Shown here: piece after piece, positions 1-39,080 of the stretch | Layout: each line of letters starts with the position of its first letter | Position numbering within the stretch: position 1 is the first letter of the stretch | Assembly: GCA_020052935.1 (NCBI GenBank) | Contig: JAGVOD010000037.1 | Span: 1-39,080 of the forward strand | Origin: an archaeon | GTDB lineage: Archaea; Nanobdellota; Nanobdellia; Woesearchaeales; UBA11576 | Reading direction: 5' to 3' | Length of the DNA: 39,080 nt | The notes under the pieces: generated by a model | The model's database searches: none | Told to the model about the DNA's origin: nothing | The model's input: the letters and a program-made list of their open reading frames with translations, nothing else | Program-made: the position numbers and the translations under genes

Positions 1-92
1 AGAAGTAGCTTCCCGACCTTATATTTCAATCGCCAATTCACCGTCAGGTCTTACGCTGCGGCTCCAGACCTGACGAACTCTTGGCACTCTTT

Positions 93-215
93 AGAAACAG
101 GAATACGATTGAATTCTTAGGTATTTGGGAGCACTTGAACAATCCTGATTTTAATCCCATCGAATTCGATGGGTTTAGAAAGCAAGACGCCTTATTGCAT
201 CATTTCATTCATTGA
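93..215 (+). pseudogene. KilA-N domain remnant (degraded N-terminal fragment)
   Basis: The frame beginning at the RNRNTIEFLGIWEHL stretch and continuing through NNPDFNPIEFDGFRK reads like the middle of a KilA-N DNA-binding domain, a module found in viral and mobile-element regulators. What is visible is about 30 good residues; the frame then runs into the 3' end of the convergent Fic gene and stops at 213-215. Upstream, the expected N-terminal part is replaced by a hairpin with arms GTCAGGTC and GACCTGAC (about 46-74), and the frame meets a stop at positions 7-9. I infer a decayed gene. The family match is from memory of typical KilA-N sequences. Confidence 0.6.
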
Positions 216-1433
216 TTTTAGGTTGTAAAGGATGACTCTCTGCAGTACAAGAGACAGCTTTTTGTCATCCCTCTCTCTTGACCCTTTTGTTGAGGACAGG
301 TACTCCTCCAAAAGGCCTAGCGGGATGTCAAGCATCGGGAATCTCTCTGCTCTTAAGAGATAGAATGTGATTAACCTTGTTGTCCTGCTGTTTCCGTCGA
401 TGAATGGGTGTATGTGCTGGAATTCATTATGAAAATGTGACGAGAAGTCAAGTATCTCTTTGACTGTCTTTTTCTTTCTAGAGGCGAATGAGTTATACTC
501 ATCTAACAAAGCGTCCAATTCTGGACCAATCTTATCAACTGAAGCGACCTTGAAGTCAGGATTGCCTTTGATATGGACTGGAACAGTCCTGAGCTTTCCG
601 GCAATTTCCGGCCTGTGCAGCATTGCAAGATAGTGGTAATTTAAGATGGATTCTTTTGTCAATGGCTTTTTTTCTTCAGAATCGCTCACCATGGCCTGCA
701 TTGCTTTTTGGTAATTTTGGACTTCTTGTACAGTCTCGACGCTTAATTCCTGCGGAATTACGTGGTCCTTCAGCAACTTGATTGTATCAGGCAAGGTTAT
801 AGGGTTTCCTTCGAGATTCAGGCTATGGTGGATGAATTTGATTTCGTATTCTTCCATTATTTCAACATATCTTCTATTGTTCTTTTTCCTTAACTTTAGG
901 AACTTCTTTGATTCAGATTCAATCTCATCAAGATATCCTTTTTCAGGACATTTTGGGCGTATTAAAGAGAATCCAAAAAGCCCGGTTAAGTCCTTAAGAA
1001 ATTGGTTGTAAGGGATGGTTGCTTCTAATGGCTTCCTGGAAAGTACAATCAATAAACCATATTTTGAGAGTACTGCCACATATTTAGCAAAAGTTCTTGG
1101 GTTCAGCTCAAAGTCAGTTATTGAAAAACGGGGTTTTGAAATGGCCTCGTGTATGAATCCAGCGATATTTGCGTCCAGGATTTCATTATGATTGATCTTG
1201 TTTGCGATACAGAATTTGATGATATTGAACAAGGACTCATTTTTTGTTGATCTTACCGCTTGAAAGCCATATTCATTTTTAGCGACAAATCTTCCTTTTT
1301 CAAGCTCTTGAAGCATCTTGTAGATGTTGTGGTATTCCGCATCAGACTTCCTGAAAGCTTGGACTATTTGTTGAGGCTTGAGGCTTGAGCCTTTTTCATA
1401 CACGTATTCAAATATGTCATATTTTGTGACCAT
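192..1433 (-). CDS. Fic family protein (predicted AMP-transferase) with N-terminal winged helix
   Basis: 413 residues. The Fic signature is HPFIDGNSRTTR at residues 342-353; the usual motif is HxFx(D/E)GNGRxxR, so one glycine is Ser here, a modest departure. SLNLEGN at 204-210 matches the (S/T)xxxE(G/N) inhibitory helix motif, which in class II Fic proteins lies N-terminal to the catalytic core and keeps the enzyme auto-inhibited. Residues 1-60 look like a winged-helix DNA-binding region. Fic enzymes usually transfer AMP from ATP to hydroxyl groups on target proteins. The gene is convergent with a KilA-N remnant and divergent from a nucleotidyltransferase pair, so it sits in accessory DNA. 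It may be a toxin-like or regulatory protein; the target is not visible. Confidence 0.88.
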   Translation of the reverse strand: MVTKYDIFEYVYEKGSSLKPQQIVQAFRKSDAEYHNIYKMLQELEKGRFVAKNEYGFQAVRSTKNESLFNIIKFCIANKINHNEILDANIAGFIHEAISKPRFSITDFELNPRTFAKYVAVLSKYGLLIVLSRKPLEATIPYNQFLKDLTGLFGFSLIRPKCPEKGYLDEIESESKKFLKLRKKNNRRYVEIMEEYEIKFIHHSLNLEGNPITLPDTIKLLKDHVIPQELSVETVQEVQNYQKAMQAMVSDSEEKKPLTKESILNYHYLAMLHRPEIAGKLRTVPVHIKGNPDFKVASVDKIGPELDALLDEYNSFASRKKKTVKEILDFSSHFHNEFQHIHPFIDGNSRTTRLITFYLLRAERFPMLDIPLGLLEEYLSSTKGSRERDDKKLSLVLQRVILYNLKSMNEMMQ

Positions 1434-1650
1434 ACCTGATTATAATACAACCACCTTAATAAATCTTTCTATTTTGTATCAAAAGTTAAGGATTATTTGA
1501 ATTTTAGTGCTAAATGACTTCATTTTAGTACCACCAGGATCATGTGGCCATACGACCAGGAAAGACAGAGATGTTATAATCATCAGGCACCCCATACAGA
1601 GAGAAGATGAGAAGTTGAGTATCCTGAAGTTACTTCTTTCACAGATATGT

Positions 1651-1660
1651 TTTTATATGC
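1651..1660 (+). promoter_or_regulatory. TATA box for the nucleotidyltransferase gene
   Basis: TTTTATATGC lies about 25 bases before the ATG at 1680, the usual distance from an archaeal TATA box to the transcription start. This points to a leaderless or nearly leaderless message. It also argues against the upstream ATG at 1647, which would lie before the TATA box. Confidence 0.6.
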
Positions 1661-1679
1661 GCTGTGCTTTCTTTTAAGT

Positions 1680-2234
1680 ATGCGCGCTGTCGGGGAAAGG
1701 AACATTCTGGATGATTTTTGCATAGGTTTCTGTAGTGTTGTTGAGAAGCATTGTAAATATATTGTTGTCTCAGGTTTTGTCGCGATCAGCTCTGGCAGGA
1801 GCAGAGCGACTGAAGATATAGATATGATAATTGAGAAGCTCTCTTTAGAGTCGTTTTCTAAACTGCATGATGACCTTATAAAACACGGTTTTGTGTGCAT
1901 GCAGTCTGATTCCGCTAAAGAGATATTCTCTTACCTTAAGGATAAGACGTCTGTCAGGTATACTCTTGCAGATCATCCGCTGCCTGAGATGGAAATCAAA
2001 TTTGTCAAGGATGAGTTGGACGATTACCAGTTGAAGACCAAAGTGAAGCTACCGTTGACTGGTTTGGACATCTGGTTTAGCAGTATTGATGTGAATGTTG
2101 CGTTCAAGGAGGAGCTTCTTAAGTCAGATAAGGATCTAAAGGACGCTATCCATCTTAGGAGCGTATATCCTGAGCTGGTTGACGAATCAGAGATAAAGCA
2201 CCTCAAGTCGATGATAAGGAGGTTGCGCCTATGA
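1680..2234 (+). CDS. nucleotidyltransferase-like protein (AbiEii/MNT-type fold)
   Basis: 184 residues from the ATG at 1680, chosen because the TATA box is 25 bases upstream. The key motif is VVSGFVAISSGRSRATEDID near residues 29-48, the G-S/G-(x)-D-x-D type pattern of small nucleotidyltransferases (GRSRATEDIDMII carries the paired acidic residues). The C-terminal half has charged helices and no other domain I can name. The stop overlaps the start of the next gene (ATGA, 2231-2234), so the two are translationally coupled. Such a pair recalls abortive-infection or toxin-antitoxin nucleotidyltransferase systems, but the partner is not a recognisable HEPN protein. The function in a defence or stress system is inference. 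Confidence 0.65.
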   Translation: MRAVGERNILDDFCIGFCSVVEKHCKYIVVSGFVAISSGRSRATEDIDMIIEKLSLESFSKLHDDLIKHGFVCMQSDSAKEIFSYLKDKTSVRYTLADHPLPEMEIKFVKDELDDYQLKTKVKLPLTGLDIWFSSIDVNVAFKEELLKSDKDLKDAIHLRSVYPELVDESEIKHLKSMIRRLRL

Positions 2235-2443
2235 GCGAGGAGATCGACAGGTGGGTAAGATACATGAAGGAGCATCCTGATACCTGGAAAAGGGAACATA
2301 CAAGATTCATCAACGCCCAGTTCGAGAAGGCAGAAGATTTCATGAAGCGCTTGCTTAAAGAACCCAACGGTCGTGAAAAGATAATCAAGGCATACGACAT
2401 AAAGAACATCAGTGGATACAAGGGTCTGCTAGAGAAGACTTAG
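2231..2443 (+). CDS. small conserved-looking protein coupled to the nucleotidyltransferase
   Basis: 70 residues, strongly charged and probably all helical, starting at an ATG inside the stop of the preceding gene. The central part FINAQFEKAEDFMKRLLKEP resembles small archaeal proteins found after nucleotidyltransferase genes, but I cannot name the family. The four-base overlap implies a stoichiometric partner, for instance an antitoxin or toxin subunit. No catalytic motif or membrane segment is visible. The gene ends 12 bases before the convergent radical SAM gene. Confidence 0.6.
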   Translation: MSEEIDRWVRYMKEHPDTWKREHTRFINAQFEKAEDFMKRLLKEPNGREKIIKAYDIKNISGYKGLLEKT

Positions 2444-2455
2444 CTTTTGTTGCCA

Positions 2456-3673
2456 CTACACCTCTTCTGCCAAAAACACGTTATCCTTGTCCTTGACTAT
2501 CCTTGCCTTTATCGTGCCTTTTGTCTTGTTGCCGCCTATGACTGATATGACGCGCTGCTTTGCCACAGCAAGCATTTCATTCTTCATCCTGCCAGGGCAC
2601 ATCAGCTCTGCCTTCACCACATCTCCTTTCCTGAATGGCGGCTCCAACGTCCTTGTCTTGTAGGCAGTATGCGATTTGAACCTCAGCTCTGCTCCAGAGT
2701 ATTTTTCCCAGACGTCGAGCTGGCTGTAGAACTCTTCCCAGTCGACTTGCTTAGCTGCCTTCCTGCCGAGCTTGTGCATCATGTAGTTCTGCACTCCGAC
2801 TTCTGCGTGTATCTCTTTTGCGAAGCTGATTATCTTGGTTATCTCTGCGTCATTCACGCCTTTGAGCCATACTGGCGCGATGACGAGCCTTATCTTCTTC
2901 GCGACATAACGCGCAATCTCGGTGACCTGCTCTATATTATATATGTCCGTGCCTGCTAGCTTCTTAGCTTCTTCTGGAGTTATGGCGTTGAGCGACATGT
3001 TTAGCTGGTCTAGCCCTGCTTCTATCAGCTCGTCAGCGAGTTTTTTTGTCAGCAGCGTGCCGTTTGTTATTATTGATATTGTGCCGACTTGTTTTATCTC
3101 CCTCAGTCCTCTGACGAGCCGCGCCATGCTCGCGTAAAGGAGCGGCTCTCCGTGAGTGTTGATGAACACGTCTATCTTGACTTCCTTGTCTGCCTGCTTG
3201 TACCTGATGACTCGCGCCACCTCATCAATCAGGTAGTCTGTCTCGACGACAAAATCCACTACTTTGCGCGAGGACTTCCCTTCGTCCACAGAGCAGAATA
3301 TGCAGTCTATGTTGCAGCCGGTTATCGGCTTGACCTCGAGTATGTTCGTGCCCCGGTCTACTATGCCGAAGTATAGCGTTCCAATCAGGGGTATCCCTGA
3401 ATTCCTATGTACATATATTGCCTTGTGGCCTGTTAGCGTGCTTCTCAGGTTGTTGAACGCGTTAGCCAGCAAGGGCTGGAACTTGTTCTGGAGCTGTTTT
3501 TCAGGAGTGTCTGGGAAGTCTATAGCGCCGTCTTTTATCCTGAACCGGCCTATCCTCTCGAGGCTTTCCTGGTCTATGCTGCTCTCGAATATCCTCAAGA
3601 ATATCAGCCTGGCGCATTTATCTGACTTATCTGACTTCTCGAATTTTATATCCTCGAATTCAAGTCTTGACAT
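2456..3673 (-). CDS. radical SAM protein with C-terminal TRAM-like domain
   Basis: 405 residues. The [4Fe-4S] motif is C120-x3-C124-x2-C127 in GCNIDCIFCSVDEG, followed by a GEPLL motif (about 175-179) typical of S-adenosylmethionine binding in radical SAM TIM barrels. The C-terminal 70 residues (PFRKGDVVKAELMCPGRMKN onward) look like a TRAM/OB-type RNA-binding domain. TRAM domains occur in tRNA-modifying radical SAM enzymes such as methylthiotransferases and in archaeal radical SAM proteins of unknown substrate. The N-terminal 110 residues precede the iron-sulfur motif and are not recognised. An RNA substrate is a reasonable inference. The gene is convergent with the small gene ending at 2443. 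Confidence 0.8.
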   Translation of the reverse strand: MSRLEFEDIKFEKSDKSDKCARLIFLRIFESSIDQESLERIGRFRIKDGAIDFPDTPEKQLQNKFQPLLANAFNNLRSTLTGHKAIYVHRNSGIPLIGTLYFGIVDRGTNILEVKPITGCNIDCIFCSVDEGKSSRKVVDFVVETDYLIDEVARVIRYKQADKEVKIDVFINTHGEPLLYASMARLVRGLREIKQVGTISIITNGTLLTKKLADELIEAGLDQLNMSLNAITPEEAKKLAGTDIYNIEQVTEIARYVAKKIRLVIAPVWLKGVNDAEITKIISFAKEIHAEVGVQNYMMHKLGRKAAKQVDWEEFYSQLDVWEKYSGAELRFKSHTAYKTRTLEPPFRKGDVVKAELMCPGRMKNEMLAVAKQRVISVIGGNKTKGTIKARIVKDKDNVFLAEEV

Positions 3674-3717
3674 GGTGTTCAGTTGTTTAAGTTACGGTCA
3701 GGTTAAGTGTCGACCTA

Positions 3718-3968
3718 AGGAGGGCTAAGCTGCGCCCTACCAATCGCAGCCCGGTTACGCCCAGGCTGCGTGCAAGGTGTGGCGTTCCGCTCACTTTGTT
3801 CGCTCCAGCCACACGAACTAATGTTTTTCCGAAGGTAATATGTAAAATCCCAATAATTTCCGTGACTAAATTTGCCGCTGTCACGGCCTGAAAAGGCGGC
3901 GACGACTCAAGCTATGCTTGAGGAGTCACAAATGCTGACATTTGAGACGGTCGCGGCTTAGCCCTCCT
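3718..3968 (-). repeat. nested inverted-repeat element B5 (reverse orientation)
   Basis: The outer arms AGGAGGGCTAAGC (3718-3730) and GCTTAGCCCTCCT (3956-3968) are perfectly complementary. Read on the minus strand, the interior has the family core TTAGTCACGGAAATTATTGG, then a CCTTCGGAAAAA block. Next to the 5' arm on that strand is a double hairpin (CAAATG/CATTTG and CTCAAGC/GCTTGAG) that is absent from element B4 at the equivalent place. The element fills most of the 416-base gap between the radical SAM gene and GINS, upstream of both divergent genes. The 15-base string GTCAGGTTAAGTGTC (3697-3711) just outside it recurs, with one change, beside element B4. Confidence 0.75.
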
Positions 3969-4002
3969 GAAATAAACTTGATTATTCCTTTGTTTAAGTA
4001 GG

Positions 4003-4053
4003 TTTATAAAATGCTTTCTTTTCTATGTTCTCCTGCAAGAGTAAGTTATAAAA
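4003..4053 (+). promoter_or_regulatory. promoter region of the GINS-ribosomal cluster (two TATA-like boxes)
   Basis: GTTTATAAAAT at about 4002-4012 and GTTATAAAAAC at about 4045-4055 are both good archaeal TATA boxes. The second is about 37-45 bases before the GINS start, and a GGGGGTG ribosome-binding-like sequence lies at about 4079-4085. They probably drive the cluster from GINS to Nop10. Confidence 0.55.
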
Positions 4054-4089
4054 ACAGAGGGGATTTCACACAGCATCAGGGGGTGTTTA

Positions 4090-4869
4090 ATGGCTGGAAA
4101 AGATGTGGTCATCACTTATGAGACCCTGTTCGAGATGCTTCGTCTTGAGAAGAACAGGGAGGAGCTTCAGAAGGTCTCTCCATCTTTCTTCACTGATGTC
4201 CTTGGTTATGTCGACGAGAAGAGGCGGGCGTTTGGGTCCCGGCAGAACCAGGAGGTGCTGTTCTCTGCTGATGACAAGGATAAGATCAGGCTTGAGCTGG
4301 ACAACATAAAGAAGATCCTGAAAGACCTGTATGACCGTCGTGAGAAGAAGCTAGTCAGCATGGCGCTGAACAAGGCCAAGACCGGCGTGATGCTCATAAA
4401 TACGTCTAACATGCTTCCTTCTGAGAAGCTTCTATTTGATGCTCTGGATACCACGTTGTGTGAGTTCAGGAAGAGCACGCTGTTCAAGCTTGCAGCTGGA
4501 GAGATTCCTGATGTCGGTTCATTGCACAGCAGCCTTCTTCTGAAGCTGAACAGCCTCACCATCTCCAGGATTGAGGAGCAGCAGATTCAGCAGGCAGAGT
4601 CTACTAGGATAGATGCCTTGCGTCAGGAAGAGGATGGGACCGATGGAGTCACGTTCCGCAGGCTGGAAGAACCGAAAGAATTAAAAACAACTCCTAATTT
4701 AAGTGATTCTAACGCTGCTTCGCGAAAGGTGCGCTTTTTGGCCCCTATTGAGGAGATAGTGGGTCCTGATTTGCAGATTTATGGCCCTTATGACAAAGAC
4801 GCCGTAATAACTCTGCCAAGGGAATTAGCGCGCGTTTTGGTCGAAAAGAAGCAGGTTGAGGAGATTTGA
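4090..4869 (+). CDS. GINS complex subunit, Gins51 (Gins15) type
   Basis: 259 residues. The N-terminal helical A domain (residues 1 to about 180; a LELDNIKKILKDLYDRREKK helix pair near 75-94) is followed by a linker and a small C-terminal B domain (about 210-259, PDLQIYGPYDKDAVITLPRE). A-then-B order is that of the archaeal Gins51 paralogue. GINS joins Cdc45/RecJ and MCM in the replicative CMG helicase. Its position directly before L44e, S27e, aIF2-alpha and Nop10 is the usual archaeal context, and this supports the call beyond the sequence alone. The B domain is well kept and the length is normal to slightly long. Confidence 0.85.
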   Translation: MAGKDVVITYETLFEMLRLEKNREELQKVSPSFFTDVLGYVDEKRRAFGSRQNQEVLFSADDKDKIRLELDNIKKILKDLYDRREKKLVSMALNKAKTGVMLINTSNMLPSEKLLFDALDTTLCEFRKSTLFKLAAGEIPDVGSLHSSLLLKLNSLTISRIEEQQIQQAESTRIDALRQEEDGTDGVTFRRLEEPKELKTTPNLSDSNAASRKVRFLAPIEEIVGPDLQIYGPYDKDAVITLPRELARVLVEKKQVEEI

Positions 4870-4918
4870 TGCCTTAAAAGAGGCGTTTAAAGTCGTTTCA
4901 GGTTCAAGGTGTTTTTAA

Positions 4919-5230
4919 ATGAAGATTCCGAAACTCATCAAAAGGTATTGCCCGCATTGCAAGAAGCATACTGAGCACAAGGTCAGCATGGCAAAGAAGA
5001 AGACTCCTGGCTCTACACACCCTCTAGGCAAGTCTGCCAAGAAGAGGCGTGGTTTCGGCAAGGGCATGGGCAACCTAGGCACTCGTGGTTCTAAGCCTCC
5101 GTTGACCGGCTGGAAGATGACCGGCAAGAAGGGGAGCAAGAAGACCGACTTGAGGTATGAGTGCAAGGTCTGCAAGAAGACCCACACGCAGCGTGAGGGT
5201 TTCCGTTCCAAGAAGATTGAGTTCGTATGA
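4919..5230 (+). CDS. rpl44e: ribosomal protein L44e
   Basis: 103 residues, a component of the large ribosomal subunit. It has two zinc-binding pairs, CPHC near residues 11-14 and CKVC near 79-82, and a basic middle rich in Lys, Arg and Gly. The start MKIPKLIKRYCPHCKKHTEH is characteristic. The length is close to the archaeal norm of about 95 residues. It sits 49 bases after GINS and 10 bases before S27e, in the conserved order of this translation cluster. Confidence 0.95.
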   Translation: MKIPKLIKRYCPHCKKHTEHKVSMAKKKTPGSTHPLGKSAKKRRGFGKGMGNLGTRGSKPPLTGWKMTGKKGSKKTDLRYECKVCKKTHTQREGFRSKKIEFV

Positions 5231-5240
5231 GGTTGCTAAG

Positions 5241-5429
5241 ATGAAGAAGGTTTTCAGGGAGCCGACAAGCAAGTTCATCAAGATCCGTTGCCCTAAGTGC
5301 AAGAATGAGCAGATAATGTTCGGCAAGACTTGTACGACTGTCAAGTGCCTTGTCTGCGACAAGCCTCTTGCAGATTCTACTGGCGGCAAGTCCAGGGTGA
5401 AGGCAAGGATACTTGAGGTACTTGAGTAG
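5241..5429 (+). CDS. rps27e: ribosomal protein S27e
   Basis: 62 residues from the ATG at 5241. It is the small-subunit zinc-finger protein, with CPKC at residues 16-19 and a second Cys pair CLVC near residues 35-38. The expected C-terminal motif (GGKSRVKARILEVL) is present. A longer reading from upstream would overlap L44e and would not match the family, so the short start is preferred. The spacing to aIF2-alpha is 5 bases, so the genes are surely co-transcribed. Confidence 0.95.
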   Translation: MKKVFREPTSKFIKIRCPKCKNEQIMFGKTCTTVKCLVCDKPLADSTGGKSRVKARILEVLE

Positions 5430-5434
5430 GCAAA

Positions 5435-6238
5435 ATGGTCAGGAAAAAGCAGGGTCTTCCTGAGGATTCTGAACTCGTGCTTTGTACTGTCACAAAGATC
5501 TATCCTCACTGCGTCTTCGTAGACATCGAGGACTACGAGGACAAGCAGGGCATGATCAATATTTCTGAGATCGCTCCAGGCCGCATACGAAACATCCACG
5601 ATTACGTGAAGATGGGCAAGAAGATCGTGTGCAAGGTGCTTCGTGTCGACAGGGAGAAGGGCCACATCGACCTGTCCCTGCGCAGGGTCGCCGAGGGCCA
5701 GAGGCGTGAGAAGGCAGACATCATCAAGAAGGAGCAGCGCGCAGAGAGCATCGTCGAGTTTGTCGCCGAGAAGCTGAAGATGGACAAGTACAAGCTGTAC
5801 GATGAGCTCATCAGCAAGACGTCGAAGGATTTCTCGTCTCTGAATGACGTGTTCGAGGAGTTCATCTCGAATGAGTCCGTGCTGAAATCCCTCAGCATCG
5901 CCCCTGAGACTTACAAGATACTGAGCGAGGTCATACTCCAGAGGATAAAGCCGCCGGAGGTCCAGATTGAAGGCGAGATGAAGCTGAAGAGTTATGCTCC
6001 TGATGGCGTGCAGCTGATAAAGAGGATAATGCATGATGTCGAGAAGGTCGACACTGCTGCTACCCTGCGCTATAACGGCGGAGGTTCTTATTCGATAAGC
6101 ATAACCAAGGACAATTACAAGGATGCTGAGAAGATAATGAAGTCTGCTGTCGATCTCGTCGAGGCCGAGGCCAAGAAGTTCGGGATGGAGTTCGGCTTCG
6201 AGCGCATCGAGAAGAAGCAGAAGAAGGCCGAGGCCTGA
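5435..6238 (+). CDS. translation initiation factor aIF2 alpha subunit
   Basis: 267 residues, the normal length. The N-terminal S1 domain (about residues 8-85, with VDIEDYEDKQGMINISEIAPGRIRNI) is followed by a helical domain and the alpha-beta C-terminal domain (about 175-260) that contacts aIF2-gamma. The subunit stabilises initiator tRNA binding in the aIF2 ternary complex. The stop is two bases before the Nop10 start. Together with L44e, S27e and Nop10 this is a signature archaeal gene order. Confidence 0.95.
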   Translation: MVRKKQGLPEDSELVLCTVTKIYPHCVFVDIEDYEDKQGMINISEIAPGRIRNIHDYVKMGKKIVCKVLRVDREKGHIDLSLRRVAEGQRREKADIIKKEQRAESIVEFVAEKLKMDKYKLYDELISKTSKDFSSLNDVFEEFISNESVLKSLSIAPETYKILSEVILQRIKPPEVQIEGEMKLKSYAPDGVQLIKRIMHDVEKVDTAATLRYNGGGSYSISITKDNYKDAEKIMKSAVDLVEAEAKKFGMEFGFERIEKKQKKAEA

Positions 6239-6240
6239 GC

Positions 6241-6420
6241 ATGTCCATCCATATTCTGAAATGCCTGCAGTGCGGGACATACACGATAAAGGACAAGTGC
6301 CCTAAGTGCAGCTCGATCCCGGTCCAGCCCATCCCTGCGAAATACTCTCCTGAAGACCAGTACGGCAAGTACAGGAGGGAGACGAAGAAGCAGCAGATGG
6401 TAGAGAAAGGATGGTTATAA
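6241..6420 (+). CDS. H/ACA RNP protein Nop10
   Basis: 59 residues. It has two zinc-binding pairs, C8-x2-C11 and C20-x2-C23 (LKCLQCGTYT and KCPKCSS), followed by the family motif KYSPEDQYGKYRRE. Nop10 bridges Cbf5 and L7Ae in box H/ACA particles that guide pseudouridylation of rRNA. It starts two bases after aIF2-alpha, its usual neighbour. The next gene of the cluster, PAC2, is separated from it by element B1. Confidence 0.93.
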   Translation: MSIHILKCLQCGTYTIKDKCPKCSSIPVQPIPAKYSPEDQYGKYRRETKKQQMVEKGWL

Positions 6421-6483
6421 TCCAATTATTGTCATAATCATATGCATTAGCAAATTCGAGGCCGTCGCCGCCAATATTGCGAA

Positions 6484-6699
6484 CAAAACCGAGGCCGGTG
6501 ACGCCTCTTTAGCGCGTAACAACCACAATTTTAGTTACAGAAATAATAGGTTTCCATTTAAAACCCTTCGGGGTTTTTAATGTGCTCAGGAATCTTTGAT
6601 TCCTGACATTACGGTTTAGCTTCGCAATATTATTCGCACGCGCGTGGCGTCACGAGCTTTGCGACTTAGAGGAGCAAAGCGAGTCAGGCCTCGGTTTTG
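6484..6699 (+). repeat. nested inverted-repeat element B1
   Basis: The outer arms are CAAAACCGAGGCC (6484-6496) and GGCCTCGGTTTTG (6687-6699). The inner helix is GGTGACGCC/GGCGTCAC, then GCGCGT/ACGCGC. The side hairpin is CTTTGC/GCAAAG, framed by CACGAG and CGAGTCA. The core is TTAGTTACAGAAATAATAGG. Between the core and the AGCTTCGCAA block sits a double hairpin (AAAACCC/GGGTTTT and TCAGGAATC/GATTCCTGA) closely related to one in element B2. The element separates Nop10 from PAC2. A partial second element start (GAGGCCGTCGCCGCC) lies just before it, at about 6459-6473. Confidence 0.8.
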
Positions 6700-6753
6700 C
6701 GGCCAAAACTATTAAAACGAGCAAGTCTTAACTTATCAAATAACGTGATTAAA

Positions 6754-7548
6754 ATGCCCTGGACCTTTGAATTACTGCAGAAATCCGTACCAAAGCTCAA
6801 CAAACCCATACTTATAGTAGGATTGCCAGGCATAGGCAACGTAGGCAAGATTGCTGCGGATTTCATGATCGATGAGCTCAAAGCCACAAGGCTGTACAAC
6901 ATATTCTCTAATGATCTGCCCAACTCTGTCTTTGTCAATGACCAGAATCTCGTCGAGCTTCCTACAATAGAGCTTTATGTGAAGAAGAGGAATGGGAATG
7001 ACATACTTATCCTGACTGGCGATGTCCAGCCTGCAGAGGAATCGAGTTCTTATGAGTTCTGCAGCCAGGTACTTGACGTTGCGCAGAAGCTTGGTGTAGA
7101 TCTAATCATCACGCTGGGAGGCATCGGCCTCGCTGAAGTGCCTAAGAAGGCGCAGGTCTTCTGCACAGGTAATTCCAAAAGTGTCATCCAGCGGTTCGGC
7201 AAGGGATTGAAGCTCAACGACAAGCTTTATGGCCTAGTCGGCCCGATAATAGGTGTCAGCGGACTCATGATTGGGCTTTCAGGAAAGCGGAACCTGTCGG
7301 CAGTCTGTCTTCTCGCAGAGACTCTCGGCCATCCTGCGTATCTCGGCATAAAGGGTGCGAGGGAGATTGTCCGCGTCCTCAACATCAAGCTCGGGCTGAA
7401 GATAAAGCTGAGCGACCTCGACAAAGAGATAGAGGAGATAGAGTCAGACGTCCTCACAAAGACGCAGGAGCTTGGCAAGCTCTCCAAGAAGTCTGCTCTG
7501 AAGAAGATGCAGCACAGGATGCACAAAGAGACGAGCTATATAGGATAA
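6754..7548 (+). CDS. PAC2 family protein (proteasome assembly chaperone-like)
   Basis: 264 residues from the ATG at 6754 (MPWTFELLQK); an ATG at 6697 would overlap repeat B1, so I prefer the later one. Near the start is PILIVGLPGIGNVGKIA, the glycine-rich strand-turn of the PAC2 fold, followed by GDVQPAEESSSYEF, LGGIGLAEV and GKRNLSAVCLLAETLGHP, all family landmarks. The C-terminal 60 residues form a charged helix. Archaeal PAC2 proteins are related to eukaryotic proteasome assembly chaperones, and their direct partner is usually unproven. Placement after Nop10 is the conserved archaeal order, here interrupted by a repeat element. Confidence 0.88.
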   Translation: MPWTFELLQKSVPKLNKPILIVGLPGIGNVGKIAADFMIDELKATRLYNIFSNDLPNSVFVNDQNLVELPTIELYVKKRNGNDILILTGDVQPAEESSSYEFCSQVLDVAQKLGVDLIITLGGIGLAEVPKKAQVFCTGNSKSVIQRFGKGLKLNDKLYGLVGPIIGVSGLMIGLSGKRNLSAVCLLAETLGHPAYLGIKGAREIVRVLNIKLGLKIKLSDLDKEIEEIESDVLTKTQELGKLSKKSALKKMQHRMHKETSYIG

Positions 7549-7561
7549 GTTTCAGCATAAG

Positions 7562-8164
7562 GTGAATTGGTTGGTCTCAAAGAATCCACACCCCCTCGAA
7601 GTCATCGTAAGAGACGACCTACATCCTGTTGTCGAGTTATTCTTCGAATATGCGCACCTGAAACAGATATACAGGACTGGATGGCTCAAACGTGGTGTGC
7701 CTGAGGAGAAATGCGAAAGCGTTGCAGACCATTGTTATGGCGTCGCATTGCTGTCATATGTAATAGCACAGGAATACCGACCCGACCTGGACATATCCAA
7801 AGTTATGATGCTCGCATTGATTCACGACCTGCCTGAATCAATTGCAGGGGACAAAACGCCAGGAGATCTTACACCTGAAGAGAAGATAGAGAATGAGCGA
7901 GAGGCCTGCAGGAGAATATTCACGAATTTCCCTCATGGCGATAAGTATGTTAAGTTGTGGGCGGAGTATGTTGCACAAGATAGTGAAGAGGCAAAGTTTG
8001 TTCACCAGGTCGACAAGCTCGAGATGGCGCTGCAAGCCGCCCTTTACGAGCATCAGGGATGGAAAAACCTAGAAGAGTTCTTCCCTTACGTAAAAGAGAG
8101 GATACACGACCCAAAGATAAAGGATATTCTTGATAATGTGTTCAGGATAAGGAAGTCAAAGTAA
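7562..8164 (+). CDS. HD-domain hydrolase (YfbR/HDDC2-like 5'-nucleotidase)
   Basis: 200 residues with a GTG start. The metal ligands are visible: H57 in VADHCYGVALLS, H88-D89 in ALIHDLPESIAGD, and a late Asp in HQVDKLEMALQ. The spacing and the E-x-x-x-G-D follow-up match the HD-domain group containing 5'-deoxynucleotidases, which release phosphate from deoxynucleoside monophosphates. The substrate is inferred from family only. It lies 13 bases after PAC2 and 27 bases before the Nudix gene, so the three may form one transcript and the last two could share a role in nucleotide clean-up. Confidence 0.82.
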   Translation: MNWLVSKNPHPLEVIVRDDLHPVVELFFEYAHLKQIYRTGWLKRGVPEEKCESVADHCYGVALLSYVIAQEYRPDLDISKVMMLALIHDLPESIAGDKTPGDLTPEEKIENEREACRRIFTNFPHGDKYVKLWAEYVAQDSEEAKFVHQVDKLEMALQAALYEHQGWKNLEEFFPYVKERIHDPKIKDILDNVFRIRKSK

Positions 8165-8191
8165 GAGACAATCTACATAGGATAATGAATC

Positions 8192-8755
8192 ATGATAAGA
8201 AAAAATGGTCCTTGGACAATAAACGAGCGCGTTCTGAAATACAGGAATCCCTGGATAGAAGTCACTGAAGACCAAGTGACGCGGCCTGACGGCAAGCCAG
8301 GCATTTTCGGCGTCGTGAAGATGGAACCAGGGGTGTCCGTACTCCCCGTCGATGACGCGGGATTCGTCTATCTCACAGATGAATTCCATTATGCGATAGA
8401 GCAGGACAGCATTGAGACTGTGAGTGGCGCTATTGACGATGGTGAAACGCCTATCGATGCCGCAAAACGGGAGCTCAAGGAAGAGCTTGGCATAGAGGCT
8501 GGTGAGTGGATCGGTCTTGGCTTGGTCAATCCTTTTACGACAGTTATCAAATCACCAGCAGACCTGTTTCTCGCAAGGAAACTGACGTTCAGCAGAGCAA
8601 AACCTGAAGGGACAGAAGTCATAAAGACGTTAAAAGTCAGGTTCGAGGACGCTGTGAAGATGGTCCTGGAGAGCAAGATGACTCATGGGCCCAGCTGCAT
8701 ACTCATACTGAAGGTAAAGGCGTATCTAGAAAAACAGACTCTGCACTCGAGATAA
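8192..8755 (+). CDS. Nudix hydrolase (ADP-ribose pyrophosphatase-like)
   Basis: 187 residues. The complete Nudix box runs from G79 to I101 (G79, E85, R93-E94, E97-E98, G100), fitting GX5EX7REUXEEXGU. The N-terminal beta domain before the box (about 1-60) and a phenylalanine/histidine-rich stretch DEFHYAIEQDSIE are like ADP-ribose and nucleotide-sugar pyrophosphatases. It hydrolyses a nucleoside diphosphate linked to another moiety. It follows the HD hydrolase on the same strand and is convergent with the small zinc-ribbon gene, with no gap. Confidence 0.87.
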   Translation: MIRKNGPWTINERVLKYRNPWIEVTEDQVTRPDGKPGIFGVVKMEPGVSVLPVDDAGFVYLTDEFHYAIEQDSIETVSGAIDDGETPIDAAKRELKEELGIEAGEWIGLGLVNPFTTVIKSPADLFLARKLTFSRAKPEGTEVIKTLKVRFEDAVKMVLESKMTHGPSCILILKVKAYLEKQTLHSR

Positions 8756-9160
8756 TTACTCCACCACCGCGCAGAACTCCTTCGCCCCCAGGGGTATTAT
8801 CTCTATCTTCCTTTTGTTCACGTCGTGCGTGAATTCCTTCGGTATCCTGAACGTGTAGTTATCGCCGTCGAAGCTCAGGTTCCGTGTCATCTTGAAGTCC
8901 TTGCTCATCGCTCTTTTGAACACCATCGCCCTGTCAAGTCTCTTTGCATCCTCCAGTCCAAGATACTTTTTGTGGCATTTTGGGCACTCGAATGCCAGGA
9001 CTACTGCGTAAAGTGTTTCGTCGATGGGTATGTCCATCTGTGTTTTTGTCAGTTTTAGCTTACAATTAGAGCAATGCAAAGTTTTTGGTCTGAACGCAGA
9101 CTTGTCTATCTCAAACTTTGCTTTCGTGAGCTTGTCAAGATCGATATTTTCTTCTTTCAT
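8756..9160 (-). CDS. zinc-ribbon antitoxin-like protein (YgiT/MqsA N-terminal type)
   Basis: 134 residues. C30-x2-C33 and C59-x2-C62 (HCSNCKL and ECPKCHKK) form a zinc ribbon like that at the N-terminus of MqsA/YgiT antitoxins. The C-terminal half (NLSFDGDNYTFRIPKEFTHD) could be a swapped-hairpin (AbrB-like) DNA-binding strand set. I see no helix-turn-helix of the kind MqsA carries. Its ATG overlaps the stop of the upstream gene (9157-9160), so the pair is coupled in toxin-then-antitoxin order, as in mqsRA. The role is inference from architecture. Confidence 0.55.
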   Translation of the reverse strand: MKEENIDLDKLTKAKFEIDKSAFRPKTLHCSNCKLKLTKTQMDIPIDETLYAVVLAFECPKCHKKYLGLEDAKRLDRAMVFKRAMSKDFKMTRNLSFDGDNYTFRIPKEFTHDVNKRKIEIIPLGAKEFCAVVE

Positions 9161-9432
9161 TTTTTCATCCTCTTGTATGACTTGATCTGGCTTGGCGGTG
9201 ATGGATAAGCGGTCGTTACCTCCGCCTCTTTCGTCTTCTCATCATACCTAAAAAAGATTGTTATGTACCTGCTGGCAGATAAACCGATGGCAACATACTG
9301 ATCTCCACCAACGGCTCTGAACTCAGGCGCATCATCGTGCAACATTTCATAAAGTTCTTCCTGGAGCACAGAGTGCCTCTCGAATATCTTAAGGGCAGCC
9401 TCAGGAGTTATCTTTATCGCTTTTATCCTCAA
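9157..9432 (-). CDS. small toxin-like protein upstream of the zinc-ribbon gene
   Basis: About 91 residues from a TTG at 9430-9432; a longer TTG-started reading to 9543 would overlap the TATA box and the neighbour's promoter, so I prefer the short form. The body has helices (ITPEAALKIFERHSVLQEEL) and a C-terminal beta strand set ending RYITIFFRYDEKTKEAEVTT, which recalls compact RelE- or DUF4258-like RNase toxins. No catalytic residues can be assigned with certainty. A TATA-like AAGTATTTAAAC lies just upstream on this strand. The coupling to a zinc-ribbon partner is the main argument for a toxin-antitoxin unit. Confidence 0.5.
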   Translation of the reverse strand: MRIKAIKITPEAALKIFERHSVLQEELYEMLHDDAPEFRAVGGDQYVAIGLSASRYITIFFRYDEKTKEAEVTTAYPSPPSQIKSYKRMKK

Positions 9433-9513
9433 TATTTCACCGTAAGGAAATAGTAAGGTTTTTCTGTTTAAATACTTTTGTATACTACAGAATACACTTT
9501 CACGGCCGCAACC

Positions 9514-9541
9514 TTTATATACCTCAGTTACATTTAGTAAC
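9514..9541 (+). promoter_or_regulatory. TATA box plus palindromic operator before the RHH-enolase transcript
   Basis: TTTATATA (9514-9521) is followed by the perfect palindrome GTTACATTTAGTAAC (9527-9541), and a further GTTAC half-site lies at about 9557-9561. The palindrome covers the expected transcription start, about 25 bases from the TATA box. A ribbon-helix-helix repressor is encoded immediately downstream, so autoregulation is a natural inference. The TATA sequence is nearly symmetric and could also serve the divergent toxin-like gene. Confidence 0.55.
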
Positions 9542-9564
9542 AATAATTAACAATTTGTTACAAA

Positions 9565-9720
9565 ATGGGCGTTGTCCGCATCGATGATGGTCTGGAAAAG
9601 GATATCGAGGCTCTTATCAAAAGGAGTGAGAACCGTTTCAAGTATCCTTCCAAGACCGCTTTTCTAAACATAATACTCAGCGATTATCTTTCTGCTAAGA
9701 AGAAGAAAAAAGAGGTGTAG
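9565..9720 (+). CDS. small ribbon-helix-helix (CopG-like) DNA-binding protein
   Basis: 51 residues. The pattern is a short strand ([17 protein letters not shown]) followed by two helices ([15 protein letters not shown]), the layout of ribbon-helix-helix repressors, with a basic tail. The ATG follows a TATA box and a palindromic operator-like site. The stop lies two bases before the enolase ATG, so the two are on one transcript. It may regulate enolase or the divergent toxin-antitoxin pair, or be a third member of that locus. Confidence 0.7.
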
Positions 9721-9722
9721 TA

Positions 9723-10985
9723 ATGGCAACAGATTTCATCATACGCAAGTTGAACGCGAGGGAGATACTTGATTCCAGGGGAAACCCGACGGTAGAAGTA
9801 GATATGGCTACAAAGACGCATCACGCGAGAGCAGCAGTGCCTTCAGGGGCATCAACAGGCATCCACGAGGCCCTCGAACTGAGGGACGGCGGCCCGAGGT
9901 ATCATGGCAAAGGTGTCTTGAAGGCAGTCAACAATGTCAGGACCAAGATAGATAAGGTCGTCGTGGGCATGGACTGCCGCAAGCAAAAGGCCATCGATGC
10001 AGCCATGCTGAAGCTCGACGGCACTATTAACAAATCAAATCTCGGCGCCAACGCAATCCTTGGAGTCAGTCTTGCAGCAGCGAGGCTCTCTGCAGCCACG
10101 CAGAAAAAGCCGCTCTACTCGGTCCTCGGTGGCAAGAACATCATGCCTATCCCTTGCATGAACATCATAAACGGCGGCAAGCATGCGCAGAACGGACTGC
10201 AGTTCCAGGAGTTCATGATCTGCCCGAGGGGAAAGACATTTGCTGATTCGCTGAGGATGGGCTCTGAGACTTATCAGGTCCTGAAGGAGCTTATCGCAGA
10301 CAAGTATGGCAAGTCTTCGACGAACGTCGGTGACGAAGGAGGTTTCGCGCCGAACATAAAAAGGGTCGAAGAAGGCCTTGATATACTTACGACAGCCATC
10401 CGCAAGGCAGGCTTCGAGGGCCTGATAAAGATTGCGATAGACGCGGCCTCTTCAGAGTTCTATGACAAGAAGAAGCGCACGTATTTCATCGACGGGAAAT
10501 GGCTCTCTGCTGAGAAGCTGACAAAGCTTTACGAGCACATCATGAACACTTACCCAGTATTCTCCATCGAGGATCCTTTCGAGCAGGATGATTTCGCGCC
10601 TTATCCAGGCCTCACGCACGCTGCGATGAGCAAAGGCGTGCAGATAGTCGGCGATGACCTTCTCGTCACGAACCCAGACAGAATCAGGATGGCGCTTGAC
10701 AAGAAGCTCTGCAATGCCTTGCTGCTAAAGGTCAATCAGATAGGCTCGCTGACAGAATCCAATACTGCAGCGAAGCTCGCCATGGACCATGGCTGGCATG
10801 TGATGGTCAGTCATCGTAGCGGTGAGACAGAGGATCCTTTCATCGCAGACCTCGTCGTGGGATTGGGCACTGGCCAGATAAAGACCGGAGCGCCATGTAG
10901 GAGCGAGCGCCTCGCAAAATACAATCAGCTGCTCAGAATAGAAGAAGAGCTAGGCCATAAAGCGAAAATGGCAAGGTTTCCGTAA
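9723..10985 (+). CDS. eno: enolase
   Basis: 420 residues, the normal length. It converts 2-phosphoglycerate to phosphoenolpyruvate in the cytoplasm. Landmarks include the N-terminal [16 protein letters not shown], the loop [30 protein letters not shown], the metal ligands in [21 protein letters not shown] and GDDLLVTNP, and the catalytic lysine region [10 protein letters not shown] followed by [16 protein letters not shown]. All main catalytic residues appear intact. The gene starts two bases after a ribbon-helix-helix gene and lies near phosphoglycerate mutase, the preceding glycolytic step. Confidence 0.97.
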
Positions 10986-10995
10986 AAAATAAGCA

Positions 10996-11134
10996 GCAGT
11001 GCCAAGGCCTGACTCGCCTCGCTCACCTTTGTTCGCGAGGCTCGTGACGCCAGGCGCTGCGGGAATAGTATTGTCAAACTCATTTGTCGATAGCACTTTG
11101 CAGCGCAAAAGGGCGTCACCGGCCTTGGCACTGC
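10996..11134 (-). repeat. nested inverted-repeat element B6 (hybrid of the A and B types, reverse orientation)
   Basis: The outer arms are GCAGTGCCAAGGCC (10996-11009) and GGCCTTGGCACTGC (11121-11134). Read on the minus strand, the interior has GGTGACGCCCTTTTGCG, as in type A elements, paired with CGCCTGGCGTCAC. The side hairpin is CCTCGC/GCGAGG in the CACGAG/CGAGTCA frame of type B. It lacks the B core (TTAGTCA...) and the A inner G/C block. It therefore links the two types into one superfamily. It lies between enolase and the membrane protease gene. Confidence 0.75.
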
Positions 11135-11174
11135 CGAGGTAATGATTGGTTTGACTGCTGAGGGAAAAAGAGGT

Positions 11175-12350
11175 ATGGTAGACAAGGAAGTTGAGGATTA
11201 TGTAAAGGTCCAGCGTGGCCTTGGCGTGGTAGACGCTGAGATACGCAAGTCTCTGCTCGACGCGGGATACGATGACGCAGATTTCGATAATCTGTTCACG
11301 AAACCACAGAAGAAAGCAGGCATGAGGACGGACTTCAGGCCTGAGTTAATCACTACAAAGCACGTCTTTTACCTGTGTCTCATAATCATCGTGGCTTTAG
11401 GTTCTCTTTCGACATATCTGGCTTATGATTACAACGCGAAGATAGAGAAGCTGTCTGCAGATCAAGAAAAAAGCATGGACGAGCTTAGCGCCAAGATGGT
11501 TGCGCAGTCTGATGCGTTAAGGACAGATGTCTCCTCGCAGCTTAGTCTGCTGGGCAGTGATGTCGCGACGGCCAGGACGAGCATAACAAGCCTCAGCTCT
11601 GACCTCACGTCGAGCATACAGAACTATAATTACCAGTCGCTTGTCCGCGACAATGCCCTTTCTGAGTCTGTACAGAAGATGAGCAACCGCAGCCTGACCG
11701 AGCTGTCTAGCTTCCAGCAGCAGCTGAATAAGGTCTCTGAAGCTTCGACTGACTTCGCGCCGATAATTCCTAAGGCCCAGGACTCTGTCGTGACGATAGG
11801 TAGGAAAGACAAAGGCGTGTTCATTACTGTGGGAAGTGGCGTCCTGATAAATAACGTCGGCTACATCGTTACGAATGAGCACGTGATAGATGCGTTATCT
11901 TCTATATATGTGCGGACGCATGACAATAATGAGTACGCAGCCACAGTCATAGGCAAGGATGAGAGCTGGGATGTCGCAGTCATTAAGCTCACGACTGAGA
12001 AGAGCACGTTCACTTACTTGAACTGGGCTGACTCTGACAGGGTTTTCGTTGGCCAGCACATCATTGCGGTCGGCAATCCTGTCGGCCTTGAGTCTACTGT
12101 CACTGAAGGCATAATAAGCAACACGAATCGTCTTGTGACTGGCGACGCGCGTGATATCTACTACTTGCAGACCGATGTCGCGATAAATGCAGGCAATTCA
12201 GGCGGCCCTCTTATCGACAAGGAAGGGAAGATTGTCGGCATTGCGACGATGAAATACATGAAGCTAGGGTATGAGGGGCTGAGCTTCGCGCTGCGCTCTA
12301 ATGATGTGCAGGGCGTTGTCATGGATATACTTCAGGAGGAGCAAAAATGA
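11175..12350 (+). CDS. membrane-anchored trypsin-like serine protease (HtrA/DegP-type domain, no PDZ)
   Basis: 391 residues from the ATG at 11175; an ATG at 11142 would add 11 residues. Residues 1-45 form a small helical domain, about 63-82 a membrane segment (VFYLCLIIIVALGSLSTYLA), and about 88-190 a Ser/Leu-rich coiled coil. The C-terminal protease domain has a full triad: H236 in VTNEHVIDA, D266 in ESWDVAVIKL and S342 in INAGNSGGPLI. The orientation should put the protease outside the membrane. No PDZ domain follows, unlike bacterial DegP. It probably degrades or processes envelope proteins. Its stop overlaps the phosphoglycerate mutase start by four bases. Confidence 0.9.
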   Translation: MVDKEVEDYVKVQRGLGVVDAEIRKSLLDAGYDDADFDNLFTKPQKKAGMRTDFRPELITTKHVFYLCLIIIVALGSLSTYLAYDYNAKIEKLSADQEKSMDELSAKMVAQSDALRTDVSSQLSLLGSDVATARTSITSLSSDLTSSIQNYNYQSLVRDNALSESVQKMSNRSLTELSSFQQQLNKVSEASTDFAPIIPKAQDSVVTIGRKDKGVFITVGSGVLINNVGYIVTNEHVIDALSSIYVRTHDNNEYAATVIGKDESWDVAVIKLTTEKSTFTYLNWADSDRVFVGQHIIAVGNPVGLESTVTEGIISNTNRLVTGDARDIYYLQTDVAINAGNSGGPLIDKEGKIVGIATMKYMKLGYEGLSFALRSNDVQGVVMDILQEEQK

Positions 12351-13870
12351 CCAAGGAACGCGTTCTATTGATGATACTGGATGGGTGGGGCTTACGCGCC
12401 TCAAGCAAGGACAACGCCATCAAGCTTGCTCGTACGCCGAATTTCAACAAGTTATGGGCAGCCAACCCTCACACGACGCTATACGCCGCAGAGGAGCACG
12501 TCGGCCTTCCCAAGGGCTTCATCGGCAATTCTGAAGTCGGCCACCTGAACATCGGCGCAGGGAGGTTGATGCCTCAGGAGCTGGTCAAGATAGACGATGC
12601 TATCAAAGACCGTTCCTTGTTCAGGAACAAAGTCCTCATCAAGGCTATGTCAGACGCGAAAAAGAACGACTCTGCATTGCATCTTATGGGTCTCTTGAGC
12701 GATGGGGGTGTCCATTCGCACATCCGTCACCTTTTCGCCCTCCTAGAGATGGCGAAAAGCAACAAGGTCAAGCATGTCTATATCCATTGTTTCCTTGATG
12801 GCCGTGATGTGCAGCCGAAGAGCGCGATGAAGTACATCAGGCAGCTGCAGGCCAAGTGCAAGACGCTAGGAGTAGGCAGCATAGCGACGATAATAGGGCG
12901 TTTCTATGCCATGGATCGTGATAACCGCTGGAACCGCGAGCACAAGGCTTATGATGCGATGGTGAACGGCGAAGGCTATGTCTACAAGACTGCTGAAGAG
13001 GCATTGGCCGCAGCATACAAGCGCGGCGAGACAGATGAGTTTGTCAAGCCTTTGATAATCCTCTCTTCGCACCGCAAGGTCAAGCACCACGTCAAGCAGG
13101 GTGATTCCATAATCTTCTTCAATTTCCGCGAGGACAGAGCAAGGGAGATAAGCCGTGCTTTTGTGCAGGGTACTTTCCAGAAGTTCAGGCGTAAGAGGCT
13201 GCTCCGTCTGAATTTTGTCTGCCTTACGCAGTATGACAAGAATATCAAGGCTCCGGTCGCTTTCCTGCCAGAGATCCCGAAGTATGTTGTCGGCGAGGTC
13301 GCTTCAAGCAACAACATCAGGCAGTTCAGGATAGCAGAGACTGAGAAGTATGCCCACGTGACTTACTTCTTCAACGGCGGCAGGGAAGGCCCGTTCCCGA
13401 AGGAGGAACGGTTCCTTACACCGAGCCCGAAAGTCCTGACATATGACACGACGCCTGCGATGTCTGCCTTCAAGATAACAGATGAAGTGATAAGGAGGAT
13501 AAACCTGTCTCAGTATGATCTCATCGTGATGAACTACGCCAATCCCGACATGGTGGGGCATACAGGCAAGCTCGCCCCGACGATAAAGGCTGTCGAGGTA
13601 GTGGATGTCTGCCTGGGAAGGGTTGTCGCCGCTGCAAGAAAGAATGGCTACAACGTCATCGTCACTGCAGACCATGGCAATGCAGAGGAGATGTCTGGCA
13701 AGTACAAGACATCGCACACGCTAAACAAGGTGCCGTTCATCCTGCTGGCGAACAAGAAGTATCAGATTGTTGAAAGGAAAGAGAACAGCATCCATAACAT
13801 CTCTCCGACAATCATTAAGATTATAGGGATGAAGATGCCTGGTGTGTATGGCGAGCCGTTGATAAGATAA
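12347..13870 (+). CDS. gpmI: 2,3-bisphosphoglycerate-independent phosphoglycerate mutase
   Basis: 507 residues, the size of the bacterial-type GpmI rather than the shorter archaeal ApgM. It interconverts 3- and 2-phosphoglycerate. The first metal site is LMILDGWGLR (D12), the phosphorylated serine is S62 in GNSEVGHLNIGAGR, and later metal motifs include FNFREDRAREI, NYANPDMVGHTG and VTADHGNAEEM. All catalytic landmarks look intact. The ATG overlaps the stop of the protease gene, an unusual coupling of a membrane protease with a glycolytic enzyme. Enolase lies upstream, so the two glycolytic genes flank the protease. Confidence 0.95.
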   Translation: MTKERVLLMILDGWGLRASSKDNAIKLARTPNFNKLWAANPHTTLYAAEEHVGLPKGFIGNSEVGHLNIGAGRLMPQELVKIDDAIKDRSLFRNKVLIKAMSDAKKNDSALHLMGLLSDGGVHSHIRHLFALLEMAKSNKVKHVYIHCFLDGRDVQPKSAMKYIRQLQAKCKTLGVGSIATIIGRFYAMDRDNRWNREHKAYDAMVNGEGYVYKTAEEALAAAYKRGETDEFVKPLIILSSHRKVKHHVKQGDSIIFFNFREDRAREISRAFVQGTFQKFRRKRLLRLNFVCLTQYDKNIKAPVAFLPEIPKYVVGEVASSNNIRQFRIAETEKYAHVTYFFNGGREGPFPKEERFLTPSPKVLTYDTTPAMSAFKITDEVIRRINLSQYDLIVMNYANPDMVGHTGKLAPTIKAVEVVDVCLGRVVAAARKNGYNVIVTADHGNAEEMSGKYKTSHTLNKVPFILLANKKYQIVERKENSIHNISPTIIKIIGMKMPGVYGEPLIR

Positions 13871-13899
13871 GAAGTATTCTGAGCAGCACCGCCGCCAAT

Positions 13900-14158
13900 A
13901 ATCAAAGCAGCAAAACCGAGGCCGGTGCCGCCTCTTTAGCCCGCTAGAGCAACAAAAATAGTCATAGAAATAATTGGGTTCTTTCAGTTTAGCTTCGCAA
14001 AAAAGAATCAAGCGGGCGTGGCGGCACGAGGCTCGACAGTCATTTAAAATGCCGCAGCATTTTTAATGTGCTCAGAAACCAGCAGGTTTCTGACATGAGC
14101 CGAGTCAGGGCTCGGTTTTGCGGAACAAAGTAAAGCTCGACGCGGCGCTGCTTTGATT
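13900..14158 (+). repeat. nested inverted-repeat element B2
   Basis: There are two nested arm sets: AATCAAAGCAGC/GCTGCTTTGATT (13900-13911 and 14147-14158) and GCAAAACCGAG paired with CTCGGTTTTGC. The inner helix is GGTGCCGCC/GGCGGCAC, then AGCCCGCT/AGCGGGC. The core is ATAGTCATAGAAATAATTGG, then AGCTTCGCAAAAAA. The side hairpin has been enlarged by a double-hairpin module (ATTTAAAATGC/GCATTTTTAAT and TCAGAAAC/GTTTCTGA) in the same frame as the one in B1. It separates two convergent genes and reaches the stop of the C39-like gene. Confidence 0.8.
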
Positions 14159-14760
14159 CATCCGAACACTATCATCCTGTGGTCGCGTTTTATCTCGCGG
14201 ACTTTATCAAACGCCTCGTCAAATACTGGTTCGTCAAGCTCTGTCGGACCTAACCTAGGGTCCATCACCAAGAATTTTCCGTCTTTGTATCCATAGACCG
14301 GCACGTAGTGGGGATTGCGCTTGTTCTCCTTGCTGCCCCTGACTATCCCTATTATCAGGCGCAATAAGAGTACCTTCCCTTCCTTTATCATCTTCTTGAC
14401 TTCGTTTATGTCGAAATCACGCTCTTCTATCGAGATGCCCAGCTGCTGCGCCTTCTTGTAGAACAGCTCTGATGAGAAGTTCGCGACCTCTATCTCTTTC
14501 TTCTTGTATGCCTTGAACTTGTAGCCCGGGAACTTGTATTCATGCTCACCGACGACTACCTTCAACGGGATGCCCTGCTCATGCGCATAGATCGCCAGTG
14601 CGTATATGGAGCTTCCTCGTGTCGGCAATGTCGCTGTGCGGTGCCATATCTCGAACTCTTTCTCTATAGAAGGCTTGAAATCCTGCTTGAAGTGGTTGAT
14701 TATCATTGCCAGCGATGCCGCTGCGCAGGTATATTTGGTAGTTTGCTTATGGAATTGCAT
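14158..14760 (-). CDS. C39-like cysteine peptidase domain protein
   Basis: 200 residues from the ATG at 14760, which follows GGGGGAG and a TATA-like TTTTTAAATAAAC at a suitable distance; an ATG at 14811 would add 17 residues. The predicted nucleophile is Cys12 in KQTTKYTCAAASLAMI, with the upstream Gln for the oxyanion hole. The later NPHYVPVYGYKDGKFLVMDP supplies the His and Asp expected of a C39-like fold. No ABC transporter domain or signal peptide is present, so this is a stand-alone cytosolic or peripheral member. Its substrate is unknown. It is divergent from the Gfo/Idh gene. Confidence 0.75.
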   Translation of the reverse strand: MQFHKQTTKYTCAAASLAMIINHFKQDFKPSIEKEFEIWHRTATLPTRGSSIYALAIYAHEQGIPLKVVVGEHEYKFPGYKFKAYKKKEIEVANFSSELFYKKAQQLGISIEERDFDINEVKKMIKEGKVLLLRLIIGIVRGSKENKRNPHYVPVYGYKDGKFLVMDPRLGPTELDEPVFDEAFDKVREIKRDHRMIVFG

Positions 14761-14862
14761 TTGCTCCCCCAAATGAGGCATAGAGGCGCGTTTATTTAAA
14801 AAGGTTACCATGACCTCCTACTAATAGCATATGAAAAAACTTTTAAACTCAAGGGAGACACA

Positions 14863-16122
14863 ATGACCATGCAGAAGATTACAGCCATAGTTCTAGGCGC
14901 AGGCAACCGGGGTATGCACGCTTACGCAGAGCTTTCTAAGAGGGAAGACGTTCCTTTCAAGATAGTGGCAGCAGCCGACCCTGATAAGGAGAAGACCGAA
15001 GCTATGCGTAAGGAGCACAACATACAGAAAGACAGGGTTTTCCGCAGTTGGAAAGAAGCCTTGTCAATCCCTAAGATCTGTGAAGCGGCATTCATAGCCA
15101 CGCCAGACCATGAGCATGCAGAATGTGCCATAGCTGCCCTGAATAAGGGTTACCACGTCCTGCTCGAGAAGCCGATGGCGCAGAAAGCAGAGGATTGCAG
15201 GCGTATAATCGAGGCGCAGGAGAAGTCAGACAAGGTTATGCTAGTCGCCCACGTGCTTAGATACACAAAGTTCTTCAGGAAGGTTAAGGAGATCATAGGC
15301 AGCAGGGAGCTAGGCAGGCCTGTGAACATCAACATGGCAGAAGACATAAGCTACTGGCACTTTGCGCACAGCTATGTCCGAGGCGACTGGAGGCGCAATG
15401 ACCAGAGCGGCCCGATAGTGCTGACAAAATGCTGCCACGACCTGGACATATTCTGCTGGCTGATAGGGCAGGAGCCAGAATCAGTGCATTCTATGGGTGC
15501 GCTTAATTTCTTCACGGCAAATAATGAGCCAAGGGGCGCGGCAGATACCTGCCTTGGTGGTTGCAAGGCAAAAGCTGGCTGCGTATTCGACGCTGAGAAG
15601 ATATATTGCACTAAAGAGAACATAGAATGGCCCGCCAACGTTGTCTCTCCTGTAAAGCTCACGATAAAAGATGTGAGGAAAGCCCTGCTGACCAGCCAGT
15701 ATGGACGATGCGTGTTCAGGTGTGACAATGATGTGTTTGATACGCAGAGCGTGACGATAAGATTCAAGGGTGATGTTTTAGCGACGCTCCAGATAAACGG
15801 TCACTCAGCCGACCTGACGCGGAAGATATACATCAATCTCACGGAGGGGCACATAGAAGGGGACCTGAACGCTAACCGGCTGGTCATCACTAGGAAGACC
15901 GGTGACCGTAAGAGCGGTGATAAGAAAGAAGTCATCTCATTTGACATCGGCGTCGGGGACCACGCCGGAGGGGACTATTTCCTCATGAAGGCCTTCGCCG
16001 ATGCCATCTTGACCAGACGTCCGGACGAGAACTCAACCACTGCAAAGAACAGCCTCACGAGCCACCTCATCGCATTTGCTGCAGATGAATCCGCGCAGAC
16101 TGGTAAACAGATAAAGATATGA
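14863..16122 (+). CDS. Gfo/Idh/MocA family oxidoreductase
   Basis: 419 residues. The N-terminal Rossmann fold has VLGAGNRGMHAYAE (about 9-22). LLEKPMAQKAEDCRR near residues 105-119 is the conserved EKP motif of the family. The C-terminal half is the beta-sheet substrate domain, with GCKAKAGCVFDAEKIYC, a cysteine-rich insertion seen in some bacterial relatives. The active-site His region is CCHDLDIFCWL. These enzymes oxidise or reduce sugars and related polyols with NAD(P). A role in surface-sugar synthesis is suggested by the following glycosyltransferase and deacetylase. A TATA-like TTTTAAAC precedes the start by about 20 bases. Confidence 0.88.
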   Translation: MTMQKITAIVLGAGNRGMHAYAELSKREDVPFKIVAAADPDKEKTEAMRKEHNIQKDRVFRSWKEALSIPKICEAAFIATPDHEHAECAIAALNKGYHVLLEKPMAQKAEDCRRIIEAQEKSDKVMLVAHVLRYTKFFRKVKEIIGSRELGRPVNINMAEDISYWHFAHSYVRGDWRRNDQSGPIVLTKCCHDLDIFCWLIGQEPESVHSMGALNFFTANNEPRGAADTCLGGCKAKAGCVFDAEKIYCTKENIEWPANVVSPVKLTIKDVRKALLTSQYGRCVFRCDNDVFDTQSVTIRFKGDVLATLQINGHSADLTRKIYINLTEGHIEGDLNANRLVITRKTGDRKSGDKKEVISFDIGVGDHAGGDYFLMKAFADAILTRRPDENSTTAKNSLTSHLIAFAADESAQTGKQIKI

Positions 16123-16147
16123 ACGCGTCAATAATGCCCGAAGGATA

Positions 16148-17410
16148 TCATCCGACACTCAAGCTCTGGTAAATGGAATTCTCTGCTACACCCCTCTCCA
16201 ACAGTTCTATGCGGGAGTAGGTAGACTCGTCAGCGCTTTCACGTACCTGTTCCCCCCTCTCGCAGTAATACAGGTTTCTGTGCAACGGAGGGAGTAGGGT
16301 CATCTCCTGAAATGTCGCTGCACCTAAAGCATCACTTATCAGTTGGGCGTTGTCGAGTATGTGCATCCTGTCATCCCTGTGGACCGCAAGCGTTTCTGCA
16401 CGGCGACGATAATCATCAACGAGACCGCGCGGATCTCTTCTCAACACATCATATGAATCTGGGAAGAACCTGCTGGTGTGGTGCATGACTGTGCTTATGA
16501 TGTTCTTTGATATGTTCGACAATCCGCCTTTGCCTTGTGATTCCTGGACGACCTCTCCAAGATTGACATCATATGCTGTTGCCGCCGGGTCGAATGCTCT
16601 TACGAACTGCATCAGGTATGAGATGTCGATTCCATAATGCACTGGTACGAGCAGAGAATGCCATGCAGACCTATAAGCTCCGCAACCGCCTGACAACGGG
16701 CCGTTGAATGCAGATATGGTCGGGAAGAAGCCGAGGTCCTCATCCAGCAAGCCTGTCAGAGGTTTGGCTAATGTCCTTGTCACTGCGCTCTTTGTCAGGA
16801 GCGTGCAATCATCGATGTTTCTGCCCTGCTGTCTGCATGCCTCAACGACCGTGTCATAAGTGTCCTCTATCTCGAATGTTGCCTTAGAGAGGACCGTATG
16901 CCTGTTCTCGAAAGGCCCTGCGAGACCATACACGAAACGCGGATCGATATTGTCGAAGTCTGTGTCAAGGAAAAGAAGTATGTCTCCAGTAGCGACAGCC
17001 ATTCCCATATACATCGCAGTCCCCTTTCCTGGAGGTACGCCTCTCTTAGGCTTATGCCCGTTGAATATCCCTGCGATGCCAGGATCAAAGACGCTGACTG
17101 CTTTGACAGGCAGGGTGCCGCCGTTGTCTATCGCATCAACCATCCTGCTCCTGAACGGCTCGGTGCTCATCGCAGACTCCAGCGCGGCATCGATTGTGCG
17201 GAAGTCATCCGAATTGTCAGCCACGACTATTTCGTCGATACACCCATTTTCCATCAGCTCCGCGAATGCAGGGAAATACCCACCTATTGTCCTATGCTCA
17301 TCTCTGGCAGGAAGTATGAGTGATATCTTCTTGCCATGTTTTTTTAGCGGTCTGTCTAGGAGTGATGAAAAGTCATTGTAATTCTTGTGTTTTACCAGCA
17401 TTTTCTTCAA
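16148..17410 (-). CDS. GT-A glycosyltransferase, glucosyl-3-phosphoglycerate synthase-like
   Basis: 420 residues. ISLILPARDEHRTIGGYFPA (about 29-48) is the start of a nucleotide-sugar binding fold, PPGKGTAMYMGMAVATGD leads to the metal-binding DTD at 149-151 in FLDTDFDN, and GPLSGGCGAYRSAW and HYGIDISYLMQF resemble the acceptor region of GT81 enzymes such as GpgS. A C-terminal helical tail follows. The exact acceptor is uncertain: a compatible-solute function (glucosylglycerate or mannosylglycerate) or envelope glycan synthesis would both fit. It is convergent with the Gfo/Idh gene, 25 bases apart. Confidence 0.72.
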   Translation of the reverse strand: MKKMLVKHKNYNDFSSLLDRPLKKHGKKISLILPARDEHRTIGGYFPAFAELMENGCIDEIVVADNSDDFRTIDAALESAMSTEPFRSRMVDAIDNGGTLPVKAVSVFDPGIAGIFNGHKPKRGVPPGKGTAMYMGMAVATGDILLFLDTDFDNIDPRFVYGLAGPFENRHTVLSKATFEIEDTYDTVVEACRQQGRNIDDCTLLTKSAVTRTLAKPLTGLLDEDLGFFPTISAFNGPLSGGCGAYRSAWHSLLVPVHYGIDISYLMQFVRAFDPAATAYDVNLGEVVQESQGKGGLSNISKNIISTVMHHTSRFFPDSYDVLRRDPRGLVDDYRRRAETLAVHRDDRMHILDNAQLISDALGAATFQEMTLLPPLHRNLYYCERGEQVRESADESTYSRIELLERGVAENSIYQSLSVG

Positions 17411-17632
17411 ATTGGCTTTTTAACAACAAGCAGGTCTAAAGGAGACTTAAAATTAACTTTCAAAAGAAAAATAAGCACCATTTATGACCATTTTGCCTCA
17501 AAAGCATTTTTCTCTCTTTTTTATCTAAATATTAGTATGCAAAACATCTTTTTTAAACTTTTCCATTATCCACCCTTCCCAGAAACAGCCAAATTGGCGT
17601 TTTTGTCCCTATAAAATGACACGGAGGCAGGA

Positions 17633-17764
17633 ATGAGCTCGCAATTTCACGTCGACAAGACACTACCAGAATGGTCTTTGTTGGGTTTTCAGTTAGAGTC
17701 CAGGATGAGATCGCAACACATGTCCCGTAGGATCAAGAAGGATAAAAGATTTAAGCGGGCGTAA
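17633..17764 (+). CDS. small basic hypothetical protein (43 aa)
   Basis: 43 residues starting after a good ribosome-binding site (GGAGG, about 17623-17627) and a TATA-like CTATAAAAT at about 17609-17617. The C-terminus is strongly basic (SRRIKKDKRFKRA). It ends 14 bases before the PIG-L gene and may be co-transcribed with it. I do not recognise it; the signals for transcription and translation are the main support. Confidence 0.5.
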   Translation: MSSQFHVDKTLPEWSLLGFQLESRMRSQHMSRRIKKDKRFKRA

Positions 17765-17778
17765 GATAATATTTTTAC

Positions 17779-18444
17779 ATGAACGTACTTATATTTTCAC
17801 CCCACCCTGACGATGATGTAATCGGCTGCGGTGGCAGCATCGCCAAGCAGGTAAAGCAAGGTCACAGGGTTTCAGTAGTTTACATGACATCGGGAGAATC
17901 TGGCAGCATTACAATACCGAAACCAGAACTCGCGAATATCAGAGAGCAAGAGGCATCAGAAGCCGCAGCAGTCCTTGGTGTTAGCGAAACGACTTTCTTC
18001 AGGCTGCCTGACGGGTATATGGAATGTGGAAAAGAAAACATCATTAGGACAACCAGTCTTATCAGGTTCATACGATCCAGCATAGTATACCTCCCCCATG
18101 CAGCAGATGCTCATCGCGACCATCGGGCAACATACGAGATAGTGACAGAAGCTGTCACGCGCGCCCAAGGCCCTTGGTTTCAGGAATGCGGGTCAGAACC
18201 CTGGTCCATAGATGTACTGTTAGGATACGAAGTCTGGACACCTCTCCAACATGTTTCATATGCTGAAGACATAACTGATTTCATGGACTTGAAGATTACT
18301 GCGTTGGGAAAGCACGCGGTGCAGCTTAAAGATATCAAGTATGACGAAGCAGTCAGGGGCCTCAACAGATACAGAGGCGTGCTCACAGGCAGAGGCGATT
18401 ACTGTGAATGCTTCCAGGTGCTGAAAGCCAGCAGGATAATCTAG
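17779..18444 (+). CDS. PIG-L/LmbE family deacetylase
   Basis: 221 residues. The zinc-binding motif HPDDDVIGCGGS begins at H9, with the catalytic Asp right after it, and the second part PHAADAHRDHRATYE supplies H112 and H115. PIG-L enzymes remove acetyl groups from N-acetylglucosamine-linked substrates. The neighbouring sugar genes suggest a role in surface glycan or small-molecule glycoside metabolism, which is inference. The length is typical. Confidence 0.88.
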   Translation: MNVLIFSPHPDDDVIGCGGSIAKQVKQGHRVSVVYMTSGESGSITIPKPELANIREQEASEAAAVLGVSETTFFRLPDGYMECGKENIIRTTSLIRFIRSSIVYLPHAADAHRDHRATYEIVTEAVTRAQGPWFQECGSEPWSIDVLLGYEVWTPLQHVSYAEDITDFMDLKITALGKHAVQLKDIKYDEAVRGLNRYRGVLTGRGDYCECFQVLKASRII

Positions 18445-18515
18445 ACAAGTCTTCTTTTGTTTCCCGTCAGTCTCCAATCACAAAGTATATAACGATGCCT
18501 TCTTTTTTTTAGTGC

Positions 18516-19184
18516 ATGGAAACTCTCGATTCCATCAAGACCAGCATTCCAGAAAAGCTATACTCAGTCCTCCAGGCAGAGGGCATTGACAAGCTGCGTC
18601 CTGCGCAGACAAAGGCATTGAAAGCAGGCCTGCTGGATGGCAAGTCCCTTCTTGTCTGCACTCCGACAGCATCTGGCAAGACCCTTGTCGCAGAGCTGGC
18701 TTTCATGAACGCGATATTGAACAGGAAAGGCAAGGCCATCTACATCGTCCCTCTGAAGGCATTGGCTACAGAGAAGTACAAGGATTTCAGCAGGAGATAT
18801 GGTAAGCTGATGAACAGTGGCATGTCTATCGGTGATTTTGACTCTTCTGATCCTTACCTGCACACATTCGACCTGATAATAACGACTTCTGAGAAGCTTG
18901 ATTCGCTGATACGCCATCATGCTCCGTGGCTGCGTGATATCGCTGTGGTAATAATTGACGAGGTGCATCTCCTGAATGATCCTGGCCGCGGGCCGACTCT
19001 TGAGATACTCATCACGATGCTGAAGCAGCTGGTCAAGGATGCGCAGCTCATCGCGTTGAGCGCGACGATTGGCAATGAGAAGGAATTGGCAGGCTGGCTG
19101 GATGCGAAGCTGGTAGATGACAAATGGCGTCCTGTTGAGCTGCATAAAGGCATCTATTACGAAGGCAAGATAGAATTTAAGTGA
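18516..19184 (+). CDS. Hel308/Ski2-like helicase, RecA1 domain only (truncated or split)
   Basis: 222 residues. Present are the Q-motif-like LRPAQTKAL (27-35), Walker A TPTASGKT (49-56), IVPLKALATEKY, the DEVH box (148-151) and SAT (182-184). The sequence then reaches VELHKGIYYEGKIEF, which in Hel308 is the end of the first motor domain, and stops. The second RecA domain, the winged helix and the ratchet domain (another 400-500 residues) are missing. Repeat element A1 begins 11 bases after the stop. Alone it could bind ATP but should not translocate. It may be a split gene with its partner elsewhere, or a remnant. Confidence 0.8.
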   Translation: METLDSIKTSIPEKLYSVLQAEGIDKLRPAQTKALKAGLLDGKSLLVCTPTASGKTLVAELAFMNAILNRKGKAIYIVPLKALATEKYKDFSRRYGKLMNSGMSIGDFDSSDPYLHTFDLIITTSEKLDSLIRHHAPWLRDIAVVIIDEVHLLNDPGRGPTLEILITMLKQLVKDAQLIALSATIGNEKELAGWLDAKLVDDKWRPVELHKGIYYEGKIEFK

Positions 19185-19194
19185 TTATGAATAT

Positions 19195-19324
19195 GGCAGT
19201 GCCACCGCCAGTTTGCGGAGCGTTTCTTAAGTGAAATTATAAGCATTGACCAGGGGACGCCCCCTACGGGGATGGTCAATATCTACATAAAGAATGAAGA
19301 AGCGTAGCCTGGCGTGGCACTGCC
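19195..19324 (+). repeat. nested inverted-repeat element A1
   Basis: The arms GGCAGTGCCACCGCC (19195-19209) and GGCGTGGCACTGCC (19311-19324) pair. The inner stem TGACC/GGTCA encloses AGGGGACGCCCCCTACGGGG. The boundary motifs CAGTTTGCGGAGCG and AGCGTAGCCTGGCG are those of the family. No side hairpin is present. It abuts the end of the truncated helicase and lies between two convergent genes. Confidence 0.82.
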
Positions 19325-19361
19325 AGTTTTGCAAGTCTCACGCGCGGCGCTGCTAGAAGTG

Positions 19362-22300
19362 TTACGCAGCGTATCTCATCTCAGGCGCGTATTTCTGCTC
19401 TGGCTCATCCATCTCTGCAAGTATGTCGTCCCAGCCCGCATCGATATCGTCCAGCTTGGACCTAGCAGGTATTGCCGCGACAACAGGCTCTGGCCTGTCC
19501 ATCTCTGCAAGTATGTCATCCCAACCAGCATCAATCTCACGCCACTTGTTCTTTACAGGCGCTGATGTTGCTTCAGGTTGTGGCTCGTTGAGCATTATGT
19601 GCTTGGTGACTGTGACAGGCTGCGGGTTATATGCTTCATCTCCTACTATGATGTTTCTTATGCGTATGACTGGCGGCTCTGCAGGCGCGGCTGTCGGCGT
19701 GTATCCCGGTATTATCTCTGCGAGTGCCTGTTCTACCGGCGACATTGTCGGCGCTTCTTCCATCATGGTGTCGAGCTTTCCAAAGGTCTTCACGTATTCG
19801 AAATTGTCTCTTGTGACATTCAATCCGCGCAGCCTTGCGATCCTCTGTATGTCCTCGAACTCATATCCCTGCTCGTTCAGGTCGTGGACAAGTTTGTAAG
19901 CGTCATCGCCAGGCACAGTATGCCTCTCTGGCGCAGGTTCGAAATATAGATTATCGATAGGCAGTTGGTCAAGCACTATCTTCCCATCAGCTGATTTGCT
20001 TTCATCAAATACCTGTTTCGCGACCTCAAGAGTCAGTCCTTCAATTCCGTAGGCCTTTGCAGCCTCTTGGAACTCTTCTGGCGATACATCCTGTCCATAG
20101 AATCTTGTGTAAAGGTCCCTGATTGTGTCTTTGTCCATGCCATTATAGCACTCAGCGCTCCATTGTATGTCTACTCTCGCTTCTTGAGGCTGCTGCTGTG
20201 CAGACGGTCTCGGCAGCACGACAAGTGCAGTTTCATCTTCCTGTGCAGTTCGCTGTTCAAAGTATGATTCTTTAGCCAGCTCGAGCGTGAGGCCTTCGAC
20301 TCCGAATTGTGCTGCCTGGCCGAGGACCTGCTGCCATGTTATGTCCTTGCCGAATGTATGCCTCGCATAGAGTTCGCTTATGGCTGTCCTTTGTATGTCA
20401 TTATAATGTGGCAGAAGCTCAGGAGAAGTATTTCCGCTGTCATTTCCATCATTTGATATTGTCTCCTGCTCGTCTGTCCGTGCCTGAAGGTCAGGAGTTT
20501 CTGGAGATGTATTTCCGCTATTGTTTCCAGCAGTGGAATGTGCCGCATTATAAGCATCCACTTCTGACTGCAGGTCTGGTGATAGTATTACTTTAGCGAG
20601 ATGTTGTGTTGGTGCACTTTGCGCGGTTTGTCCGTCTTCTGCAGGCGTCTCTGCTGCGCTGACCCTTTCAGGCTGCTCTGGATTGTAGTCTCTTGCGCAT
20701 TCAGGCACTACTGCAGGGTTGACCTTTGCAGGATCTATGTCGTCGGGTGTGAATTCGTCTCCTCTTACATTGTCCCCGCTTCTTGCGCCTGTGAAGTCCC
20801 ACAGGTTGTGGCCGGTCATATCCTTGGTCCAGCTGTTTGCGTCTGACCAGTTGCCGTCATAGGCATGCTGCACATTGCTTCCTTCCCTGTATGCTGTGTT
20901 GATGACTCCTTGGTGCGAGGCAGGGTCCTTGCCGTCTGCAGAAAGGTTGTAATCAGGATTGTTTGACCTTGGATTTCCGCTGTTTATGGCAGCCTTGATG
21001 TGGTCGTATGCTGCCCACCTGCATCTGTCTTCCCAGTTCTGCGGCAGCGGCACTGGATGTATTGACGGCTGCTCTGGCTGATTTGGCTGTGGTGATGTCT
21101 GCGTCTGGTCGGGATTCTCGTCTGGATTAGGCTCTGGCGACGGTCCTACTGGAGGCGTCGGCAACGCAGGTGTATGCGCGTCCTTGCTGTCTGGTCCTAG
21201 AGAAGGTTGCTCGACAATGTCATCGAGCTCCTGCGTATGCGAATCATATGCTGCGTCATGCGCCTCTTCGACCATGGCGACTTGCGCGTCTCTCTGCGTA
21301 TCTTGCTTTGATTCTTCGCTTGGTTTTGATAAGAGATAGTATAATCCTATTGCGCCGCCTAATATGGCAAGTCCCGCAACTACGCCGACAGCAATCTTTT
21401 TTCCTGCCCCACTTCTCTGCGTTGTCTGGACATATTCCTCTGCTTTCTGCCTCTGTCTCTCGACCGACCGGGCAAAGTCTTCCATCTTCTCTGCATCAGT
21501 CGGGAACCAGGCCCTTCTAAATGAATACAATGCTCCTCTCTTAGGAGCCTCTTGTTCTGCTTCAGAAGCTTTTTCCTCAGAAGCTGAGTAAGCGGTGGCT
21601 GTAGAAGGTGATGGTGCAGCGTCAGGTGCAGCTGCAAGGCTAGGTACATAATCAGGTGCAGGAGGAGGTACTGACTTTCTCGCGTGGGCTATCTCTGCTG
21701 CCCTGAAGTCTTCGCCATCTATTGGTTTGGTCGCGACAGGCGGTACTGGAGGTCTTGCGGCTTTTCCTACGACATCTTCTAGTCTCGGCCTTGGCTTTGC
21801 AGGAGGAAGTGCTTTTTCAGGCTCATGATATTCTGTTGTCGCTTCGGGAAAAGAATCATCGCCATCGAACATGCCTGGTAGTGGTTCCTCTCGCGCAGGT
21901 AGAGGAGCAGGTATTGCGACAGTAGCTGCAGGCGGTGGCGGCAATGCCGTAGGTGCGAATGGCAGCTGTGCTGTCGGTATCCTTGCTCTCGCTTTAGTAG
22001 TATCATATATTGCAGTCTTCTCTTCTGCAGGTGCAAGAGTTGCTGTGGCAGGCATATTTGCTACGAGTGCTGCGAGGTGCTCTTGACCTAACATCTTCCT
22101 GTCCGGCTCGTCGCCTTTCCTTGCAGGCGGTGTTGTCATTATCGGCGGGATTACCATAGGTGGGAGCTGCAATGTCCTCTTCGGAGCAGGTGCTGGCTCT
22201 GCAGGATTCACCGCTGCTTCTGCAGCAGCCTGTTCTTTCCTCTCGTGCGCTGCTACGACTTCAGATATGTCTGTGACTGTGGTCGGCCTGTCTCCGGTTG

Positions 22301-22952
22301 AGATGTCGCTAGGCACAACGACCTCAGCAGTATCTGGTTCGTCGTCACCAAATTCTGGAAGTGTCGGCGTTACTGGTGCAGGAGGAGGGAAAACCGGAGA
22401 AGGAAGTGGTATTGTCGCTTTTGGCCCTATTATTGGAGCAGGAGCGTACGCAGCAGCATAAGGCGCAACTGCTCTGTGTTCTGTTGTTACTGCTTCTGCC
22501 CTTGCAACCTCTTCTTCAGGAGACCTTAGTACTGTGCCGCCTTTTGCGACCGTCTCTGCTTCGATCCTTGCTCTTTCTGCAGGGTCTTTTACAAGGCGAG
22601 GTACGAATGTGAGCGGGTTTGTCTTGTCAGGTGAAGGTGCAGTCGTAGAAGGTCTGAGTCTTTCCAGGTCTATCCCTGCCATGGAATCTTGTCTGCCCCA
22701 TGCAGGCTGTCCCTCTTCTGTCGTAGACATCAGTGATTCGAGTATAGAACTTGCTGAACCTGCAGGCGGAGGATCTGATGGATGTCCAGTTTTAGGCGCC
22801 TCGGGTGCAGCTTCAGGTGCTGGCTCAGGCAGTTCCTGTGTAGTTTCATCCTCTATAGGACCAGTAGAATCAGTTGATTGAGCTGGCTCTTGCAAGCCTT
22901 TTCTTGCAGCGCCTTTCCTGTTTCCTTTCCTTCGTCTTCCCAAACTCCCCAC
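19362..22952 (-). CDS. giant Pro/Ala/Glu-rich single-pass membrane protein
   Basis: 1196 residues with a GTG start (GGTGGGGAG region) behind a TATA-like TTTATATA about 130 bases upstream. Residues 1-510 are low-complexity Pro/Ala/Glu with a basic start; residues 519-541 form one hydrophobic segment (KKIAVGVVAGLAILGGAIGL and onward); the rest is a long charged, Gln/Asp-rich region. Three internal repeats are visible: paired DAGWDDILAEMD units near the C-terminus, two copies of a 60-residue helical unit containing GVEGLTLELAK and GIEGLTLEVAK, and two NSGNTSPE-type segments. There is no signal peptide at the N-terminus, so half may be cytosolic. The function is unknown; surface or tether roles are possible. 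Confidence 0.8.
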   Translation of the reverse strand: MGSLGRRRKGNRKGAARKGLQEPAQSTDSTGPIEDETTQELPEPAPEAAPEAPKTGHPSDPPPAGSASSILESLMSTTEEGQPAWGRQDSMAGIDLERLRPSTTAPSPDKTNPLTFVPRLVKDPAERARIEAETVAKGGTVLRSPEEEVARAEAVTTEHRAVAPYAAAYAPAPIIGPKATIPLPSPVFPPPAPVTPTLPEFGDDEPDTAEVVVPSDISTGDRPTTVTDISEVVAAHERKEQAAAEAAVNPAEPAPAPKRTLQLPPMVIPPIMTTPPARKGDEPDRKMLGQEHLAALVANMPATATLAPAEEKTAIYDTTKARARIPTAQLPFAPTALPPPPAATVAIPAPLPAREEPLPGMFDGDDSFPEATTEYHEPEKALPPAKPRPRLEDVVGKAARPPVPPVATKPIDGEDFRAAEIAHARKSVPPPAPDYVPSLAAAPDAAPSPSTATAYSASEEKASEAEQEAPKRGALYSFRRAWFPTDAEKMEDFARSVERQRQKAEEYVQTTQRSGAGKKIAVGVVAGLAILGGAIGLYYLLSKPSEESKQDTQRDAQVAMVEEAHDAAYDSHTQELDDIVEQPSLGPDSKDAHTPALPTPPVGPSPEPNPDENPDQTQTSPQPNQPEQPSIHPVPLPQNWEDRCRWAAYDHIKAAINSGNPRSNNPDYNLSADGKDPASHQGVINTAYREGSNVQHAYDGNWSDANSWTKDMTGHNLWDFTGARSGDNVRGDEFTPDDIDPAKVNPAVVPECARDYNPEQPERVSAAETPAEDGQTAQSAPTQHLAKVILSPDLQSEVDAYNAAHSTAGNNSGNTSPETPDLQARTDEQETISNDGNDSGNTSPELLPHYNDIQRTAISELYARHTFGKDITWQQVLGQAAQFGVEGLTLELAKESYFEQRTAQEDETALVVLPRPSAQQQPQEARVDIQWSAECYNGMDKDTIRDLYTRFYGQDVSPEEFQEAAKAYGIEGLTLEVAKQVFDESKSADGKIVLDQLPIDNLYFEPAPERHTVPGDDAYKLVHDLNEQGYEFEDIQRIARLRGLNVTRDNFEYVKTFGKLDTMMEEAPTMSPVEQALAEIIPGYTPTAAPAEPPVIRIRNIIVGDEAYNPQPVTVTKHIMLNEPQPEATSAPVKNKWREIDAGWDDILAEMDRPEPVVAAIPARSKLDDIDAGWDDILAEMDEPEQKYAPEMRYAA

Positions 22953-23202
22953 CCAGATATTGAATCGCGCATAGTATGCGCCGAAGCATCATACCCGCCA
23001 GCAGCATGACTAATTGTTAGAATATGCTGAAGGCAACTCCCTTTTTATCCCCCAAGAATATCTAGGCAGAGCGAATTAGTATATAAATCTTTTGTATTTT
23101 AATCACTTTAAAGTGAATACTATTTTCGGGCTCCACAGGCCTTATTCGCGGGTTTTAGCGGATTATGGACAGAATAAGAAGAAAAAAAAAAGAAAAAAAG
23201 GC

Positions 23203-23562
23203 TTATATGTTGAACTTGTCACCGAACTGCCCGATGAAGGGTATCGGCTTCTCTGTTCCGGACAGCGCGTTTATCCATCCGATTATCCAGAGGATCATGA
23301 GCGCAATCCATGCGACAATCATTATCAGCCATCCGATGAACGGTATGAACATCAGTATCCATGCCGCTATCCAGAGCACTACCCAGGCTATCGTCAATAC
23401 AAGCCCTTGTTTGGCGTAATACATGGCGTATTTGTTGTCTTTCTTTGCCAGAAGCACTATAACAAATCCTATTATTCCCAAGAATACTCCGAGGAAGGCG
23501 AATGCTTTTCCCTCATCGACATCCTTTGAGCTCGGCTTTGCTGCCGCTTTTTTTGCTGCCAT
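23203..23562 (-). CDS. DUF4870-like small membrane protein
   Basis: 119 residues. A Lys/Ala-rich start is followed by about three membrane segments: AFLGVFLGIIGFVIVLL, TIAWVVLWIAAWILMFI and IMIVAWIALMILWIIGW. The motif DNKYAMYYAKQGLVL between the first two is typical of DUF4870/Tic20-like proteins. A strong ribosome-binding site AGGAGGT lies about 10 bases before the ATG. The function of the family is not established. It stands alone between the giant membrane protein and repeat A2. Confidence 0.75.
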   Translation of the reverse strand: MAAKKAAAKPSSKDVDEGKAFAFLGVFLGIIGFVIVLLAKKDNKYAMYYAKQGLVLTIAWVVLWIAAWILMFIPFIGWLIMIVAWIALMILWIIGWINALSGTEKPIPFIGQFGDKFNI

Positions 23563-23633
23563 TTATATGACCTCCTTTAAGGTTTGATTATCCACCATAA
23601 CAGAGCTGCCTTTTTAAACATTTTGGTGTTATG

Positions 23634-23796
23634 GCGTTATTGAAAAGCATGGTGCCGCCTTTTTGCGAAGCGACCCAATACACCATAGTCACGCTTGACA
23701 GGGGGATGACCCCTACGGGGATGTCAAGCTGCAGTAAAAGAAGCGACAAGCGGAGCATGGCGGCACCCATGCGGAGCATGAGCTTTTCAATAACGC
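23634..23796 (+). repeat. nested inverted-repeat element A2
   Basis: The outer arms GCGTTATTGAAAAG (23634-23647) and CTTTTCAATAACGC (23783-23796) are perfect. The inner helix is GGTGCCGCC/GGCGGCACC, the side hairpin CATGC-GGA-GCATG, and the inner stem TTGACA/TGTCAA around GGGGG...CCCCTACGGGG. It lies in the 306-base gap between DUF4870 and FtsY, both on the minus strand. The rest of that gap holds extra GTTATTAAAGC repeats and a pyrimidine-rich stretch, with nothing else recognisable. Confidence 0.85.
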
Positions 23797-23868
23797 AAGT
23801 GTTATTAAAGCCCGCGTTATTAAAGCAACGAGGCTATTAGGCCATTTCTCTGCCTTTTAGAAATCAGT

Positions 23869-25764
23869 TCATTCCAGCCCTAGGTTGCTCAGCACCATCT
23901 TCTTCTCGAACTTCTGCAGTGAGTCGTATGTCTGTCCTGTGCCGATGAACAGTATCGGCTTGCCTGTGACGTAAGATACTGATATCGCTGCTCCGCCTTT
24001 CTCATCCACATCTGCCTTTGACAGCACGATGCCATCTATGCCGATGGCCTCGTTGAACTTCTTCGCCTGCTCTACGCAGTCGTTGCCTGTGATAGACTCT
24101 CCGATGAAGACCTTCATGTCAGGGTTCGCGACGCGTATTATCTTCTTCATCTCGTCCATCAGGTTGGTGTTTGAGTGCAGCCTTCCTGCAGTGTCTACAA
24201 GCACTACGTCGATGCCTTTCGCTTCTGCATACTTGATTCCGTCGAATGCTACTGCGGCAGGGTCTGAGCCGTAATCGTGTTTTATCAGCTTGACTCCCAG
24301 GTTGTTGGCGTGCTCCTCGAGCTGCTGTATCGCTGCGGCCCTGAAAGTGTCTGCCGCCACCATCACCGGCTTCATGCCGTTGTCCATGAAGTGCTTCGCC
24401 ATCTTCGCGATGGTCGTCGTCTTGCCTGAGCCGTTTATTCCGACGAAGATTATGACGTATGGCCTGCCCGCCTTCCGCTTCTCTTTTATCTTCTTCACCA
24501 CATCGAAGGTCTCGACGCTAAGTATGTGGTCGAGGCTCTTCTTGAGCGATTCGATGACTATCTCGTCTATCTCAGACCTTTTCAGTTTCTTGTCCACCAG
24601 TCTCTCGCGCAGGTCCTGCTTTATCTTCTCTATGACCTCTACCGCGACGTTGTTCTCCAGCAATGCCATCTCCAGCTCGAAGAATATGTTCTCGAACTTC
24701 GAGTCAGACAGCGTCTTTAGCGTGAATCCTTGTTTTATCCTTGCGAAGAATCCCTTGCTCTCTTCCTCGTCCTCCTTCTCCTGCTCCTCGGCTTGTTCTA
24801 TCTCCTTGTCCTCTTCCTCTATCTCCTCTTTTACTTTCTTCCTCTCTTCTTCGACTTCCTCAAGCTCTTCTTTGGTGGACTTTTTCTTTTCAGCAGGTAT
24901 TTCCTTCTTTTCTTCTCTCTCTTCTTCCTCTTCTGCCTCTGGAGGAGTGGGTGGCCCTTCTATCTCTTCAGGGACTTTCTTCTCCTCCTTTTCAGCCTCT
25001 TCTTTCTCCACCTCTTCTTCAGGCTCTTCCTTTTTCTCCTCAGGCTCCTCTTCTTTCTTCTTGCCGAAGCCGAATATGCGCTTGAAGAATCCTTGTTTCT
25101 TAGGCTGCTCTTCGAGCTCTTCCTCTTCTTTCTCTACTTCTTCGAGGAGCTTTTCCTCTTTCTCTTCCTCTTCCTTCTCTTCGACCTCTGCCTCTGCTTT
25201 CTCTTCAGGATGCCCGAACTGGTCGAGCGCTGATTGTATCTTAGCTAGTGGTTTTGAGAGTATGAGATTTATCTTTGCTGACTTGTCTGCGTTCTCGCGC
25301 TTGTATCGGCTGACATCTCCCAGTACGTCCAGGACCTGGTCTATGTCCTGTTCAGAATATTCTTCAAGCGCTTCTTTTATGCCGATGAGCTCGATGCTCA
25401 GCTCCTCTTCTGGCGCTTCTGGCTCTTGCTCCTCTGGTTCAGCAACCTTCTGTTCCGCAGGTTCAGCAGCTGGAACAGGTTTTGCCGTTTTTGCCGGTTC
25501 TTCTTTCTTCTCTGCTGGTGCCTGGGGCTTCTCCTCAGCAGGTTTCTTTTTCTCAGGAAGCTTTTCCTTCTTCGGCTCTAGCTTGGGCGCCGGCTTAGGT
25601 TCTGGCTTCGGCTTTGCCTTAGGAGCTTCTTTTTTCTTCTCTGTCTTCTCTGCTTTTTTCTCAGGCTTTGGTGTTTCTTCTACAACATCTTCTGCTTCTT
25701 CATCTACGTCTTTCGAGAACTTCGCAAGCGCGCTCTTCAGTTTCTCTTTTAAGAAGTTGAACAT
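23869..25764 (-). CDS. ftsY: signal recognition particle receptor FtsY with long acidic N-terminal extension
   Basis: 631 residues. The C-terminal 300 form the NG domain: GINGSGKTTTIAKMAKHF (P loop), DTFRAAAIQQLEEHA, VLVDTAGRLHSNTNLMDE, SKADVDEKGGAA and GTGQTYDSL, all SRP-GTPase signatures. FtsY docks ribosome-SRP complexes at the membrane. The first 330 residues are Lys/Glu/Pro-rich and low in complexity, with blocks such as KKEEEPEEKKEEPEEEVEKE, much longer than in most archaea. It starts one base after the prefoldin stop, in the archaeal pfdA-ftsY order. The extension may mediate membrane association. Confidence 0.95.
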   Translation of the reverse strand: MFNFLKEKLKSALAKFSKDVDEEAEDVVEETPKPEKKAEKTEKKKEAPKAKPKPEPKPAPKLEPKKEKLPEKKKPAEEKPQAPAEKKEEPAKTAKPVPAAEPAEQKVAEPEEQEPEAPEEELSIELIGIKEALEEYSEQDIDQVLDVLGDVSRYKRENADKSAKINLILSKPLAKIQSALDQFGHPEEKAEAEVEEKEEEEKEEKLLEEVEKEEEELEEQPKKQGFFKRIFGFGKKKEEEPEEKKEEPEEEVEKEEAEKEEKKVPEEIEGPPTPPEAEEEEEREEKKEIPAEKKKSTKEELEEVEEERKKVKEEIEEEDKEIEQAEEQEKEDEEESKGFFARIKQGFTLKTLSDSKFENIFFELEMALLENNVAVEVIEKIKQDLRERLVDKKLKRSEIDEIVIESLKKSLDHILSVETFDVVKKIKEKRKAGRPYVIIFVGINGSGKTTTIAKMAKHFMDNGMKPVMVAADTFRAAAIQQLEEHANNLGVKLIKHDYGSDPAAVAFDGIKYAEAKGIDVVLVDTAGRLHSNTNLMDEMKKIIRVANPDMKVFIGESITGNDCVEQAKKFNEAIGIDGIVLSKADVDEKGGAAISVSYVTGKPILFIGTGQTYDSLQKFEKKMVLSNLGLE

Positions 25765-25765
25765 T

Positions 25766-26194
25766 TTATTCTTGTATCAGGGATTTCAGCTCTTTTTCTA
25801 GTTCTTGCTGCTGCATGAGTTGTTTTGCCATCTCTTCTGTGAGGCGGTCCTTGAACCTCTCCATCTCCTTGGCTTGTTCATGAAGCAGGCCTCTTGTCTC
25901 GTCTGCCCCTTTCTCGACCACGACACCGGAGCCGACATTGACCAGGAACTTATTCGCCTCCTTCACTGTGGCCTTGAAGAAGACTCCACCAGATACAGGG
26001 ACGAGCACTTCCTCGCCAGGCTTTGTCTTGGACATGTCGTCTATGCTCTGCTCAACCGCAGACAGCTCAATCATCTGTGCCTCAAGTTTCTCCAGCTGCT
26101 GCTGCACCTGTTTCATCTGCTGCTCAGCGACCTGGTACTCTATGTACTTCTTCTGGAGGTCTTTCTGTTTTGCCTGCTGGTTTTCTTTGGCCAT
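25766..26194 (-). CDS. pfdA: prefoldin alpha subunit
   Basis: 142 residues. Two long coiled-coil helices (about 8-50 and 100-140) flank a central beta hairpin (GEEVLVPVSGGVFFKATVKE and KFLVNVGSGVVVEKGADE). Prefoldin captures unfolded proteins and hands them to the thermosome. It is followed directly by FtsY and preceded by aIF6 at 20 bases, matching the usual archaeal cluster except that the L18a-type ribosomal protein is missing between them. Confidence 0.93.
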   Translation of the reverse strand: MAKENQQAKQKDLQKKYIEYQVAEQQMKQVQQQLEKLEAQMIELSAVEQSIDDMSKTKPGEEVLVPVSGGVFFKATVKEANKFLVNVGSGVVVEKGADETRGLLHEQAKEMERFKDRLTEEMAKQLMQQQELEKELKSLIQE

Positions 26195-26214
26195 TTTTGG
26201 TGTTTTGGTGAGCT

Positions 26215-26931
26215 TTATTTAATAATCTTTCTGGCGGCCTTTCTTTCTTTCCTGGCTGTTTCTTGGTTGAGGAATCCAAGCTCGTCCTCTACATTGACTA
26301 TCTCAGGACCGCCGCTCGTGTCTCCGATTAGGAATCCATGGTCGTTGCAGAGCAGGCCGCTGCGGATATAGGGCGAACCCATGTTCACTGTAGATGGAAC
26401 GCAGTTCAGGCCCATGACATCTTTGATATGCTTCTCTTCTTGCTTTGTTATGTCACGGTGCACAACGCATGCCGTGCTGTTGAACGCTGCTAGGCTGCCG
26501 ACTATGTCGAACCCTGCGATTGTGCCTTGCTTTGTCTCGACCCCGAGCGCTTCCTTTATCTCGGTCTTGGTCTCTGGCAAGAAGTCCCTGCTGCAGACGC
26601 ATCCTCGGTCATTGCAGATCATGTTGTTTCCCAGCGCTGTTTGCCTCGTCTTCACCACAGAGTATTTTATCCCGAGGTGTTCCAGTTTTTTTAGCTCGTA
26701 GTCGAATGCTATCTCTGGGACCAGAAGCGTGTTTGAGTTTCCTGCCAGGAACACGCCTAAGAGGGATGTTCCGCAGATGGTGATCCTGTGCACAGGCACT
26801 TTCAGTACCTCTCCGACAAGGTGTGCCTTCGCCTCTGGCACCTCTGTGCCGAGGAGGCAGTACTTGTTGTTGCAGTAGCCGTAGAGCCCTATGTTAGGGT
26901 TCCCGTTGAAGTTTGTCTTTAAAAGGTGCAT
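26215..26931 (-). CDS. translation initiation factor aIF6
   Basis: 238 residues, somewhat longer than the usual 220. The pseudo-symmetric pentein repeats are visible (NFNGNPNIGLYGYCNNKYCL; GNMICNDRGCVCSRDF; GSPYIRSGLLCNDHGFLIGD). aIF6 binds the large subunit and keeps it from joining the small subunit. In most archaea L39e and L31e lie directly upstream; here element A3 and an unknown gene occupy that place. The C-terminal ETARKERKAARKII tail is basic and looks added. Confidence 0.94.
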   Translation of the reverse strand: MHLLKTNFNGNPNIGLYGYCNNKYCLLGTEVPEAKAHLVGEVLKVPVHRITICGTSLLGVFLAGNSNTLLVPEIAFDYELKKLEHLGIKYSVVKTRQTALGNNMICNDRGCVCSRDFLPETKTEIKEALGVETKQGTIAGFDIVGSLAAFNSTACVVHRDITKQEEKHIKDVMGLNCVPSTVNMGSPYIRSGLLCNDHGFLIGDTSGGPEIVNVEDELGFLNQETARKERKAARKIIK

Positions 26932-26991
26932 GCTTCTGCAGAATAACGGGGTGTTTAAATATCTTTGCCAGAGGTGGTTATTGCAAAACCA

Positions 26992-27121
26992 GGCAGCGCC
27001 ACCGCCTGTTTTGCGAAGCGTTTTATGGTCGCACCGTCTAGCTCGACAGGGGGATGCCCCCTACGGGGATGTCGAGCTTCGAGAAAAAGTATCTACAAGC
27101 GTAGCTAGGCGTGGCGCTGCC
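26992..27121 (+). repeat. nested inverted-repeat element A3
   Basis: The arms GGCAGCGCCACCGCC (26992-27006) and GGCGTGGCGCTGCC (27108-27121) pair; relative to A1, one T-A pair is replaced by C-G on both sides. The inner stem is TCGACA/TGTCGA around GGGGG...CCCCTACGGGG. Boundaries TTTTGCGAAGCG and AGCGTAGCTAGGCG. It lies upstream of aIF6 and downstream of the next minus-strand gene. Confidence 0.83.
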
Positions 27122-27157
27122 GAGTGAATGAATTTGCACGCTCCCAAATACTTAGAA

Positions 27158-27496
27158 TTATCTCTTTTCGACTTCGAGCTGGTATCCCTTGATGACGAGC
27201 TTGTTGTCTTCATGGGTTATGAATATCTCTTCAAGGTCATTGATGACCATATCATTGCCTTCTAGGTAGTATGAGACGTTCAGCCTTCTTATCCTGACCT
27301 TCTCTGTGTTGTCGAACTCGATGGTCTTCGTCGGGAACTCTGTGGTCTTGTGCGGGTTGTTGACGTTGTACAGCCTCACTACCGCGGTCTTGTACGTGTC
27401 TGTTTCCTTCCTCGGCAGCCTGCCTATCAGAATGCTTTTTGTCGGCAGCTTTAGGACTTTGTCCTTTGGGTTCCTGATTACTTCCATGCCAATCAC
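27158..27496 (-). CDS. hypothetical beta-rich protein
   Basis: 112 residues with alternating short hydrophobic and charged stretches, likely mostly beta strands (KSILIGRLPRKETDTYKTAV; VRIRRLNVSYYLEGNDMVIN). No Cys clusters, membrane segment or nucleotide-binding motif is visible. The ATG (possibly the second Met, at 27487) follows a TATA-like ATTTAAAT-type stretch. I do not recognise the family. It occupies the place where L31e/L39e are usually found upstream of aIF6, but does not resemble either. Confidence 0.65.
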   Translation of the reverse strand: MIGMEVIRNPKDKVLKLPTKSILIGRLPRKETDTYKTAVVRLYNVNNPHKTTEFPTKTIEFDNTEKVRIRRLNVSYYLEGNDMVINDLEEIFITHEDNKLVIKGYQLEVEKR

Positions 27497-27559
27497 ATAA
27501 TCCTAATTAGTATTTAAAGATTACTGATGCTAGGTGCTGTCAGGTTAAGTATCAATACA

Positions 27560-27736
27560 AACGAAGCCGCGACCGTTGCCGCCAATTAGCCCGCTTAGAC
27601 GGCAGATTTAGTCACAGAAATTATTGGGTTCTTTTGGACTGGCTTCGCAAAAAATAGTCAGGCGGGCTCGGCGGCTACGAGAGCTTGCGAGCGAAACAAG
27701 GTGGAGCGAGCAAGCGAAGTAGGGCGCGGCTTCGTT
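27560..27736 (+). repeat. nested inverted-repeat element B4
   Basis: The outer arms AACGAAGCCGCG (27560-27571) and CGCGGCTTCGTT (27725-27736) are perfect. Inside are GCCGCC/GGCGGC and AGCCCGC/GCGGGCT, the core TTAGTCACAGAAATTATTGG, then GGCTTCGCAAAAAA. The side hairpin is GCTTGC/GCAAGC. It lies upstream of the 112-residue gene and downstream of the RelA/SpoT gene, both on the minus strand. GTCAGGTTAAGTATC just outside (27538-27552) recurs beside element B5. Confidence 0.8.
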
Positions 27737-27783
27737 CATGACACCCTCTTAGCATTACCCTGATGCCATGACAAACAGTATGT

Positions 27784-29727
27784 CTATTCGCTCTCTTCAG
27801 CAGTCTCTCCGACCCTGATGTCTGTCACGTCCTTGATCCTCTTGAGCTTCTCTACTATCTTATCGAGCTCTGCCTTGTCCTGTGTATCTATCTTGAATGT
27901 AAGCATTATCTTCCTCTTCCTTATCCGGGTGTTCACTGACTTGACGCTGACTTTCTCGACGGCGAGGAGGTTGAGAAGGTCTGCGAGTATGCCCGGCCTC
28001 TCGGTGACGTACACCCTGAGCTTCCTTATGTTGAGCTCTTCCGGGACCAGCCAGCTCAGCTTGACCTGTTTCGCGTTTTCGAGCGCGTGTATGTTGACGC
28101 ATCCGACCTTATGGACAGTTATCTTGCCGTCTTTTGTGTAGAAACCGACGATAGGGTCTCCTATCTTTATCTCGCAGCAGCCAGAAAGCTTTATCGGCGC
28201 CTTCTTGCCTTCGGCGGTGAGGTAATTCACGAGAGGCTGCTTCAGCCCTTCTTCCTCTTCTTCCTTGTGCACTATCCTGTGCTCTACCTCTATGCCTAGT
28301 GCCGCCCGTATCTTGCTCTTGGCTTTCGCTGTTATGGCAAAGTTGAGCCAGTTCCTTGATGGGTGGGAATTGTTCTGCGTGACTATCTCGACGACGTCTC
28401 CGCTGTTTAAGTGGTAGTCGAGCGGCACGATGGCATCATTGACTTTTGCCTTGGAGCAGTGGTTGCCTATGCCCGTATGCACTGCGTAGGCGAAATCCAC
28501 AGGTGTCGCGCCTTCTGGGAGAGATATGGGGTCTCCTTTCGGCGTGAGCGCTATTATCTCGTTCTCGAAGAGGTCTATCTTGAGCGTCTCGACGAATTCT
28601 TTTGCGTTCTTTGACTTGCGCAGCCACTCAAGTATCTGCCTGAGCCACATTATCCTTCTGTCAAACGCGGCGTCCTTCTCTGTGCCTTTGTATTTCCAGT
28701 GCGCGGCTATTCCCTCTTCAGCTATGGAATGCATCTCCTGCGTCCTTATCTGGATCTCTATTATCTTGTTCTTGTATTTTGTCGACGTGTGTATGGACTG
28801 GTAGCCGTTCGCTTTCGGATGCTGGATGTAGTCCTTGAACCTGTCGAGCTGTGGCTCGAACAGCGTGTGCACTATCTCGAGGGCCTTGTAGCAGTCAGGT
28901 ATGGTGTCAACTATTATCCTTATCGCAAGCAGGTCGTATATCTGGTCGAAGTCCTTGCCTTTCTCCATCATCTTCTTGTAGATTGAGTAGAAATACTTGG
29001 CACGGCCGGTGACCTCTGATTCGATATCTTTATCCTTGAGGGAGGTCTGTATCATCTCGACAATTTGTGCTGTTACCTTCTCCCTCTCTGCCCTCTTCTC
29101 GGCGATGGCTTCCTTGAGCTTTACGTACATGTCGTAGTCTATGTAGCGCAGGGACAGGTCTTCCAACTCGCCTTTTATCCTCCACATGCCGAACTTGTGC
29201 GCGATTGGTGCGTATATCTCCAGGGTCTCCTGCGCGATCCTTTTGCGCTTATCTGAGCGGAACGTAGCGAGGGTCCTCATGTTGTGCAGCCTGTCCGCGA
29301 GCCTTATGAGTATCACACGCACGTCTTTTGTCGTCGCTAGGAATATCTTCCTGAGGTTCTCTGCCTTGTAATCTTCTTTTGTGTTGAACCACTGGCCTGT
29401 GATCTTTGTCAGGCCTTCGACAATGTGCGCGACTTCGTCGCCGAATTCCTTCCTCACGATATCTAGTGATGTGCTTGTGTCTTCCACTGTGTCGTGCAGC
29501 AGCGCAGCGCATATCGTGGCCGTGTCTGCCTTCAGCTGTATCAGTATCCTCGCGACTTCTGATGGATGGACAAAGAATTCTTCTCCTGCTGCCCTTTTCT
29601 GGCCTTTGTGCGCCTGATCCGCGAAGCGGTAGGCTTTCGCTATCTTGTCCATGTCTGCGTGGGGGTTGTGTGTCGCCACGAGCGCCATGAACTCTTCGAA
29701 CGTTATCGGCTTGGACTCGAACGCCAT
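27784..29727 (-). CDS. bifunctional (p)ppGpp synthetase/hydrolase, long RelA/SpoT homologue
   Basis: 647 residues from the ATG at 29727, chosen because a TATA box (CATATAAATG on this strand, near 29750) lies about 25 bases upstream; an ATG eight codons earlier lies inside that TATA box. Order: HD hydrolase domain (FVHPSEVA, ALLHDTVEDT, RLADRLHNMRTL), synthetase domain (RAKYFYSIYKKM, DLLAIRIIV, RFKDYIQHPKANGYQSIHTS, IEIQIRTQEMHSIAEEG), TGS domain (ALTPKGDPISLPEGATPVDF), a CC...C zinc-finger-like segment and a C-terminal ACT domain. The RFKD motif is the bifunctional type rather than the EXDD of RelA. Both active sites look intact. Such complete enzymes are bacterial in origin and rare in archaea, so horizontal transfer is likely. 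Confidence 0.95.
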   Translation of the reverse strand: MAFESKPITFEEFMALVATHNPHADMDKIAKAYRFADQAHKGQKRAAGEEFFVHPSEVARILIQLKADTATICAALLHDTVEDTSTSLDIVRKEFGDEVAHIVEGLTKITGQWFNTKEDYKAENLRKIFLATTKDVRVILIRLADRLHNMRTLATFRSDKRKRIAQETLEIYAPIAHKFGMWRIKGELEDLSLRYIDYDMYVKLKEAIAEKRAEREKVTAQIVEMIQTSLKDKDIESEVTGRAKYFYSIYKKMMEKGKDFDQIYDLLAIRIIVDTIPDCYKALEIVHTLFEPQLDRFKDYIQHPKANGYQSIHTSTKYKNKIIEIQIRTQEMHSIAEEGIAAHWKYKGTEKDAAFDRRIMWLRQILEWLRKSKNAKEFVETLKIDLFENEIIALTPKGDPISLPEGATPVDFAYAVHTGIGNHCSKAKVNDAIVPLDYHLNSGDVVEIVTQNNSHPSRNWLNFAITAKAKSKIRAALGIEVEHRIVHKEEEEEGLKQPLVNYLTAEGKKAPIKLSGCCEIKIGDPIVGFYTKDGKITVHKVGCVNIHALENAKQVKLSWLVPEELNIRKLRVYVTERPGILADLLNLLAVEKVSVKSVNTRIRKRKIMLTFKIDTQDKAELDKIVEKLKRIKDVTDIRVGETAEESE

Positions 29728-29748
29728 AAAACACACATACAAAAACAA

Positions 29749-29760
29749 CATTTATATGCT
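29749..29760 (-). promoter_or_regulatory. TATA box of the RelA/SpoT gene
   Basis: AGCATATAAATG on the minus strand ends about 22 bases before the ATG at 29727, so the message is probably leaderless. It lies between the gene and element A4. Confidence 0.6.
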
Positions 29761-29774
29761 TTTTCTTTGTTACA

Positions 29775-29938
29775 GCTCTGTAGAAAGTATTGGTGCCGCC
29801 TTTTTGCGAAGCGGTACGAAGCAGAAAGGTTCGCACGCGGCAGGGGGAAGCCCCCTACGGGGATGCCGCGTATTGGCAGATTATTCATCGAGCGTAGCCT
29901 GGCGGCACCCGCCCGGAGGGCGATACTTTCTACAGAGC
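29775..29938 (+). repeat. nested inverted-repeat element A4
   Basis: The outer arms GCTCTGTAGAAAGTAT (29775-29790) and ATACTTTCTACAGAGC (29923-29938) are 16 of 16 complementary and quite different in sequence from those of A2 and A5. The inner helix is GGTGCCGCC/GGCGGCACC, the side hairpin CGCCC-GGA-GGGCG, and the inner stem GCGGCA/TGCCGC around GGGGG...CCCCTACGGGG. It lies between two divergent genes (RelA/SpoT and Kae1), so it cannot simply be a terminator of a flanking gene. Confidence 0.87.
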
Positions 29939-29969
29939 GACACATACCTGTTTTTGGAAGAGTTTTACC

Positions 29970-30968
29970 ATGGATAAGACACTCATATGCTTAGGCATTG
30001 AAAGCACAGCACACACGTTCGGTATCGGCATCATAGACGAGACCGGCAAGATCTATGCTAATGAGAGGACTGTCTTCACCACAGAGGCGGGCGAGGGGGG
30101 CATGATACCTGCAGAGGTCGCAGAGCACCATACACAGGTGTTCAAGGACGTGCTCGGCAAGGCTCTTGATAAGGCAGGGATGACCTTAGATAGTATAGAC
30201 CTAGTCAGTTATTCGCAGAGCCCTGGCATCGGCAACTGTCTCCGCATCGGAGCTATGCTGGCGAGGACTATCGCCGCGACGTATGAGAAGCCGATTGTCG
30301 GAGTTAATCACTGCATCGCGCATCTCGAGATAGGCAAGCTTCTAACCGAGGCGAAGGACCCTGTGTTCCTCTATGCTTCCGGCGCCAACACCCAAGTCGT
30401 GGCGTATGATGGCGGGCGTTACCGTGTCTTCGGCGAGACCCTCGATATCGGTGTCGGCAATTTCCTCGATTCTTTCGCGCGCCACATAGGTATAGGTTTT
30501 CCAGGCGGGCCGAAGCTGTACAAGCTGTCGCTTGATGCGAAGAGTTTTGTGAAGCTGCCTTATGTCGTCAAGGGCATGGATGTCTCTTTCGGAGGGATTC
30601 TGACGAACCTTAAGCAGAAGTTCGACTCTGGCAAGTATTCAAAAGAAGACCTTGCGTACTCTCTTCAGGAGACAGCGTTCGCCATGCTTGTCGAGGTGAG
30701 CGAGCGTGCGATGGCGCACTGCGGGAAGAAAGAGCTTCTTCTCGGCGGAGGCGTGGCTTCGTCGAAGCGCCTGCAGGAGATGTGCCGCGTCATGTGCGAG
30801 GAGCGCGGCGCCAAGTGCTACACACTTCAGAATGAGTTCAATGTCGACAATGGTCTTATGATTGCGTGGCTAGGTCTGCTTGAGTACAAGGCGGGGAAGA
30901 GGATGAGTTTGAGAGAAGCGGACATAAAGCCGTACTTGAGGACAGACCAGGTCGATGTGTTCTGGTGA
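29970..30968 (+). CDS. kae1: Kae1/TsaD, tRNA threonylcarbamoyladenosine synthesis
   Basis: 332 residues, the single-domain form (some archaea fuse Kae1 with the Bud32 kinase; that fusion is absent here). ASKHA landmarks: LGIESTAHTFGIGI at the start, NHCIAHLEIG with the metal-binding His pair, YASGANTQVVAY, and GGVASSKRLQEM; the Asp of NEFNVDNGLMIAWLG closes the metal site. The protein transfers threonylcarbamoyl to A37 of ANN-decoding tRNAs in the KEOPS complex. No other KEOPS gene lies in the window. It is convergent with the zinc-ribbon gene, end to end. Confidence 0.96.
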   Translation: MDKTLICLGIESTAHTFGIGIIDETGKIYANERTVFTTEAGEGGMIPAEVAEHHTQVFKDVLGKALDKAGMTLDSIDLVSYSQSPGIGNCLRIGAMLARTIAATYEKPIVGVNHCIAHLEIGKLLTEAKDPVFLYASGANTQVVAYDGGRYRVFGETLDIGVGNFLDSFARHIGIGFPGGPKLYKLSLDAKSFVKLPYVVKGMDVSFGGILTNLKQKFDSGKYSKEDLAYSLQETAFAMLVEVSERAMAHCGKKELLLGGGVASSKRLQEMCRVMCEERGAKCYTLQNEFNVDNGLMIAWLGLLEYKAGKRMSLREADIKPYLRTDQVDVFW

Positions 30969-31196
30969 TCAGAGCTCGTCTACCTGTTCATATTTCTTGT
31001 TCAGGTCAGGAGGTAGTTCCTCGAATATCAGGCCGCAGTCCTGGCAGATCAGCTGTTCTGTCTCAGGATCAAAGATGATGTTCGTGCTGCCACAATCAGG
31101 GCAGTCCTTCCTCCTGCTGATTCCTGATGCTGTCCTTGTTCCTTCCGACGACCCTTTCTTTGCCGTCTTCTTTGCCGTCTTCTTTTTTGGTGGCAT
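30969..31196 (-). CDS. TFIIB-type zinc-ribbon protein
   Basis: 75 residues. A Lys-rich tail (about 1-30) precedes CPDC (C32, C35) and CQDC (C51, C54), with the sequence ETEQLICQDCGLIFEE typical of the zinc ribbon at the N-terminus of TFB. No cyclin repeats follow, so it is not a full TFB. It may be a small transcription-related or ribosome-associated zinc ribbon. The gene ends at the base after the Kae1 stop. Confidence 0.75.
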   Translation of the reverse strand: MPPKKKTAKKTAKKGSSEGTRTASGISRRKDCPDCGSTNIIFDPETEQLICQDCGLIFEELPPDLNKKYEQVDEL

Positions 31197-31322
31197 ACTG
31201 CTTAAGCTGTTTTGGTAGTATTTAAACTTTTTGAGGCAGATTTGCTAACTTTTTAGTAGTAGAAAACAGGTCTAATTAGGTTCAAAAGTGTCTAGAAACG
31301 TTGTTGACGCGGGTCGTCAGCG

Positions 31323-33389
31323 CTACTTTCCGTTGGCGTCTTCTATTGTCTTGAGGACTTCTGCCTTGCCTTTCCAGTCCAATGCTTCTTTTAGGACTTC
31401 AGAGATGGTCTCTACTGGCACTATCTCTATCTTCTTGACCTTGTCCTCATCTATTATTATATCCTGCAGGTTTGACTTTGGCACCAGTATGCGCTTGATG
31501 CCTGCCTCGATTGCCGCTTCGACCTTTGCTGTCACGCCGCCTACCGGCAGCACCTCTCCTCTTACTGAGAGCGAGCCAGTCATCGCGGTGTTTTGCTTGA
31601 CAGGTATATTCTTCAGCGCAGATATTATCGATGTCGCGACTGCGATGGATGCTGAGTCTCCCTCAACTCCTTCATATGTCTGTAGGAACTGGACGTAGAC
31701 GTCGTATTTCTGTATGTCTTCGCCGAAGTATTTCTTTATTATGGCAGAGACGTTCTTCACTGCCTCTTTGGCTATCTCGCCGAGCTTTCCTGTGGCGACG
31801 AATTCCTTCTCTTTGCCGCCGGGCGTTACCTGGGATTCTATCGGCAGTATTATTCCGGAATATGATGCCTCGCCGCCTATGACCGCGAGCCCATTCACTC
31901 TTCCCACAATCTTGCCTTCTGTGATTATGACTTCGTATTCTTTCTTGCGCTCGATGAACTTGTCTGCTATCTGCTGCTCTAGCGAGCGCGCTATCTTTTT
32001 TGCCTCTAGCACGTGCTCTTTTGTGACGAGTGCTGCGCCTTTCTCTTTTGCGATGTCCCCTGCTGCCCTGACAAGGCCGCCGAGGTCTCTGAGTCTCAGT
32101 GTGAGGTGGTTCTTCCTGTTTGCGCGTCTCCTGGCTTCCTCCACTATCCGTTCTACTGCGCTCTTGGAGAAGTGGGGTATCTTTCCGTCCTTTGCCACTT
32201 CTTGGGCGACAAAGACCGCTATCTTCCACCTGTTCTCTGGCGTGTCCTTTATGGTCTCGTTCATGTATATCTCGTAGCCGTAGCCTGTGATCCTCGACCT
32301 CAATGCAGGGTGCATGTGCTTTATGGTCTCGAGGTTTCCTGCCGCGACGAGCACGAAGTCGCACGGCACTGCCTCAGTCCTGACCATAGCCCCTGCGCTC
32401 CTTTCTGACTGTCCTGTTATTGCGTATTTCTTCTCCTGCAGGGCTGAGAGCAGCTCCTGTTGGGTATGCGGCTGCAGTGTCGCCATCTCGTCGATGAACA
32501 ATACTCCTTTGTTGGCCTTGTGTATCATCCCTGCTACGACCCGCTCGTGCGCCGGCGTGCCTAGCCCTCCGCTCTGGAATGGGTCATGCAGCACATCTCC
32601 CAGTAACGCGCCTGCGTGCGCGCCTGTCGCGTCCAGGAATGGCGCCTGGTCTTTCTTGAAGTTGTCGACGACTGTCTTCGGCACGCTGGTCTCTTTGCCT
32701 GAGATGCCTCTCTTGCCCAGGTTGATGAATATGACGAATGCTGCGAGGAACATCATGCCGCCTATGAAGAATGCTGCGAACATTATGTCTGACTTGTAGT
32801 AGGAGCGGACCCACCAGGGCGCTATCATGGCTAGTATCGCCAGCAGGAACATGAAGATGTTCTGGTTCTTGAACATGCCCATCGACTCTATCTTTGCCTT
32901 TGCGATGAGATCTCTGCCTTCTCCTGCAGGCACTGTTCGGATGAGCGGCTGGTTCTCGTCGTTGGGGTTTGGGAACGCGATGATGTCTACGAGCTTCTCT
33001 TTCGGCAGGAGTTCTGCGAGCGCAAGCCCGAGCATGGACTTGCCTGTGCCTGGCTCTCCGATGAGGAAGACGTGCCTTCTCTGCGAAGCTGCTTTCTTTA
33101 TGACCTCTACTCCCGGCTCTTGTCCTATGACCTGGTTAACTATCTCTTTGGAGACAGGTATCTCGCTGGTGTCCTTGAGCTTTTCGAATTTCTCTTTGGC
33201 GCTGCCTACAAGCTTTGCTTGGAGACCAGCCAAACGAAGTTTGGCGCTGCCTGTGAGCTTTGGTTTTTCAGGACTCTTCTTGGCAAGTTTGCTTATCGCT
33301 TCCTTGACTATCTTCGCTTTCTCTTTCATCCCCATCTCTTTCTTATCTTTCTCTTTGTCTTTTTCCTTGCCCTTTTTCTGCGTAGCCAT
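31323..33389 (-). CDS. archaeal membrane Lon protease (LonB)
   Basis: 688 residues. A Lys-rich N-terminus (1-30) leads to a Walker A motif GEPGTGKS (111-118). Two membrane segments ([17 protein letters not shown] and [20 protein letters not shown]) are inserted between Walker A and Walker B, the hallmark of archaeal Lon[21 protein letters not shown] gives Walker B. The C-terminal protease domain has the catalytic Ser in [11 protein letters not shown] and Lys in [16 protein letters not shown]. It degrades proteins at the cytoplasmic face of the membrane using ATP. All key residues are present. It stands alone, flanked upstream by element B3. Confidence 0.96.
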
Positions 33390-33450
33390 GCTTTAAAAGT
33401 GTGCTCGGTGATATATAAAGGTTGTGACAGAATCAAGTTAGGTCTTACAA

Positions 33451-33608
33451 GCAAAACCGAGGCCGGTGACGCCTGGATAGCCCGCCACATAGGCGTAATT
33501 AGTCATAGAAATGATTGGATTTTCTATAGACTACCTTCGGAAAAAAGTATCAAGCGGGCGTGGCGTCACGAGCCTTGCTAGGCAAGGCGAGTCAGGCCTC
33601 GGTTTTGC
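33451..33608 (+). repeat. nested inverted-repeat element B3
   Basis: The arms GCAAAACCGAGGCC (33451-33464) and GGCCTCGGTTTTGC (33595-33608) are perfect. Inner helices are GGTGACGCC/GGCGTCAC and GCCCGC/GCGGGC, the core TTAGTCATAGAAATGATTGG, then CCTTCGGAAAAAA. The side hairpin is CCTTGC-TAG-GCAAGG in the CACGAG/CGAGTCA frame. It is the plainest type B copy, without inserted modules, and lies between LonB and ScpA on the minus strand. Confidence 0.83.
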
Positions 33609-33659
33609 AACAATAAACATAAAAAGTGACATAGGGTCGCGGCTTTGCTAGAAATAATA

Positions 33660-34649
33660 TTAAGCTGCAGGACTTGTCGTCTCTTGAATTTCGTCTTTCT
33701 TCAATTCTTCGACAGGCTGCGTTATCTCTTGAGAAGGCGCTTGGGCAGGCTCTGCCTTCTGCTTCTTCACTCTTGCTTTTCTTTTCTTGGGCAACTCTTC
33801 AAGCTTATCTGGTTCAGGTTCGTTCTTCTCTGCCTTCTGCTTTGCCAGGCTGACCCATATCTCTTCGAAATGCCCTTTCTGGTCGAGGTCGAGCTTGCGT
33901 GCGTTCGTCAGGTGCAGCAGCGGTATGAATGTTATGACCTTGTCGTGCTTTGCGTCGCCAGGCACAAGGCTTGAGAATGCAATCCTTTCAGAGTTGTCGC
34001 GCATCAGGAATTCCACGACGTCGTTGTACAGCCCGTCCATGAGCTGCGAGATGTCGAATTTATTCTCTGGCACGTCGAGTGTCCTTGTGTTTATCTGGCT
34101 GAGTATCCTCCTTCTTCGGACGTTGAGCGCAATCGCAAGCGCATCGATGAGGTCATAAACAGAGACTTTTCTCTTTCTCGGCTGCGGCGTGCGCGGTATG
34201 AGCGGCTGGTTGCCCAGAGTAGCTCCCATCTGGTTCAGCTGGCCTTCGACGAATCCCTCCTCTGTGTAGAGGTCATTAGGGTTCTCTCCTGAAGCGAGCA
34301 GCCTGTCGAACTCCATCATGTCGTCGCCGACGAGGCGCGTTGATTTTATTCTGAGCAGCAATGCCGCTGCGAGGAGCATCTTTCCAGATATCCTGAGATT
34401 CAATTCCTTGAGTTTCTTCAGCGCCTTGATGTACATCTTGGACAGCAGGGATACGTTGATGTCCCAGGGGTCCATCTGGTTGGATTTTATCAGGTCGAAG
34501 ATGAGTGTCTGCCAGGTTATCTCATCATCTTTCATGAGAAGGTCATATAGATGTTCGTGGTGCTGTTTAGGTTCAGGAGATCCTGTGTTCTCAACAGCAG
34601 GCTCTTGCTGCTCTTGCTGTTGTTCCTGCTTGATTGCCTCTTCCATCAT
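33660..34649 (-). CDS. scpA: segregation and condensation protein A (kleisin)
   Basis: 329 residues. The N-terminal SMC-binding helices (LYDLLMKDDEITWQTLIFDL; DPWDINVSLLSKMYIKAL; LRISGKMLLAAALLLRIKST) match ScpA, and a C-terminal winged helix (about 230-285: VSVYDLIDALAIALNVRRRR; VVEFLMRDNSERIAFSSLVP) completes the kleisin. Residues before 25 and after 285 are low-complexity Gln/Glu and Lys/Glu/Pro stretches. ScpA bridges the heads of SMC dimers in chromosome compaction. No smc or scpB gene is in the window. Confidence 0.92.
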   Translation of the reverse strand: MMEEAIKQEQQQEQQEPAVENTGSPEPKQHHEHLYDLLMKDDEITWQTLIFDLIKSNQMDPWDINVSLLSKMYIKALKKLKELNLRISGKMLLAAALLLRIKSTRLVGDDMMEFDRLLASGENPNDLYTEEGFVEGQLNQMGATLGNQPLIPRTPQPRKRKVSVYDLIDALAIALNVRRRRILSQINTRTLDVPENKFDISQLMDGLYNDVVEFLMRDNSERIAFSSLVPGDAKHDKVITFIPLLHLTNARKLDLDQKGHFEEIWVSLAKQKAEKNEPEPDKLEELPKKRKARVKKQKAEPAQAPSQEITQPVEELKKDEIQETTSPAA

Positions 34650-34692
34650 CCCTCAAAAAACCACGTTATTATTTAAATGTATTTCAGCTTTC

Positions 34693-34914
34693 GGCGTTAT
34701 TGAAAAGTATGGTGCCGCCCTTTTGCGTAGCGAATGATTGTGATATTATTCAGATGTGACAGGGGGATGCTCCTGTTTCGAATGCTGCAGCATTCGTAAC
34801 ATGTTACAAATCCCCGGGATTTGAAACACTACGGGGATGTCGCATAGCGTCAATAGTCCGTACTGAGCGAAGCTTGGCGGCACCCGCCCGGAGGGCGAGC
34901 TTTTCAATAACGCC
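34693..34914 (+). repeat. nested inverted-repeat element A5 with an internal triple-palindrome insertion
   Basis: The outer arms GGCGTTATTGAAAAG (34693-34707) and CTTTTCAATAACGCC (34900-34914) match those of A2. The inner helix is GGTGCCGCC/GGCGGCACC and the side hairpin CGCCC-GGA-GGGCG. The inner G/C block is split by about 50 bases framed by GTTTC/GAAAC and made of three successive palindromes: GAATGCTGCAGCATTC, GTAACATGTTAC and AAATCCCCGGGATTT. It occupies half of the 417-base gap between ScpA and tRNA-Val, with a tRNA promoter in the rest. Confidence 0.83.
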
Positions 34915-35007
34915 CGGCTTTCAGAAGCCGCATTTCAGGCTTTTCAAGTGGTTTAAATAACTTTCGCTTTGTCCTTACTGCCTGGTTACGATAACGTTCA
35001 CAACAAA

Positions 35008-35017
35008 CTTTATAAAC
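35008..35017 (+). promoter_or_regulatory. TATA box upstream of tRNA-Val
   Basis: CTTTATAAAC lies about 50 bases before the mature tRNA 5' end; a weaker TTAATAAATA is nearer (about 35046-35055). Either could place the start shortly before the tRNA. Confidence 0.45.
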
Positions 35018-35066
35018 AAACCAGAACTCCGAAAACCCGCAAAACTTAATAAATAACTTGCTAACT

Positions 35067-35139
35067 GGGCTCGTGGTCTAGTGGCTATGATGTCTCCCTT
35101 ACACGGAGAGGATCCCCGGTTCGAGTCCGGGCGGGCCCA
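35067..35139 (+). tRNA. tRNA-Val(UAC)
   Basis: The acceptor arms GGGCTCG/CGGGCCC pair with one G-U, the anticodon stem TCTCC/GGAGA encloses CTTACAC with anticodon TAC, and the T arm is CCCGG-TTCGAGT-CCGGG. The discriminator is A and CCA is not encoded. No intron is present. A double-hairpin module starts 8 bases after the gene. Confidence 0.95.
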
Positions 35140-35146
35140 TGGAATA

Positions 35147-35235
35147 AATGCATTTTGCCGACGAAGTCGGAAAAATTGGTTTTTAAATGCTCGAAAATCC
35201 CGATGAGTTTACGAGTCGAGATTTTCTTTGCATTA
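35147..35235 (+). repeat. post-tRNA double-hairpin module C1
   Basis: Hairpin one is ATTTTGCCGA with TCGGAAAAAT; then TTTTTAAATGCTC; hairpin two is GAAAATCCCGA/TCGAGATTTTC around TGAGTTTACGAG; an outer AATGC/GCATT clamp closes it. The same frame follows the other three tRNA genes. It could act as a terminator because the second stem ends in a T-rich run. Confidence 0.7.
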
Positions 35236-35251
35236 AATATTTTCCAAAATC

Positions 35252-35322
35252 GCGTCAGTAGTTGAATGGTACAATTCGGCCTTGCCAAGGCTGGGGCCCG
35301 GGTTCGATTCCCGGCTGACGCA
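35252..35322 (+). tRNA. tRNA-Gly(GCC)
   Basis: The acceptor GCGTCAG/CTGACGC, the D arm GTTG/CAAT, the anticodon stem CGGCC/GGCTG around TTGCCAA (anticodon GCC) and the T arm CCGGG-TTCGATT-CCCGG are all complete. The discriminator is A and there is no intron. The last 12 bases are repeated at 35478-35489. Confidence 0.95.
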
Positions 35323-35332
35323 TTCAAGAAGA

Positions 35333-35427
35333 CAATTTTGCCAGACGAGTTTACGAGTCGGCAAAATTGGATTTTAAATGTTCAATAATCCCAGACGAAC
35401 GAAGTGAGTCGGGATTATTTTTACATT
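35333..35427 (+). repeat. post-tRNA double-hairpin module C2
   Basis: Hairpin one is CAATTTTGCC/GGCAAAATTG around AGACGAGTTTACGAGTC; then ATTTTAAATGTTC; hairpin two is AATAATCCC/GGGATTATT around AGACGAACGAAGTGAGTC. Two more small hairpins follow (CAGAC/GTCTG and AAAACCC/GGGTTTT, about 35442-35473) before the repeated tRNA end. Confidence 0.7.
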
Positions 35428-35477
35428 ACGCAGTAATGCGGCAGACTGGTCTGAAAACCCAGAAGGGTTTTCTTTAT

Positions 35478-35489
35478 CCGGCTGACGCA
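35478..35489 (+). repeat. duplicated 3' end of tRNA-Gly
   Basis: CCGGCTGACGCA repeats the last 12 bases of tRNA-Gly (35311-35322) in direct orientation, 155 bases downstream of that gene's end. Only hairpin DNA lies between. This resembles the attL/attR duplication left when an element enters a tRNA 3' end. Confidence 0.65.
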
Positions 35490-35546
35490 TACTTCTTTTA
35501 TCATACTGCGCATAGTTTTTTAAACACTCCTCCCAGTTCTTCTGCC

Positions 35547-35969
35547 ATGGTCGAATTCAATCCCGATGGCAGCATCAAGTTGCCTGGCAAGCTTGCAGCT
35601 TTGAGATCTGCAGATTCTGCTAAGATGAAAGGCCGCTGTATCATGATACATAAAGATGTTGTAAGCGCGACTTCTCCAAAATCGTGCGTATTGCACATCA
35701 CTCTTTCTGACAAAATGATAGACGACAGTTTTGTGGAAGTCATCTACCGCAGGTGGAGTGAGGTAAGTGAAGTCCCAAGTAAGTTGACAAAGCTTGGGGA
35801 GAAGGGATTTCGGGTAGACATAGGTACCTGCTTTTCAAGATGTTCTGACTGCTCGTCGTTGATAAGAAGATACAGGGAGTATGACTCTGATGTGATAGAG
35901 CAGAACGGCACCTGCACCTACAAAGGCCGCCCGACACCCAGATTCTGCGAAGAAGACTGCTTTGAATAA
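35547..35969 (+). CDS. hypothetical protein with C-terminal cysteine cluster
   Basis: 140 residues from the ATG at 35547; an earlier ATG would run through hairpin module C2. The start MVEFNPDGSIKLPGKL is followed by a mixed alpha-beta region with IHKDVVSATSPKSCVLHITL. The C-terminal third has CFSRCSDCSS and later two more Cys (TCTYKGRP, FCEEDC), suggesting a metal site or Fe-S binding like that of small SWIM- or CxxC-type proteins. I do not recognise the family with certainty. It is convergent with the Cys-rich secreted protein. Confidence 0.65.
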   Translation: MVEFNPDGSIKLPGKLAALRSADSAKMKGRCIMIHKDVVSATSPKSCVLHITLSDKMIDDSFVEVIYRRWSEVSEVPSKLTKLGEKGFRVDIGTCFSRCSDCSSLIRRYREYDSDVIEQNGTCTYKGRPTPRFCEEDCFE

Positions 35970-36011
35970 CAGATTCAGAAGAGATAAAAAAATTAAAACT
36001 ATTTCTCGGTC

Positions 36012-36629
36012 TTAACCAGGTGTTGGCCCAGTCGGTCCCGTCGGCGGTGCTGATTCTGTCTGTTGGGCTCCTGCGTTCTTGCAGTCGATTTCGCACGTCG
36101 TCTTGCTTTCGCCGTATTCGCACTTGTGGTTCCCGCAGATTGGCTTGCAGTCTACGTCTTCGTCGACTTCAGCGCCTACAGGGCAGCAGCCGTCGTTGTT
36201 TCTCGGCAAGGTTATGACATTGATGGAGCAGAACGCGTTCGGGTGGCCTGCGTATTCGCACTTGTCTGGTGTGCAGCCATCTTCGTCGACGCAGTCCGCA
36301 TCAGTCACGCATTCAGGCACTTTGCACTGTCCTTTGTAGCAAACAGCAGGAGACTCGCAACTCTCGGCGGTGCAGGATCCTGAGTAATCTGTCTCGGTCT
36401 CTTCGCCAGGCAATCCTGTCTTCTGCTCGTTTGAGACATTGCCTCCGAAGAATTCGTCCGACTCTTCGTCTTCGTTGTCCTCACCCTGTGTTGTGTCTTC
36501 CTCTAATGTCTGCTCTTGCTTTTCCTCCAGTTTCTGTTCGCATTTCGCTCCTAGAAGAAACATGGAAAGCAACAGTATCATCGCAGTCATTGCAAAAAGT
36601 CTTGTTCTTTTCAAATTTGCCCCCTCCAA
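36012..36629 (-). CDS. secreted cysteine-rich protein, possible lipoprotein
   Basis: 205 residues. The N-terminus has a basic start and a hydrophobic core (LFAMTAMILLLSMFLLGAKC) ending at Cys30; it resembles a lipobox, but Lys at the -1 position is unusual, so lipidation is uncertain. Residues 35-65 are Glu/Gln-rich; about 80-180 carry at least 16 Cys in short motifs such as CYKGQCKVPECVTDADCVDE and CGNHKCEYGESKTTCEIDC, like calcium- or disulfide-stabilised repeats of exported proteins. A Pro/Thr/Gly-rich tail ends the protein. The function is unknown; surface exposure is inferred from the signal sequence and the Cys content. Confidence 0.75.
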   Translation of the reverse strand: MEGANLKRTRLFAMTAMILLLSMFLLGAKCEQKLEEKQEQTLEEDTTQGEDNEDEESDEFFGGNVSNEQKTGLPGEETETDYSGSCTAESCESPAVCYKGQCKVPECVTDADCVDEDGCTPDKCEYAGHPNAFCSINVITLPRNNDGCCPVGAEVDEDVDCKPICGNHKCEYGESKTTCEIDCKNAGAQQTESAPPTGPTGPTPG

Positions 36630-36727
36630 AATCTTGAATCAGAAACGAGAAAAGGGGCAAAACTTAAAATACCATACGTTGCGGAACCCAGCATAATGAT
36701 ACATATCCAAATCCGCCCAACGCAAAC

Positions 36728-36737
36728 TTTTATAAAC
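36728..36737 (+). promoter_or_regulatory. TATA box upstream of tRNA-Ile
   Basis: CTTTTATAAACACC lies about 30 bases before the tRNA 5' end at 36766, the standard archaeal distance to a start at or just before the tRNA. Confidence 0.6.
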
Positions 36738-36796
36738 ACCCCACTTTCTCCTTAAAACCTGCCTCGAGCCCGTAGCTTAGCCTGGTGCTAAAAGCG

Positions 36797-36825
36797 CTTA
36801 TCTCGCTTGCGCGGGAAATGGAGCG
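36797..36825 (+). other. putative intron 1 of tRNA-Ile (position about 26/27)
   Basis: 29 bases must be removed to join the D stem to the anticodon stem. The segment folds as TCTCGC-TTGC-GCGGGA and is bordered by AGCG on both sides, so the exact cut can slide. A full BHB motif is not evident; it would be a relaxed one. Confidence 0.5.
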
Positions 36826-36836
36826 CCGGTCTTATA

Positions 36837-36862
36837 TGGCCGCGTTTCGTACAGCTTAAGAG
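36837..36862 (+). other. intron 2 of tRNA-Ile (canonical 37/38 position)
   Basis: A complete BHB motif: stem CCGGT/ACCGG, four-pair helix CTTA/TAAG, three-base bulges TAT and AGA, and inner stem GGC/GCT. Cutting after the second base of each bulge joins CTTATA to A and gives a seven-base anticodon loop. Confidence 0.8.
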
Positions 36863-36885
36863 AACCGGTGGTGCCGGGTTCAAAT

Positions 36886-36981
36886 ATTGGCGCCCGAAGC
36901 GACAATGTTTTGAAAATGTGCGAACATTTTCAAAGCCAGGAAATCGTAGGTTTCCTATGCTTCGAACGTCAGTGAGAAAGT
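36886..36981 (+). other. putative intron 3 of tRNA-Ile (T loop)
   Basis: About 96 bases separate TTCAAAT from CCCGG. ATTGGCG/CGTCAGT and CGAAGC/GCTTCG stems lead to two hairpins (TGAAAATGT/ACATTTTCA and AGGAAA/TTTCCT). TTCA/TGAG could form the four-pair helix, as in tRNA-Glu, but the 3' bulge would be five bases, so the motif is relaxed. The twin hairpins recall the modules that follow tRNAs. Confidence 0.6.
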
Positions 36982-37002
36982 CCCGGCGGGCTCATGCGAG
37001 AA

Positions 37003-37101
37003 AGGCATTTTGCCGATGACCTTTGGGAGTCGGCCAAAATGCCTTTTCACATGCTCAATAATCCCAGACGAGCTTCGGCGAGTCGGGATTATTTTTGCAT
37101 G
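37003..37101 (+). repeat. post-tRNA double-hairpin module C3
   Basis: Hairpin one is GGCATTTTGCCGA/TCGGCCAAAATGCC; then TTTTCACATGCTC; hairpin two is AATAATCCC/GGGATTATT around AGACGAGCTTCGGCGAGTC, then TTTGCATGC. It begins 9 bases after tRNA-Ile. Confidence 0.7.
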
Positions 37102-37207
37102 CTTAATGATTAAAAACAGTTTGGTAGGAACTCGTTGTCAGCTATCTTGCAACACAGTGGTTTACCGGGTTCCTGTCAAACTTCATTTTCATCGCCGCTA
37201 CAACGAT

Positions 37208-37311
37208 GCTCCTGTAGTGTAGTCTGGCCAATCATACGGCACTTTCGATGCCGCGACCCGGGTTCAAAAAAGCTCGACGTGAAGTCCGCTTTGAGTGTCC
37301 CGGCGGGAGCA
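37208..37311 (+). tRNA. tRNA-Glu(UUC) with a T-loop intron
   Basis: The acceptor GCTCCTG/CGGGAGC (one G-U or mismatch tolerated), anticodon stem CGGCA/TGCCG around CTTTCGA (anticodon TTC), and T arm CCGGG-TTCAAA|T-CCCGG are clear once a 29-base intron is removed. The discriminator is A. No good TATA box is seen immediately upstream, so it may be co-transcribed with tRNA-Ile. Its last 14 bases recur 75 bases downstream. Confidence 0.9.
37269..37297 (+). other. tRNA-Glu intron in the T loop (position 59/60)
   Basis: A textbook BHB motif: T stem CCGGG/CCCGG, four-pair helix TTCA/TGAG, bulges AAA and TGT, inner stem AAGC/GCTT. Cutting AA^A and TG^T restores the loop TTCAAAT. The T loop is a rare intron position. 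Confidence 0.85.
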
Positions 37312-37371
37312 TAGCTTTCGAAAACAGTGCGACCGGCGGGGCCAGCGGATTTGCAGAGCAAATCTCAGCGT

Positions 37372-37386
37372 GTCCCGGCGGGAGCA
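37372..37386 (+). repeat. duplicated 3' end of tRNA-Glu
   Basis: GTCCCGGCGGGAGCA repeats the bases at 37297-37311 in direct orientation. About 60 bases lie between, including the GATTTGC/GCAAATC hairpin. TGAG is absent in front of this copy, so it could not form the BHB and is unlikely to be an alternative exon. Confidence 0.7.
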
Positions 37387-37395
37387 TGAAATAAA

Positions 37396-37540
37396 ACAAA
37401 AATCCCGATGAGTTTACGAGTCGGGATTTTTGGTTTTTACATGCTTAACAATCCCGATGAGCTTCAAGACGCGAAGCGGCTTGAAGGCTTACAGCGCCGA
37501 AGGCGCTGAAAGAGTTACGAGTCGGGATTGTTCTTGCATT
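37396..37540 (+). repeat. post-tRNA double-hairpin module C4 with nested hairpins
   Basis: Hairpin one is CAAAAATCCCGA/TCGGGATTTTTG; then GTTTTTACATGCTTA; hairpin two is CAATCCCGA/TCGGGATTG, whose loop holds two further hairpins, CTTCAAG/CTTGAAG and CAGCGCC/GGCGCTG. It follows the second tRNA-Glu 3' end by 9 bases. Confidence 0.7.
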
Positions 37541-37620
37541 TATGATCAACAATTTCCGTCGACAAAAAAAACAATCAGGAGGTTTATGTAACGGTTATCG
37601 ACGGCCGTGAAGTGAAAAAA

Positions 37621-37728
37621 ATGAAGAGAAGTTCGCGACGCTGGAAGAAAAAGCGTCAGATGCGCTGGAAATGGCAAAGGAAGCGCATGAGGAAGGAAAG
37701 AAGAAGAAGGATAGCAAGGGCAAAGTAA
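37621..37728 (+). CDS. rpl41e: ribosomal protein L41e
   Basis: 35 residues from the ATG at 37621, almost only Arg, Lys, Trp and Met (RRWKKKRQMRWKWQRKRMRK), the composition and length of L41e, the smallest ribosomal protein, which forms a single helix bridging the subunits. A start at the internal ATG (37660) would give 22 residues, nearer the eukaryotic 25. The AGGAGG at about 37577 lies too far upstream to be its ribosome-binding site, and the frame is open upstream to 37546, so a longer form with a non-ATG start cannot be ruled out. Confidence 0.75.
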   Translation: MKRSSRRWKKKRQMRWKWQRKRMRKERRRRIARAK

Positions 37729-37823
37729 GTTCTTCTTTTTGATCAGTTTTGGGGTTTCTGTAGCGATGCTAGCTCCGCTAAGTAGGACGCTAGGATTTCC
37801 GTCGACAACACCATTCCGAAATC

Positions 37824-37831
37824 TTTATAAG
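37824..37831 (+). promoter_or_regulatory. probable rRNA operon promoter and leader
   Basis: CTTTATAAGC is a good TATA box and predicts a start near 37853. The leader to 38051 holds three stems (TTCCTTT/AAAGGAA, ATACTTGA/TCAAGTAT and AATAACC/GGTTATT) likely used in processing, and no gene. Confidence 0.55.
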
Positions 37832-38051
37832 CTACCTATTTTTCCGTTAGACTGCCTATATGGATACATCAGCTCCATATTTCTCCTTTGTATAAAGGAA
37901 CCAAACGTGTATACTTGATATTTTCATGTCAAGTATGAATTAGGGAGTGTTTGAGAAGAAATAAGCAAGAATAACCCGCCTATATGGCGTGAAAAGGTTA
38001 TTCAGCCTTGTTTAAACTAATAGACCAATAATGCGACCGTTCAGTAATACA

Positions 38052-39080
<1,029 letters not shown>

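What the first reader, a model, noticed from the sequence alone, without database searches (positions are those of the whole stretch)
36766..36994. tRNA-Ile(UAU) gene apparently split by three introns
One tRNA of normal size is spread over 229 bases. The anticodon-loop intron has a complete BHB; an insert after the D stem and a 96-base insert in the T loop are required to restore consensus arms. Multiple-intron tRNA genes are known mainly in Thermoproteales and a few other archaea. The T-loop intron carries twin hairpins resembling the C modules, so module insertion may have become an intron.
Basis: partly seen in the sequence, partly recalled or inferred. Interest (0 to 1): 0.75.

Follow-up and report, generated by a model that had tools for sequence, protein, structure and literature searches.

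The report
Three-intron isoleucine tRNA in a DPANN archaeon
One tRNA gene of a tiny, uncultured archaeon is cut by three removable inserts, and one of them belongs to a population of T-loop introns, not reported in the literature I could search, that has spread through the tRNA genes of a whole order and hides those genes from a standard tRNA finder.

Summary
In detail: window 36766-36994 (+) is a single-copy tRNA-Ile(UAU) whose 74-nt mature form is a full cloverleaf once three inserts are removed. Orthologues lacking two inserts correct one detail: the first lies in the D-loop (19/20), not after the D stem. The others are at 37/38 and 59/60 (T-loop, 96 nt). Each forms, or nearly forms, a bulge-helix-bulge (BHB) motif. 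Two congeners share the D intron and also carry T-loop introns, synteny with tRNA-Glu(UUC) is kept, and TiaS is absent, so the gene is probably functional and needed for AUA decoding.

The wider result is larger. T-loop introns mark the order (Woesearchaeales-like): 161 pattern hits in 100 genomes against 5 for the reversed pattern. The intron base opposite exon position 57 co-varies (A-T or G-C in 67/78 and 66/82). One intron family sits in Ile, Ser, Gln and His tRNAs, and related copies repeat within single genomes. The window's T intron is a 44-nt family core plus a 52-nt twin-hairpin insertion. Only an alpha-type EndA is found, no beta subunit. The link to intergenic 'C modules' is not supported. 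Splicing itself is inferred; no RNA data were available.

The parts
36727..36737 (+). TATA-box-like promoter element CTTTTATAAAC, 29 bases before the tRNA 5' end
   Evidence: Sequence. Similar TTTATAAA elements precede some orthologues. Function inferred.
36766..36785 (+). Exon 1 of tRNA-Ile(UAU): acceptor 5' strand to G19
   Evidence: 100% exon match as a separate block; aligned to uninterrupted orthologues.
36786..36818 (+). Intron 1, D-loop position 19/20, 33 nt (TGCTAAAAGCGCTTATCTCGCTTGCGCGGGAAA)
   Evidence: Absent in G005/G012/G030/G031. Present and alignable in G001/G002. H5 GCCT: H3 GGGA (3 of 4 pairs; 4 of 4 in the six other orthologues with a 19/20 intron), B5 GG^T, B3 AA^T.
36819..36836 (+). 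Exon 2: rest of D arm, anticodon stem 5' strand, anticodon TAT (36833-36835), A37
36837..36862 (+). Intron 2, canonical position 37/38, 26 nt
   Evidence: Full BHB: H5 CTTA: H3 TAAG, bulges TA^T and AG^A. In orthologues 51 of 64 pair 4/4 and 12 pair 3/4.
36863..36884 (+). Exon 3: anticodon stem 3' strand, variable loop, T stem 5' strand, T54-A59
36885..36980 (+). Intron 3, T-loop position 59/60, 96 nt
   Evidence: Bulges AA^T and AG^T, H5 TTCA: H3 AGAA (3 of 4 pairs), outer helix = T stem; whole precursor T arm folds as one extended stem, -50.6 kcal/mol.
36885..36907 (+). 5' part of the 44-nt intron-family core (TATTGGCGCCCGAAGCGACAATG)
   Evidence: Homologous T introns in G001 Ser(GGA) and Ile(GAU); family alignment and covariation.
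36908..36959 (+). 52-nt twin-hairpin insertion inside the intron core, ATG at both ends
   Evidence: Absent from the homologous introns of the same family; two hairpins in the fold. Insertion and target duplication inferred.
36960..36980 (+). 3' part of the intron-family core (CTTCGAACGTCAGTGAGAAAG)
   Evidence: Part of the block 36957-36980 that is 100% identical to the T intron at G001:C74.
36981..36994 (+). Exon 4: T60, T stem 3' strand, acceptor 3' strand, discriminator A
37208..37311 (+). Neighbouring tRNA-Glu(UUC) with a 29-nt T-loop (59/60) intron at 37269-37297
   Evidence: H5 TTCA: H3 TGAG, bulges AA^A and TG^T (sequence; coordinates). Uninterrupted Glu(UUC) follows Ile(UAU) in G012 and G030. 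The 3' exon is repeated at 37373.

Best explanation
This is a functional, single-copy tRNA-Ile(UAU) gene that decodes AUA in an archaeon without TiaS. Its precursor carries three protein-spliced (BHB) introns at 19/20, 37/38 and 59/60. Most likely steps: transcription from the upstream TATA element; excision of each intron by the alpha-type splicing endonuclease EndA at BHB motifs that use the D stem, anticodon stem and T stem as outer helices; then ligation (presumably by RtcB, not examined). The T-loop intron belongs to a population of 59/60 introns that is widespread in the order and moves between tRNA genes, plausibly by recombination or gene conversion through the near-invariant GGTTCRAA / T-stem exon sequence or by reverse splicing. 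Turnover at this site is fast: the three congeners carry three different T introns behind one shared D intron. Shown by sequence: exon structure, positions, motifs, covariation, intron families, single EndA. Inferred: splicing, mobility route, function.
For: The joined exons form a standard tRNA-Ile(tat). Orthologues lacking introns 1 and 3 give the same mature sequence plan. Two congeners share the D intron and have T introns with perfect motifs, such as the 18-nt ATGCATGATGCACGAAAG. In 22 T introns not selected for this motif all have at least 3 of 4 H pairs, mean 3.64 against 1.69 shuffled. Position 57 co-varies with the intron base opposite: 44 A-T + 23 G-C of 78, Fisher p = 7e-13; 50 + 16 of 82 further hits, p = 5e-10. 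T-loop pattern: 78 hits vs 4 reversed in 39 genomes, 161 vs 5 in 100 genomes (summed by hand). Removing the insert lets ARAGORN call a tRNA in 27 of 30 loci, and in 14 of 18 others, where 0 of 18 are called unspliced. The TATTG intron family occurs in Ile(UAU), Ile(GAU), Ser, Gln(CUG) and His(GUG) tRNAs with 97.9% of helix cells paired and compensatory changes. Near-identical or clearly related T introns repeat 3-5 times in single genomes. TiaS is absent in own and 9 relatives. No other Ile(UAU) copy found. EndA has a complete catalytic domain and alpha architecture, and no beta subunit is found.
Against: No RNA evidence. In the window gene itself both non-canonical motifs carry one mismatch (D: G15.A; T: A57.A), and the T intron lacks an inner helix directly next to the bulge. 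Published work states that alpha4 EndA handles only canonical introns (PMC4033280), so cleavage of the two imperfect motifs is not assured. The genome is 85% complete, so a second Ile(UAU) or a missing EndA subunit cannot be wholly excluded.
Confidence: 0.9

Rival explanations
1. Pseudogene: the gene has been inactivated by insertions and AUA is decoded by something else.
For: Two of the three motifs carry one mismatch, and the region is full of partial tRNA repeats.
Against: The stems pair after joining. The same three-intron layout is kept in two congeners and synteny with Glu(UUC) is conserved. TiaS is absent and no second copy was found.
Confidence: 0.05
2. The T-loop insert is not removed: the mature tRNA keeps an extended T arm.
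For: Precursor T arm plus intron folds as one long stable stem, -50.6 kcal/mol.
Against: Conserved AA^N / AG^T bulges and strong 57:intron covariation are what a BHB needs, not a longer arm. Insert length varies from 15 to 139 nt among orthologues, and orthologues without insert have a normal 7-nt T loop.
Confidence: 0.03
3. Gene built from separately transcribed halves (split or trans-spliced), the inserts being leader and trailer remnants.
For: DPANN includes Nanoarchaeum with split tRNAs, and partial tRNA ends lie nearby.
Against: All exons are in order on one strand within 229 nt, with a promoter-like element only upstream. No separate half was found by exon search of the genome.
Confidence: 0.02
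4. Intergenic hairpin modules inserted into the tRNA and became the T-loop intron.
For: The intron does hold two hairpins, and a 52-nt block is extra relative to homologous introns.
Against: No sequence similarity to the window's intergenic hairpins (score 18; 97% of shuffles as high). No second copy of the block in the genome. The intron core exists without the block in other tRNAs.
Confidence: 0.05

Closest known systems
Multiple-intron tRNA genes of Thermoproteales (Pyrobaculum, Caldivirga), with large-scale intron transposition (Sugahara 2008, Fujishima 2010, as cited in PMC4033280)
   Same: Up to three BHB introns per tRNA at non-canonical positions; similar introns in different tRNA species.
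   Different: Different group (DPANN order); one site, the T-loop 59/60, is used very widely here; EndA is alpha-only here, whereas non-canonical introns were tied to (alpha-beta)2, epsilon2 or specific-loop alpha2 enzymes.
Intron-rich tRNAs of Asgard Atabeyarchaeia and Freyarchaeia (PMC11291895)
   Same: Many tRNA genes with several introns, often at non-canonical positions.
   Different: Unrelated lineage; the passages read give no T-loop families and no endonuclease type.
tRNA-Ile(UAU) of Nanoarchaeum equitans and Korarchaeum cryptofilum (PMC6000648)
   Same: A UAU anticodon as the route to AUA decoding; the Korarchaeum copy has one intron.
   Different: Here three introns, and the tRNA type is widespread in DPANN (68 contigs with an exact 20-base match), against 2 of 167 archaeal genomes in that survey.
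tRNA splicing endonuclease: M. jannaschii alpha4 (1a79) and N. equitans alpha subunit (3iey_A)
   Same: Own EndA aligns almost gap-free with 1a79 and has the catalytic Y/H/K residues; best hit is 3iey_A.
   Different: No beta subunit as in N. equitans was found; subunit assembly untested.

Membership tests
Functional archaeal tRNA gene, tRNA-Ile(UAU) | Complete cloverleaf with UAU anticodon after intron removal | tested here: met
   ARAGORN Ile(tat), all four arms
Functional archaeal tRNA gene, tRNA-Ile(UAU) | Conserved across related genomes in the same gene neighbourhood | tested here: met
   Congeners G001 and G002 and more distant G012 and G030; Glu(UUC) downstream
Functional archaeal tRNA gene, tRNA-Ile(UAU) | Mature tRNA is produced | not testable with these tools
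   No RNA data
Archaeal BHB intron (37/38) | 4-bp central helix, two 3-nt bulges, outer and inner helices | tested here: met
   CTTA:TAAG, TA^T, AG^A, GGC:GCT inner helix (inner helix by inspection)
Archaeal BHB intron (59/60) | 4-bp central helix, two 3-nt bulges, outer and inner helices | tested here: inconclusive
   Own copy: 3 of 4 central pairs, bulges fit, inner helix not adjacent. The intron class as a whole meets it with covariation.
Archaeal BHB intron (19/20) | 4-bp central helix, two 3-nt bulges, outer and inner helices | tested here: inconclusive
   Own copy 3 of 4 pairs; six orthologues 4 of 4
Transposed tRNA intron family (Thermoproteales type) | Similar intron sequence in different tRNA species | tested here: met
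   TATTG family in Ile(UAU), Ile(GAU), Ser, Gln and His tRNAs
Broad-specificity EndA system ((alpha-beta)2, epsilon2 or loop-bearing alpha2) | Second subunit, or extra specific loop in EndA | tested here: not met
   One PF01974 gene in each of 39 genomes; no beta found with the order's EndA profile or a beta family; nearly gap-free against 1a79
Split (trans-spliced) tRNA | Halves at separate loci | tested here: not met
   All exons contiguous in order within 229 nt

The most novel reading that the evidence does not exclude
An entire DPANN order (Woesearchaeales-like) carries a large, mobile population of tRNA introns specialised for one site, the T-loop 59/60. They are spliced by an alpha-only EndA because they rebuild a full BHB on the T stem, and they spread between tRNA isotypes through the near-invariant T-arm sequence. 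This would separate intron position from endonuclease type and explain many apparently missing tRNAs in DPANN genomes.
Probability: 0.6. Interest if true: 0.75.

Novelty: new variant of a known kind. Interest (0 to 1): 0.62.

Why it matters
It extends massive tRNA intron gain from Thermoproteales and some Asgard archaea to a DPANN order. It is a test case against the rule that non-canonical introns need a broad-specificity endonuclease, since only an alpha-type EndA is found. It gives a practical warning: T-loop introns hide tRNA genes from ordinary finders, so tRNA-based completeness and codon-decoding inferences for these genomes may be biased. The sharp base covariation and the repeated intron families make the route of intron spread testable.

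Tried and rejected
Position of the first insert 'after the D stem' (25/26), allowed by an AGCGC direct repeat: rejected because uninterrupted orthologues place it in the D-loop. Derivation of the T-intron hairpins from the window's intergenic hairpins: rejected. A BHB that would use the duplicated 3' exon of Glu(UUC) at 37373: none seen by inspection. EndA beta subunit: looked for with PF01974, an alignment of the order's EndA and NF007085; only the alpha gene and noise. Several literature searches found no report of T-loop introns in Woesearchaeota, but the library lacks most subscription papers, including the key Thermoproteales ones.

Full report
What is there. The window is contig C34 of a 1.64-Mb, 85%-complete genome. 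The organism belongs with the Candidatus Woesearchaeota / Nanoarchaeia MAGs that carry the same tRNA, and an archaeal 16S gene starts at 38052. Bases 36766-36994 (+) hold four exons that join to a 74-nt tRNA-Ile(UAU) with a full cloverleaf. Unspliced, neither ARAGORN nor the Rfam tRNA model reports it.

Positions of the inserts. Orthologues in G005, G012, G030 and G031 have only the 37/38 intron, so they define the mature sequence. They show that the first insert lies between G19 and T20 in the D-loop, with the D stem as outer helix, and not after the D stem. The third insert lies between positions 59 and 60 of the T-loop. Because T is repeated at both ends of the D insert, its exact register could shift by one base without changing the mature tRNA.

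Motifs. The 37/38 intron has a perfect BHB (CTTA:TAAG, bulges TA^T and AG^A); in 64 distinct orthologues 51 pair 4/4 and 12 pair 3/4. The D intron pairs GCCT with GGGA (3 of 4), whereas the six orthologues with introns at the same site pair 4/4. The T intron pairs TTCA with AGAA (3 of 4). Among 22 T-loop introns found in tRNA-Ile(UAU) orthologues, a set not selected for this motif, the mean is 3.64 of 4 against 1.69 in shuffles.

The T-loop class. The pattern GGTTCRAAN{8,38}GAAAGTCC has 78 hits in 39 related genomes against 4 for the reversed pattern. It has 161 against 5 in 100 genomes of the phylum; by my count of the table, 46 of 74 genomes of the own order are positive and 6 of 26 in other orders of the class. 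These counts are lower bounds for the class, because the pattern fixes part of the motif and a short length. Position 57 of the exon is G or A, and the intron base opposite follows it: 44 A-T and 23 G-C of 78 (Fisher p = 7e-13), and 50 and 16 of 82 hits from further genomes (p = 5e-10). Related genomes are not independent, so the p-values are only indicative. When the insert is removed in silico, ARAGORN calls a tRNA ending in the right place in 27 of 30 loci. In a second set, 14 of 18 are recovered spliced and 0 of 18 unspliced; some of the anticodons it names are implausible because further introns remain. Own Tyr(GUA), Val(CAC) and Glu(UUC) also have T-loop introns. Outside the order, tRNA-Ile(UAU) T-loop introns also occur in contigs titled Micrarchaeota and Aenigmatarchaeota.

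Intron families and turnover. The ends of the window's T intron match introns in two other tRNAs of the congener G001: Ile(GAU) and a disrupted Ser(GGA). Relatives of this TATTG family sit in Ser, Gln(CUG) and His(GUG) tRNAs of other families. On an alignment of nine members, 97.9% of the cells of the proposed helices are paired, nine pairs change on both sides, and sliding the partners drops pairing to 37-47%; five of those pairs are in the intron helix and four in the T stem. Compared with these 44-nt cores, the window's intron has 52 extra bases forming two hairpins with ATG at both ends: an insertion into an existing intron. The three congeners have three different T introns (18 nt; 97 nt of another family; the 96-nt one here), while their D introns are orthologous. 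Related T introns recur in single genomes: four listed copies in G077, five in G080, three in G050. This is the pattern described as intron transposition in Thermoproteales (PMC4033280). The route (gene conversion through the conserved T arm, or reverse splicing) is not shown.

Function. TiaS, which lets a CAU tRNA read AUA, is absent from the own genome and nine relatives, while it is found in control archaea. No second Ile(UAU) was found. The gene is therefore probably needed. The pseudogene reading is disfavoured.

Splicing enzyme. Every one of 39 genomes has exactly one PF01974 gene. The own protein has both EndA domains, conserved Tyr/His/Lys residues, best solved relatives 3iey_A and 1a79, and an almost gap-free alignment with the latter. 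Neither an alignment of the order's EndA nor a beta-subunit family finds a partner. An alpha4 enzyme is inferred. Reviews tie non-canonical introns to other enzyme types. Here the positions are non-canonical but the motif of the class is close to the strict one, which would let an alpha4 enzyme act. The window gene's two mismatched motifs remain a weak point.

Novelty. Multi-intron tRNA genes are known from Thermoproteales, some Thaumarchaeota and Asgard archaea, so the kind is known. New, as far as the held literature shows, are the order, the very wide use of one T-loop site, the association with alpha-only EndA, and the wide use of tRNA-Ile(UAU), which an earlier survey found in 2 of 167 archaeal genomes (PMC6000648).

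Noticed in passing
window 35322-35490, 37298-37386; L012, L015, L018, L019 (own genome): Six of 21 own tRNA genes checked have a 12-17-nt copy of their 3' end 58-197 bases downstream, and Ser(UGA) also has a 17-nt copy of its 5' end upstream. At Leu(UAA) and Ile(GAU) the spacers look alike (AGCGTGC...GGCACTGG...GTTCCTG), like tiny integrated elements using the tRNA end as target.
   Followed up: partly
L137 (G001:C74:700-1700, minus strand): An intact tRNA-Ser(GGA) gene lies between the parts of another, intron-rich tRNA-Ser(GGA) in the same orientation, flanked by a 14-bp inverted repeat: a tRNA nested in what looks like an intron of a tRNA.
   Followed up: partly
L028 and L030 (downstream of Ile(UAU)), L137 upstream part: Tandem copies of tRNA 5' ends (GCTCCCGTGGTGTA.., GCCGCCGTGGCATACTC..) precede the real Glu and Ser genes in G001 and G005.
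   Followed up: no
window 35140-35252, 35322-35440, 36994-37140, 37386-37560: Each of four tRNA genes is followed by cassettes of hairpins of the type AATCCC(A)GACGA..GAGTCGGGATTATTTTT, possibly terminators or small repeats.
   Followed up: partly
L041: In a Micrarchaeota tRNA-Ile(UAU) the D-loop and T-loop introns share sequence (GCCCTTTCTTTTCTGTG..CAGACAAAGAAA) with each other and partly with the 3' flank: introns of one family at two sites of one gene.
   Followed up: no
L018 (own genome, G000:C9:13332-13436): tRNA-Leu(CAG) appears to carry a roughly 21-nt D-loop insert.
   Followed up: no
G000:C72 around 14401: An open frame of 4117 aa was reported at a noise match: possibly a giant surface protein.
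   Followed up: no
window 27784-29751 (-): A 655-aa ORF reads like a bacterial-type RelA/SpoT (p)ppGpp enzyme, unusual for an archaeon; recognised by eye only.
   Followed up: no
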